Assembly (NCBI GenBank): GCA_027596075.1
Contig: JADGJC010000011.1
Span: forward strand, 1 to 64,000
Length of the DNA: 64,000 nucleotides
Reading direction: 5' to 3'
From: Rhizophlyctis rosea
Lineage: Eukaryota > Chytridiomycota > Chytridiomycetes > Rhizophlyctidales > Rhizophlyctidaceae
The stretch's first letter is position 1. Each line of letters begins with the position of its first letter. The translations under genes and the position numbers were made by a program. This document shows positions 1-64,000 of the stretch, piece by piece. The notes beneath the pieces are model-generated. The model ran no database searches. It saw nothing but the letters and a program-made list of their open reading frames with translations, and was not told the DNA's origin.

Positions 1-1777
1 CACAACCCCCCTCCCCCTCCCCCTCCCCCCACCAACATCCCCAAAAAGAAAGGCAGCGTAAACCCACAAAGCACCCCCTCAACCCTCAAAAACCACTCCC
101 GCCTCTGCCCAACACTCATAACACTCCGACATAAATACGGTTCCACGAATTCTCTTTCCAGTGCCCGGAAGGATACGATGGTGCGGATGAGGGGGCCTTT
201 CACGAACCGCCACCATGGTGGGGAGATGAGGCCTAGGAGACATACGTATGCCGCGCGTGTGAAGCCTATTGCCAGGCCTAGGTATGTGAAGGTTGCTAGG
301 GGCCAGGCGAATGTGCCGATTAGGGGGATGTAGGAGGCGAGGGTTATGAGGAGGAGGAGGAAGAGGCGGCGGGTGTAGCGGTTCAGGTAGGAGGTTAGGC
401 GGGTTAGTGGGGGTGAGCGGCCGGGGGGTGGTGTGGGGCAGGTGGGGGTTGATGGGGAGGACGCAGACAACCCACGCAACCCTTCCCCGTCCGTTTCGCT
501 GGCAATAGACGCCAAAGCACTCCACCCCTCCGCAGCGTTGAAAGTAGATATAGAATCCTTCACCTTCGCTCCAACACGCGACATCCGCTTGACCAATCTA
601 TCTCCCTTCCCACCCTCCTCCTCCCCTCCATTCTCCCGACCGTTCTCCTTACCGACACCCCCACCCCCACCCCCACCATCCAAACTCCTCGCAAACCTCA
701 TAACAAACCTCGTCTTCCCAACCGGCAAACTATTAACCAAACACCACCCTCTCAACGCCTCAAAAAAAACCTTATCCAACGGCCACGGCCACGCATACCT
801 CACAAAATACAGCCCAGCCTCCGGTGTCGCAAACGAAACCCATCGAATACCCCTGTCGATACCGTCCATAAGCCAATCCAACACTCCCGCCACGCGCGGG
901 CCGAAGAAGGGGCGGATGAAGGATGTTATCAGGAAGTGGGTTATGCGGAGAGGGAGGAAGAAAAGGTGCGCTAGGGTGTAGAGGAGGAGGGTTACGAGGA
1001 GGAGGTAGAGAGTTGTGCGGAGGAGGAGGGTGCGGGTTCGGGGGGATGTGAGGGTTGTGTGGGCGCCGGTGTAGGCTAGGGAGAGGCCGAGGAGGATGTT
1101 GTCGGTTGTCCAGGTTTGCGAGGGGGGTGGGCTTGGGGAGGTGGGTCGGTGGGGTGGTGGTTGTGGTGGGTCGTGGGGAAGGGAGGATGGTTGGATTGGT
1201 TCGGTGTCTGATGTTGGTGAGAGTGTGGGTGAGAATGACTGACATTATAACAAGCGATACCTCAGCCTCCATCCACCATTCAACCAACAGCATGCAACAT
1301 TACTCTTGGCGTTCCCATCAAATTTTCCTTTCGCACCATGATGAACTCTGCAAAGCAGTTTGCCCTTCTTCCCTCCCTACATTATCCTTTTTCGATGACC
1401 CGCCCCTCCCACCCATAGCACCTCCCTCATTCCCCCTGACCCATCTCCCACACTCCACACTGCAAAAACCTACCTAACATCCCCGGACTACTAACCCCCC
1501 TCCTCAACATCCCCACCCCATCCCCAACATGTCTCGGCACCCTCCCCCCATCTGTCACCCCCTCATCGTCCCTCATGACATACAACTCCCTCTCCCTATC
1601 CGGCGACTCCCCACCCCTCATCCCCTGATTCCGCAACGACCGCGCCCTTCTCGGTGACGCACCCCACCCCTGAAACCATGACGCCGAAGACGAAGAAGAC
1701 GATGACGGTGAGTCTAGCGGGTGTTTATCGGATAGGGTAGGTGAAGGGGGTGTGATGCCTTCACCGCCTTTTGCCAT
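1..1777 (-). CDS. UsgS-like multi-pass membrane protein, partial (C-terminus beyond left edge)
   Basis: On the minus strand a short Ser/Pro-rich N-terminal exon begins MAKGGEGITPP at 1777. A probable intron lies about 1493-1244, with a GTTAGT donor and a TGTCAG acceptor that keep the frame. A long open frame then runs off the left edge. Its translation has several hydrophobic segments, for example around LYLLLVTLLLYTLAHLFFL near 1000 and LFLLLLITLASYIPLIG near 350. It also has an aromatic stretch AWPWPLDKVFFEALRG (about 750-800) and REWFLRVEGVLCGF near 90. A poly-Gly/Glu linker sits at about 600-680. The order of segments resembles the fungal UsgS/EI24-like transmembrane family, whose role is poorly known. 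The family name is my recognition and not searched. The C-terminus is missing because the window ends. Confidence 0.6.
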
Positions 1778-2781
1778 AGGTGTGTTGGTTATGAGGGGCA
1801 GGTGTGTGATGGGGCGGTGAGCATGAGCCTGTGTGTGTATGTTATGGTATCGGTGTTGTAATATGAGAAAATATGGTACGGTAGATTCTGGGGGACGTGG
1901 AGGTCAGGCTATGTTTATGTCCGTCCGAAGCGTTTGTTTGTAAATATGAGGTTTGAGGCTGTTTGCGAGTCGGGATTGTGGGGTAGGTGGGGTCAGCACC
2001 AGGTTGCGACGACGCTTAAAGGGTAGAAAGTTACGCAACTCACCGCGCGCGGACTGGGTGCTGGTTTGACAGCTCCTAGTGAGGGATAACGAGAGAGGAA
2101 GTATCTGCCGGGTATTTGTAGGTACTTATGAGTAAGCAATGGGTTCCTGCTTTGCGGGAGAAGTCTAGTCTGTGGGGGTTGAAAGAGGCGAGCATTGTTT
2201 GGTGGCGTGACGCGTTTTGGCCCTTCCAGTTCCGGCCAGGCTAAATGCCATCGAAATTGACATGTGATATCGTGGGGGGGGGGGGGGGGGGGAAAGCTCC
2301 GCATATACAAGCTCGCAATAACTATAGACGAGAACCCACAACGCAACTTCAATGACCCGAGCATCGATTTCTGCAAAGCCTCATCTAGTTGAGTACTCAG
2401 CTGCACCATGCCTTCATCCCCCTCATAAGGCCACCCACCGGGCCCTTAATCATGGTCATCCAGGCAATCGTCGTACTGCGTGAAATGCAGAAGGAATGTC
2501 GGAACGCAGGCAATCTCCCCACATCAAGCAATCTTCGGCACAACCCCACCTCCAAACCCCACGAATTGACAAAAAAAACACATTTTTTCATTGCGGAAAA
2601 ATATAATACATATGGCAGAGATCCCCTCCCGAACCCCCAAGTTTTCTAACGAATATATACTAAACCTCTGCACTGCATAAGAGGTTGCGCGGGTGTGTGT
2701 ATGTGACCCGACTTTTGGTTGTCACGCAATAGCTGTTGCTGTAAAGATGATTGCTGGTGGGATGGTATCGAGGAGACTCGA
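1778..2781. other. Intergenic region with a G homopolymer
   Basis: This is the upstream region of the membrane-protein gene and the downstream region of ISU1. Short open frames on both strands show no recognisable protein pattern. The only clear structure is the 19-base G run at 2274-2292. Confidence 0.5.
2274..2292. repeat. Poly-G homopolymer, 19 bases
   Basis: An uninterrupted run of 19 G on the plus strand follows GTGATATCGT and precedes AAAGCTCC. It lies in non-coding DNA. The length may be inaccurate, because homopolymers are prone to sequencing and assembly error. Confidence 0.9.
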
Positions 2782-3482
2782 TCAGACGGCGAGTTGGATC
2801 TCGTTCAAGGGAGCGCCGCCAGCCTTTTGCCGCTTGGTTTGCCAGTCCCGTACTGCTGATTTGATGGCGTCCTCTGCGAGCACTGTCGAGAAAAGATAGC
2901 CGATCAGTATTCCATTCCCGATACATCCGTCAAGAAGCAACACCTTCCCCCCACCCCCACCAAAAAACCGATAGAGTTTCCTCAAAATCCCACAAAACTC
3001 ACTTGAGCAATGCAACTTCACAGGCGGCAACGCCAACTCCTTTGCAATCTCCGTGTTCTTGATCTTCGACGCCTCCCACACCGTCAATCCCTTGATCTTC
3101 TCCGTTGCCAATGATGACGAGGCAATAGCGGACCCACACCCAAACGTCTTGAATGCAACGTCCACAATTTTGCCCGAATCGTCTACTTTGATTTGCAGCT
3201 TCATGACGTCTCCGCAGGCAGGGGCACCGACGAGGCCCGTTCCGACGTTGGGGTCGGTTTTGGAGAAGGAGCCGACATTGCGGGGCTTTTCGTAGTGGTC
3301 GATGACCTGTGAGTGAGAGGGGAGTGTGAGAATCTGGCATGATTAGGGTTTGAAGTTGACGTCAATATGCATACCTTTTCATGGTAGTTTCTGCATTGTA
3401 CTAGTGCTGGTCGGATGGCGAGGGATGACGATGGTGCAGTTGCACGGAGAGAAGCTGTTGTAAGGACCTTGCTGAAGTTCAT
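2782..3482 (-). CDS. ISU1: Mitochondrial iron-sulfur cluster scaffold protein ISU1/ISCU
   Basis: Scaffold on which the mitochondrial NFS1-ISD11 complex assembles [2Fe-2S] clusters. Three exons are read: 3482-3375, 3306-3003 and 2882-2782, with GTATGC and GTGAGT donors and ACAG acceptors. Together they give 170 residues, the normal family length. The N-terminus (MNFSKVLTTASLRATAP...) is rich in Ser, Thr, Ala and Arg without acids, as in a mitochondrial presequence, and ends near RNYHEK. The three conserved cluster-ligand cysteines are present in PACGDV, FGCGSAIASS and LHCSMLAED; the last motif is created exactly by splicing (A|TG gives Met). The LPPVK motif recognised by the Hsp70 chaperone is intact. 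An in-frame ATG at 3530 would add 16 residues, but 3482 gives the better presequence. Confidence 0.96.
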
Positions 3483-4079
3483 CGTTGTGATATGTATCAA
3501 AGAGTTATGTTGAACGATATGTCGTTTCAATATTCAAGTGTTGATGGCGGTGACTGGTATAAGATGAGATTCAAAATGTCAAGAGGGTGAAGAGTGTGAA
3601 AATTGAAGTGTAAAAATAAACACACCTCCAGGCTACCTATTGATAATCTGTCCGGAATGCAGTCCAGCGAGCGTGTTTGACGATAAGTGGGGCTCGTGCC
3701 ACCGAGAGAAGACTGGCACTTCTTTTTGATATGTTCCATGACGGTGCCACCAATAATGCAAGCCACTTCTGTCATACCCTGATAGCGTAACTATTGCCGG
3801 GTTGAATAGCCAATCGGGTGGGGAGCTGGCGGTTCACGTGACTTGCTCATCCTTCCTTGTTCTACATTTCATCTATCCAGTTGTCATCACTCATGGCGTG
3901 GCTTGCTGCCTCGCATCGTGATGCCGTGCCCGATCATAATGAAATGCTGTGCCATCAAGTGAAAACTTTCCCTCACGAATGCGCGATTTTCCCATTCCCA
4001 CGCTTGGTTCTTCACAAACCATCATTCAGTTAGTGGGCCTCATTGCCGGATCTAGCTGACCCTACTGTATTCTCGCAAT
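3483..4079. other. Divergent intergenic region between ISU1 and the C2H2 gene
   Basis: About 600 bases holding the promoters of two divergently transcribed genes. It contains a CCAAT pentamer and a CACGTG palindrome close together at 3810-3840. No credible additional coding frame was seen. Confidence 0.5.
3810..3840. promoter_or_regulatory. CCAAT box and CACGTG E-box upstream of ISU1
   Basis: CCAAT lies at 3810-3814 and CACGTG at 3835-3840, within TTCACGTGAC. These match the recognition sequences of the HAP/NF-Y complex and of Cbf1/bHLH factors, which in other fungi control mitochondrial and sulfur/iron genes. The site is about 330 bases upstream of the ISU1 start. Function is inferred only from the motifs. 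Confidence 0.35.
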
Positions 4080-6176
4080 ATGGATATCTCATTCCTCCTC
4101 CACCATCTTTCTGCTCCATTGCGCAACTATCCCGTAATGGACACCACTCCTACTGCATCGAAACCCCTGGAAAAGGGCACAAAGCCGACCAAGAACCCTC
4201 GCAAACCACGAGCCTTGCAAACTTCATCCGTCGAAAACGGCGCACCGGTCATACCAACGAAACCTCGTCCTGTCAACGACATTGCACCGACACAGAAACC
4301 AATGACAACGACAGCCCCAGCTCGTACCGTGGCAGCCCCAAATCCATCCTTGCAAGACATATTCTCTCGTCAGTTTCAGAAAGAGCTCGCCAAAGTGCCC
4401 AAGGCCACCTTTGGCACTTCCCGACATCAACGTCAAACGTCCGTAGAAGAATGGTTGGTCAAACCAAATGAAGCCTTGTCGAAGCACTCGAAGGCCGGAG
4501 CGGTAAAAGTGCCACATCAGCTCGCCAGCACTCAGAAGAGCAGACATCATTCGCAGATGAACCCATCGCCTCAGCACAACGCGCATCTCTCAACACGTCG
4601 TGGAACCGTCTTTCACACGCCTGGTTCAGTGCCTGCGTCCAATGCGGTTCAATCGAAGGGACGCAAGGATGTTGCACCCACACCATGCGACACAACGGAC
4701 TTGAAGTGTGCGAATGAAGATGACTTGAAAGTAAGCGGTTGGTTTCCGTTCGTTCTGTTTTCGCAGATGCAGGGGAACTGGTCGCGGCGGAGACTCGATA
4801 AGCGAATGGCGACTGTTAGTAAACAAACTTCTTGATCACACGATACGCTAGGCCCTACGCAACAAGGTTCTCCAACTGGCCGCGCTGAGTGCTGGAACAC
4901 TTCCTGCAAATCTCGTGAGACTTCCCGAAGCTGGCAAAAGCGACCAAGAAGCAACATGGAAAGTTGGCGACATCAAGTTCCGTCTCGAACCCGTCGGCAA
5001 CGGGCTCTTCCCAACAACCGACGTTCACAAGCAAAACACCATCATCGGAAGTTATTCAATCAGCCGAGTCGAGTTGTTCCTCACAGGTTCAACGAAGATG
5101 ACCATTCGCAGTGAACCATCGGCCTACGCAAATGCTCATTCCACACTGTCAGTTGAACGACATTGTATCATTGTCAGGTAATAAGCAGCTTTCTGATCAA
5201 AAATATCAGGCCGACATCGAAACAAGATCCTTCACTGACATCGCACGACCAATACCTGGGACCTGCATTGTTCGCCTGGCTGTTCGTCCGCGGAGCTTTG
5301 CATCTGGATTCTTGGGAAGCCATCATTGAGCAAGGTGACTTCTCACTGGCACCTGGTGCGGAAGACTGGGAAGTCTTATGCGTCATGAGCGAGTATGATC
5401 GGATACTTATAATGCTTACAATCGGCATGAGCCTTACATTCACAAACGCAGCGGGAGGTTCCAAGATGATGAAGTCCAAACCTATGAGAAGGAGGACGTA
5501 CCAGGTCAAGCTGTTGGATTGGCTGTAAGCTATCATATCACACCAGGGAGTTGATTTTGGACATCGATTGATCATTTGCATCTCCCAGGCCGGGTCGCCA
5601 GTCAACAAGCAAAAAACCAAAGCATTCAAGTCGAAGAAACCCATGTCGAAGCATCGAGCCGAATGGCTTGCTGATCTGCGTGTCGAAGCGGGTACTTTCA
5701 ATTCTGAACCTCTCGTCAAGACCGAAGAAAAGCCGGCGCAATTCATGTCCCTGATTCCTTTCTTGAGGTACTTCCGCTCCAGGCTTTTCACGATGCATCT
5801 TTGACAATCTTGAAATCTCATCTTGCGTTTTCCTGGCTTCAAGGAACATCATCGACCCGCTTCTGGCCTTCATGAAAAGCAGGAAACAGCATCACTGTCC
5901 ATACTGCGGAAATCGGTAAGCGCTTTTCCCGGCATCAATATCTACCATGATCTCCATCAAACGCATCTCTGCAGATACCTGAACACAACCGCCGTCCAAT
6001 CCCACATGACCAAGACACACGCCACCAAGATCAGCCGGTCCTTCTCCACCGCTGCGACCGAGCAGAACAACAAGAAAAGAGACAACCCAACCAACCTGAC
6101 TGACTCGTGGTGGTTTTCGGATGTTGATGAAGTGGTGGAGTGTCGTGAAGAGAGTCAGTCGCGGAGGAAGAGATAG
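4080..6176 (+). CDS. C2H2 zinc-finger protein of unknown function
   Basis: A multi-exon gene of about 500 residues. Exon 1 begins MDISFLLHH at 4080; a second in-frame ATG at 4137 (MDTTPTASKPLEK) is an equally good start. The N-terminal third is basic and Pro/Thr-rich. Introns are read near 4732-4767 (36 nt, in frame, possibly retained), 4817-4851, 5180-5210, 5396-5456, 5528-5589, 5767-5840 and 5918-5975. A middle part containing YLGPALFAWLFVRGALHLD looks globular. One classical finger is formed across the last junction: CPYC, 12 residues, then H-x4-H (CPYCGNR|YLNTTAVQSHMTKTH). A basic Ser-rich tail ends ESQSRRKR. I do not recognise the family. A single C-terminal C2H2 finger suggests nucleic-acid or protein binding. 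Confidence 0.7.
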
Positions 6177-6492
6177 TGCTTAGAGCGTGCGGATGAATCT
6201 TATAATTCATTTATTGTGGAGTCGGAGTGAGGGGTGGGAGTCATGTGGGGTATCCAGAGTATTTGATGGAGGTTTTCTTGAATAGTGCTGGTGAATAGTT
6301 TATGTTGCTCATCGATGTAGTCTTGTTGAAGACTAGTTTACATATGTATGTAGCTTCTGCTAGAAAGATATCCGCTAATGCATTTAAAATCACTCTATTG
6401 CAAGCTCTTATGATTCTATTTAGAAAATTCTCTCGCACAAACATATTACATCGAACTCCGTTCACAACATAAACGCATTCGACACACCCATC
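6177..6492. other. Convergent intergenic region
   Basis: AT-rich 3' ends of the C2H2 gene (plus) and CFAP47 (minus). Nothing else was recognised. Confidence 0.5.
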
Positions 6493-9400
6493 TCACATTT
6501 CCGACTCCACAGCCGCGACCTTCGGATTCATAGCGTTCGTATTGACGAAGTTCCTTCGCCTCGTTACTTGTCGATTGTATTGCACACCGCGACCTGTGTT
6601 GCCAAGCGCTGAGGGACTGGATCGTTTCCCACCAGGACCGTCCGTCCTTGCAGCAGCACCAGCCACGATCCGTTTCCGTTGACTGGAACTTCCCGAGCTG
6701 GCGGACGGGTACCGACTAGCGGGCGTCACCCCGCGAATCTCGAATGACCACGATATGTCTGGGCACTGTTGTGATTGCATATGAGATGCGGACTTAAAAC
6801 CTTAGAAATCACGAAAAGCCAAAAAAGGACGAAGCAACGTATGATTCCGCACACCTACCTCAACAACCAAAACCCCAACAACAACCCTCCCATACATCCC
6901 CGCCCTCCACCCAACCACAAACCTATTCCCTCCTTCCTCCCCTTCCTCCCCCCTACTACTCTCCAAAACCCCCTCCTCAGGCCACACACTAAACTCCTCC
7001 CCCCCGCTCGTAAAATACGCCTTGAAACGCCTAGCATGCTCCGCGTCGTTCCGCAGGTGGAACGTCACGGAAGAAAGTTTGCCGATTGCGCCCTCGATTG
7101 TTATTGTGTCGTCCAGGGATGGAGGGTGGGCGAGGAGGCGGAGGGGAAAGGTGTAGGTTGCGTGGGTTGGGGTGTAGAGGAGGGAGAGGGGGAGGGTGTT
7201 GTCGTGGGGTGTGAGGGGGGTGTAGGTTAGCTGTGGAGGGAGAGGTTAGTAATAATTTCCGAACATTCCAAAATACCCATTGATTCATCCATCAACCGTA
7301 ACACCCAATCAACAAAATACCCATTTACCCAGCAACCATCCAAAAGCAACCTACAACTCACCAAAACTCTAACCCAACACCCTTCCTCGACATCCCACCT
7401 CGCCTCCCTCACACTAACAACAACACTCTCCACCACAGCTTGCATTTCCTCTTCTTCCTTTTTCGTCATCAGAGGGCTGCCTCCACCATTCGGTTTCCGA
7501 ACCTCCGCGACAATCAGGTTCGTCAAATCCGCCGACTCGGGAATCTCGTCGTCGACAGAGGACGGCTCCGGCACAAAATCAGGAAGTGTGAGACGCACCT
7601 CCCTCGTGAGGGGTTCACGGACACGGGTTTCGAGGGGGATGGGGGCTGTGGTGGGCGGGTGGGTTGGTATGCCCTGTATTCCACATCATTTAGTATCAGT
7701 ATGGGGCGAATCTTGATTTTGAATCAAACGTGACCCTTCCGCCTCGAAACATTGGACTTATCACATATTTTCAAAGAAAATATCACACACACTAACTACT
7801 CACCCTAATAGGAAACTCCCACCCAACCTCCTTACTCAACACAACCCTTACACTCGCATTACCCCCCCTCATATCCTCCGGCGTCCACGAAAACGGTATA
7901 TCCACACTTTCCAAGCCCCCTACATGTATCTTCGTTCCCTGTTGCGCCGCTGCCGTAGCCAACCCACCACCGGCAACAACTGAAGACGACGCCCCCATTC
8001 TTCTGTGGAGTATGAGAGCGAAATCAGATGTTCCCTCGGGCTGGGAAAGGGAAATGGTAGCGGCGATGGGGTCTATGAGGGGGTTTGTGAACGTTATTGA
8101 GGAAGTGGTGGTTTGGGAGATTGGGGACGTGATGTGGGTTGTGGGCATTTGGGTTGGGAGGAGGCCGTGGCCCTGTGATATTGTGGTGTTTTTTTGGAGT
8201 GGAAGAAAGGAACTGGATTTTAGTCGTCGTTTTTGATTGAAATGCCTTCGCTTTCCACCATCCTCCGCTCCCCCAAAATAGCGCAATTCTCCTCACCTCA
8301 ACAAAAAACCCCTCGTTCCCAATCTCCTCACTAAAACACTCAACCTTCGTCCCCTCCACTTCCGTCAGTGAACTCGGCCAATATACCAAAAGCACTTCCG
8401 GTCTGCTCAGCGCTTCCAATGTAATGCGCTGACTTGCCGGGGGATTTGGACCCGGTCGCTTGGTGGGGAGTTTGGTGGTCGGTATAGCTGGGTAGATGAT
8501 TTGGAAGTCGCGTGGGTTGGAGAGCGTTATGGTTATTGTTACGGGGTGGGGGAGGGGGTTGGAGAGGTGGAGGGGTTGGGACTGGGGAGGGGCGGGAGGG
8601 GGGGGGTTGTTAGTTTGGTTGGTTAGGGATAGTGGGTGGTGGGATGGGTGAAGGGAGAGATGAGATATACGTACGGTGCATTTGCCTAATGGGCACTCCA
8701 TGGCGGTCAATTGAATTGGTGGTGCTTCTTTGGCTTCTAAGTGGAGCTTGTACCAGAACTCGCCGATGTCTGGGTTCATGAACTTGATGCGGCCCGTTGT
8801 GTTGCTGCTCAGCACTATCTCGCAGAGGAAGAGGAATTCGAAGAAAAAACAGGAGCAATTCTCGAACTTGACATACAGCAGCAGTACCGTATTTCCCTCC
8901 CACAGCAAAAGTACCTACACGGCGCATAAGTCAGTACATAGATTTTCTCCTCCTTGGCAGCAAGTTGAATGTCTTTCGAGCCAATCAATCCCTCTCCCTC
9001 AATCTCTGCAGTGTACGTCACGGGCCGATCCAACGGATTCGACAGCTGCAATTCCACTCCCACGGCTTTCCGTACGGTGGTGGAGATGCTGAGCGCGTCT
9101 TCCGGTGGTGGCGGGTTGACCGTCAACTGAAAGTCAAGAAATTAATATGAGACACAGGACGACAGAAAATACCATTTGAGAGTCGTGTGAAACAATGGAG
9201 AGAGGTCTGCACATACCTTAACAACATACCAAACATAACTCCCATCCCCCCTATTCAAAAACGTAACAACCCCCTCCCAAACCCCCGAACACCTCCCAAA
9301 AACCCTCATCCGATACTCCTCACTACCCCCCCTTCCCACGCACACCCTCTCCTCCCCCTCCCCACCGGGCAAATCACTCACAACCTCAAACTCCACATCC

Positions 9401-12400
9401 CTCTCCGCATTATGATTCCGCACGGTAAATTCCAAATCCACAACGTCCCGCGCGTTGCAGGTTACTTCTTTTGTGTCTTCCGGGAGGGGGTCGAGTGCGA
9501 CGCCGTGGAGGTGGTAAGTATGTTTTTGGGAGGTTTGGAGGTTGGAGAGGGTTAGGAGGGCGTGGGTGGGGCCGGGGCGGGTTGGGCGGAATGTTATGGG
9601 GATTGGGGTTGTGGTGCGGGCGCGGGCGGTTAGGGTTTGCGGGGTGTGGAAGGTTGTGCCTTGGAGGTGGGCCTGGGGTTGGAATTGAAGGGTGAGATGG
9701 GGTAGAGGGTTTTGGGCAGGAGATATAGCATATGGAAAGGGAGTGGTGATTTGCACCGGGTATTTGAATTGAGGGTTTCTCACCTTGATCGTCCAATCCT
9801 CATCCGTCTTATTCACGATAGGAATATCTTGCGTCAGCGGCTGCCGTGCAGGTGTCGTAAACTCCAGCTCCGCTTTAGAACCCTCCGAAATGGCTACCCC
9901 ATTCACAACCAGCACCCGCACATCAGATGCTTCCAAACACGTCAAAGTGATTTTGCAGAAGTATTTTCCCGGATTCTGCGTAACATAAATCAAAAATGTC
10001 AAACAAAGTTACGTGCAGCTTATGAGGGGCGGGACTTCTTACTTACTCTTGGGGAGAACGTCACAGGGAGCTCTGAGTAATTTTGCTCAAAGGCCATCAA
10101 ATGCCGCTTCTCCTTCGGAAGATCGACGGCTGGTTTGACTGTCAGCTCGGTTGGTCCTTGGAAGTAAGGGGAGGAGTATTCAACCTGTTTGCAAAGAATC
10201 CAAATACGCTCAGAAAAGACTCGGGGAATGACTGGTGGACCTGGACAAACCTTATACTTCAAAGGCTTCCTCGGCAACTGCATCGCATCCTTATCAACAC
10301 CAACAATCCCACCCTTATCCTTCTCCCTCTCCTTCTCTTTCTCCTTCTCCTTCTCTTTTCCACGTCCCTTACCAAGAGCCTTCCCAGACACATTCCCACC
10401 CTGCAGCGCAACATGCAGCGCCTTGTCACGCTGCGGATTAATAGGCACGATCCGAATGTTCTTCTCTACTGGTGACGACGACTTTGTGGTAATCGTGATG
10501 GACTCGGAAGGGTGTGGTGGCGTGGCGCGTCCTTCGATTTGGTAGGAGAACTCTCCGACATCGTCGGAGGAGAAGTGGAGGGTGCATTCATGAAGGCCCA
10601 GCTGAGGTAATGTGTATTGATGTGTGTTATGTGAGAATATAATTTGTTGCCTGGAAGACGAAAGGCACTTACATCGAAAGGAAGGAACGTCACAGGGAGG
10701 ATGTATGATTGGTTGGCATCCAACTCGAGCTCTGTTACTGTTATTCGGAAGGGCTCCGGAGTGAAGGTATCATACGACACTGACTGTTTGACAAAGAAAG
10801 GCTGATTAGATTGACTGGTTGATAATGCCAATGCACATACTTCAGTAAGCTGGCTCGTGCTCTGCTTTCCAAATTCTGTTATGTTTGCTCCGCCCGTCTT
10901 GAAAAGTTTCTGGAATTTGCTTCCTTGTTAGTCACACTGATTTCTGACCCCAGCAAGAAAGGACATGCAACATACCCTGGATTGTTTCAGCTCGACCTTG
11001 AAAGTTCCTTTGATCGGGAACGGATTGACAACTTCAGCATTGACAACCGCCGGCGGCGTCACATACATCGGTGCCTCAACTTTCATCAACTTCCTCGGTG
11101 GTGCCGGCTCAACAGTAGCATTCAACAAAAACACCAGCACAGACCCTTCATTCAACCCCATCCTCCTCGAAAGCAGCGTCAACTTCCCCGCCACTGCCCT
11201 CGAAAACTTGCCTATGAAATGGATGGGTACTCGCACAGTTGAACGCGCTGGAACTTGTATGGTTGCAGTAGTGGGATTATTGGCGGATGTATGGTCTGTC
11301 TCCAGGGAGAACTCGGGCGATCCTTCCACTTCCGCTGTGTACCAAACTGATTTGGAGAGTGGGTTGGCAAGCTCGACATATCGAGTGTCCTTTTCGTGAA
11401 GGGTGCCGCGGAATTCTATTGTTCCGCGCGGGAGGTACCCTGGTAGGTTTTGGTAAAGGAAGAGTAGGAGGAGTAGCACTTCGGCTGGGTGGTCGCCGGA
11501 GGTCAGGTGAGATGTCGGGAAGGTTATGCCAGTACAGTTGGGGAACAGTTCAGTCAAAGCGCCTTGAAGGGTCTTTGCATTATCGGCGAGTTGTGATGAT
11601 GTGGTGGGGTACTGATGCATGTACTCAAAGCGCTCTTCTCCGAATTCGGGGAGATGAGATTCGATCAACTGGGCGATCGCCAGCGAGTCTTTGAAATCAG
11701 TTGTGAAGTTTGTGAAGCGAGTCGCTGTTCCTGTCATCTATTCAGGATTTGAAATCGAGAGATACAAGTCGCGTGAGCGTGAGTGATCATTTTGCCCCTT
11801 AAGCTACACGCCGACTCACCTTGGACACATGGAATCCAACCCACTTCAACAAAACATTTTCACACACTCCATAAAGGTTTCCTCCCATTGAAGCAGCACT
11901 GAGATCCAACTCGGCCTCGCCGCCTGTATTGCCATCCACACCAGGCATTCCTCGAAGCTGTCGAACCGTAACATTCTGCGCAGCAAACACCTTCACAGCC
12001 TGAAGCAGAACCAAACACCACGACTCCTTCTGTATCAGTCCAATGTGTTGTTCAACTTTACGAATGTACTCCTGGTCTTCGTCGTGGAAGGTGTAACCCT
12101 GATCTGCTTTCTGTCGCATGATAGTGGATCAGATACGGACTGATCAACTGCAAATGAAGTGTAGTGCACTCACCAGCGCATCAATCCGCATCTGACTGAC
12201 CCTCTTGAAATCGTCAAATTGCAGCAAGAACTCCGGTTTGATGGGACTTAGCAGAGCTCCGATGGAAATCAAGTGGGCGAGCAAGTCGGAGTACAGTTTT
12301 CGTGCTGCTTTTGCTCGGTCTTCTGGACTCGCGGTTGGACTGACTGAAAAAGACGTGATTGGAAGTTTGCTGAATAAGGGGGAATATGTTGTGAAAGAGC

Positions 12401-15400
12401 ACGAGAAAGCTTACTGGAGGGAACCAAGATCCCCAATCTCTTCCCGGACAAAGATTGCAAAATATCATGAAGAAGTCGCCCATTTGATAGAATCAGCTGG
12501 TTGTACAGATTTTTGGCAGTCTGAAACAGGCAATGTCGACGCTGATTAGTTATATCGCACAACAACTAGCAGGATTATTCGACACGTACCGCAGCATTTC
12601 CCAAATAATTGTCCAGCCAGCGCGACAAGGTTTCAATGGTGCTCGTGTAGAAAGCCTCAATAGCTCCATGATCTGGTCCGCCTTCCAAAGCAATTCCATA
12701 AGGCGTTCGGAACGGGCGTGGAGAGGTCAAGATCCGTGTCCTAATAGAACAATCGCGGACGTTGCAAATATGAAGTTAGCTCCACCAATCAATGCATAAT
12801 CTCCCTTGTGCCAGAGGAAGTCGTCAATATGAAGGCCTTACCTCTTTTGATTCTCATCCAAAACCACAACCCCGCCGACTTTCTCCGCCACAACCTCTCC
12901 GTTGTTCCCGACCGCAAGCTTGACATCTCCCTTCTGTACCCACAAGAACGGCAAAAGCGTCCACAAACTCGCTTCCGTCATTGCATGCACCGGAAGGTAA
13001 AATGCCCTTTGCGAAGACTGAGAAGGGGTCACGGCCAGCTTTCTCGTAAAGTTGATTGGTGATGTGACCGCTGTTGTCTCTGTCGCTGATGGTGGCGGAG
13101 CCAGTTTGATTTCGAAGGAGAGTCGCTCGCCGTCAGATTTGAGAAGTTTGCCTTCCGGGTAGTGGAGGGAGAGACTGGATGTATGCGGAGTGGTGGGAGG
13201 AGGGAGGTTGCGGGTGGCGTCCTTCGTGTCCTTCAAAGGGCCTGGCGGCATGGTGTCTTTTGCAGCATTTGCCCCACCGGTGGTAGTTGTGCTAGCGCCA
13301 CTCATACCAGTGCCCTCAGCACCTTCCACACCAATCTCTGTCCGCTCACATCCATAGTTGATAACACTGACAACACTCGAACTCTCCCATCCAGGCGGGG
13401 CAACAGGCAAAAACACTTCTGGTGGGTCGAAAGCTATCGAAGGTTCCACCCCTTTCCCTACCAATTGAATATGGAACGAGGGCCTCATCCCAAGCGAATC
13501 CGTATGAAGCGGTAACGTGGCAGTGAAAGTTCCCGTGTGAGGCGGAGTGAAGGTCAGTGTAATTCCCGCCATATGGCTCGGAACGGGATCTCCTGCGCGT
13601 GGATATTGCTGCGACTGTTGTGGATGGCCCACCCTCGGTCCCAGTGTACCCCTCCAAGGCTCAACCTTGAAGAAATCACCACTCTCCTCGACTTCGTCTG
13701 TATCAACCCACCATTCCAACTCTCCATCTGTCTCATTGGTCAACCACACCACTTCTTTGGCGGGAGTTGTCAAGTGACTCACAGCCATGTTGCTCACCGC
13801 CGGATCACGATGAACGACTTTGGGTTTGAACGTTACGTTGCGTCGTGAGATCGTCAGGGGTGTTGGTGTCGGGGTTGCCGTGACGGGCAAAAACACACAA
13901 TTTTCCCCTCCCAACACAAAAATAGGCATGGAGAATCGGGAAGGTTGCGCGGTCGTAGGATGATAAGTCAACACCAACGGGAAGGTCTCATTTGGTATAA
14001 TATCAAAGACGTAAAGGTTCCCCTCTCCACCTGCCCCAACGCCTTCATCCACTAAACTTGGGACATCAAGCATCCCAGACTCGCCTTTACCCAAAGCTCT
14101 AAACCTCTTCACCCGACTTGCATACAGCGCATTGGCATCGGGAGCATCGCCTCTGCCACTCTTTGTCGACCGGCCGCTGCCTAAATAGGTTGATCTGCTC
14201 TTCTCCACTTTCCCTGCTCCTCCTCCTACCCCTCCTCCTGTGCCGCGCTCACCCGCCGCACTAGAAATAGCCGTTGCCGCACCACTTCTTGCACCTTCAC
14301 CAATTGCAAGAGAAAAGTCCGGATGGAGTCGAAGATCAATCACACACCGTACAGTAACCGGACTATCATTAACAATACCCAGATTCTTTGTTGAAAATGA
14401 CCCAACAACCGCGCCGTCCATGTTCATCCTTGCGTCTCCGCCGTCGGTTGTAACGCGCACACGTGGGCGGAAGGCATTATAGCGGACATGGACACGGTAG
14501 GTTTTGCCGCTTCCCAAGGGGCAAACGCTTAGATAGGCGTCGGTCGTACCTCCACTCTCCGCTGTGGGGAGAATCGTTATCGACAGATCTTGTGTGGTTG
14601 TAGGTGGGATAAGGGCGATTGAGGGAGATATCACCACTTCGGAGGAAGATTTTGACTCTGTGGAAGACGAGGTCACCGGAGCTGCAGTGAAGACGCAAGG
14701 ATTTTGCGACGTATTCTTCAACTTGATCACTTTCACAAAGGGTGAGGTAGGATTTGTTCCGGGTGATTGTGGAGGCTGTTGTTGGCCAGATCCTGTTACC
14801 GGCGGAAATAATGACGCACAAAGAAGACGGTTCCAGCGATGAGCGTCCGGACCATAGTTTGCTGGATCGACTCCTAATCCGATGTTACCGAACTCCAAGG
14901 GTGCACCTTTCGTCCCAGAAATGAGCGTAATGGCAGTCGGAAGGATTGATCCCGTACATTTGATCTGTTTTGTTTGAGTCAATCCCGCAGCCTCGTCTTC
15001 CTCGGAAGCAGACGGATCCAGAACCGTCATCTCGACATTTGCTTCATGGCTCGCCGTCACACCGGGTGTGTATGTTATCGTCACCGAACAAGAACTCAAT
15101 GGTGCAAGTGTGTAAGACTCTGGATGGATCGTAAACGGAGACGTAGCTGCGGTCGTGCCAACCCCACTACCAAACTTATCGCCCTTCCCATCCTGCTTCC
15201 CCGCACCACCACTAGCACCGCTCTCAGCGCCCTTCTCCTCCTCCAAAACTCGAAAAGCAAACATAGCAGGACTAGTTCCTGGGTTTCTCACTTCGATAGT
15301 CTCACTTTTGCTGGGCATATCAACCATTAGTTCTCCTCTTCCTCCCCCATCTCCACTACCTTCTCCCGCACCCTCCTGTCCTCTTTGAACAACTTCCCGT

Positions 15401-18400
15401 GTATCCACAAAGACGTCAACTTTCTCGCTTCCAATCTCCAAATCAACAGGCACCACACTTGCGACGATAGGAACCCTATACCGGTACCGTCCATTAACAA
15501 GATAACTCAGCTTCCTTTCATACGTCTTTGCCACATTCCCGCGGAAGGATACCCAGACACCGGCGATGGAAAAGGGCGGCACGATCAAGGTTGTGGGGGA
15601 GACTTCCAGGTGTCCTTTGTCTTCTGGTGCCCCAGAATTGGCTTTGCTGTCTCCGGCATCGACAGATATTGTGATTTGGATAGGTCTTTTGGTAGGTGTG
15701 GCGTTGAGGAACGAGAGGGGAAGGGATTGGGTTGAATGGACAGTTATGGTCTGGAAGGAGAGATGTTGGGTGTTGCAGTAAATGCAAGAGAGATCCAGCC
15801 CAGTCAGAGGCGTATCGAGTGGAGCAGTTGTGATGGTGGGTTCAGTACCCATGAGTTGGGGATTTTGGACCGAGGTGGTTGATGGGGGCCGGAACTCAAT
15901 GAGCCGTTGGAACAGCTGTGTCAGCGCACTCTTGTCCATAGACGAATGGGCCTTTGAAATCTTTTTTTGATCTTCCATTTCTGCGCTCACACCATTCTTC
16001 GATGTCATTGTTGTGGTCGCACCACTCTCAAAATCCATCAAACAGTCCACCGGCTCAGGTTCAACCAACCCACTCTCCTTATCCACCCGTCCCCGCCCCG
16101 CAATCTCCACCATTTCAAAATCCCTCAAATCAGCATCAACACCATCATTTCCCAATCGTTGCGTCCTCAACTCCCTTAATTTGTCCAGCCGCGTCATTAC
16201 TAAAAAGTCAATATACTTCTGACGATGTCCGCGTTTCTGCTCCCATTCCATCTTTGTATCCGGGCCCGTGGTGGGAAGATAGATTGACTCTTTGCCATCG
16301 TCGGAGAGGTGTCTATGAGAACGGGTGTTTGATGAGTGTTGAAGGGCGGCACGAGGCGGAGGACTGATACGGGCAGAACCAAAAATGCCGGCTGTGGAGG
16401 GTTCGGGGGATGATTGACCGTCTTGCCCAGCGCGTGGTGAACATAGTCCATGGACGTTAATATGAAGGCGAGAAACATCGTGGCCAGAATCTACCATATC
16501 TACCAAGCCCGCCATATCTGCTTCCTCATTCGACATGTTCGAGTCCTGTCGCTGTACTCTAACCCACCCACCACCAGCCTCTCCATCAACGGCCTCAACA
16601 ATGCATACAATTTTGCCCTTCATATCTCCAAGCTGATTAGGCCGGAACGTTACCACGACCTCCCTCTCCTCCCCAGCTTGCAATCTTCCTGATTTCGGCG
16701 TCACATGGAAATGGGCCGGCAAGGTAAAGCGAAATTTGAATGGCAGTTCGGTCCCGCCGTTGGAGAGGCGGAGGATGTGTTCGTTAGAGCGACCTTTACG
16801 TGTGTCGGGAAAGATGATGTCACGTGTGGAGAGGAGAGCACGGACGGGACAGGCGCGACCGGATAGGTGGAGGCTCAAAGGTACATCGGGATAGGTTTGA
16901 TTTGTGGTTTGGGATGTGATGATTTTCAAATGCATGGGAACGGAATAGTCCCTTGTAGGTGGAGGTGGCTGGGCGGATTTGAATCCCTTTTCCGGTTCAA
17001 TGATCCGAGGTGCAAATGTGAATGTCAACGGGGTGGAGTGGTACGGTGCTAACGTCCCTTCCGTCGGAAAGACCGATATAGATGCGCGAGAGTCAATGTC
17101 GTCCGATGCTTGGGTCAGAAGAGATTGGGATTGGGTGAGGAGTTGGGGTGGGACAATGGGTAGCGATTCTCCGGCGTGGGTTATGACCCATTTGATGGGT
17201 GTTGGACCACGGTTTTCCAACTTGGATCGCAGACGGGCGGTGCGGGAGTAGTGTACGGTACCAAAGTTCAAGTTGGTGGGATCGAGGTCTCGTGTTCCAT
17301 CCGCAGTACAGAGGCGGAGCTTGTGCTCTACCGTTTCCCCGGTGAGATGGATGTCAATGCTGCTCAACGGTGTCGATGATGCCGCCGCGATGGGTTTCCG
17401 ACCCATTTGGGATTCAGTGTGGTGGTAGACGTCGATATGAAGTATTTCGTCTAGGGGCCCAACATCACGAGGCAGGTAGGAAACTTGCACCGTGCAAGTA
17501 TTTGATGTCGTCAAGCTAGCAGTGGATTCAAACATTGCTAACCGGCGACTGTCCTCCCCTTTCATTGCCCCTCCCGCTTGCTTTGGTGTAGCTGCCAGCG
17601 TCCCAGACGAAGGCTGCACCCGGAGAGGACTATACTTGTCCCAAGAACACACAAATCGTCCTGGTCTTGGTCCAACATTTGTAAGTACAACTTGCTTGGT
17701 GACCCATCCAGCTGTTGTTTCGTGCAACTTGGCTTTCCTGTCACCGGCTCCATTGGCTTTGGGGGCAACCACAACCCCAAAATTTACTTCTTCAACCGCC
17801 TGAAGCCTCGGTCCAGCCGGAGTAGCTTCTAAAGGGATTTCGAGCTTTCCTTCGCCTTCAAACTCGAGCCCCAAAACATCCTTCCACACCTTCAATGTCG
17901 CATCGTCTCCACCGCCCATTGCTCCTCTCCCTCCACCCTTTCCCCCTCCTCCACCTCCACCACTGACCGCGGCAGCCGCAGGAATCGGCGCAACAAACTC
18001 CACAACCAACCCAACATCCATACCGGGCGCCACAAGCGTCCCATCCACATCGCCGCCCTTCACAATCCTGAAAACCTTCACTTTCCCCGGCGGACGCAAC
18101 CACACCCGCTTGGCCGTTTTTGTAAAATTCCCAACATGGATGGCCATGCATCGCTTCTCGCCAGGTACATAGTCGTGGAAGGAGAGACTTAGAGGGAAGA
18201 CGCGAATGCCCCAAAAGTCTTGTAGGTTTGCACGGGCTTCGGCTGCGCGGGTTGAGCGGGTTGATGGGGCGGTTAGGTCGGTGAAGAGAGTTGAGCGGGC
18301 GCCTGGGGTGGGTTTTTGATGGTGATGTGGCCTTTTATGCGGTATGCGGGTATGGGGGGATGGTTTAGTGGTGGTGATTGGTAGTTTGGAGATGGACTTG

Positions 18401-18516
18401 AGAAGCACGGATTTGGTCGGGAGGGGTGGAGGTTCCGCTGGGCGGCTGATGAGGTTTGGAGGTTCCGCTGCAAGAGGGGATGTTGATAGGTGTGAAGATG
18501 TCGCCATATTGGCCAT
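6493..18516 (-). CDS. CFAP47: Cilia- and flagella-associated protein 47 (CFAP47) homologue
   Basis: Giant axonemal protein, read as 18 exons and about 3,500 residues (human CFAP47 is about 3,190). Exon 1 (18516-12842) alone encodes about 1,890 residues from MANMATSSHL. Later exons: 12740-12590, 12520-12415, 12343-12174, 12110-11820, 11737-10976, 10909-10841, 10783-10673, 10601-10251, 10184-10047, 9975-9217, 9126 to about 8920, about 8832 to 8675, 8581-8297, 8172-7804, 7673-7362, 7230-6859, 6765-6493. Nearly all junctions are phase 0. Repeated beta-rich ASH/MSP-like modules run throughout (for example GEFWYKLHLEA, PVTFLPFDV, ISWSFEIRG). A calponin-homology region spans exons 5-6 (WCLVLLQAVKVFAAQNV to FKDSLAIAQLIESHLPEF), the hallmark of CFAP47 over HYDIN-like relatives. 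Known family role: central-apparatus region of motile flagella. The exon 12/13 join is unresolved. A KE-repeat tract lies near 10320-10360. Confidence 0.9.
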
Positions 18517-18875
18517 CTAATACCATTCCTTGATGTACAAGGAGGTTGCGCATAAGCTATGGTCCAAAATCACAGCAGGAGCCTCCGACATGGCGCAGGT
18601 GCTTATCCAATCCGGTGGTGGTGCTGGGACGGTAAACAATCAAGGAGGTCATAAACCCCGGTCGTCTCTTGAGAAGAAAACTTCGTGTGTAGCAACGGCC
18701 GGCATACAGTAGGAACATGTTATATCGCCAGCATCAAATTGAAAGTTATCTTGCAAGTGGTGTCTCTAGGATTTTGCATCTCATACGAAGAAAATGACAT
18801 GTATTTCTATCGCAGCCTTCAAGGCTATAAGGCACAATGGACTTCACTCCGCTATGCTTGATCAGAATATCACAG
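18517..18875. other. Intergenic region between two minus-strand genes
   Basis: It holds the 5' flank of CFAP47 and the 3' flank of the TIR-like/TPR gene. No further feature was recognised. Confidence 0.5.
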
Positions 18876-21354
18876 TCAGTCGATAGCCTTCCCCTTCCCC
18901 TTTCTATCCTGCTTTCTCTCCCTTGGTGCCCCGTTACTACTGCTGCCCTCCATATCCTGCTGAAGTACGTCCCACTTGTCATTATATAAATCTTCTGCCT
19001 TTTCATGTTTCCCTTGTGCCCGATAACACTCTACCAGCTTCGTCAAAGACTGGATAGTCAGCTCGTAGTCCTGCCCTAGTGCCCTTCGTTTTGCGAAGCA
19101 TTCTTCGTACAAAGGCTCAGCCGCTTCGGGATTATCGAGTTTCATGTAAAGCTCAGCAAGTCGCTCAGTAACGCGAACCTCCTCCGGATGTGTTTCCTTC
19201 ACAACACCGTGGCAGTAATGGTACAGGGATTGCAGAACAAGACAATCAAGATGCTCAAAAGCATCATGCCCTATCGTATCTATGATAGTATCATGTATCA
19301 TATCCCTATCCTCCGGCTTTGTTGAAACACTTTCCGCCGACTTATTCGCCTCCACCACATCAAAAAACGCGTTCGGATCAGTGATCAGTTGCAGCTGAAA
19401 TGATGGCATGCCCGCCGGCGGCATCCAGAAGCGGAAATTACCGTTGATGATTCGGCAGGTGTAAAGTTCGAAGATACACCATGCGCGTTTGAGGACGATG
19501 GGATTGTCCCATGGGTGGAGGATCATGATGACGTTGACGATGGAGGCGATGGTGTCGAAGAATGTTGTCGTCAGCCAATTGCTGGTTACGCTGTCACGAT
19601 TGTGCTGGGGCAGCGAAAAGAGGTCGATCCAGACAACGGCGGATTGGGACATGCCTTGGTCGTGGAAATAGCTTTTGAGAGCGTTGACAAGGTCGAGGAA
19701 GGTGTACTGCCACGAATGGCTGACGAACCAGGTGGCTTTACCCACTGCTGAGGCTGGCAATATGTCGCAGAGGGCTGACTCGGATGGTTTGGTGAGGGGC
19801 TTGACAAAGATCTCACAGACGGTCTCGGTGGTCATGTTTAATACTGTTTCTTCCCCGCCACAGAAGTTTTGAATGAATACGTCTAAGAAGGAGAGACGGA
19901 CACCGCGAGGGAAGGAAGCATCATGAATGGTCTCTTGACGGGTTACGGAAGGCGGGTTGGCACGAGACGGGTATGGAGTACTAGTCCGTTCGGGCATAGG
20001 TACGTGCCCACTGAAGTATCCTAAAGTAATTTCATCAGGAGTCACAGACAGAACAAGTATGTGGCTTTGATGGTCCACACATACCAACGTCCAAGACAAA
20101 TGCCCTGGGAGACATGGTGATCAGTGATCCTACTCTGAGCTCGTTATCCCACCGCGAGTACTGCCGCATATCCATCTCAATCAGGCCTGGCAGCCTCTCC
20201 ATGAGCTGGCGGGGATCATTCCAATAGCTTTGTTTGTGCTCCAGAACCACCTCGCATTCCCAATTGCTATTGGCCAGCATTGCGGGTATCATTACACATT
20301 TCTCCTGAAAGTAGGAATTGCCTTGCAGCACGAGTTCATAGGTGTGTTGCTTGATTTTCTCAGAGGAGCTGATCTAAAAAGGTTCCATCAGAGAATGGTT
20401 TCGAGTGACATGGGCATTAGTCAGCCAACATACACAAAGACGCATCTCAACATCGGATCCGTATTTGCAGGGCTTCCCGCCTGGAAGTCCAATTGCGAGC
20501 TCCACTTTTGGCAGAGATTGTCCTTTGATAACGTCGTAATGCTTCCATAGTATCTTAGCATCTGCAGCTATCGACGCTACTGGATGAGGACTGTAGAGTT
20601 CAATTGAAAGATCTAGCTGCCGAGAAAATGCAAGTCAATGTAAGCCAGCAGCATCAGCAGTAAACAATAGCTTACACGTGCTAACCTGTTTCGTACGCAA
20701 TGCTTCGAGGCATTTGAAACCTTCAACATCATCTTTGAGAATCGTCGCGCTGAAAATCACCAATTTGTGCAGTTTCAGGTTGCTACTGTCTGAGATTGAG
20801 CAAATGAGGCCGCTGAAGGAAAGTAGCGTACAACAATCAAATCGAAAGCAAGTCGGCATACCATCCATTGCGTGCTGAAGTGCAGTCACCAAGTTCTTCA
20901 ATGTCCCTCGCTCTTTTCCCTCCTTCCAAAACCGCAAGGCATTTTTCGATGGTTTGGAAGATTGGAGCATTTGAAGTTGCGGTTGAAGGTCCGCCACATG
21001 GCATGATACGCTTGGACCATCTACATGACTTGCCGGATCTGTACACGGGATATTTGGCAGTACGTCGTCGGGTTCAACGGTTTCGCGGAACGGTATGATG
21101 CGAACTGAGCAATTGGTGAGACCGTCAGCCGTGTGGAGGTAGTTTGACGCGGCGGATTGGACAGTTTTAAAGGTGGTGGTGGTCGCCCACGTGCCTAATG
21201 CCTATATGAAACGAAAAGGGATGTTCATCCTGAATGAAAAATCGATGGAACTTAGGTATCACATTGTGTTTACCAAGACGATATGGCGGTCATCTCCCCA
21301 ACCTCCAAAGTCGCTGAAACTTTGGCTCTCAGGCTCCAACCAGCAATATTCCAT
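18876..21354 (-). CDS. TIR-like domain and TPR-repeat protein
   Basis: Exons read from the start MEYCWLEPESQSFSDFGGWG at 21354, which has an in-frame stop just upstream: about 21354-21276, 21199-20685, 20620-20440, 20365-20085 and 20022-18876. The N-terminal half (about 330 residues) is not recognised. The C-terminal half carries TWFVSHSWQYTFLDLVNALK, then AVVWIDLFSLPQHN, then NVIMILHPWDNP and RAWCIFELYTC. This is the order of a TIR/SEFIR-type fold: a leading 'SHSW' strand, a 'WIDLF' strand, and 'WC..E' near the end. Helical repeats follow (VRVTERLAELYMKLDNPEAA; DYELTIQSLTKLVECYRAQG), which read as TPR. The C-terminus is a basic tail, GKGKAID. Proteins with this SHSW-type domain and TPRs are common in chytrids and green algae. 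Whether it cleaves NAD or signals is unknown. Confidence 0.72.
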
Positions 21355-22400
21355 AATGCCAAAATGAGCTGTAAGCTAATATGACACGGCAGCAGCCTCA
21401 ACCCTCCATTTTTTTGGACGACCAGGCAGAAAGCGAAGAATCGAACGGGCACGCCTCAAACATGCTGGTCGTCTTCACACTCCTGCCTTTGTGTTTTGTG
21501 CAACGGACCTCGAATCCGACGCCCCCCTCCCGCGTTTCCGTATCCAACTTGGAAGTGCCTCCATAGTGCACAGGTGACAGCATCATGCGTTTAGCACACA
21601 TATTTGCAAGGGAATTGCACTGTGCGACCCCGCGGAAACCTCCTTCCGTTGAATATTGCTACCAGACATCATCATGAGCAAGCCACGGGTCGAAATTTGA
21701 CGCGTCACACCCCAAGGTTTGTCCATGGCGTTCCCAAATAAAAACGAGCGAGCCTTGATATCACCATGCAAAAGCACAGTCTCACTAACCTCCAATGAAT
21801 AGAAGCGTTGTATGCTGGTGCCATCCATCGCATCCAAAGCTTGTAGTTGGTGCAAGTGAGCCGCCTGAACCAGCCTGAATTTCTTCTGGACCCTCAGTCT
21901 ACGCGTCTCCCATATAAGGCCAAGACCAGTGGCTGTGGCTTAGCAACATGCGATGTGATTGGTCAAGATGGGTCCGCTCCGTTCCATGCTACACAGTCGG
22001 AGGAAAAGGCGCAAGGAAGTGACAGTGATTGCATCCGCCATCTCACCCAGAACTCCTCTACACAAAGAAGGCACAATCGGTCACGATCCCGTGAGGAGGG
22101 ATAAAGGGCTTCCTGAAAAACTATCCACTGCACAAATAGAGGTGCCCCAATAGTTTAGGTTCAGGTGTATTGCCCTGAGAAGTTAGCAACTATTCCAAGT
22201 CAACAGTCTTCCTCCACTGGCGTGAACGAGCTGTCGAAGTGCACTAAACGTAGGTGTTTGTTCTCCAAGTCAATCTGCGCATTACATACTTACATGTCTT
22301 GCCTCAGGCCCCTGAACCTTGCGAGGTTCCGGCCACCTCAACGAAGTGCCTCCAATTCTGAACCTCATAGTCCCGATAACGAGCCTCAAAAGCCTACCCA
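21355..22400. other. Gap with a possible unassigned minus-strand exon
   Basis: About 1 kb between two divergent genes. On the minus strand, 21858-21790 reads AAHLHQLQALDAMDGTSIQR followed by FYSLE and a GTTAGT donor-like site. That could be an upstream exon of the TIR-like gene or of a lost gene. An ACAG sequence lies just before its ATG. No complete gene could be built. Confidence 0.3.
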
Positions 22401-25400
22401 ATGTCTCGCCAACTATCACGCGGTTACGCGACGGCAGCTGGAGGCTTCCCGTCCTCCAAAGGCACATCTGGTAGGCTTACATGCTCAGGAAAGTTACACA
22501 CTATTTGTTTACTAACAAACTCCGCCTCACTCAAGCCGCCAAAATTGCCTGGAATGGCTATCAACGTGCAGTCCATCGCGCAAACCCAGAAGATCGAAAA
22601 AACCTCATTGGCAGAGTACGGAATTGGGACAAGCTCTCCATCCCGCAGAAGAATCAACAGATCGGCGAAAGTTGGAGGCAACGGTCGCCTGAGCAGAAGG
22701 CGGATTATATGCCTAGAATAGCTGGTGCGACTGATGACGTTGGAAGTGGGGTCAAGCTTGGTGATGGTCCCATAGAATCCCGGTGGAGTCCAATTGGAAT
22801 GAGGAATATGGCGGGTGGTCGGGGTACAAGCCTGGATACTGCAGTGGCACCGAGGGTGCCGAATAACAGAGTGGTTCCGAAAGAGGCAGAGACGATTGTG
22901 GAAGCACAGCCTGTCACCACAGAAGCCAAACCTGCTGAGAAGATCTCCCGCCCGTCATTGGGACGGCGTCGATCAATTAAGGTTACCGCAACCGGTGAAG
23001 CTGGGCCCAAGGCAAACTCTGCTCCGGAGCTACCTTCTTCCAAACGGACATCAGCTGCTTTCTCACCATCTGCACCTCTCGAGGCTACTCCCCTGCCTAC
23101 CGAAGCGAAGACCTCAGCATCGACCAGCGCGACGGAACTCAAACCCCAGCCCTCCATGACCTTGTCAGAATGGGCACAAGCTCATGCCCAGAACGCTCCA
23201 ACCAACTCCCCTGTCCTTCCCCGCCAATCATTACCTGCCCAAGACCTGACACCGCCCGTACCTACAAAGATACCTCAGATGACGACCACTAGTAACGATA
23301 CCAATATACCTACTCCATCAAGGTTTGGATCCATTCGAGAATACCCTAAGAAATACCAAGCGGGAGGTGCACCCGCTCCGAAAGCAATCAAACCAGTGTC
23401 AGTGGAGAGTTCTTCGACGTCTACACAAAGCCCATCAACCCTACCTCCCTGGTTGGTGTCCGCCCTGGCCGAATCGACACCCGCTACCAAAGATCCTGAT
23501 CCGATGCTCGGAGCCGCCACGGATTGTTCTCTACCGCCTTGGATGGTGGCTCCCTCCTATCCTTCACCGAAGACGAAGACGGAAAAGCACACGTCGGCGA
23601 AGGAAGTTGTCATCGAGCCACCACCACCCATTGTTACAAAGCCCATTACAGCAACAGAGAAGAACATCCCGCAAAGAGTAGAAGTGAAACGGGCAGTCAA
23701 GCCTGAAATGAAGATGTACGTTGTGAAGAAGAACATGCGGTATCGTGTTCCAAGGCGGATTGTGGAATTTGTTTCGGAGAGGAATGGGAGGTGGGATGTA
23801 GCTAAGGAGCAAGCTGACGCGGTGATGGAGAATCGAGGGAAGGAGAATGTAGCCCTGGAAGTTCAGTCACCACCTGTCACGCAGCTTGCCCTCCTAGACC
23901 AGTTGGACGATCAAGTTGCAGCGATGCTATTGGAGGCGCGCAAGCCGGAGGTGGAAGTGGAAGAACCGGCTTTGGTGATGGGTGATGTGGGTGTAACATT
24001 TGTCGAAGAAACGGCCGGTCCATCTGCCCATCCTGATACCACCACCGCCACATCATCACCACAAAAACACCCGGACTTTGCCTGGCTTCCTGCGTGGATG
24101 CTTTCCAACCCTGATGTCGCTGCTGTCGTACTTGAAGTCAATGATGGTCTTGACACGTCTGACTTTTTGGCTTCCTCGGCGGATATGGTTCCGGAATGGG
24201 TGATGGACTTTGCTGAGAAGCTTGAGGCGGAGGAGGAGAAGGGTGTGCGTGGTGGGAAGGAGGTTGAGATGAGTGCAGTTGATTCAGAGGTTGATGCCCA
24301 AGCTGCTCAACCGACGACTGTACCTGCCTGGTTGACAAATTATGTTGAAACCTACAACCGTCGCCGTGCGGAGCTGATTGCATACGTTGTGGAGAAGAAT
24401 GGTAGATGGGATCTTAAGAAGGATGTTGTAGATTCCCAGCCCGCTGCCACAATTTCTGCCACTCCATCGAATCAACCCAGTGCTGCCATCAGCGGGACCA
24501 GATCTCCAACCCCACCCCACATCCGCCACTACATAGTCCGCAAGAACCTCCACGCAGCACCAATCCAAAAACGTATCATCAGCTACGTGGTAGAAAAGAA
24601 CAATCGCTACGATACATCCACCCGCCTCGACAACGCTCCTTCCTTCCCGCAATCTCTCACACCGGGCCGACGAAAATGGTTACGAGAAGACCTGGATTTG
24701 CTTGTTGAGTTGCGGTCTTGGGGGTTGGAGTGGGAGGAGGTAGCGAGGTGTTTACCTGGAAGGGGTGTGAGAGGTTTGATGAGGATGCATAGGCGGGAGG
24801 TTGGGGGGAAGGATGGGGTGGTTAGGGAGGTGAGGCGGTGGGGTTTCCAAGTAAGGCAAAGGTTGAGGGGGACGAGGGGGGATCTTTTGATGAGGAAGAG
24901 GAAAGTGATGAAGGGTAAACTGGAGGATGAGGTTTTGGAGATGGGCAATATGCCATATGGTCCTGTGGAAGGTTTAGTTGCGAGTGTGGCTAAGGACGTG
25001 AAGAGCTTCAGTACGGCTTTGGCGGTTGCGGAGCCGGTGCGAAGTGCTGCTGTTGTTCAAGTTACCGATGCGGTTGCTCCTAGTGCCGTGATCAGAGTTG
25101 ACGAGGCGGTTTCTCCTCGTGCCGTCATCGCAGTCGACGAGGCAGTCAGAGCGGACAGTCTACGTATCCACCAACAGCAAGAACAACAGCCTTTTATCAT
25201 TCCTCCCTCGATTATCGCCCACGTCAACGCCCTTCCCACCTCCATTGCACCACGCACCGCAATTCCCGTGGCCATCAAAACTCCTGAAGCTATCCAACAA
25301 CGCGTCCAACGCATCTCCCCCTCCCTCAAAATGTACATCGTAAAGAAAAACCTCCACGCCGCACCAATTCCCTCACGGATCGTCAAGTATGTCGTCGAAA

Positions 25401-27511
25401 AGAACGGTCGGTGGGATGCCAAGAAGATGGAAACCGCAGTGGAGGAATTTCGAGTGGTGGAAGCGACGTCCTCTTCTCTTGAACCTTTCATTATTCCCGC
25501 ATGGATTCTTGACTCGAGCGCTACGGAAACCATGGCACGGAGTAAAAATGTTCCGGTGGTGAGGAGGAAGGTTGAAGCACCCAAAAGTGTTGCACGGGTG
25601 GAGGTAAAACCTGACATCAAGATGTACGTGGTGAAGAAGAACCTCCGTGCGGCATCGGTTCGTAAGGGTGTTGTGGAGTATGTAACGGAGAAGAACAGAA
25701 GATGGGAGCCTGTGGCGGAGTCGGTGGAGGATGAGATTGTGTTGGATGCTCCCGAATCTGCAGCGGTAAAGGACGGAAATGGGGCTGCACAGGTGGTCAC
25801 TAAGGCGAAGCAACAAGCATCCCCGCCTCGCGTCCCACCTCATATCAGACACTACGTCGTACGCAAAAACCTCCGTGCACCGGTTCGTCAGCGGGTAATC
25901 AAGTATGTGGTGGAGAAGAACGCGCGGTGGGATCAAGTTGAGAAGGCAGGCGAGGAAGTTAAGGAGGAAGTTGTGGGTGGAAGTGTTGAGGCTGCACCAA
26001 CTGCAACAAACCTCGCCAAACCCACACCATCTCCTCGTCCTGTCCCACCGCACATCCGCCACTACGTCGTAAGGAAGAACATCCACACCGCGCCCGTTCC
26101 AGCACGGATCAAGGACTTCGTCGTTGCGCAAAACGCCCGGTGGCGTAAGGCTGCTAAAATATCTGCACCCGTCCCACAGCGGCACCAAATCCCAGAACTC
26201 TCCTACTCCTCCATCTCCACCCCTTCCGAATCTCAACCCGCCATTGAACCAGTATGGCAAGACGCCGTTCAGCGGATGCAGGAGAGCGTTATCCCAAAGT
26301 GGGTGTTGGAGCAGGTTAGGACGATGGTTGGGGAGCATGATATTGAGGGAATGCGGTTTGTTGTGGAGATTGGGGATGTGAGGGTTGAGAGGGTTGATGC
26401 TGGGGCGGATGTTGAGGGGAGGGATGGTGTGAAGGCGGTGGGGATTGAGGAGAAGGGGAAGGTGGATGTTGCTGTGATGGAAGTGGGGGAAGTTGTGGAG
26501 GAGAAGAGGGAGGTTGCGAGTGATGTAACGGCAGATCAAACGGTTTCTTTGAGTCAGGTTGCTTCAGAAACACCCATCAGTACACGATTTTTGCGAGAAG
26601 CTGTTGCTGCCTCAGTCAAGCCGGACGTCGTGTCGGAAGGGTGGATGCAACAGGAGTTGTCATCATTGCTCGGTGCACGCGTTGCCAAACCCGTTTCACC
26701 TACCCGTTCTACGTCGAAACCGTTGAAGCCGTTCCCACAACCTCCTGTCCAACAACCGGCCATTCTTCCTCTGAATATCACCACTCATCCTATCACAACG
26801 CCTCATCTCGTGCACCCAACCCCTACATTCTCCCTCATCCCTTTCACCGCCCAAACGGTCCTGATGCCTCTGCCGCAAACGGTGCCCACCCACCTCGCAC
26901 TTATCGACACTCACATTGCAGCAGCTACACGGGCGGAAATCAACGCCAGTCACCAGACGGTGCAGACGCCTCCGGTTTCATTGCAACAAGGGATTGTCAA
27001 CATCGTGTCAAGGAGTGTTCCTTCACGCAAGATGAACACGCCCTTCTCTAGCGCGGTGTCGAATGTGTCGGTTGTGAGGAGGTCAGTTCCTGCTGGTGTC
27101 AAGAAAGCCCTTCCGAAATCCACGCCCGCAAGTGCAAACCAGGGTACACCCGCCATAACGACCCCACTCACCATGAAACCCCTCATCCCATCCGCCCCTC
27201 TCAAACCCTCTTTGCCCGCACCCACACCTCCACCAACAATAACAACAACGCCAACCACACCAACACCCCATAACCACAACGTCTCCCTCTCCCTCTTCTC
27301 CACCCGCCTAAACTTCAACCTGACCCTCCACCCGCACCAAAACGGTATGTCCGCCACCCCGCAGCAGCAGCGGTGGACACAGCGCCTAGTGCCCGGGCAG
27401 AAGAGTGAATTGGAGCTTTTGGCTGGGAAGTGGGGCCGGAAGGTTGATGTGAAGGTTGGGGGTACGTCGTGGAAGGTTGGGGTTGATGTGAAGGTGTTTA
27501 GTAAGATGTAG
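22401..27511 (+). CDS. YVV-KN-RWD repeat protein with SANT/Myb-like domain; probable mitochondrial presequence
   Basis: Two exons, 22401-22470 and 22536-27511, give 1681 residues. The intron has a TACTAAC branch site and CTCAAG acceptor. Splicing replaces a false start at 22481 and gives MSRQLSRGYATAAGGFPSSK, which looks like a mitochondrial presequence. Residues 24-90 (RNWDKLSIPQKNQQIGESWR, SPEQKADYMPR) weakly resemble an HMG-box-like helical segment. A SANT/Myb-like domain lies at about 733-780 (RKWLREDLDLLVELRSWGLE; WEEVARCLPGRG). Seven copies (six full, one half) of a roughly 33-residue repeat lie between residues 412 and 1227. A second short motif, hydrophobic-P-x-W-hydrophobic, occurs seven times (residues 326, 356, 541, 575, 619, 1009, 1275). 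A 12-residue triplicate is at about 858-893. Linkers are Pro/Thr- or Glu-rich. I do not recognise the family. A mitochondrial nucleic-acid-binding role is only a guess. Confidence 0.85.
23699..26146 (+). repeat. Protein repeat array: consensus (K/H)(M/H)YVV(K/R)KN...YVVEKN.RWD
   Basis: Copies within the gene, by nucleotide and residue: 23699-23797 (412-444), 24368-24412 (half copy, 635-649), 24512-24613 (683-716), 25319-25417 (952-984), 25607-25708 (1048-1081), 25835-25933 (1124-1156), 26045-26146 (1194-1227). Each full copy has two similar halves, KMYVVKKN or RHYVVRKN and then YVVEKN-x-RWD, joined by a basic linker such as LHAAPIPSRIVK. The copies differ at the DNA level, so the array is old and kept by selection on protein. 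The doubled YVVxKN core suggests an ancestral half-repeat duplication. Confidence 0.9.
25052..25159 (+). repeat. Three tandem 36-bp (12-residue) repeats
   Basis: Inside the repeat protein, three successive units read VVQVTDAVAPSA, VIRVDEAVSPRA and VIAVDEAVRADS. The unit is 36 bases and keeps the frame. The second and third units share VDEAV exactly. This is a recent-looking local expansion within a disordered linker. Confidence 0.85.
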
Positions 27512-29400
27512 GGATGCACTTTGCCTTCGTGGGTTTTTGGGGGGAATGGGATGCATTGGAGACTTGTTTTACGGTAGAGAGGCGATAGAGTGTTTGGGTA
27601 TGATTGGTGTTTTTGTTTTTGGTACCTTGGAAGTGATATGGTGGGGAAATACATTGTTCATTCTCCTTGAAGCTTTTGAGAGTTTTGTCTTCTTTTTCTG
27701 TTCGTTTTTTGTTGTTTATTTTGGTTGGCCGATTGGTGCAGGACTTTCAATTTGCCTGTCGGGAAGCATCGATTCCCTACAAACTTAACAAACACGTTTC
27801 GCGCGTTGTGGCTAATTGATTAATACAATACATCCAGATCATCATATTGTTTCTGATGGGCAATGAGAATCTGACGAGCGCTGACTCTGCTGTAATGATA
27901 ACGATGAGCAATGCCAAGTTGCTCATTAGCAGTCTGCATGCTTTTCTTTTCGTGTGAAGCCTAGAGAGTCTATCTATCTCTACGTCGTACGTGCTTTCTT
28001 CAGCTGTCCGATCTGTATGTCAGCTCCTCCGAACTGGCTCTTGGAAATGAGGAGCTATGAAATCCGGGACACCGACACGTCTCGGACCTCTCCGTAACGG
28101 ATGGCCAGCGCGTGTTTCGACAGGGTCAACAGCTTATCACGTTTTGGACAATGTTGACCAATGACAACACAGATACACTTTCTGCATGGACAAGGGGTGT
28201 TTTGGGTCAGAAATAACGGCATTCGCCTAGGAACATCGCCGTACCGCTGTTTGTCATTAGTATTACGGGTATTTCTTTATTCGGATTTGTGGCATCGAGC
28301 GCGGAATCTCGGTGGGCGCCGCCTTTTGCACGATCCACAACTGGCATCCAGTGCCATCCACGATGTCATCGATTTGCGCCTCGCCCTTCTTTCATTTTGT
28401 GACTTGGTGGCTTGTGGAGGTTTATTCAACTTTTTTGTTTGGTGTTGGTACAGAGAGCGGACCTGTCCATCAGACTCCATCTGTCCATGCGCATGTGACA
28501 GTGGGATGCATGCATGCAGCAGGTGTGTTGCGGCACCCTGTTGGGGCTCCGATGTGGCTGACGGCCGCCCCCTCATTGCCTTTCATGCTCCATTTGACCA
28601 TATCCCTTCCCAAACTTTGTCACTCCCAGTTGATGGGCTGGTGGCCCAGTTTTCATTCCCCATTTTAATGAAAGTGAGTGGTGCTGCAGCGAAAAGGGGG
28701 CACATGCTGCCGCCATGTCGGGTTGGTCACTGGGTGACTCTCATCATGGATTGACCCAAATGATCGCTTACAACTTGCATACAACTGTGCACCCGTCCAC
28801 GATGCTGCACCACCAACAAGAATAACAACAACACTGTCAACACACTGTCAACCCATTATTGATCCACCCGCATCATCATGAAAATGGATCATCGTGAGTG
28901 GACAAAGTGTATGAGATTCATGCAGAACAACACACCACGCGCATTCTGCATTATCTTCTATATTGCGGCCAGCTGACATCCCCCCTTCCCACCCACCCTT
29001 GTAAGTTGTTTCCCTCCTTTCCGAAGGATCTCATCATAATCATTGGCTTCTTTGCCTCCAAAACCTTCTTAGTTTGATTTTATTTCACATCCGCTAGCGC
29101 AAAAGGGTCTTCGCAAGTGTTTTCACCTCATTGAATTTTCTCACCTATACCTGAAATACCCAGCTAGCAAGATGTAAGTTGACATCTGTCAGGAGTGATG
29201 GAAAAGTCCAGAGGGGGCGTTAGGAAGGGGTCTTGGTAGACGCGTCGACAAGGTGGGAGGAGTGTGGGAACAGGGCAAGGGCACAATAACCTGGTATCGA
29301 CGCTTTCCCATGCTCCCACATCGTGGAGTAAATAAATAAACAGACCATATTTTCATTGGACGGAACGCTAACAATTTGAACTACGCGTTTCCCATATAGA
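27512..29400. other. Long intergenic and upstream region of the PH-domain gene
   Basis: About 1.9 kb. It holds the 3' flank of the repeat gene (T-rich near 27670-27730), an E2F-like site at 27796-27813, and the promoter and 5' UTR of the PH gene. A 5'-UTR intron is likely at 29174-29399 (GTAAGT donor, CGCTAAC branch, ATAG acceptor one base before the ATG). A 197-codon frame at 28161-28754 is Cys- and Trp-rich without family resemblance and is probably chance. Confidence 0.5.
27796..27813 (+). promoter_or_regulatory. 18-bp motif with E2F-like core, copy 1
   Basis: GTTTCGCGCGTTGTGGCT occurs here and again, identical over 18 bases, at 36428-36445. It contains TTTCGCGC, the E2F-type consensus. 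Which gene this copy would serve is unclear: it is 285 bases after the repeat gene and 1.6 kb before the PH gene. Confidence 0.35.
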
Positions 29401-32400
29401 ATGACAACCGAGACTCCTGCTGCCGCACCTTTGGAGCCATCAGCCGCTCCTGCGGAGGTATGTGTGATGTTAACACCCTTTAGGAAGAATTTGTATTTGA
29501 CGCTCATCACCCAATCACGCGTCTTATAGGCTGCCATCGCTACCACTGCTGAAGCCCCTGCCCCCGCCGCTACTGAGGCTCCTGCTTCCGCGCCTGCTGA
29601 GGCTCCCGCAGCTGTTGCCGAAATTCCTGCTGTTGTTGAAGTTACCACAGCCGCTGCCCCAGAGGTAAGAACGATCTTGTCCCCACAATGTGCGAAAATC
29701 ATAGAGGACTAGGAATCAAGTACTCCTACGGTCCTTCGGCAGCAGCCTAACACACATGTTGTCCCACTAGGCCGTCATCGCAGTCATCCCAGAAGCAGCT
29801 CCCGCTCCCGTCGTTTCGGAACCTACCCCCGCACCAGTGGAAGAGAAGAAGGACGATGTTGCGGAAGTGAAGGCGGAGGAGGCGAAGGAGGAAACCGCCG
29901 CCGCGGCAGAGGAGACTAGGGAAATCGTAACGGGAGAAGAGTTGCCCGCGGCTGAAGCCGGAGCCGCTGCCGCCGCCGGTGCAGCCGTTGCCGTTGAGGA
30001 GCCTGCTGAAGTCATTGAGCCCATCACCAGCGGATTCCTCAAAAAGTCCAACATCTTCGGTTTGGGAGGTTCCAACCGGTATTACGTTCTGGCAACTGAA
30101 CCCACTCCTTTGGAGAAATTGGTATGCTTGTGCCATCCCTTTATCTGAGATTCGGTTTTGAGACAGCAATTCTAACTATCAATTGATCGCTATCGAATTT
30201 TCAAGACTCTCGTGCACAAGCGCAACCCCACCAAGACCCGCGACATTGCGACTGCAGCTGCCACCGGAAAGGGAGTTTTGTTGGCGTACAAGACCAAGAC
30301 CAATTTGGAACTCCCCGTAAGTCATATTTGAAGCTCGTGCAATACGCGATTGCTAGGTATTGACACAAAGTAATATCCATTAGATTGCCATCATCAACCT
30401 GCATTCCATCGAGTCCATTTCCGCCCCTCGCGGTGACTCCTTCAATGTGAAGATCTCCGGAAAGCAATACACGTTCAGCGCGCCAACTGCAAAGGCTGCC
30501 AAGCAGTGGGTCAAGACGCTCGGCGATGTCCAGGAGGAAGTCAAGGAGGCTAAGGTCGCCGATACTGAGGAGTACAAGGCTGCTTACCAGAAGATCTGTA
30601 AGTTTAGCTAAAGACAATGGCTAGATTGATTGTCTATAGCGAGACGTTGTCATGCATGCTAATGATGATGTACAATAGCCGCAGGAGCGGCCTTCCCCGC
30701 CACGAAGCCCGCAGCAGAAGTTGCTGCTTCTGATGACAACGTTTTGAGTGATGAAGAGCCCACTCCTACGACGGTACCGGTTGGCACCACCGAGAAGTTG
30801 AGGAGGCGCTTGGTAAGGGCAACTCATCAATATCCTATTATTGAATTCACATACTGATGACAATTCCGCCAATTTAATAGACCTCCTTCCTTCCCAAGCC
30901 TGCTGCACCTGCCGCTGCTGCTCCCGCCACAACCGAGCCTGAAGCTCCTGCTGCGGAGCCCGTTGCTGAGACTCAGGCGAAGGAACCTGCTGCTGAGGCT
31001 GAGGCTGTCGCCGAAGAGAAAGCTCACGAAGCTCCCGTTGCAACCGAAGTTGCCGCGCCGGTTCCAGAACCGGAGGTCAAGCCTGAGGAGCCTGCTGCCA
31101 AGGTGTGTGACGTGTAGAATACAAGTGTGATCATGTTTGCAAAACCTAACACCCGAATGATACCAGCCCGCGGAGACCACCACCTCGACCCCGCAGAAGC
31201 GGTTCTCCTTCGCTGTTCCTTCCTTCTTCAGGACTAAGGTATGATTTTCCATCTTTCACAAAGGATTTTGCTGCATAATGGAAACTTATCCTATATGCCG
31301 CGTCTTCCAGTCCCAATCCGCCCTCGTCCCCGAGAAGAAGGACGACGTTCCTGAAGCCCCGAAGGACGTCGCTGAGCCTCCCGCTCCCGAGGTTGCTGCA
31401 CCCGAGGCCGCGGAAGCCAAAACGGAAGAAACTGCTGCCCCCGCTGTTGTTGAGACCCCGGCGGTGGAAGAGCCGAAGGTTGAGGAAGCCAAGAAGGAGG
31501 AAGCTAAGGTTGAGGAGCCCGTCGCGGCTGAGGCTGCGGCTGCGGAACCGGCAGCTGCTCCTGCTGAGGTGAGTTACAGCCTGCCAATCGACGGTTGTCG
31601 CAAACATTTACTAAGTCATGATTATGTAGGCGGTTGCGGAGACCACCGAAACTCCCTTAGAGCCCGCTGCTCCGGCTGCCGCTTCTCCTTCTAAGGAAGA
31701 AAAGAAGGACTTCTTTGGTTTCATCAAGAAGAAGGTAAATCAATGATGAGTACGTTCATGGGGAAATGATTTTCATATGAAAATTCTTGTATAAAGGCTA
31801 CTGTCTATGTGAACAAGGCCAAGGAATACGCACCCAAGCCCCCCGCGGCGCCAGAGAAGAAGCCTGTTGCTGAGACGAAGGCGGAGGAGGAGCCTGTGGC
31901 TGAGAGGAAGATTGAGGAGCCCGTCGCCGAGACCAAAGTGGAGGAGCCTGTGGTCGAAAAGCAAGAGGAAGCAGTGGCTTCCTTCGTTCCATTGGAAGTC
32001 GAGCCTGCCGTTGCCGCAGGCATCGTCGCTACCACTGAGACTCCGGCCGCACCTGTGGCTGACGAAACCAAGCCGGCTGAGGCTGAGGAAGTCAAGGCCG
32101 CGGAGACTGCCCCGGCTGCTCCTGCATCCCCTACGGAGGAGCTGAAGAAGAAGGAGAAGAAAAACAGGTTCAGCAACTTCTTTAACTCGTTCACGTGAGT
32201 AGTTACTTTCTGATGTGTATCATGTGCAACCCGTGGCTGATCCGCATCTTTACATGCATGATAGCCAAAAGAGCTTCGCCAAGGAGAAGGCGGCTGCTTC
32301 CACCGCCAGTTCCTCCCCATCCGCCACGCTCGTCGACCCCGAGCCCGCCGCCGAGACGAAGGAGGTCGAGGAGCCCAAAGCTGAGGAGGCGAAGGTCGAA

Positions 32401-32669
32401 GAGCCCAAGGCCGAAGTCGCTGCTGGGGACTCCATCGCCGAGGCTGTTGTTGCTGCGGCGGAGAAGGTAAGGGTTGCAGTGCAGAAAGCAATTCGTGTTT
32501 AGGTGGACTCACCGAGTATGATCAGGTCTCCGCTGAGGAAGACCACAAGGCGGAGGAGAAGGAGAAGGCGATCGAGCACCAAAAGGAGGCCGCCGCCGCC
32601 GAAATCCTCGAGGGAGAGACCACACCCGCCGTTCCCGCCGCCGCGCCCGCCACCGAAGTGACGGCATAA
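29401..32669 (+). CDS. PH-domain protein with long Ala/Glu/Pro-rich regions
   Basis: Thirteen exons: 29401-29457, 29530-29664, 29771-30121, 30206-30316, 30384-30597, 30679-30812, 30881-31102, 31167-31238, 31311-31568, 31630-31734, 31797-32194, 32265-32466 and 32526-32669. All have GT..AG borders and add up to an open 800-residue protein. Residues about 148-285 form a pleckstrin-homology domain: SGFLKKSNIFGLGGSNRYYV, GVLLAYKTKTNLELP, and the closing helix AAKAAKQWVKTLGDVQEEVK. It resembles the fungal Meu6-like PH proteins. The rest is low-complexity A/E/P/V with short basic-aromatic islands (RLTSFLPKP, KRFSFAVPSFFRTK, KDFFGFIKKK, NRFSNFFNSF) at intervals. Those islands could bind membrane or protein partners. 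PH domains usually bind phosphoinositides; that role is inferred. Repeated EEPKVEEAK-type tracts make homology elsewhere unreliable. Confidence 0.85.
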
Positions 32670-33295
32670 GCATATCCCTCCTCCTCCCATCTTCCCACCC
32701 ACCCCTCCTCCCCACCTACATCCCCCATTCCTCTTCCTTTCCATCCCGTACAACCTACACCAAAAAACCCACCTACAGCAGTACAACAGCAGTCTAGAGA
32801 CGTCTTTACGAGGGGTGAAAGGGGCCGCATGATGTAGCATGATTTGGTCAAGTCTTCAATACCTCTTTTTCTTTCTTTGTTTTCTTCTTCTTTTTTGTTT
32901 TTTTCGAAAAATTTGCTATACCTTAGTTTGAGCGGAGTAACAGTAGTTTGTAGTGATCCGCTTTTTTTTTGATTTTTTCTGCTTCTTTTTACCCCGCTTT
33001 GTTTTGTGGGTTTAAGCGGATACCCCACCCCCTTTGAGAGTGGTATGTAAATCATGGTAATACGTATAAATTTCTTGAAAGCTTGCAATGATGGTGGGTT
33101 TTGTGAATGGCGTTGTGCAGAACGGAATTGTATGAATGGCAACGCTGGTTCCAGCCTGGATCTGGCTGCTGCGCAATTCATCAGGGCAGTGCGCCTGCGA
33201 CCTCCCACCCGCACCCAAGCATCATCACTCCAAACGTCAGTATTCGAGATTGAAAACGCAGGCTATAGGCGCCCACAACATACAAAGCTATTATA
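32670..33295. other. Intergenic region, T-rich 3' flank
   Basis: It follows the PH gene stop. There are C-rich then strongly T-rich tracts (32860-33010), probably 3' UTR and polyadenylation region. No gene was recognised before 33296. Confidence 0.5.
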
Positions 33296-34391
33296 ATGCC
33301 CCCCTCCCATCTGATATCCGATATAATCACCCTCATTTTCGCCAACTCCGTCATCTCAATTCCGGACCTCCTCGTCTGCGAACGCGTCTCAAAAAGCTGG
33401 CAAGCGCTCATCCACCATAACCAAGTCTCAATATGGAAGCAAAAGCTCCTCGATGCCCTCCCCAATACCCAGATCCCACAATCGCTGAAAAATGAGATAT
33501 GGCGTGATATATCTTTGACATACGCAAAACGGTCTCGGCGGTTCGCCAATGGTGGACTCCGTCACGATATTCTGAAGGGTCTGTACGCAATGGGACATTC
33601 CCACATTTCCCATTTCGAAGAAACCTCTCTTTCCCACCTCCTCACTCGCCAGAATATAATTTATACACACCCAAATATCGATCTCACCGCCTCCATTCTC
33701 CTCTCATCACTTGCACACCTCGACCTATCCAACCCAACACCCCAAACACTCATCCTCACACCGTTCCGAGAACGTGCACGTATCATCATGACACATATGC
33801 TAGAAGATATGACCAGAGACATCCCCTTCACCTCTCAATTAGTGCTCCGAGATGTGTTGCGCCGTGGGGTACATGTAACTGGACAGACTGTGGTCGGAAC
33901 TCCCGGGACCATTTTGGAATTAATCAGGAGGAGGCGCTTTGATGTGAATGGTGTGCGGATGTTGATTGTGGATTCTGTCGATGATATGTTGGATCAATCT
34001 GGGTTGGGTGAGTATTGTGTTCGGGTCAGAAGGTACGTTCTTCATCGTCCATACGCATGAAGGAAAATCGGGTAAGAATCAAATTTTGACGCATCTCACT
34101 AACCCCTCTTTGTTTTCCCTACCATTATGTGGCAAATTGCCCGTTTGGGAATCAGCTGTCTGCCACAGGATTGTCAAACGGTGTTGTTTGCTATGTGGTA
34201 TTCGGACAAGTTGCTTGATGGTTTTGCCAGTAAAATGGGATCGGACTGGTGTAAGGTCAAGGCGCCCAGAGACCACTACATATAACGTCCTGGCCCCCGG
34301 TGAATGGTCCGACTGGAGGCCCTGCTTCATCATTGAAGGGTATACTTGGGGGCCAAATTCAAACCTCAAGCACCCATCGGCAAAGGGCTGA
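33296..34391 (+). pseudogene. F-box joined to a degenerate Dbp5/DDX19-like helicase; frame-broken
   Basis: Exon 1 (33296-34032) begins MPPSHLISDIITLIFANS, an F-box-like segment (LLVCERVSKSWQALIHH). A region that tracks Dbp5/DDX19 motif by motif follows. GLYAMGH matches the family's YAMGF. PFRERA (about residue 174) stands where PTRELA would be. TVVGTPGTILEL (G201) keeps motif Ib. MLIVDSVDDML has D226-S-V-D229 in place of DEAD. The Walker A loop is replaced by YTHPNIDLT (123-131) with no GKT. Exon 2 starts at 34156 (LPQDCQTVLFAMWYSDKLLD), with AMW where SAT is expected. The frame then breaks near 34261-34264: KVK continues as RPETTTYNVLAPGEWS only after skipping one base. ATPase activity is very unlikely. 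It could be a pseudogene, or a real adaptor with a sequencing error. The end is approximate. Confidence 0.65.
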
Positions 34392-34465
34392 GGTATACCA
34401 ATTAATTCAATGTCTTGACCTATGGTGGGAACATTGTAGATCCCAAACAGTTTTGCAAAATAGTA

Positions 34466-36347
34466 TTACAGAAGCTGATCTCTTTCCTCCCTCGCCATCC
34501 CCTCCACACTCCCACAAATCAACAACGCGTCCCTCCAAACATCCTGAATCAAGTACAACTGCATCCTTCCGACATCATCCACCTCACCCCTATACCCCTT
34601 CACCCTCCGCACACCCTCCTCCGCCCTCTTCCGAACATCTTGACATATCCCAATCAACTTCTCCAAAGCTCGGAGTTCATTGTCCGTTGACATGACATCA
34701 ACTTCACAATTCACGACCGCAATCCACTTCGAAATCCATGCTTCGTCAGCGGTATTGCTATCTAGTGCACAGCAAAGCGCTCGTAGAAGGAGCATGGTGC
34801 AATAGGGGAGTTCTCCAGATCGCAGAACATGGTCCCTAATGTGAAGTCAATGGGTGTTCATATGTTGAGTGCACCTCAATTAGGTACGAAAAGGGTGCGC
34901 AATGACTGGCTTACCCTAACAGTCCTTGGGCCTCCAGTAAAGTCATCAAATAGTCTTTTCTTGGAGCACTGGATAACAATCTTTCTACATCTGCATTGAT
35001 GTTGACAAAGTTATATGTGTTGTCGGGTAGCGTGAAGCCATACTCGGTCAACAGAAAGCTGCAAAAAGCGATGAGATTTTGATGGTCTGACGGTGCAGCC
35101 TTGCGAGGACTTACTTGTTATCATGTGGTCCATAGTTTATGAAGACCTATTAAGGTTAGACATAGATAAATCATAATGACATTTGCCCAGTACATGCTGA
35201 ATGCTAACCTGCTCCCCCTTTTTATATGGCAACAAAGTGCTGATCTTGTATGACTTGGATCTGGAGTCGTATCCTGCTTTGACCTGACTAACGCCGATGA
35301 GGGGACGCTTCAAGACACTCACGGAGAATGCCGCATGTTCACCTTTGCACTACCAGAGTGATTGAGAATGTCCAAGAGAGGAGCTAAAGCTATGGTGGGT
35401 TCTCCCGCTTTGGAAGTTTTTGACTGCGTAGTATGAAGTGTGATGCAACGTGTGTTTACTATCGTATGGTGTCAGTCATAAGGACGACAGTCGCCGACAT
35501 CTCGTGCATACCAGCAAACCATCCCCAGGTGTAATCTTTCAGGCTAGGGACATTCCCCAACTTCCGCTTTTGCATGTATTCCGCCATTCTGATATGGTCA
35601 TTGTGTACTTGATTCATTTGCTTTGTGCAAACGGCTGACATATATTTTGATCATGATGAGATCCACAGCAGCGGGCGATCATTGTTATAACATTTGAAGC
35701 TTGAAGCGAGTCTCGCACCTTGCAGCTCCAATGGAAGCATCTCAATCATGTTCAACGGCATTTGAGCAGCAACAGTGCGGAAATGTTGAGGAAGGAAGTT
35801 GATGTAGTGGACCCAGTCACTGGCGTAAGCTTTAGCTCGCTCTATCGCCAGGAAAAGAGCAAGATGGGCATGCTCACTAAACAATCCAATCCCGGGCAGC
35901 GGTCAGCGACTGGGAACAATTGGCGGATGTTGTTGCACAAAGGCATGTAATAAGGTATGGCCTACTTGGAGAAAGCATCCTCTGGAGCTATGCCGATATT
36001 TTCAGTAGTAATGAGCAGAGGGCTCGGCACTTCCACGATAACTTCATTTGCCTAAACGGTAACCGACCCAGCCGCCAAACACTTGTTAAGTGACGTGCGG
36101 CTTTGTTACAGCCAGCAGCCTGGTCTTCTCCGCCGAAATTTGACAAGTGCTTCGTGACTCACTGCTATGTCGGCGGTTGCAACCATTCCTCGTCCCGTAT
36201 CTGCAACGAGAGTTGAGCAAAGAGCGGAACCATTTGGCTATGGTTGCAATTACCATTGAATATTTCTGGTTTAAGCTTGTTTTTGGGGAGGTTGCAAGAC
36301 TCCAGCCATTGTTGGAACTGTAGCCAGACGTGTTGGTCTTCTTCCAT
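34466..36347 (-). CDS. SET-domain protein lysine methyltransferase, SETD4-like
   Basis: A multi-exon minus-strand gene starting MEEDQHVWLQFQQWLES at 36347. Diagnostic pieces appear in the SETD4/LSMT order: LLAVTKPH|ANEVIVEVPSP (with LLITTENI), HLALFLAIERAKAYASDWVH, DYTWGWF, VNTRCITLH, ALAPLLDILNHS, VFINYGPHDNK, LLTEYGFTLPDNTYNFV. The NHS and YGPHDN motifs form the S-adenosylmethionine and substrate pocket, so the enzyme looks intact. The C-terminal helical domain (LGICQDVRKRAEEGVRRVKG-like stretch, ending REERDQLL) is the Rubisco-LSMT substrate-binding type. The exact target protein cannot be told. Introns are short; one between KPH and ANEV is about 46 nt. The gene is divergent from COX20, with 176 bases between the two starts. 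Confidence 0.82.
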
Positions 36348-36427
36348 GAGGGAACGGTACTATCCAGCGGCAAAATGAGTGGAAAGATGGGAAAAGATGT
36401 AAAAATAGACCAACCCGTCAAAACGTG

Positions 36428-36445
36428 TTTCGCGCGTTGTGGCTT
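36428..36445 (+). promoter_or_regulatory. 18-bp motif with E2F-like core, copy 2
   Basis: The same GTTTCGCGCGTTGTGGCT as at 27796. Here it lies in the 176-base divergent promoter between the SETD4-like gene and COX20, 79 bases before the COX20 ATG. TTTCGCGC matches the E2F-type consensus. Position in a short shared promoter makes a regulatory role plausible. Confidence 0.45.
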
Positions 36446-36523
36446 GCGGCTTTTCGCGAAGCAAACAAACAACTCGATCCCAATTCTTCCCCTCTTCCTA
36501 CAACCTCTTCTTCACCCACAAAA

Positions 36524-37137
36524 ATGTCATCTACACACGACACCGCACCGCCAGCCAGCGAAGCAGCTTCCCGCTCAACCGCCATTCAAGTGCCCTTTGA
36601 ATTTGACCAAAAGAAAAAACCCTCTACCATCGATGTCCTAAAGGTCTGTGAGCAACTAGCCGTGCTGCGGAAATATCCACTCCACAATATCTCACACTCA
36701 CTACTAAAATGGGACAGAACCTCAAACCCGAAGAACTAAAATTCGACAACGTCGCTCGCCTACCTTGCGCCAGACGATCACTACTAACTGGAATTGGAGG
36801 AGGTTTAGCAGTAGCCACTATCCGTTTCGCGGTAACAAGTAAGTTTGAAGTTTCTCCCCAAACTCCACAACGAACTTCATAACTTAACGCTGAACCGAAA
36901 CCCTTTCGTTTTCTCTACAGGAAAAGGGTTCACGGCGGGAAGTTGGGGTTTTGTATCATTCGCAACAATATCTGCACTATCGTGGTAAGTGTCGACCTCG
37001 GCCATGCAAGAGTCTCCCCAATTGACGCATTGCTTTCCAGGGAATGGTGTCGACTACAAAAAAGCGTAGTGCAGAAAGAACTAGATAAGATGCAGAGGTC
37101 AAATACCCAATCAACACAACCACCTGCTCAATCGTGA
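36524..37137 (+). CDS. COX20: Cytochrome c oxidase assembly protein COX20
   Basis: Four exons, 36524-36643, 36718-36838, 36921-36984 and 37041-37137, give 133 residues, typical of COX20/FAM36A. Family role: inner-membrane chaperone that stabilises newly made Cox2 for maturation. The conserved core is visible: KKKPSTIDVLK, then PCARRSLLTGIGGGLAVATI (first membrane segment), then TAGSWGFVSFATISALSW (second). WEWCRLQKSVVQKELDKMQ follows and is formed across the last junction (TG|G). The two hydrophobic segments in a short protein with acidic and Ser-rich ends fit the known hairpin topology. Confidence 0.92.
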
Positions 37138-37231
37138 CCCCTTGCCGCTTTTCATCGTGTGCTCGTGATACAACGATGGACTTCCGCGTCATTGATTATT
37201 TACAAACATTGGATACCTCACTCCATATCCA

Positions 37232-39777
37232 TTAATACTCCCCACCATCCAACATCGCAGTCCAATCGTACGGTTTCCATTTCCCCAAAAAATCTTTCAG
37301 CCGTGGTCCAGCAACCGCGGGATCCATCCGTCTGGGCCGTCGCCACTTGTCCGGTGGAAGTTCTAACATGCTTCCTATCACTTCCTACGAATAAAAATAC
37401 GAAGTCAAAATCAAATCTCCGAAGCACTGAACAAAGAAGTCGATGCAGCTACCAAAGATACTTACCCTCCCAAACCACTCCCTCCACTCCTGCCCCTCGA
37501 TGACATGCCCATACCCCCTATTCGGATCAAACCACACATGGAAATACGGCAAATTCTTCACCATACTCCTCCTGACCCCGTTCTTCCCCGTATCAATAAC
37601 CTTCTGGTGCTGCGACCACTCCTCCTCACTGCTCAAGATCGCTTCCTTGAAATATGCCGGCGCGTCTTCCCACTTCTCCATTGGCACCGGTATGCACTCG
37701 ATCACTGCGTGCTTCTGCCATTTGAAGTTGATCACCTGTTCCATGAAGATCACGCCTTTGTTTTCTGCGGAAAACATTTGGATGAGGCATTTTTGGAAAT
37801 TCTGTCGGGTTTGAATTAGTCAGAGAGTATGTAGTCGTCGGCCCATTATGGTTGGTTCCTATTCGTAACACATACCCGTATTTCATCCCATGCATCGTCA
37901 TCACATTCCAGGGTAGTAAGCACATGCTCCACAGGTACAATAAGACAATGGCCCGGTACCATGCTGATCACTTCAGGCATTGCCAAATACACCTTGGTTC
38001 CCAACGCGGCGATCTGCGCCCGAGGCTTTTGTTCCTCTTGGAAGCAGAAGGAGCACTTAGCCTGAGCGCTTTGCGAACGGCGAAAGTCTGTGCCAGTGAG
38101 GAATCAAAGATCAAAGACTGTAACGCCAGTAATGGAAGCAAATCTTTGCCCACCTTGTACAGCCCTAGCCCGCTTTTGCTCCTCCGTCCGACTCTTCTTG
38201 TGCGACAACCGGTCCGCACTATCATCCATGTAATCCAGATCATTCTTGAATGTCACATCTCCGGCGATCCGATTCGCCATCACATCATCGTAGTCTGCAC
38301 CAGATGCCATGCGCTCCTGCATGATAAGATCATTCAAACCCAATTTGTCCTCCTCAGCGCTGTACCGGAGGCGGTTCCCGTGTTCGTCATGAGTGTCTTT
38401 TTCCACCTGTTGAAGACAGGGAAAAGCATCAGCTCTCACTCTGCTTTGCCAATGCACCAGGCCAGCCAACCTTGTGTTTCTCACGTCTGCGCGGACCCTG
38501 ACTGGTGGGTTGACTGGAAGGTGTGCCGATATCTTGTAACCTTCCCCGGCTATCGACATTTGATAGGATGACCGTGTCCGCCTTGTGAACGTACATGATG
38601 AGTCCTCGCGTTGAAATCGAATGCTTTTATTGATCCTCACCTGCCCACGCTCTTCGGCTCGTCTCTTCTCCCCTTCATATTCCTTCTCCAATGCATCCGC
38701 ATCCGGCAAACCCATCAGTTTTGCCTTCAGAACGCGCGATTGCAGTTTATTCAGTTCGTCTTTTGAAAGTACTTTTTGGGTGTTGGATGTTGGTGGCGTG
38801 TTACGTGGAAGAGCGGATGGGATGCGGGTAGGCGGTGGTGCAGGAGCGCTACTGGTTACAGTGGCCGGTCGGGTTGAAGCCGCACGTGAGCTTATAGCGG
38901 GATCTTCGGCTTTGCTGGACCGAGATGATTCGGTGCGACCCGCCCGTCGAGAGTTATCTTCGGATGGGCGTTGGAAGGATGCACCACTTCGAACAGTGGG
39001 TCGGTAGCCATCATCGCGTCTTTCCCGCCCTTTCTGAGATCGACGGTCGTCAAGGAAAGCGCGCTCTGCTTTAGCTTCCTCAAAATCTTCCAGTGACTGT
39101 TGGAAATAAGACAATCAGATTCATGAATCCGAAGGGCATCCAGTAGTTTGCAAACGTACACCATATCGCTCCATTGCAACATCCTGCACAGAACGTCCTT
39201 CCGCCTCGGCTGTTTCATACACTCGCTTCAGCTTCATCATCCGCCAATTCGCTCCATTATCTCCATATTCATAAGATCGTCCCGTTGGCGCTGGCTTATC
39301 TTCTGTTGGCAGATTGGTGGCCCCGGGTTCGTCAAGCACACCAGACCCACCCTCTTTGAAATATGGGTTCAACTCTCGTTCAGCTCGTATCGCCTGAATT
39401 GACGTCAGCATCAACATTCATGAGAAGCTGGTGTCACAACGAACTCTTACCTTCCGTCTCTTCTCCTCCCTGTCCTTTTCCGTCTCCTCCTTCTCCACTT
39501 CCTCAATTCTTCTTTTCTGCCCAAACGAAGAGAAGTCTTGCACGTCCGTCATCCAGTCCTCACGTTGAGCAACCGCAGGAAGCGAGGGTCCGCCAGCTTC
39601 CTCCTGTTGAGCCTGTGGTATTTCGACAACAGCGGGCTTCTCGACCCACATACCTTCACCCTCGGAGGCTGACGACGGACTTCTGTCCCGTTTGGAGTGG
39701 GAGGACTTCTCTGACTTGTGCTTCTTTTTTCCCTTCTTGGAGGAACTATCCTTCTTGTGTTTCTTTTCCTTCCCCAT
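37232..39777 (-). CDS. CWF19: CWF19-like splicing factor (CwfJ family)
   Basis: Associated with late spliceosomes and lariat turnover (Cwf19/CWF19L2, partner of the debranching machinery). The start MGKEKKHKKDSSSKKGKKKH at 39777 opens a Lys/Ser-rich N-terminus. Exons with YGDNGANWRMMKLKRVYETA, a Ser/Pro/Arg linker, KEYEGEKRRAEERGQ and LNDLIMQERMASGADYDDVM follow. The CwfJ C-terminal domain 1 contains AKCSFCFQEEQKPRAQIAAL, VPGHCLIVPVEHV and the HIT-like KHAVIECIPVP. Domain 2 runs through NLPYFHVWFDPNRGYGHVIE to LELPPDKWRRPRRMDP and ends at a TAA at 37232-37234. Length is about 700 residues. It is convergent with COX20 (95 bases between the stops) and divergent from the SWEET gene. Confidence 0.92.
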
Positions 39778-40058
39778 CTTGCCCGACGACTCTGAGGTTC
39801 AAACGTTGTGCAAATCGTTTAAAAGGGGGCTGTAGAACAGCGAAAAAGGAACTGTTTGGGACCTGTTTGTCCAAGTGCTGCGATCAGACGCACCATCAGC
39901 CCTGCGCCATTTCGTAATTGCCCATCATAAGACCAATCACGCGTTCGTCTTGAGTCTTGACCGTCTCCGTTGAAGCCGCTCCCATCCCTTTCCCACTGTC
40001 TTAATTGCGATCGTTGACTCCTTCCTTCCCACCGCCAGACTTCAGAACATAATACACG

Positions 40059-41119
40059 ATGTCTATTTTGGAAGTGGCAGCCACTATTCTAAGTGTGGGC
40101 TTCTTCTGGACAAATGTGTAAGTGCAGACCCACCAAGTGCACGCGGGTCTGAATGTGCCTTCCCCTGCCTCACCTTCTTTGCAACCATAGCATGAGCGTG
40201 CACAACCTCAAGCGTGCTGGCGCAGTGGGAAACGCAAGGTAATGAATTTGAGGTGGCCGTCATACCTACCGTTTTTGACTGATTGACTTCTTTAGTATCG
40301 TGCCCTACATATCTATGTTCGTCAAGTACGTGAAAATCTCTCATCACCTTCCCCTCCCTCCATTTGAAGCGAGAGGGCTCGTTGTTTCCCATTTGGCACA
40401 AGCTCAATTTTATACATTCACTATCTATCAGCTGCACGTTCTGGCTAAAATACGGCATTCTCTTGCCAAACGAAGCCATCATCCTGGTCAACGCCGCTGG
40501 ACTCCTACTCTCCATCTACTGCCTGCTCATTTTCCACCGATACCATGACAGACGCGTAAGCAACTGCTGAGTCTTTGTCAAGCACGCCTGATTGATCCCA
40601 TGATGTCATTCGCTGATTCGGCATTTCTCCATTTCATTCAGGACCAAACGGAAAAGCACCTCGGAATCACGTTCGTCTGTGTTCTCATTGTCCTCGGTTA
40701 CGTACGGTACAACGCCCGGTCCGAGTTCATAACCGAACAGTTGGGCTTCCTTGCTTGTGCCTGCTCAATGGTCATGTTTGGGTCACCTTTAGTTTCTCTG
40801 GTGGGTAGACGGCAATCGAAATCCAACCTCTAAACTTCGATATGCTGAACATGTCCACAATCAGCGCCAAGTTTTGGCAAGTCGAAATCCCCATCCACAC
40901 ATCATCCTTCCCGTAGCCCTTACATCTTTCATCGTATGCACACTCTGGACGATGATTGGTCTCTCACTTGACGACACTTTCGTGACCTTGCCCAACGCCA
41001 CTGGCGCCCTTCTTGCGTTTGTGCAACTGGCTGTTCTGTATATTTTCCGTGGGAAGGCTGGGAAGGATGGCTCGGAACCCATACTGCCTACTCAAATGAT
41101 GTCCAGACTGAGCTTGTAG
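40059..41119 (+). CDS. SWEET-family sugar transporter
   Basis: Six exons: 40059-40117, 40191-40238, 40296-40325, 40432-40555, 40642-40800 and 40865-41119, giving 224 residues, the usual SWEET length. Two MtN3/saliva three-helix units joined by a linker helix are visible. The first unit reads SVHNLKRAGAVGNASIVPY and CTFWLKYGILLPNEAIILVN, with the conserved W..YG and N. The second has FLACACSMVMFGSPLVSL, then VCTLWTMIGLSLDDTFVTLP and NATGALLAFVQLAVLYIF, with the matching W, D and PN. These bidirectional uniporters carry mono- or disaccharides across the plasma membrane or endomembranes; the substrate cannot be read from sequence. The gene starts 282 bases from the divergent CWF19 gene. Confidence 0.9.
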
Positions 41120-41562
41120 TTGGAATCACGTCGGTAGCATTAAGAAGGACAGGCACGCATCAGACGAAATTGGGCACTACTTGGAAGAGGTTAGAGATTG
41201 GCAGCTACTATTTATCCGTTTCAATTGGCTTGTTCGCGGTTTACTTCACCATTGGGATTGCCGATGTACGGTTCTATGAGATGAAATAGGTGATACCCTG
41301 TGTGAGATGACCTCGTTGTCGCTTACGTAAGATAGTTGTGACTGTATATCACGTGAAGGGACACCGCCACAATCTCCTGGCACTGAAACCTTCACCCTCG
41401 CCCAGATTTCTAATCTTACTTTTTCAATACCTACCTAACTTTCTCCCCTCCATCTGTAAGAAGTTCTCCTGTTTAGTCCGATAATAGACCACGCTTACTC
41501 TGACAGTGTGTGCTTACAGGCCTTGAACGTCCTGTTTTCTTACTTGCCTCCCCACCCTCATA
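41120..41562. other. Intergenic region with a CACGTG site
   Basis: 3' flank of the SWEET gene and promoter of the ankyrin gene. A CACGTG palindrome lies at 41350-41355. No coding pattern was recognised. Confidence 0.45.
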
Positions 41563-43014
41563 ATGGAACCTGCCCTCTCCCCAGAATTGATAAGGGATAT
41601 TGCTCGTCTCTCGGGTCCCAAAATCAGCCGTTCCATCCGCCGCACCAATAAGTACTACCACGCCCTCATCACCCCTAAGGACCTGATATGGGCAGAGGCA
41701 GGCTGGAGATGTTTCGCGAAAGGTCTCGGGGAATGCTGGGAATGGGCGGTGGAAAACGGTCATAGGAGAATCCTAGAGGCGTATTTCCCTGATATGGAAC
41801 CACAAGAGCTAGAAAGCACGTTAGGCATGGCAGCCTATGCGGGATGGGTGAACGTGTTGGACTTTATGCTGACCAAAGGTGTGAACGTGGACGCCAATAA
41901 TGGGTTAGCCCTTCACGCAGCCTGCAGAAACGGCCACGTCGATTGCGTGCAACGCCTCCTCGAAGCCAACACCGATATCCATATCCTGAATGATCACGCC
42001 CTAATAACCGCCGCAGAGAAGGGCCACGTTGAAGTCATCAAAATTCTGCTGGGAGCTGGGGCCAACATTCATGCACAAAGGGAAGGAGCACTACAGTTAG
42101 CTGCATGCAATGGAGAAGTTCGGGTTGCTCAGACACTCTTGGAGGCTGGGGCGGACATCCACGCGGATAACGATAGACCACTGATGGGAGCAGTCGTGAA
42201 TGGACGGCTGGAGATGGTTCGGACTTTGTTGGCCGCGGGAGCTAATAGGGCGACGGAGGAGGAAAAGGCTTTACGGTTGGCGGCGAACGACGGGAATGCC
42301 GCGATGGTGAAACTGCTCCTAGAAGCCGGAGCGGACCTCCACGTTCGTAACGAATCCACCCTTATATTGGCAGGACGGGACGGACATTTGGGGGTGGTGG
42401 ACGTCTTGTTAGCAGGTGGAGCGGATGTCCATGCTCGGAACGAGTTGGCTTTGACATTGTCGGCTGAAGCTGGGCATGTAGATATAGTCCGGAAGTTAAT
42501 CGCGGCCGGTGCGGATCTTTCCATGCGCAATAGTCAGGCGTTGCGTCAGGCAGCCGGGGAGGGGCGTCTTGAAGTTGTGAAAATTTTGGTGGAAGCGGGT
42601 GCGAATGATGATCGGGGTGATGCGGTGTTTCAAGCTGCGGCCAACGCTAAGGTGGAGGTTGTGAAATACTTAGTGGATGTCGGAGCAAGTCTTCGGGTGC
42701 GGAACCAAGCACTATTCTGTGCGGTACGGGATGGGCATACGGCTGTAGTGGAAATTCTTTTGGTCGGAAGAGCAGACGCTGATGTTTGTGGTGCGGCAAT
42801 TTTGGCGATGGAGGAAGGGAATGTTGATATCATGAGAGTTATTTTGCATAAGGCGGAAGGTTTTCTGAATCGAGAACTCTTGCTGTTTTTTGCAAAATCT
42901 CGAGATAAGGTTGCATTTATAGATATGCTGGAGGAACCCAGCCCTGTTCCTACTCGACGTGAGTGGACCAGATCCGAAGGTCGCCTGAAGAGGGCGGATG
43001 ATGAGGAAAGATAA
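41563..43014 (+). CDS. F-box-like protein with 30-residue ankyrin repeats
   Basis: Intronless, 483 residues. Residues 1-60 (LSPELIRDIARLSGPKISRS, IRRTNKYYHALITP) look like a divergent F-box. From residue 116 there are seven repeats of exactly 30 residues (41908-42537), for example ALITAAEKGHVEVIKILLGA then GANIHAQREG. Shorter 28-29-residue copies follow. Each has the ankyrin helix-turn-helix (A..GH.EVV..LL.AGAD.H) but lacks about three residues of the usual 33-residue unit. The C-terminus is basic (RSEGRLKRADDEER). F-box plus ankyrin proteins usually act as SCF ubiquitin-ligase substrate adaptors; that is inference here. The intronless structure is unusual beside its intron-rich neighbours. 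Confidence 0.88.
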   Translation: MEPALSPELIRDIARLSGPKISRSIRRTNKYYHALITPKDLIWAEAGWRCFAKGLGECWEWAVENGHRRILEAYFPDMEPQELESTLGMAAYAGWVNVLDFMLTKGVNVDANNGLALHAACRNGHVDCVQRLLEANTDIHILNDHALITAAEKGHVEVIKILLGAGANIHAQREGALQLAACNGEVRVAQTLLEAGADIHADNDRPLMGAVVNGRLEMVRTLLAAGANRATEEEKALRLAANDGNAAMVKLLLEAGADLHVRNESTLILAGRDGHLGVVDVLLAGGADVHARNELALTLSAEAGHVDIVRKLIAAGADLSMRNSQALRQAAGEGRLEVVKILVEAGANDDRGDAVFQAAANAKVEVVKYLVDVGASLRVRNQALFCAVRDGHTAVVEILLVGRADADVCGAAILAMEEGNVDIMRVILHKAEGFLNRELLLFFAKSRDKVAFIDMLEEPSPVPTRREWTRSEGRLKRADDEER

Positions 43015-43066
43015 CAACATCTAGAATCCACATAATTGTATGATACATTTTGCAATCATTTACAAA

Positions 43067-43072
43067 AATAAA
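43067..43072 (+). terminator. AATAAA polyadenylation signal for the ankyrin gene
   Basis: AATAAA lies 53 bases after the ankyrin gene stop, in AT-rich DNA between two convergent genes. The position fits a 3'-end processing signal. Confidence 0.5.
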
Positions 43073-43144
43073 GGTCCTCATCCCATATTTGCAGGCCAAT
43101 GATATAGGCCAAATTACCCAACATCTGTAATGTAGATTGTTTCT

Positions 43145-44333
43145 CTACAAATATCTCTGGGACAAAAGGTATGCAATGAGGCCAAAAATGACCATCAAGA
43201 TGGCGTCAATCTGCCTTTTTTGGCGTTCAATGTCCTGCAGGCGGGGAGCAAGCGGTGCTGCTGGTGTGAGGGGTGGTGCTGGATTGCGAGGTGGGCCGGA
43301 CTGGGTTGATGAGGGCGGTCTATCTGAGGGGCGAGGAATGGATTGTTGTGATTGCGATGGTGCTGGAGTTGTAATTGCGGGTGCGGATGATGATGAATTG
43401 GCTGGTGAACTTGCTGATAGAGATGATGCAGGTGATTGTGTGTTGGTTGCGGGATGTGTGGCAGGAGGCGACAAGGTGGAAGCTGTAGAATCTTGGGCTG
43501 TAGCAACCTTTTCCGTCTCTGCAGTTGCGTTCTCCTTCACATCCTCCTCCCCTTCCCTGACTTTCCCATCCTCCGCGTTCCCACCATCCTGCCCCTCCTG
43601 CTTGACAATAACTCCCAGTCCTTCCTCAGCCACCATCTTCACACTCGCCACTTCACTCTCATCCGGCAATGCATCGTCATTCCGGCTGCCGCACGACCCA
43701 CACGTCCACGATCGGCTCTTCTTTGCGCACACCTTGCGCTCCTCCTCCGTCCAATCTAACGATCCTATGGCCCCATCCCCTTTCGTGGGGAAGAATGATA
43801 TGATGGCGGTCAATGCGGTGCGGACGCCCCAAGCCGGTCGCCAAAATTCGGGATGGTGGCCGGAGATGGATAGGCATATTTTCTTGTTCACCTCAAAGCG
43901 GCCGTTGGGAGTGAGGAAGGCAAAGTCTGGTGGCTGAATGAGAAGTATCATAAGAACCATGGTCGGTATGCGCTGGACCGCATGCCTCTATTCTTCGCGC
44001 CCTTTTGACTACTTCTGCTAGCAGAGCACTTCCAGTGTGCGCTAAAACTCATACCTTGAAGGGATAGTCTGCGGGAAAGATGATACGACCATGATATCTG
44101 CCGCCTTGAAAGCCACCTTCCGGGGGACCTCGAATAGTGAAATGCCTGGTGCGCAAGTTTACGTCAGCAGCTTGAGCTGGGGAATACATATAAACACGTT
44201 GCGCAACCTCATACCATTCGAACATATTGTCCTCCAGCGGCCCAGCACTGAACTCGGGTGACGGGTCCTGCCGAAGTTCGGCAAATTCTTTCATCAAACG
44301 CTTAACAGCGGCACTGCGCGACGTTGCGGCCAT
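43145..44333 (-). CDS. Tail-anchored ubiquitin-conjugating enzyme, UBC6/UBE2J type
   Basis: E2 enzyme of ER-associated degradation. Three exons, 44333-44215, 44145-44055 and 43933-43145, give 332 residues. The start MAATSRSAAVKRLMKEFAEL is preferred over a longer frame that has no upstream homology. The UBC fold reads LEDNMFEW|HFTIRGP, GGRYHGRIIFPADYPFK and LTPNGRFEVNKK. The catalytic cysteine is in NKKICLSISGHHPEFW, followed by GVRTALTAIISFFPTKGDGA; lack of a nearby HPN triad is typical of the UBE2J class. A long Ser/Pro/Thr-rich linker leads to a C-terminal hydrophobic anchor, AILMVIFGLIAYLLSQRYL. A zinc-knuckle-like SWTCGSCGS follows the UBC domain, as in UBE2J1. Confidence 0.94.
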
Positions 44334-44595
44334 GGAGAAGATTATTATCGTTTGGTGCAGGTGAGGAATGAAAGGTAGATTTGACTGTGACAGAAATGAA
44401 ATGGGGAAGGAAGGTGGAGGAGATACGGGGTGGTTCAACTTGCCACGTGGAAATCGCGCGACCTCCAAGCCACCTTCCACCACATCGCGTTTCGAAAGTA
44501 GAACGCGAAGCATTGAACAATATAGATAGCTCATTCATAGTAGTTGCCATGAGCATGTCATCATCCGACAAGTCAAGCAAAATATGGGCGCTCCA

Positions 44596-46206
44596 TCAAG
44601 CATAAGGAGCATGTTTAAAAACATATTCATACATATTATTTTCCCCATTGGCTGGCGACGGTGTCTTCAGTCTACGCTCCATCCATAGGAAGCACTCCCC
44701 ATTTGTGCACTTGGCAGTGTCCGAACTCTGTCGGCGGTGCTCTTCATCATCGAAGTCTCCCGCATCAAGCGACTCCGTGACAGTGCCATGATGGGAAGGT
44801 GTCAACCCGGAAACATCCACCTCCTTCCCGCTGCAATCGGCAACCACTACCTCACCCCATCCCGTAACCCACCACACCGATCCATCGCTACTAACCCCAC
44901 CATGCATAATCGGTGGGCTAGTCTCAAATGCATCGAGTTGCTCCTCCTCTCCCATCCCCTCAAGCTGTACCGCCCACAACAGCGCACCATCAGCACAATC
45001 AACCCCTACGACAACCGTTCGCAGCACCAATCCGGCTTCGCCAACCAGAGTGGGATGTGGCTCCGACACTTGCCAAATTAAAATAGCGAGTCTACCGTGA
45101 ATGACTGTGTCCACCAGTAGCACACATCTTGCAGCCAACGTTGCACTGCCCGGCTCAACATCGCGCGCCAACTCCGCCAAATGCCTCCCACTACAAACTA
45201 TCCTAGGTTCTAAATCTGCTATGGCCACAAAGTCAACCATTGGACCCAGCTCATGCACAGCAAGTAATGCTAATGTGTTGGTGGTCTCGACTCGATAGAT
45301 GCACAAGCCCCACCATCTGTGATTGTCCGTTGTGTCTTCATCTTCGGGGTTGAACCGTACTGGGGTTTGGAACTCTCCTTTGACGACGATGGCTAGCAGC
45401 TTGCCCTCTTGAGTAAACGAGAGGTCATACGGAGTTATCTTCCAAGATGGAGCATCTTGGGAAAGACAGAATGCACTATACTGAATAATGTCCCGTGGTA
45501 AGAAAGGTTGCTCTAGCGCGATGAAATCTACTGGGCCACTGGTCGGGGTTGTGTTGTACCGGTATATTTGCAGCGGGTTTTCGTCGTTATGGCATATGAT
45601 CGCAACAAGATCTGCTGCTAGTGTGTGGGCCGCAATCCATCCCACCCCTAAATCCCAAGCGGTCGGTTGCCCAAGACAGACACCTGTTTCGATCTGATAG
45701 AGATGGAATGCGCTTTCCTGATGGGAGAAAATGCCAACGATGGGGAAGGTTGGGTGAAGGGATACGGGTGGGCGATCGATAGACCAAGTTGGTACGTGGG
45801 GAGGAGGTTTGCCAAGCATAGAAGAGTGATTGATTTTGCGTAAAGCGCCAAGGATGGATTCTGGAGGTGCATCGCCGGCAATATCAAACCATGAGTCGAA
45901 GATATTGGAAGAGGTGGGAAATGGAGTGGGCTTCGTATCGGGTTTTGAGCTTTTCCAACCTGCATGCCATAAACGGTAGTGGACTGCATATAGTGCAGCG
46001 TATGTCGGCGCCACAATAGAGGGTTGAACGGTTTCGTTGGAAAAATAGAAATCTCTCAGTAAGATAAACCGCCAAACAGCAATGTCCGTTGAAGGCATGC
46101 GCAACAATCGTTGGGCGGCACGACAGGTCCTTGCGAAGTGGGCAAGCATAGGTCCATCCGCTTGTTTGAAAACGAGCACTTGGGCATCGAAGGGCAGTGT
46201 GAACAT
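44596..46206 (-). CDS. F-box-like protein with probable beta-propeller
   Basis: Intronless, 536 residues from MFTLPFDAQVLVFKQADGPM. The first 70 residues have F-box character (LAHFARTCRAAQRLLRMPST then VWRFILLRDFYF). The remainder is beta-rich with spaced hydrophobic strands and Trp/Asp turns (FPIVGIFSHQESAFHLYQIE; TGVCLGQPTAWDLGVG; SSDGSVWWVTGWGEVVVADC). This fits a degenerate WD-like propeller, though no clean WD repeat is present. It ends with a Cys/Trp-containing tail, CTNGECFLWMERRLK. The family is not recognised. A substrate adaptor of an SCF ligase is a reasonable inference. Confidence 0.7.
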   Translation of the reverse strand: MFTLPFDAQVLVFKQADGPMLAHFARTCRAAQRLLRMPSTDIAVWRFILLRDFYFSNETVQPSIVAPTYAALYAVHYRLWHAGWKSSKPDTKPTPFPTSSNIFDSWFDIAGDAPPESILGALRKINHSSMLGKPPPHVPTWSIDRPPVSLHPTFPIVGIFSHQESAFHLYQIETGVCLGQPTAWDLGVGWIAAHTLAADLVAIICHNDENPLQIYRYNTTPTSGPVDFIALEQPFLPRDIIQYSAFCLSQDAPSWKITPYDLSFTQEGKLLAIVVKGEFQTPVRFNPEDEDTTDNHRWWGLCIYRVETTNTLALLAVHELGPMVDFVAIADLEPRIVCSGRHLAELARDVEPGSATLAARCVLLVDTVIHGRLAILIWQVSEPHPTLVGEAGLVLRTVVVGVDCADGALLWAVQLEGMGEEEQLDAFETSPPIMHGGVSSDGSVWWVTGWGEVVVADCSGKEVDVSGLTPSHHGTVTESLDAGDFDDEEHRRQSSDTAKCTNGECFLWMERRLKTPSPANGENNMYEYVFKHAPYA

Positions 46207-46605
46207 CTTTGGAGTCTGCCTGCATCACGTCAATACATTAGTGGGTTTGCTGGCTTTTGTGCGTTACGGAACCAGCCCAACGTTTCACGTACCAGCAGGT
46301 TGTTGCTAACGATTTTGCACAGCTCGGTTCACCACTAGACATCTAATAACGCACAGGCTGCTTAGCGCAGGATCGCGAATGGTTTCCAGCAGTTTTTTTG
46401 GTTCCAGGGGACATGTGGGACTGCGCCGGCGATATTTGGTGCTGAATGTGTGAAGGACCAAGTTGGAAGGGCTTGCAACTTGCAAGGGACTGGCGGGTTC
46501 CAAAGTCGGGAGGGGTGGCACAGCACGGCCTTCCGGCTGCGCCACAAATTGCATCCTTGCCTTCAAAAGCTGGCCCAGCAAAGTTGTTCTCTCCCACCAC
46601 TCACG
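46207..46605. other. Divergent promoter region
   Basis: About 400 bases between the F-box/propeller gene (minus) and the coiled-coil gene (plus). No additional feature was recognised. Confidence 0.45.
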
Positions 46606-49600
46606 ATGCTTTCCAGATCAACGACATCCACCCCTTCTCTTGCAACCTTCCAAGCAGTCGACGACGCAGCTTCTTCTATCTCCCAGCCTTCGATAATATC
46701 CGCCTCTTCTTCTCGAAGCACCTCCACCGCCACAACAGGCCCATATGCAACTTTCAAGCGCTTGCGGACATTCTCCGAGTTTTCCAACATATCCGACGCG
46801 GACTTCCTGGACGTAATAAATTCAACTGCATCTCGCGCAACGGCTGCCAAACAAAAGATCTTGTCATTAATTTTCGAGAAATGTGGCGTGGACGGTGTGA
46901 AGCGTTTGATGGAAACGCGGCGGGTGGAGCGGGTGGGTGGGAGGCGCTACATTACGTAAGGAACAGTATAATGATAATAAACCATCAAATAGAAACAAGA
47001 GATCAAACGAAATGTCACTGATTCGGAGAAGAGGATGCACGAGCAGGTTTTCAATGATGTGTTTTCAATGTTCATTGGTCGAGAGTTGCAGGTTGGTTGT
47101 ATTCCATGCCAGCGGTTGGTTAATTTGGCCATCGAACGATGGTAAACAAACATTTGTTTACACTGAACAGAAAATGAAATACTCAAAATCAGCCGATGCT
47201 GCTGATAATGTTTTGAAAAACAAACACATTTACATGGATGCTCTTGCCTTCTTGTTGAACAAAGCTGTGAAAGAGGCCAAACCCTCCAAGGTCAGGACAT
47301 TTGAACGTCGTAGAGTTCATAGAGATGATTGTCAAGAGCTGACGCTCCCATGACCTCCTATAGCCTAAAATTCAACCAGCGGTCTCGTCCGACATTCCAA
47401 GGTACTGATTGGCATACTCAAAACACCACCATCCCATGCCTGATAATGTCCCAGCACGTCTCAGTCACCACCTCAGCAGCCCACATCAAAACCATCAACC
47501 GCGCAGCCACCACCTCAACCGCCTTCATCAGCAGCAACACCCATCTCAACATCACCCTCCACATTATCTCGTCACGCTTCCTTGTCATCGATTGCTACGG
47601 CGCGATTGAAGAAGCCTTCGTCATCAGTAAAGAAACTTACTGATGGCACAGAAACACTCCCACCTCCCTCAATACCACCGCCTACACCTCTGGAAATCAC
47701 CGAAGATCTGATGCCAATCTCAGCAGTTCCTCCAGGCCGGCTGAAAAAGATCACTCGACTGAAGAGCGATCCGAATATACGGCCGCCATCGAACTTCGTG
47801 GATCAATCGCAGGCCAGGATACAAGAGTTAGAAGCTCAGGTACATGAGTTTAGTTGCGGAAGCGTTCATACAAATGCCTCCAACTTCCACTGTCCTGATC
47901 CATCCTTTGCTAGTTAGCATCTCTTCAGGCGGAAAATGCCACTTTGAAACAGGAAGTCTCCCATGTCCGTGAACTATACCAAGCTGCGACGGCCGAAGCG
48001 AGTGTCAATTCCGCCTCATCTCTTGAACGCCGACGAACAGCGCTGCTCAGATCGCAAATCATCCAACTACAGCGTGAAGTGATCGCGCAGCGGGATAGCC
48101 TGATAGAAAAGGAACATTCAGGGCAGGATGTGGACGAAGACGTAAATAGGATTAAGGAACTGGTGAAGGGGATCTTGACAGAGGTACGTCATGTCGGAAT
48201 AATGAGATTGGTTGCCAGCTCCAGCGGACTCCGTTTCTGGTATGTGGGAGCAGACCTCCTAACTGATACCAACACCAATCAGGACACATCAAAATACTCC
48301 CCACGCCACATCGACTCGCTCAAACAAACCCTCCAAATCACTTCCGCCATATCAAAACGCCTAAATCGGCACACGGTACGGGATCGGCTGACGTCAAGGG
48401 AGGAGGAAAGGACGCCGGCAGTGGAGTTTTTGTCGGAGTTTATCTGTCCGAAGAGGAGGAAGGAGTTGAGAGCGGTGTCGCTTGCGGATGTTGTTAGTGG
48501 GAGGATTGAGCATCTGAATTTGAGACATGTTGCGAGGTTGGAGAGACAGCTGGGACAGTTATATGGAGGTGAGGGAGTTTTGCGTTGTGTGGAGGGGTTT
48601 ACCTGCACATATTGCGGTTTCTGGCATCATTCCGTTTGCCATGACCACCCTGCCTAACCTTCGATGCTGAACAGACTTGGCGGCTTTGAGAAGTTCGCTA
48701 GCGAACAGTTTTGAGCCTTTTGTGGTGCCGGATTTACCGGTATGTACGGATGTTTCTTCGGCACGCATTTCTGCAGATGCTTTATTCATTTTCAATTGTT
48801 GTACCATCACCAGCAACATGTAAACGACACATTCGATAGAACGATGAAGGGTCTCGTGTCAGCCATGAATGCGTTGATCAGTGTGTCGGTTTTGGTCCCT
48901 GCTGCCCCATTGCCGGATATCGACAAAGGTAATCTTTGCCGTGTGATTTGTGTGGAGCGTTGGATCGAGCATGTGCTTCTGTACTTTGTACTGATATTCC
49001 GTTACCCTCAATAAGTGGTTCGAACAGGTGCAATCGAAATACCGACCGCATCGGAAGTAGCGCAGTATTTGCCAAATATGAGCGCCGGCTTACGGTTAGT
49101 GTTTCGGCATTTCCGCTGGTCTTGCCACTTCATTCTCTGTGGAGCTCAACATATCCGTGATGTTCGGTTTGAACTGTAGCTCAAAAGTGGAGGAAGCCAT
49201 CACCGTGTTGTTGAAGGCCATGCAGGCGTATGAGGTGCAATATTGCAAAATATGTACAGTTTGGAGATCGTACCGTACTCATCATCGCGTTCAGGATTCG
49301 TACGAAGGGGAGAAGTCGGCGCTGGAGACCGAATTGAAGTTTCATAGGGATTTGTATATCCAGCACGTAAGTTTGCGAAGGTTGTTTTGAATTTCAGAGA
49401 TTGAAAGTATATTTTAACTATGGATGTAACCTTAGACCGAGCATATTACATCTTTAGTGGACAAAATGGAGGAGGCAAGGAAGACCATTGTGGAGGAAGT
49501 TCAAGGTACGCAAGGGAGGACGGGAGAATGACGCCCGGATCAGAAGAACGAACCAATTCATTTCTCACCGACAATCCCACCTTCTCCCGCATCAGGCGTT

Positions 49601-49753
49601 GGAGACTCAATCGCAGATCTACGAACTAAACTTGGATCGCTGGTGTTCACCCAAGATGCCGTTAGGCAGTTCCTGGCGGATAGTGAAACGACCCTGAAAG
49701 AGGTTTCGGAACGGGTGGAGGGGATTGTGGGCAGTGGGCCGATTGAGATTTGA
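46606..49753 (+). CDS. Coiled-coil protein of unknown function
   Basis: A many-exon gene. Exon 1 begins MLSRSTTSTPSLATFQAVDD at 46606 and runs to about 46954. Later exons are near 47180-47290, 47367-47400, 47455-47838, 47929-48183, 48281-48570, then several short ones to a TGA at 49751-49753. The exon at 47455 is Ser/Pro/Thr-rich. Heptad-like stretches follow: QSQARIQELEAQ|AENATLK, ALLRSQIIQLQREVIAQRDS, VNRIKELVKGILTE, LNLRHVARLERQLGQLYG and SALETELKFHRDLYIQH. The C-terminus is VRQFLADSETTLKEVSERVE then GIVGSGPIEI. I do not recognise the family. A cytoskeletal or centrosomal scaffold would fit, but nothing proves it. Exon ends are approximate, and the N-terminal exon could belong to a separate short gene. 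Confidence 0.6.
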
Positions 49754-50522
49754 GCATTTTCTTTGTTTTTGATTGAAAACGTATAAGCGAGTAGCTGGGG
49801 CTTTAGCAACACGATTTAATTGCGTTTCAGGTTTGAGATGGTTGAGTGTAGCGTGAGGTTGTGGGTGCTCCGTAGGTCCTCAATGTTGTGGAAATGTTAA
49901 TCCAACGTGGGTGAAGATGATAACCACCTACGGAATGCGCGTGGCCCGTCAGGCATATGATAGTCATTTGTGCACTATTGTAAGCTTCCTGCCAACGCAC
50001 AAGCAGCGATTGCCCTTGCCACAGAATCAATCATCAACATCTGGTATGATTGAATGAAGATGTGGTGGGACTTAGTTGGACTGGGACTCAGTTGAACTGG
50101 GAGTTAGTTGAACTGGGCGTTGCACATTCATTATCAACATTATCAACATGAAGAAGTCGCGAAGGATATAGAGTCGTCATTGGAAATCGTTTTCGTTGAG
50201 TCTCTTCAGTCCCCCCGCATGTCTGGAGATTCGAACGCGGTGCTAATCGCTTACTACGACGGCTGACCCCGTCCAGTGATATACCTTCAGAGCATGAGGG
50301 CAAAGTTTAGAGAATAGTATGCGACACCCATATGACGCCCACGGCTCCTAGCCTTGCAGAATGTCTCCAAGGAAGACAACGTGCGTGATCAACGCCAGGA
50401 CTTCGAACTTGCTCGAGGGCTTGGTCCCGATAAGCCTGTACTTTCTTGCGGACTTCACAATCTACACAATCAAATTAACACTCTGTTGCGTGGGAAAGTT
50501 TTTGAAACCATACGAGCAGGAA
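49754..50522. other. Convergent intergenic region with short tandem repeat
   Basis: It separates the 3' ends of the coiled-coil gene and DNAAF10. It holds the 16-bp tandem repeat at 50071-50118. A tRNA-like TTCGAA at about 50228 on the minus strand does not fold into a T arm. No gene was recognised. Confidence 0.5.
50071..50118. repeat. 16-bp tandem repeat, three copies
   Basis: The units are CTTAGTTGGACTGGGA, CTCAGTTGAACTGGGA and GTTAGTTGAACTGGGC. They differ at one to four positions and sit in non-coding DNA between two gene 3' ends. Confidence 0.85.
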
Positions 50523-52058
50523 TCAATACTGATTCAACTTCGTCACGATGCCAATCCTGACGCTCTGGTCAAAGCTAGCAAAAGCACACAGTCCTTGTTT
50601 ATCAGGGCTCCAATCGAACGCCGCTACGGGCTGTTCTGCGACGTTGGCGTTGTTGATCAGCTCGCAGGTGCCCGGAACGCCTTCGTCGTGCTTGTTGTCG
50701 GCGTCCTTGCGGGTACGTGAGGAGGGATAGTTGCTGATAAGATGGGAGGCGAGATAAGTCGGGGAAGTAGTGATGGAGGGAGACTTGTGGTGGCCCTTAG
50801 GACTTACTATTTGTATAGGTTGAGGGTGCCATTTCCGCCAGAAGTCATGAAGATGTCGCGATTTTGTGGGAGGTGCTTCACTGTCCAGACTGTTGTGTTG
50901 TCGTGTGCCTACCCATGTCAGATCAGCAACAATTTTGCGTGGTCTCAGTCAATGTGGCTGCTGAAGGGGGGAAAGCACACCTTAACGACTGTAGATGCAA
51001 ACCCGTTCTTCGGATGCTGCGTTCTCAGATCAAATACGTGGAAGGAAGATTCCAGAGTTGTCACAACCATCTTGTTTGCACGGATGTCTTTACGGTCAAA
51101 CTCTATTGCGCAGATCTAGGTGGGAGAGTAAGCGCGTGCGTATGACATTGACCACTGAGAGGTCAAGCATCATAATATAGAGGGTAAGTGTACACACCCC
51201 ATTCTTCAGATTTGTTTCCCACCGTAATGCCATGGCGCGAAGATCGAATATTTTCACATCACCGTTTTCGTAGCCGGCACATACCCACCGTTCTTCATCG
51301 TTGTAGGAATTGCCTGTTTGATGTGATTGGCGTGTTCAAACAGGTGAGTAGGTGTACTTGTATGCTATCGATGAATCAGCATCTTCGTTGCATTATACGC
51401 ACCAAAGACCACAGCCCAGGTATCTCGTGCCGCCTCCCCTTGTGCTGGCGCAATTTTGGCTACTGGCTTATCTTTTTGTCGAACGTCCCATATTTTGACG
51501 GTACCTATTCTGCGTGAAAGGGGTTGTAGTATACCGTCCTTGCACCGTTTCTGACATAGTAAAATGCGTCAAATGAAAAACGCACCATCCCGACTTCCTG
51601 TAACAATTTCCGGCGGGCCTGTTTGCACACCAACTCCGCCACAACCATCGATGCAATTGATTATTTGTTCGTGAGCACGGACGGTATACACGGGCGTGTT
51701 GGTCCGTTCCAGGTCCCACACGCTGAGACGGCCTTCGAAATCTCCCGTGGCAAGGTGACGCGTGTGCAGCGAAGATGCCGCAAAGGTGCCACTTTTAAAC
51801 GCGTGTTCTTTTTCAGTCTGTGCAACAAACAAGTGAGATAGGCAATTCAGGGAAAGACCTAGTCCGTATAGTTGGTACCTCTGCAACGAGTTTCACGTCT
51901 GCACCCTCCAGCTCATATACTTGCAACGCGGCTGTGCCACGTGGGTGTTGTCCAAGCACCACAAAACGCGCTGAGCAGGGGATCCATTTCACGTCATAAG
52001 CAGTGAATGTAAGAGATTTCTGGATATGTGTGACTATTTGAGACTTCTCTAAAGTCAT
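50523..52058 (-). CDS. DNAAF10: Dynein axonemal assembly factor 10 (WDR92/Monad) homologue
   Basis: WD40 protein that works with R2TP/prefoldin-like chaperones to assemble axonemal dynein arms in the cytoplasm. The start [20 protein letters not shown] at 52058 matches the family N-terminus. Family blocks follow in order across short exons: [163 protein letters not shown], and [20 protein letters not shown] with IVTKLNQY at the end. Length is about 360 residues, as in animals. Its presence implies motile flagella with dynein arms. Confidence 0.93.
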
Positions 52059-52220
52059 ATTGTAGGTGCTTCAGAATTACAGTTTGGGAAGTTTGTGTGG
52101 GAAAGTGCTTATCTGAAGATGAGAAAGATGAGGGAGCTTTGAAAGGGCGCGCTGACAGAATGTCTATCAGATCATCGATTTGATCAGCGTGTCAGCAGCA
52201 GGATGAGGTTGTGTGACTCA

Positions 52221-52586
52221 ATGGATAAATTTGACCCGAAAAGGGCCACTGTTGACCGACAATCAACCCAATTATGGCAGGATGAGATATTTGGAACCTT
52301 TTCCCATCCCCATGATCGAGAATACCGGATTTTCGGGTTGCCTGTGGCTCACCCCGGTAAGCCACCACCACAGCGGCCCACAAAGAAGAGGACAGATTGG
52401 GACCCATTTGAGGCGGTGACTCGTGATGGTGACTTGACAAGGAAGGAACGTCAGCAGGTGTTGGTTGGAGGACGCTCCCTGCTGCTATCACTCACTCCCT
52501 TGTTCATGCTGGCACACTGTTGCGACCCTCTGTTAGAAGTGACCTGGTTGGTGTCCATAAACTATCCCCATGCACTAGCAGTCTAG
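52221..52586 (+). CDS. Possible small gene, unknown
   Basis: An open frame begins MDKFDPKRATVDRQSTQLWQ and reads on to PPPQRPTKKRTDWDPFEAVT then RDGDLTRKERQQ, which looks protein-like. Beyond about 52458 it becomes hydrophobic and less convincing, and a GTGTTG sequence after CAG could be a donor. It is divergent from DNAAF10, 162 bases away. The family is not recognised, and the coding status and end are uncertain. Confidence 0.35.
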   Translation: MDKFDPKRATVDRQSTQLWQDEIFGTFSHPHDREYRIFGLPVAHPGKPPPQRPTKKRTDWDPFEAVTRDGDLTRKERQQVLVGGRSLLLSLTPLFMLAHCCDPLLEVTWLVSINYPHALAV

Positions 52587-53285
52587 CACGCACGTAATCT
52601 CATCATTTTTGGCACCAAAAGACTTGGAATACTACCATCGGAAAAACACTTGCAAAGTTTCTTGGTAGCCAGCGGAACTGCCCTTGGGCTGGAGAGCAGA
52701 ACTTTACCGTTCCCTCAGTGAAGAGAAAGAACACCTCTTCAAGGACCATCAGCGACCACCTCCTTGTTGAACCACTGAAGAAGATCTTTGTGGAATTGTG
52801 ACGCCTGTCGACACTTGAGCTCCTGATTCCACACGGCAACCTCTTTTCAACACTCTTTTGCATATCCTGTGTCGCTACGCACAAATTTTTGGGACACCTA
52901 CTAGATTACAGTAAGTACAACTTTCAGACTTACAACGGTCGCACAGCACTCGTTGTGTATTTGTGTGGTCCTCACCTTGTCTGGTTTGGTCTTTTTTTCT
53001 TACAGAATCAAACTTCCGCAAAAAATACGAAAAACAATCAATCATCCATCATTGTTGCCGTTCACTCTTGCGTTTGAAGCACTCCGTCATACCAAGTAGC
53101 CCCTCGTGGCATTCCAGGTTTTTGGCCGGTATGAAAAGCCCTGTTTTGCGGCTACATTCCTGGTCACCCCTTCACGGCATCACACATAGAACGTATCGCA
53201 ATTCCAAACCGCCCTCTTTCGTCAACAGAAAACACTTCAAAACGGTTTTCCATCGCCACCGCCATCGCCATCGAGCAGTCCTGTG
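52587..53285. other. Upstream region and probable 5' UTR of CCR4
   Basis: About 700 bases with no recognised gene. GTAAGT at about 52911, followed by T-rich DNA and TTACAG near 53000, could be a 5'-UTR intron. This is not certain. Confidence 0.35.
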
Positions 53286-55810
53286 ATGGCAGATAAAGAG
53301 GATTCACTGAATCCTTATTCGTATCAAATGGGAGCACAAGCCTTCTTTTCCTATAACCCACCTGGATCCCCCGGCAGCACCGCAAACGGTTCCCCCGCAC
53401 CCTCCTCACCATCCATCAACGGAACAGCCTACGGCACGCACGGACACCAAATGTACGGGACAACTGTAGCGCCGCGGTTTTCCAACCAGCTGCACTTTGG
53501 CACCAAACTCCCCGCCCATGTACAGCTAAATCACTCGATGCTGTCTCCATCACCATACCCACAGCCCATGGGCCTCTCAACACATCCAGCGACGTCGTCA
53601 ATGCCCGCTGCGAATTCCGTGTCCATAGCTGCAGGGGTAGGGATGGGTGTTGGGGTGGGTGTAAACGGGCAGCTAGCAGTTGCAGGGCCACACCACCAGA
53701 AGCAGGTAGAATCCGCACAAATCTCACGACAAATGGCATCACCACATCATCACGCACGGGTAGCGGCGGCGGCGTCCCGCACAACAGCTCTAGCGGCTGC
53801 GGCGTCGGGAGGTGCACCGGCGGGGACGGGCGCGGATGGGGCGGCCAACGGGACGGGGGCAAATAGTGGCGAGAAGGCCTCGGAATGGACTGTAGTTGAT
53901 TTGGGCGGGATGCAGATCAAGAACCTGTCCAAAGAGCTGTTCCGATACTCGTTCCTCACCACGCTATATCTGAACCACAACGCCCTGACTTTCATACCGC
54001 CAGAGATCAGTCGACTACGGTCGCTGGTGGTTTTGGATATTTCCGGCAACAAGCTCGCGAGCGTGCCGGCGGAGTTGGGGTTGTTGGTGATGTTGAGGGA
54101 GCTGTTGATGTTTGATAACGAGTTGACGTTTTTGCCGCCGGAATTGGGGAGTTTGTACTTATTGGAGACGTTGGGGTTGGAGGGGAACCCGTTGAATGAG
54201 CCTTTGTTGTCCATGATTCAGAAGGATGGGACTACGGCTGTCGTTAGTTATTTGCGGGATACATGTCCAGGTAGGCTTTGGTTTGGCAGACAATATTGGA
54301 ATGGTCAACTCATACTGACACCGCCCATGTTTGTTTTACAGTTCCACCCATGCCCGCAGATCGGGAGTGGATTCAGTTGGAGGAGGATGCATATGGAAAT
54401 ACTCCGAATGGTAAGAAATCTTACTGGCTACCCTTTGACACTGAAAAAGTACTCATCGCAATTCTGTAGAATCCTTCACCGTCATGTCCTATAACTGCCT
54501 CAGCGAGCGATACGCCCCCTCCTCATCATATGCATACACACCGGCATGGGCACTAAGTTGGGACTACCGAAAGGATCTCCTGCTGCAGGATTTGTTGAAT
54601 TATAATGCGGACATATTGTGTTTGCAGGTTCGTGTTTTTTTTTTCATGGCGGGAACTTGGACGATTATCTTGGGAGGTGCGGGATTGAGCTGGGATTAGA
54701 ATGACATTCTTACTAACTTTTTGGTTTGCATCATTCAGGAGATTGAGGCGGGCCAGTTTGACGAGTATTTCCAGGAGCAGCTGCGACAGCATGGAGAGTA
54801 CGAAGGAGTGTTTTTCCAGAAGTCAAGGGCTAGGACGATGGGGGAGACGGAGAGGAAGCAGGTGGATGGCTGTGCTACGTTCTATAAATCAGCCAAGTAA
54901 GTTGATACTGGGTATCTTTTTCTCTTATCCGATGTGTTAATTTGCAGACGAGCAATTTGCTGATCAATATTTCATTATATTACTCTTTAGGTTCACCCTT
55001 ATCGATAAACACTGCGTAGAATTCCAACAAATAGCCATGCAACGCCCCGAGCTACGGAAATCGGAGGACATGCTGAACCGGGTGATGCTCAAGGACAACA
55101 TTGCGGTGGTGGTGCTGTTGGAGCACAAGGAGACGGGCTTGAGGCTGATGGTGGCGAACGCGCATTTACATTGGGATCCGAGTTATAGGGATGTGAAGTT
55201 GGTGCAGACAGCGATGTTGGCGGAGGAGATTCATCGGTTGGAGGGTGGGTGGGTTAAGAATGCGGGCAAGGGAGCGGCGGCGGCGGCGGCAGGAGCGGGG
55301 ACGGGTGGACAGACAAATGGGACGAATGGGGCGGGATCGGGTGGTGCGGCGGGTGGGTCGACAACGCAACCCACACGGTTGCCACTTTTGATTTGCGGAG
55401 ACTTCAACTCCCTTCCCGATTCCGGGGTATACGAGTTCCTTTCCTCCGGCCAGGTCGCGCAAGACCACGACGATCTCGGGACCTACACCTACGGGCCGTA
55501 CACGACGGAAGGGCTGTCACATAAGTTCTCACTGAAGAGCGCGTACTCGCACGTAGGGGAGCTGGAGTTTACGAATTTCACGCCGACGTTCAAGGGTGTT
55601 ATTGATTATGTGTGGTATTCCACGAACGGGTTGAGCGTGACGGGTCTTTTGGGGAATGTGGATCGGGAGTATGTGGGCCGAACGGTTGGGTTTCCTAATG
55701 CGCATCATCCGAGTGATCATATTCCGTTGGTTGTGCAGGTTGTTATGAAGAGGGGTGGGGTTGGGGAGAGGGGCAGGAAGGTTGTGTTCAATTTTTCCAA
55801 TAAAGAGTAA
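53286..55810 (+). CDS. CCR4: CCR4 poly(A)-specific deadenylase (CNOT6-like)
   Basis: Catalytic subunit of the CCR4-NOT complex, shortening mRNA poly(A) tails in the cytoplasm. Five exons, 53286-54270, 54342-54410, 54470-54627, 54739-54896 and 54991-55810, give 729 residues. Residues 1-200 are low-complexity. A leucine-rich-repeat block at about 205-320 (LTTLYLNHNALTFIPPEISR; LVVLDISGNKLASVPAELG) is the part that binds CAF1/NOT1. The endonuclease/exonuclease/phosphatase domain starts ESFTVMSYNCLSERY. Magnesium and catalytic residues are visible: E405 in CLQ|EIEAGQFDEY, then NAHLHWDP, ICGDFNSLPDSGVY (about 590) and HHPSDHIPL (about 697). An odd Ala/Gly/Thr-rich insert of about 50 residues sits just before GDFNS (55260-55370). 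Confidence 0.96.
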
Positions 55811-56588
55811 TAATCCTAATTTTTTTGCACGGTGTTTTGGCATTGTTGTTGGATAATTATGAAATGTTTTGGAAGGACCTTTACATGATATTGCTGTTCA
55901 TATGTGACGTTTTTTATTATTACTGTTAATGGGCATGGTTTGGTCAGTCCGCCACATGCGTCTCGCGCTTCCATTAAGGAATCTGTTCGCGGCAGTTGGA
56001 CAACACATTTTGCACATGCAACTGCGGGTCAGAACTTTCGTAGATCCAAAGGGTGGTTGATTTTTGTGGAAACGGGCGGCGCAGATTCCGTCCACTCTCA
56101 AGCATCAAGCATCTGGCGCTTGACCCACACCAGCAGATGCAAGTGCTGGTAAACAGTGACCCTATGGCGTGAGGCTGTGAACACATCGCTTCATTCCCAC
56201 TTTGCCGGTCTAGGAAACCGCAGGCATGCACTGAGAAGTCTATATTTTCGGGAGTTACGTATTCGCAGCGGAGTAAGGAGATTGGCAACGCAGTGCAAAA
56301 GCACTGCTGCGAAATGGGTGAACACCAGTTTACAATTGTGAGAACAGAGATCTGGAGATGACTTCAGCCCTCACACCAGTCAGCAAGCAACAGCCTTTGC
56401 CGACTTGATCAGCCCAGCAATGTAAGAAGCATAATGCGACGCAAAAGGCTGGATACAAAGTCGTAAATAAACCGCATAACAAAACCAAAACTCCAAAAGC
56501 GAAAACACAAAAAATTTAGGATGGTAGTTTGGTATGGTTATGTGGCGACCCAGATCCGACCTCTCAACGCTGTTATCCAACTCGCCGC

Positions 56589-56786
56589 TCAATGCTCCGA
56601 GTGTTCCGTGCTATGTTGCCATCCTCCGGCGGTGCCCCAGTATTCAACACCCTTTGACCCGTACTTGCATACGGGCCCAATGGTGTACACCAAGCTCAAG
56701 CTGGGCAGCATCTCAACAAGGCCGGGGTTCTGAGCCGTAGGCCCACACGCCACATATTCATCATCCAGCTCCGATAGAAGTTTCGG
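56589..56786 (-). CDS. Possible short gene or exon, unknown
   Basis: The minus strand reads PKLLSELDDEYVACGPTAQN, then PGLVEMLPSLSLVYTIGPVC, KYGSKGVEYWGTAGGWQH and a stop at 56589-56591. Composition is protein-like, but an in-frame stop precedes it with no ATG, so a start exon would be needed; an internal Met is at VEM. Coding status is unproven. Confidence 0.25.
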   Translation of the reverse strand, partial: PKLLSELDDEYVACGPTAQNPGLVEMLPSLSLVYTIGPVCKYGSKGVEYWGTAGGWQHSTEHSEH

Positions 56787-56837
56787 TTACAGGCATTCAC
56801 CACATGCCCAGCTGGGGAAGGGAAGGAGCTTGGGGTG

Positions 56838-56846
56838 TTTATATAC
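56838..56846 (-). promoter_or_regulatory. TATA-box-like element
   Basis: TATATAAAC on the minus strand, inside GGGTATATAAACACCCC, about 50 bases upstream of the possible short frame at 56589-56786. Spacing suits a core promoter. Confidence 0.3.
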
Positions 56847-57893
56847 CCTGCAAGGGGGCTTGAGAGGCTTGGGAAATTGATGTGGGGTGAGTCAGTTGAC
56901 CAATGAAAACGCGTAGCTTCTTAGCTGACCACAAGGAGCTTCGGGAGCAAGGGGGGCTATTTGCAGATAGTGCAGATGGTGGTGCCATGCGGGCGGAGTA
57001 TAAAGTATCATTCCCATAGCAAATCGAGTTGTATGGGGAGATCGAGGAGGGGGCATGCTATGGACGCTGATGTCAATTTAAGCACGCTTGGGGCATCAAA
57101 TACTCGCAGGTTCCTTGCATGTTTATGTTTGGCGAAAGCACAATGATGAAACGCGCGCACCCCAAAACGGGATCGATGTGAATTATCAATTCTTTGATGA
57201 TGGCTGAATGGACTGGATTATCCAGCTCGTCAGCATACTATGTGAAAGCAACGTGTGGTTCAACGACAACTTTCGCAGACTTGTGTGCTCCTTCCTGTAT
57301 TGATCCAATGCCATCGGGTGTATTGCAGTCGCTGCCTATGAACGCGAATAGCTAGCGTGAGGCGAGAAGCTCTACTGATTGGTGTCGAATGTTCGTAAAC
57401 ATGGAGAGTGAGTGTGGAGACACATATGGTCTTTCAATGGGGAGAATATCGGTGAATGTTGCAATGTCAAGACGGGACAAGAGGTGTTCCTTCGCCGCCC
57501 TCTCAAGAGTCAAGAAGCAAGCCAGTCCAAGCCTGCGCAAGTCCGGACGGGGCGGACGCTTTTGAACCCCAACTCTCATCGCAACAAACCTGCTTTGCTT
57601 TCCCCCACAACCCTTCGTTGCTTTCCCACACACCCTGAACAACTCGATCTCTGCTGTGAACAAACGATAGGACGTAAACACTGTACCGACATAACCTGAG
57701 TCAAACATCACTACCGCTGTTTGTTTACCAAAGGTACGCTAGGACGCTGATAAACAAAAGTGCTGCAGATCAGCGGAGGGGTGTTGGAGATCTGGAAAGC
57801 ATACCGCCTTCATCACCAATATCTTGTATTGCGCCCTGCACTTTTCTCACAAGCTTACTTGAACAGCACTCGACTGCCGAATAAGCTTCCGCG

Positions 57894-61849
<3,956 letters not shown>

Positions 61850-62137
61850 TTCAGATAGGATTCTTATTGTGACGAGAGTAGGATTAGGGGTAGTATATGT
61901 AGCTGGTGTTTGCGAAACCCATTTGTATAATTTCTTTTGTTGAATATTTTCTTCATTGCAAGACATAACGCAGCTTCTCCTCTCCCTTTTGCTATGGCGT
62001 GGCTGAGTGCTACAATCTCATTTCAGGCAGGGGTTTTCCGATATTCACAAACAAGCGAGCAAATGATGGTTGGTATATAAACAATGGTACGTACGACCCG
62101 CCTTGTCCTCTTTACGTCCTTGACCTTCGGTAAAATC
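61850..62137. other. Convergent 3' region between MCM4 and the mutase gene
   Basis: 288 bases, AT-rich near 61900-61950. No separate feature was seen. Confidence 0.4.
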
Positions 62138-64000
62138 TCATTCCACCTTCGCCGCCTTGATCTTCCGAATGACTTCTTGGGCCGCCAAAGGGATCTTCGT
62201 TCCTGCATCATCAACAATCATCAACAAAATGCCCAACAAAAAACATACCAAAGATGTCGTGGCACAATCTCTCACCAGGCCCAAAAATCGCGCTGACTCC
62301 CGCCTTATACAAAAAGTCATAATCCTGCTGCGGTATGACCCCGCCAACAACCACAATCTTGTCTCCAGCCCCTTCTTTCTTCAACTGCTTGATGAGTTCC
62401 GGCACCAGTGTCTTATGACCGGCCGCTTGCGATGAGACGCCAATGACGTGGACGTCAGCGTCGATGGCTTGTCGTGCCACTTCTTCTGGTGTCTGTAATG
62501 TATGGTCAAACGAGTTCAACAAAAAAAAAACATATGAAAGATCACGAGTCGCATATGCCTCCCAAATTGAGGAGATTGGACCCTCATAGAGATCGCACAA
62601 AACATACCTGGAACAACGGTCCAATATCAACATCGAAACCCAGATCCGCGAATCCCGTCGCAATGACCTTGGCCCCTCTGTCATGTCCATCCTGACCCAT
62701 CTTGCCCACCAAAATGCGCGGTCGGCGACCCTCCTCCTCTTGGAACTCCTGAAGAGAGTCAAACCCGTGGGTGACCAATATTCGGTTGGAGAAATCAAAT
62801 ACTATAACGCACCTCCACCATCTTCAACGTATCCTGGATGTCTTTACTTTGTCCGTACTCCGACATATAGGCTCCGCTCACAACCCTGACGCTCGGGTTG
62901 TGCCGTCCCCATATCTGGGATTGGGTGTAAACGCTAAAGGAGTGAGTCATACAATGGAGTGCAAGTACATACCTTCTCCAAAGCAGATGAGATCTCGCCC
63001 ACCGTGCAGCGCGCTCTCGAAGCCTGCACATATGCATCAGCGGATTTGCAAGTGGGAACACATCTGACGACATGCTTGCCTCTATTGACAACGCCAACAA
63101 GTTCCCCTTACCGTCCTTTGCACATGCCGTCAAAGCGTCCAGCGCTTTTTGTGCCTGCGAAACTAGGTGAGCATTCCATTTCAAGAAACGGTGAAAGAAT
63201 GCAGATACCTGTTCCTCATTGCGTGTTTCCTTGATCTGTTTGATCTTGGCAATCTTTTCCCACGCTTTTGTTAGTAAACAATATGATTGAAAAAAGAACG
63301 GTCGAGGGAAGCATCTGTACCTGAGCATTCCGGACCTGCGTATTATCGATAGCCAATACCTCTACCTTACCATCGTCTTTGGGTGCTTGGTACTTGTTCA
63401 CACCGACGATAATCTCTGATTATATCTGTTAGCGCAGGACTCCACAAAAGGCTGCGATTGTACAAGATTCTCACCTTGACCAGAATCGATTCTCGCCTGT
63501 CGCTTCGCCGCCGCCTCTTCAATGCGAAGTTTGGGCATGCCACTCGCCACAGCTTTTGCCATTCCGCCCATCGATTCCACCTCGTCAATTATACTCTTAG
63601 CGGTATCAAACAGCTCCTGTGTCAAAGATTCCATCATGTAGCTGCCGCCCCATGGATCTGCGACCTGGACGTGGGGTTGGTATTGAATCATTGAGGCAGC
63701 AGTCAAATAATGACCGGTCACCTTCGGGATGTGCGCTTCCATTTGCAGGATAAGCTGGGTGTTTCTGGCAATTCTTGCACTGAACTCAGATGGTAATGCG
63801 ATTGCTTCGTCCAAAGCGTTGGTATGCAAACTCTGCGTGCCTCCTAATGTTGCCGCCATGGCTTCGATAGTTGTGCGGATGACATTGTTGTAGGGGTCCT
63901 TGTGATGAACCAAGGAATTCGTCACTGGCCATTCAAACACGTTGTATTCATTGCATGGATTAGACGCACCTGTTCTGTCAGAGACCAACCTGATGTTTGA
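62138..64000 (-). CDS. Methylmalonyl-CoA mutase, partial (N-terminus beyond right edge)
   Basis: B12-dependent mitochondrial enzyme converting (R)-methylmalonyl-CoA to succinyl-CoA in propionate breakdown. The frame enters at the right edge in [12 protein letters not shown] and continues [60 protein letters not shown] and ARIDSGQ. Short exons follow with [29 protein letters not shown] and [12 protein letters not shown]. The cobalamin-binding domain is complete: [20 protein letters not shown] (the D-H-x-x-G base-off motif), [20 protein letters not shown] and [20 protein letters not shown] with SAIFGPG. The protein ends [17 protein letters not shown], stop at 62138-62140. The gene implies use of, or access to, vitamin B12. 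No break is seen in the part present. Confidence 0.94.

Follow-up and report, generated by a model that had tools for sequence, protein, structure and literature searches.

A 1681 aa repeat protein of Rhizophlyctis rosea with a presequence-like N-terminus and a possible role in the mitochondrial nucleoid

The mitochondrial HMG-box proteins Abf2, Gcf1, Mhb1, and TFAM are small. The rapid evolution of mitochondrial nucleoid proteins is described as making many of them difficult to recognise by their sequences (PMC4725248), and mtHMG proteins are counted among the most divergent mitochondrial proteins, hard to identify with simple tools (PMC4725248, PMC7463775). This fits an orphan protein such as HDV00_000652 of the chytrid Rhizophlyctis rosea. 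As far as Abf2, Gcf1, Mhb1, and TFAM are characterised in these sources, the R. rosea protein resembles them in a putative presequence followed by a weakly HMG-like region and in fast evolution (PMC4725248, PMC7463775). It differs from them by its length of 1681 aa, a possible Myb-like domain, and probably seven copies of a repeat unit. While the best-characterised mitochondrial HMG-box proteins are reported to have two boxes (PMC4725248), we found one divergent HMG-like region. Glom of Physarum polycephalum is a divergent mtHMG protein with added lysine-rich and proline-rich regions; its two HMG boxes are C-terminal, and the account of its domains, on which this comparison is based, mentions no YVV-KN repeat (PMC7463775). 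Our literature searches found no paper on HDV00_000652, and also none that ties chytrid or fungal mitochondrial HMG proteins to Myb/SANT domains or chytrid Myb proteins to mitochondrial targeting.

The window analysed here comprises 64,000 nt of contig JADGJC010000011.1. The gene lies on the plus strand and consists of exon 1 (22401–22470) and exon 2 (22536–27511, including the stop codon), separated by an intron at 22471–22535 (GTAGGC...TACTAAC...CTCAAG, with GT...AG borders). The spliced model agrees letter for letter with the NCBI protein, which implies the same splice. Reading of the ORFs and splicing of the gene reproduced the reading frame, the intron, and the repeats as described in the first-pass annotation. 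The same annotation had stated that a presequence-like N-terminus is made only after splicing, and this was supported: exon 1 encodes the putative presequence MSRQLSRGYATAAGG..., and the RGYATAA stretch is like the presequences of the R. rosea OSCP, which has RGYATA, of GrpE, and of two HMG proteins. D and E make up 10.6% of the protein, yet the first of them is found at aa 42, and the helical moment of the N-terminal start is high (97th percentile among the windows of the protein). These features support mitochondrial import of the protein. Img2 was rejected as a third presequence comparator, since its Pfam match was under the cut-off and the sequence RLFATS lies about 700 bases upstream in another frame.

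The repeat unit is present in six clear copies on the plus strand: unit 1 (23696–23797, aa 411–444), unit 3 (24509–24613, aa 682–716), unit 4 (25313–25417, aa 950–984), unit 5 (25604–25708, aa 1047–1081), unit 6 (25832–25933, aa 1123–1156), and unit 7 (26042–26146, aa 1193–1227). These units have 34–35 residues and two halves. A stretch at aa 640 had been described as a half copy. A candidate first half, VPAWLTNYVETYN, is located 14 residues upstream of it, compared to 17–18 residues elsewhere. Together they probably form one more full unit that has diverged (unit 2, 24320–24412, aa 619–649), so that the protein probably carries seven full copies. In a profile built from six first halves, the first half of unit 2 reached rank 14 with a score of 2.8. 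Since this is close to the mean best score of shuffled sequences (2.7), its assignment rests on its position. The half-motif [YF][VI][VTS].[KRQ]N occurred 13 times in the protein, while the maximum was 1 in 2000 shuffles. Measured from the half-motif anchors, successive unit ends are 205, 67, 268, 97, 75, and 71 aa apart; the shortest distance is 67, instead of the 75 given earlier. A genome search located the unit region at one place only in R. rosea.

Within each unit, a segment of about 17 residues is duplicated. With the profile of the first halves, all seven second halves were found within the top 15 positions, with scores from 16.4 to 1.1. The best scores in 300 shuffles had a mean of 2.7 and reached up to 17.9, and therefore the weakest second halves are not significant alone. 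The duplication had been overlooked in the first-pass annotation. Unit 6 was predicted as two helices with modest confidence (pLDDT 70, model from 7 rows). The helical moment was unremarkable in six of the seven first halves and in the second half of unit 7.

Pfam, PDB, and NCBIfam searches with the unit gave no significant match, and Foldseek with the unit model gave no match at E ≤ 0.001. In the libraries searched, the repeat family is without a name, as first proposed. Among the matches listed, protein database searches returned only the protein itself or nothing. At the sensitivity used, no relatives of any kind were found. Viral contigs contained 77 stretches fitting a pattern, none of which was confirmed, and the string YVVEKN occurred in two papers with unrelated titles. 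A match to the SOCS box (PF07525) was seen for one of the seven units (unit 7, E 0.068 and 0.082), was far under the cut-off, and was taken as chance. We also rejected matches of unit 6 to the KID repeat (E 0.64) and of the whole protein to EABR (E 0.56); likeness of the unit to LysM, PPR, TPR, or Img2 was absent from the Pfam search results. No domain anywhere in the protein reaches a curated Pfam cut-off. The C-terminal region (aa 1595–1681) matched no Pfam family, and its two weak genome matches (E 0.014 and 0.083) were read as chance, one having an internal stop and the other lying in a 115-aa frame with no evident gene.

The N-terminal region at 22538–22726 (plus strand, aa 25–87) is weakly HMG-box-like, a likeness overlooked when the locus was first described. 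The Pfam HMG_box model matched with E 0.12 and 13.3 bits, under its cut-off of 25.4. When the N-terminus was aligned to the second box of the R. rosea HMG protein L027 (59 residues, score 48), none of 200 shuffles reached the score, while 43 of 200 shuffles matched the score obtained with L028. With a box-2 profile from two sequences, a 120-residue N-terminal piece beat 2000 of 2000 shuffles; the same profile on the full-length protein gave only -0.4 bits for the N-terminal stretch. Profiles of box 1 and of both boxes combined did not detect the N-terminus. A profile of 11 longer HMG boxes also scored the 120-residue piece above all 1000 shuffles. With a profile built from 19 of the 20 HMG loci of the R. 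rosea genome (L024 was omitted for its stops), one of 1000 shuffles tied with it by stretch score and exceeded it by whole score. The own-genome scan with PF00505 did not list the region, and the N-terminal structure model was of low confidence (pLDDT 54) and gave no HMG match in Foldseek. These results weakly support an HMG-like N-terminus. DUF3106 and DUF4515, which matched the N-terminus with E 0.012–0.14, stayed under the cut-offs and were dropped.

The SANT/Myb domain claimed in the first-pass annotation (24662–24790, plus strand, aa 733–775) was retained as a weak likeness to PDB and genome sequences, while no Pfam model recognised it. Six of eight PDB matches were Myb chains (E 0.16–0.9). 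In the R. rosea genome, the sole non-self match (E 0.049, 43% over 36 aa) was to one of the repeats in a multi-Myb protein, and this repeat itself stays below the cut-off of PF00249 (20 bits). Pfam gave no family for the fragment at E ≤ 10, the own-genome PF00249 scan, in which 150 of 171 candidates were scored, did not list this place, and a profile of 32 R. rosea Myb repeats did not detect it. Likeness of aa 733–775 to Myb is thus weakly supported. The nearest sequences, genome-wide and also among 1456 frames of Myb-rich loci, were those of the R. rosea multi-Myb proteins L042 and L046. Their N-termini look presequence-like by eye, as in the unit-bearing protein; they differ from it by tandem Myb repeats, and the genome search did not find YVV-KN units in them.

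As a tentative best explanation, HDV00_000652 may be a lineage-specific, fast-evolving mitochondrial architectural protein. It would be imported through its N-terminal presequence, with cleavage near RGY/ATAA, and the divergent HMG-like box and the one Myb-like domain would hold mitochondrial nucleic acid. Joined by disordered linkers, seven small and basic hairpins of helices (YVV.KN ... YVVEKN.RWD) may add many weak contacts, either with the backbone of DNA or RNA or with a repeated partner bound there. With so many weak contacts, the protein could tether or condense nucleoids. Both nucleic-acid binding by the hairpins and a function of the protein in the nucleoid are inferred. If this is true, mitochondrial nucleic acid would be packed or tethered in yet another way, by one chain that combines an HMG-like region with a Myb-like domain and a new repeated hairpin, and a unit of 34–35 residues is small enough for direct testing.

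The units may instead be protein-docking modules, each hairpin taking one copy of a partner such as a mitoribosome or import subunit. The protein would then be a scaffold, and its DNA-binding-like domains would be either vestiges or misassignments. We consider this doubtful. As in multivalent scaffolds, the units are short, 67–268 aa apart, and each conserved alone. The residues invariant in the unit alignment (Y, N, V, N, R) include non-basic ones, another short motif (P.W[LMVI]) is also repeated along the protein, and both DNA-binding-like assignments are weak. On the other hand, two possible nucleic-acid-type domains are present in the same chain and the units are positively charged. Their basic character, noted in the first description, was evident from a mean charge of +5.9 versus +0.8, which random sets of seven windows matched at a frequency of 5e-05; the charge of unit 2 is only +2. 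A more specific form of the nucleoid reading is rather unlikely. In this form, the internally duplicated basic alpha-hairpin (YVV.KN / YVVEKN.RWD) would be a new module that clamps nucleic acid multivalently, and the protein would be a lineage-specific mitochondrial nucleoid organiser of rhizophlyctid chytrids with HMG-like and Myb-like elements.

HMG and Myb proteins are mostly found in the nucleus, and the protein might be a nuclear chromatin or transcription protein with a presequence-like start by chance. This is improbable in view of the agreement of RGYATAA with four R. rosea presequences and the lack of acidic residues ahead of aa 42. Quite improbable as well is a young, largely disordered orphan whose repeats multiplied by duplication within the protein and serve little specific purpose. 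It would agree with the failure to find a relative, the single genome place of the unit region, and a composition in which V, A, P, S, and T are abundant; as a species-specific orphan, the protein would stay a curiosity. However, positions are invariant across the copies, and synonymous sites are saturated or nearly so, yet dN/dS was 0.16–0.65 in all 10 of the 15 unit pairs with defined dS, the other five being saturated. These ratios, calculated by hand from dN and dS, compare six units within one protein (unit 2 was left out) over 28 codons each. With all 10 ratios below 1, the copies are more conserved in protein than in DNA, as had been proposed. A polyprotein cut within the mitochondrion into several hairpin-bearing peptides is very improbable: units 3, 6, and 7 contain RHYVV or RHYIV, a motif that looks on inspection like an R-x-Y presequence context, but it lies inside the conserved unit rather than between units and does not occur in the other four.

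The second motif, [VIL]P.W[LMVI], had also been overlooked and occurs seven times in the protein. Six occurrences on the plus strand are LPPWL (23441–23455), LPPWM (23531–23545), LPAWM (24086–24100), VPEWV (24188–24202), IPAWI (25493–25507), and IPKWV (26291–26305). The diverged first half of unit 2 starts with the motif VPAWL.

The stretch maps to contig C13 (264,940 bases) of the 44.1 Mb genome, in 634 contigs, of Rhizophlyctis rosea, a chytrid of the order Rhizophlyctidales. The gene carrying the YVV-KN-RWD units consists of two exons on the forward strand, 22401–22470 and 22536–27511. Its start is bounded by an in-frame stop at 22377, and the intron at 22471–22535 (+) has GT...AG borders and TACTAAC inside. 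The only database match of the protein was HDV00_000652 of R. rosea, letter for letter identical to the spliced model. Two long open frames lie antisense to the gene, at 25373–26539 (−, 388 aa) and 25057–25800 (−, 247 aa), and are perhaps by-products of codon bias.

The first-pass annotation had described six full copies and one half copy of the repeat. This observation proved sound and needed small corrections: the half-motif occurred 13 times in the protein and at most once in any of 2000 shuffles. Six units aligned cleanly and the seventh with gaps; Y, N, V, N and R were invariant across the seven aligned rows. Since a profile built on six first halves and no second half placed all seven second halves within its 15 best positions in the protein (scores 16.4 to 1.1; 300 shuffles: mean best score 2.7, maximum 17.9), the unit most likely consists of an internally duplicated stretch of about 17 residues. 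The distance from Y/F to Y/F within a unit was 17–18 residues, and 14 in unit 2. What was described as the half copy is probably a unit 2 whose first half, VPAWLTNYVETYN, has diverged; this half, taken alone, scored no better than chance with the first-half profile. For six units (unit 2 omitted; 28 codons per comparison; ratios computed by hand), dN/dS was 0.16–0.65 wherever dS was defined (10 of 15 pairs), the remaining 5 pairs being saturated.

A second motif, P.W[LMVI] after V, I or L, was present in 7 copies (aa 327, 357, 542, 576, 620, 1011 and 1277). The stricter form [VIL]P.W[LMV] occurred 6 times, compared to a maximum of 2 across 2000 shuffles. Because the copy at aa 620 forms the beginning of unit 2, the motif is suggested to be a relative of the unit first half.

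AlphaFold2 modelling of the seven units as an alignment placed helices at 7–19 and 24–43 of a 44-residue stretch (mean pLDDT 69.8, pTM 0.33), and with modest confidence the fold is predicted to be a hairpin. Helical moments at or above the 75th percentile were found for 6 of 7 second halves and 1 of 7 first halves. Foldseek returned a single PDB match (E 7.5) and no informative structural neighbour.

Protein searches covered 5.77 billion sequences and returned the protein itself or nothing. Residues 390–1230 matched nothing beyond the protein itself (E ≤ 0.001) among 7988 candidates listed. A rearranged query (N-terminus, C-terminus, units), whose 1022 aa set the candidate lengths, returned no more than the protein itself among 7982 candidates at E ≤ 10, and the same 483 residues alone had no match at E ≤ 10 among 7997 candidates listed. 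In its own genome, units 4–7 (aa 945–1240) matched three places, all within the repeat gene, the best place outside reaching only E 0.68; separate genome searches covered the N-terminal, Myb-like and C-terminal stretches. The module, for which no named family had been recognized earlier, is without match in the libraries searched here and is seen in one species; "orphan" means here "not found by word-based search".

The start of the protein, MSRQLSRGYATAAGGFPSSKG, was compared with precursors from the same genome. The pattern R-x-[YF]-[AS]-[TS] fits OSCP (MLFSRAASTVSRSAALAQSARGYATAQ) and GrpE (MSAIRSL...FLSRRLYSTEE), two of the three families picked for comparison; the third, Img2, was set aside, since some 700 bases separate its candidate stretch from a Pfam match that is itself sub-threshold. 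Acidic residues begin at aa 42, and the helical moment of the start is in the 97th percentile. The agreement with OSCP, GrpE and the starts of the two HMG proteins described next, the late first acidic residue and the high helical moment support mitochondrial import, as judged by precursor comparison and not by targeting prediction. Two HMG-box genes were found in passing, L027 (contig C616; start ...TRSYATAA) and L028 (C246; ...TRSYAAAA). In each, a second HMG-like box is accompanied by a histone-H1-like tail, rich in K and A, in a downstream frame; with exon joins presumed, both are candidate mitochondrial nucleoid proteins.

The N-terminus had a single PDB match, an HMG protein (E 0.27), and scored 13.3 bits against Pfam HMG_box (cut-off 25.4). 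With a profile of 11 longer own-genome HMG boxes, the 120-aa N-terminal piece scored above every one of 1000 shuffles; a profile of 19 boxes left one shuffle in 1000 level with it by stretch score and ahead of it by whole score. The alignment to L027 spans a 59-residue part of the second box, with a score that none of 200 shuffles reached; the score of the alignment to L028 was reached by 43 of 200. When both second boxes were made into a profile, the piece ranked first, ahead of 2000 shuffles, and the same stretch within the full-length protein received −0.4 bits; first-box and combined profiles missed the piece. The N-terminal model, made without relatives, was poor (pLDDT 54), and Foldseek found no HMG match for it. 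The N-terminus is weakly HMG-like (aa 25–87), perhaps of the second-box type.

Tests of the proposed SANT/Myb-like domain (aa 733–775) pointed both ways. Six of its eight PDB matches were Myb, and its one non-self match in the genome (E 0.049) was a repeat of a multi-Myb protein, itself below the PF00249 cut-off; neither Pfam nor a profile built from 32 local Myb repeats recovered the region. Its three best matches within 1456 open frames from retrieved loci, a collection already enriched in Myb genes, were Myb proteins. The genome contains at least 148 PF00249 matches at E ≤ 10, some below cut-off (a lower bound, as 150 of 171 candidates were scored), many of them in multi-repeat Myb proteins. 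A Myb cluster (loci L036–L038) lies on contig C624 of this genome (G000) at 72871–103208, and several Myb proteins, e.g., that of locus L044, have presequence-like N-termini by eye.

The mean charge of the units was +5.9, compared to +0.8 for all 33-residue windows, and sets of seven random windows reached it with a frequency of 5e-05. With its seven basic hairpins distributed along 800 residues and two possibly DNA-binding domains in the same chain, the protein may act as a flexible multivalent clamp on mitochondrial nucleic acid. A rival reading, in which every hairpin serves to dock a protein partner, has a modest probability. The earlier reading, probably mitochondrial and possibly nucleic-acid-related, is in this form plausible. 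The mtHMG proteins are described as diverging fast and as hard to identify with simple tools (PMC4725248, PMC7463775), and the absence of relatives would fit such divergence.

Elsewhere in the window, a CFAP65-like flagellar gene with Pfam CFAP65 Ig-like domains lies at 12838–18516 (−), and an ankyrin-repeat protein of 483 aa is encoded at 41563–43014 (+). By domain matches, an LRR frame is followed by an Exo_endo_phos frame at 53283–55810 (+), which is the order in CCR4 deadenylase.
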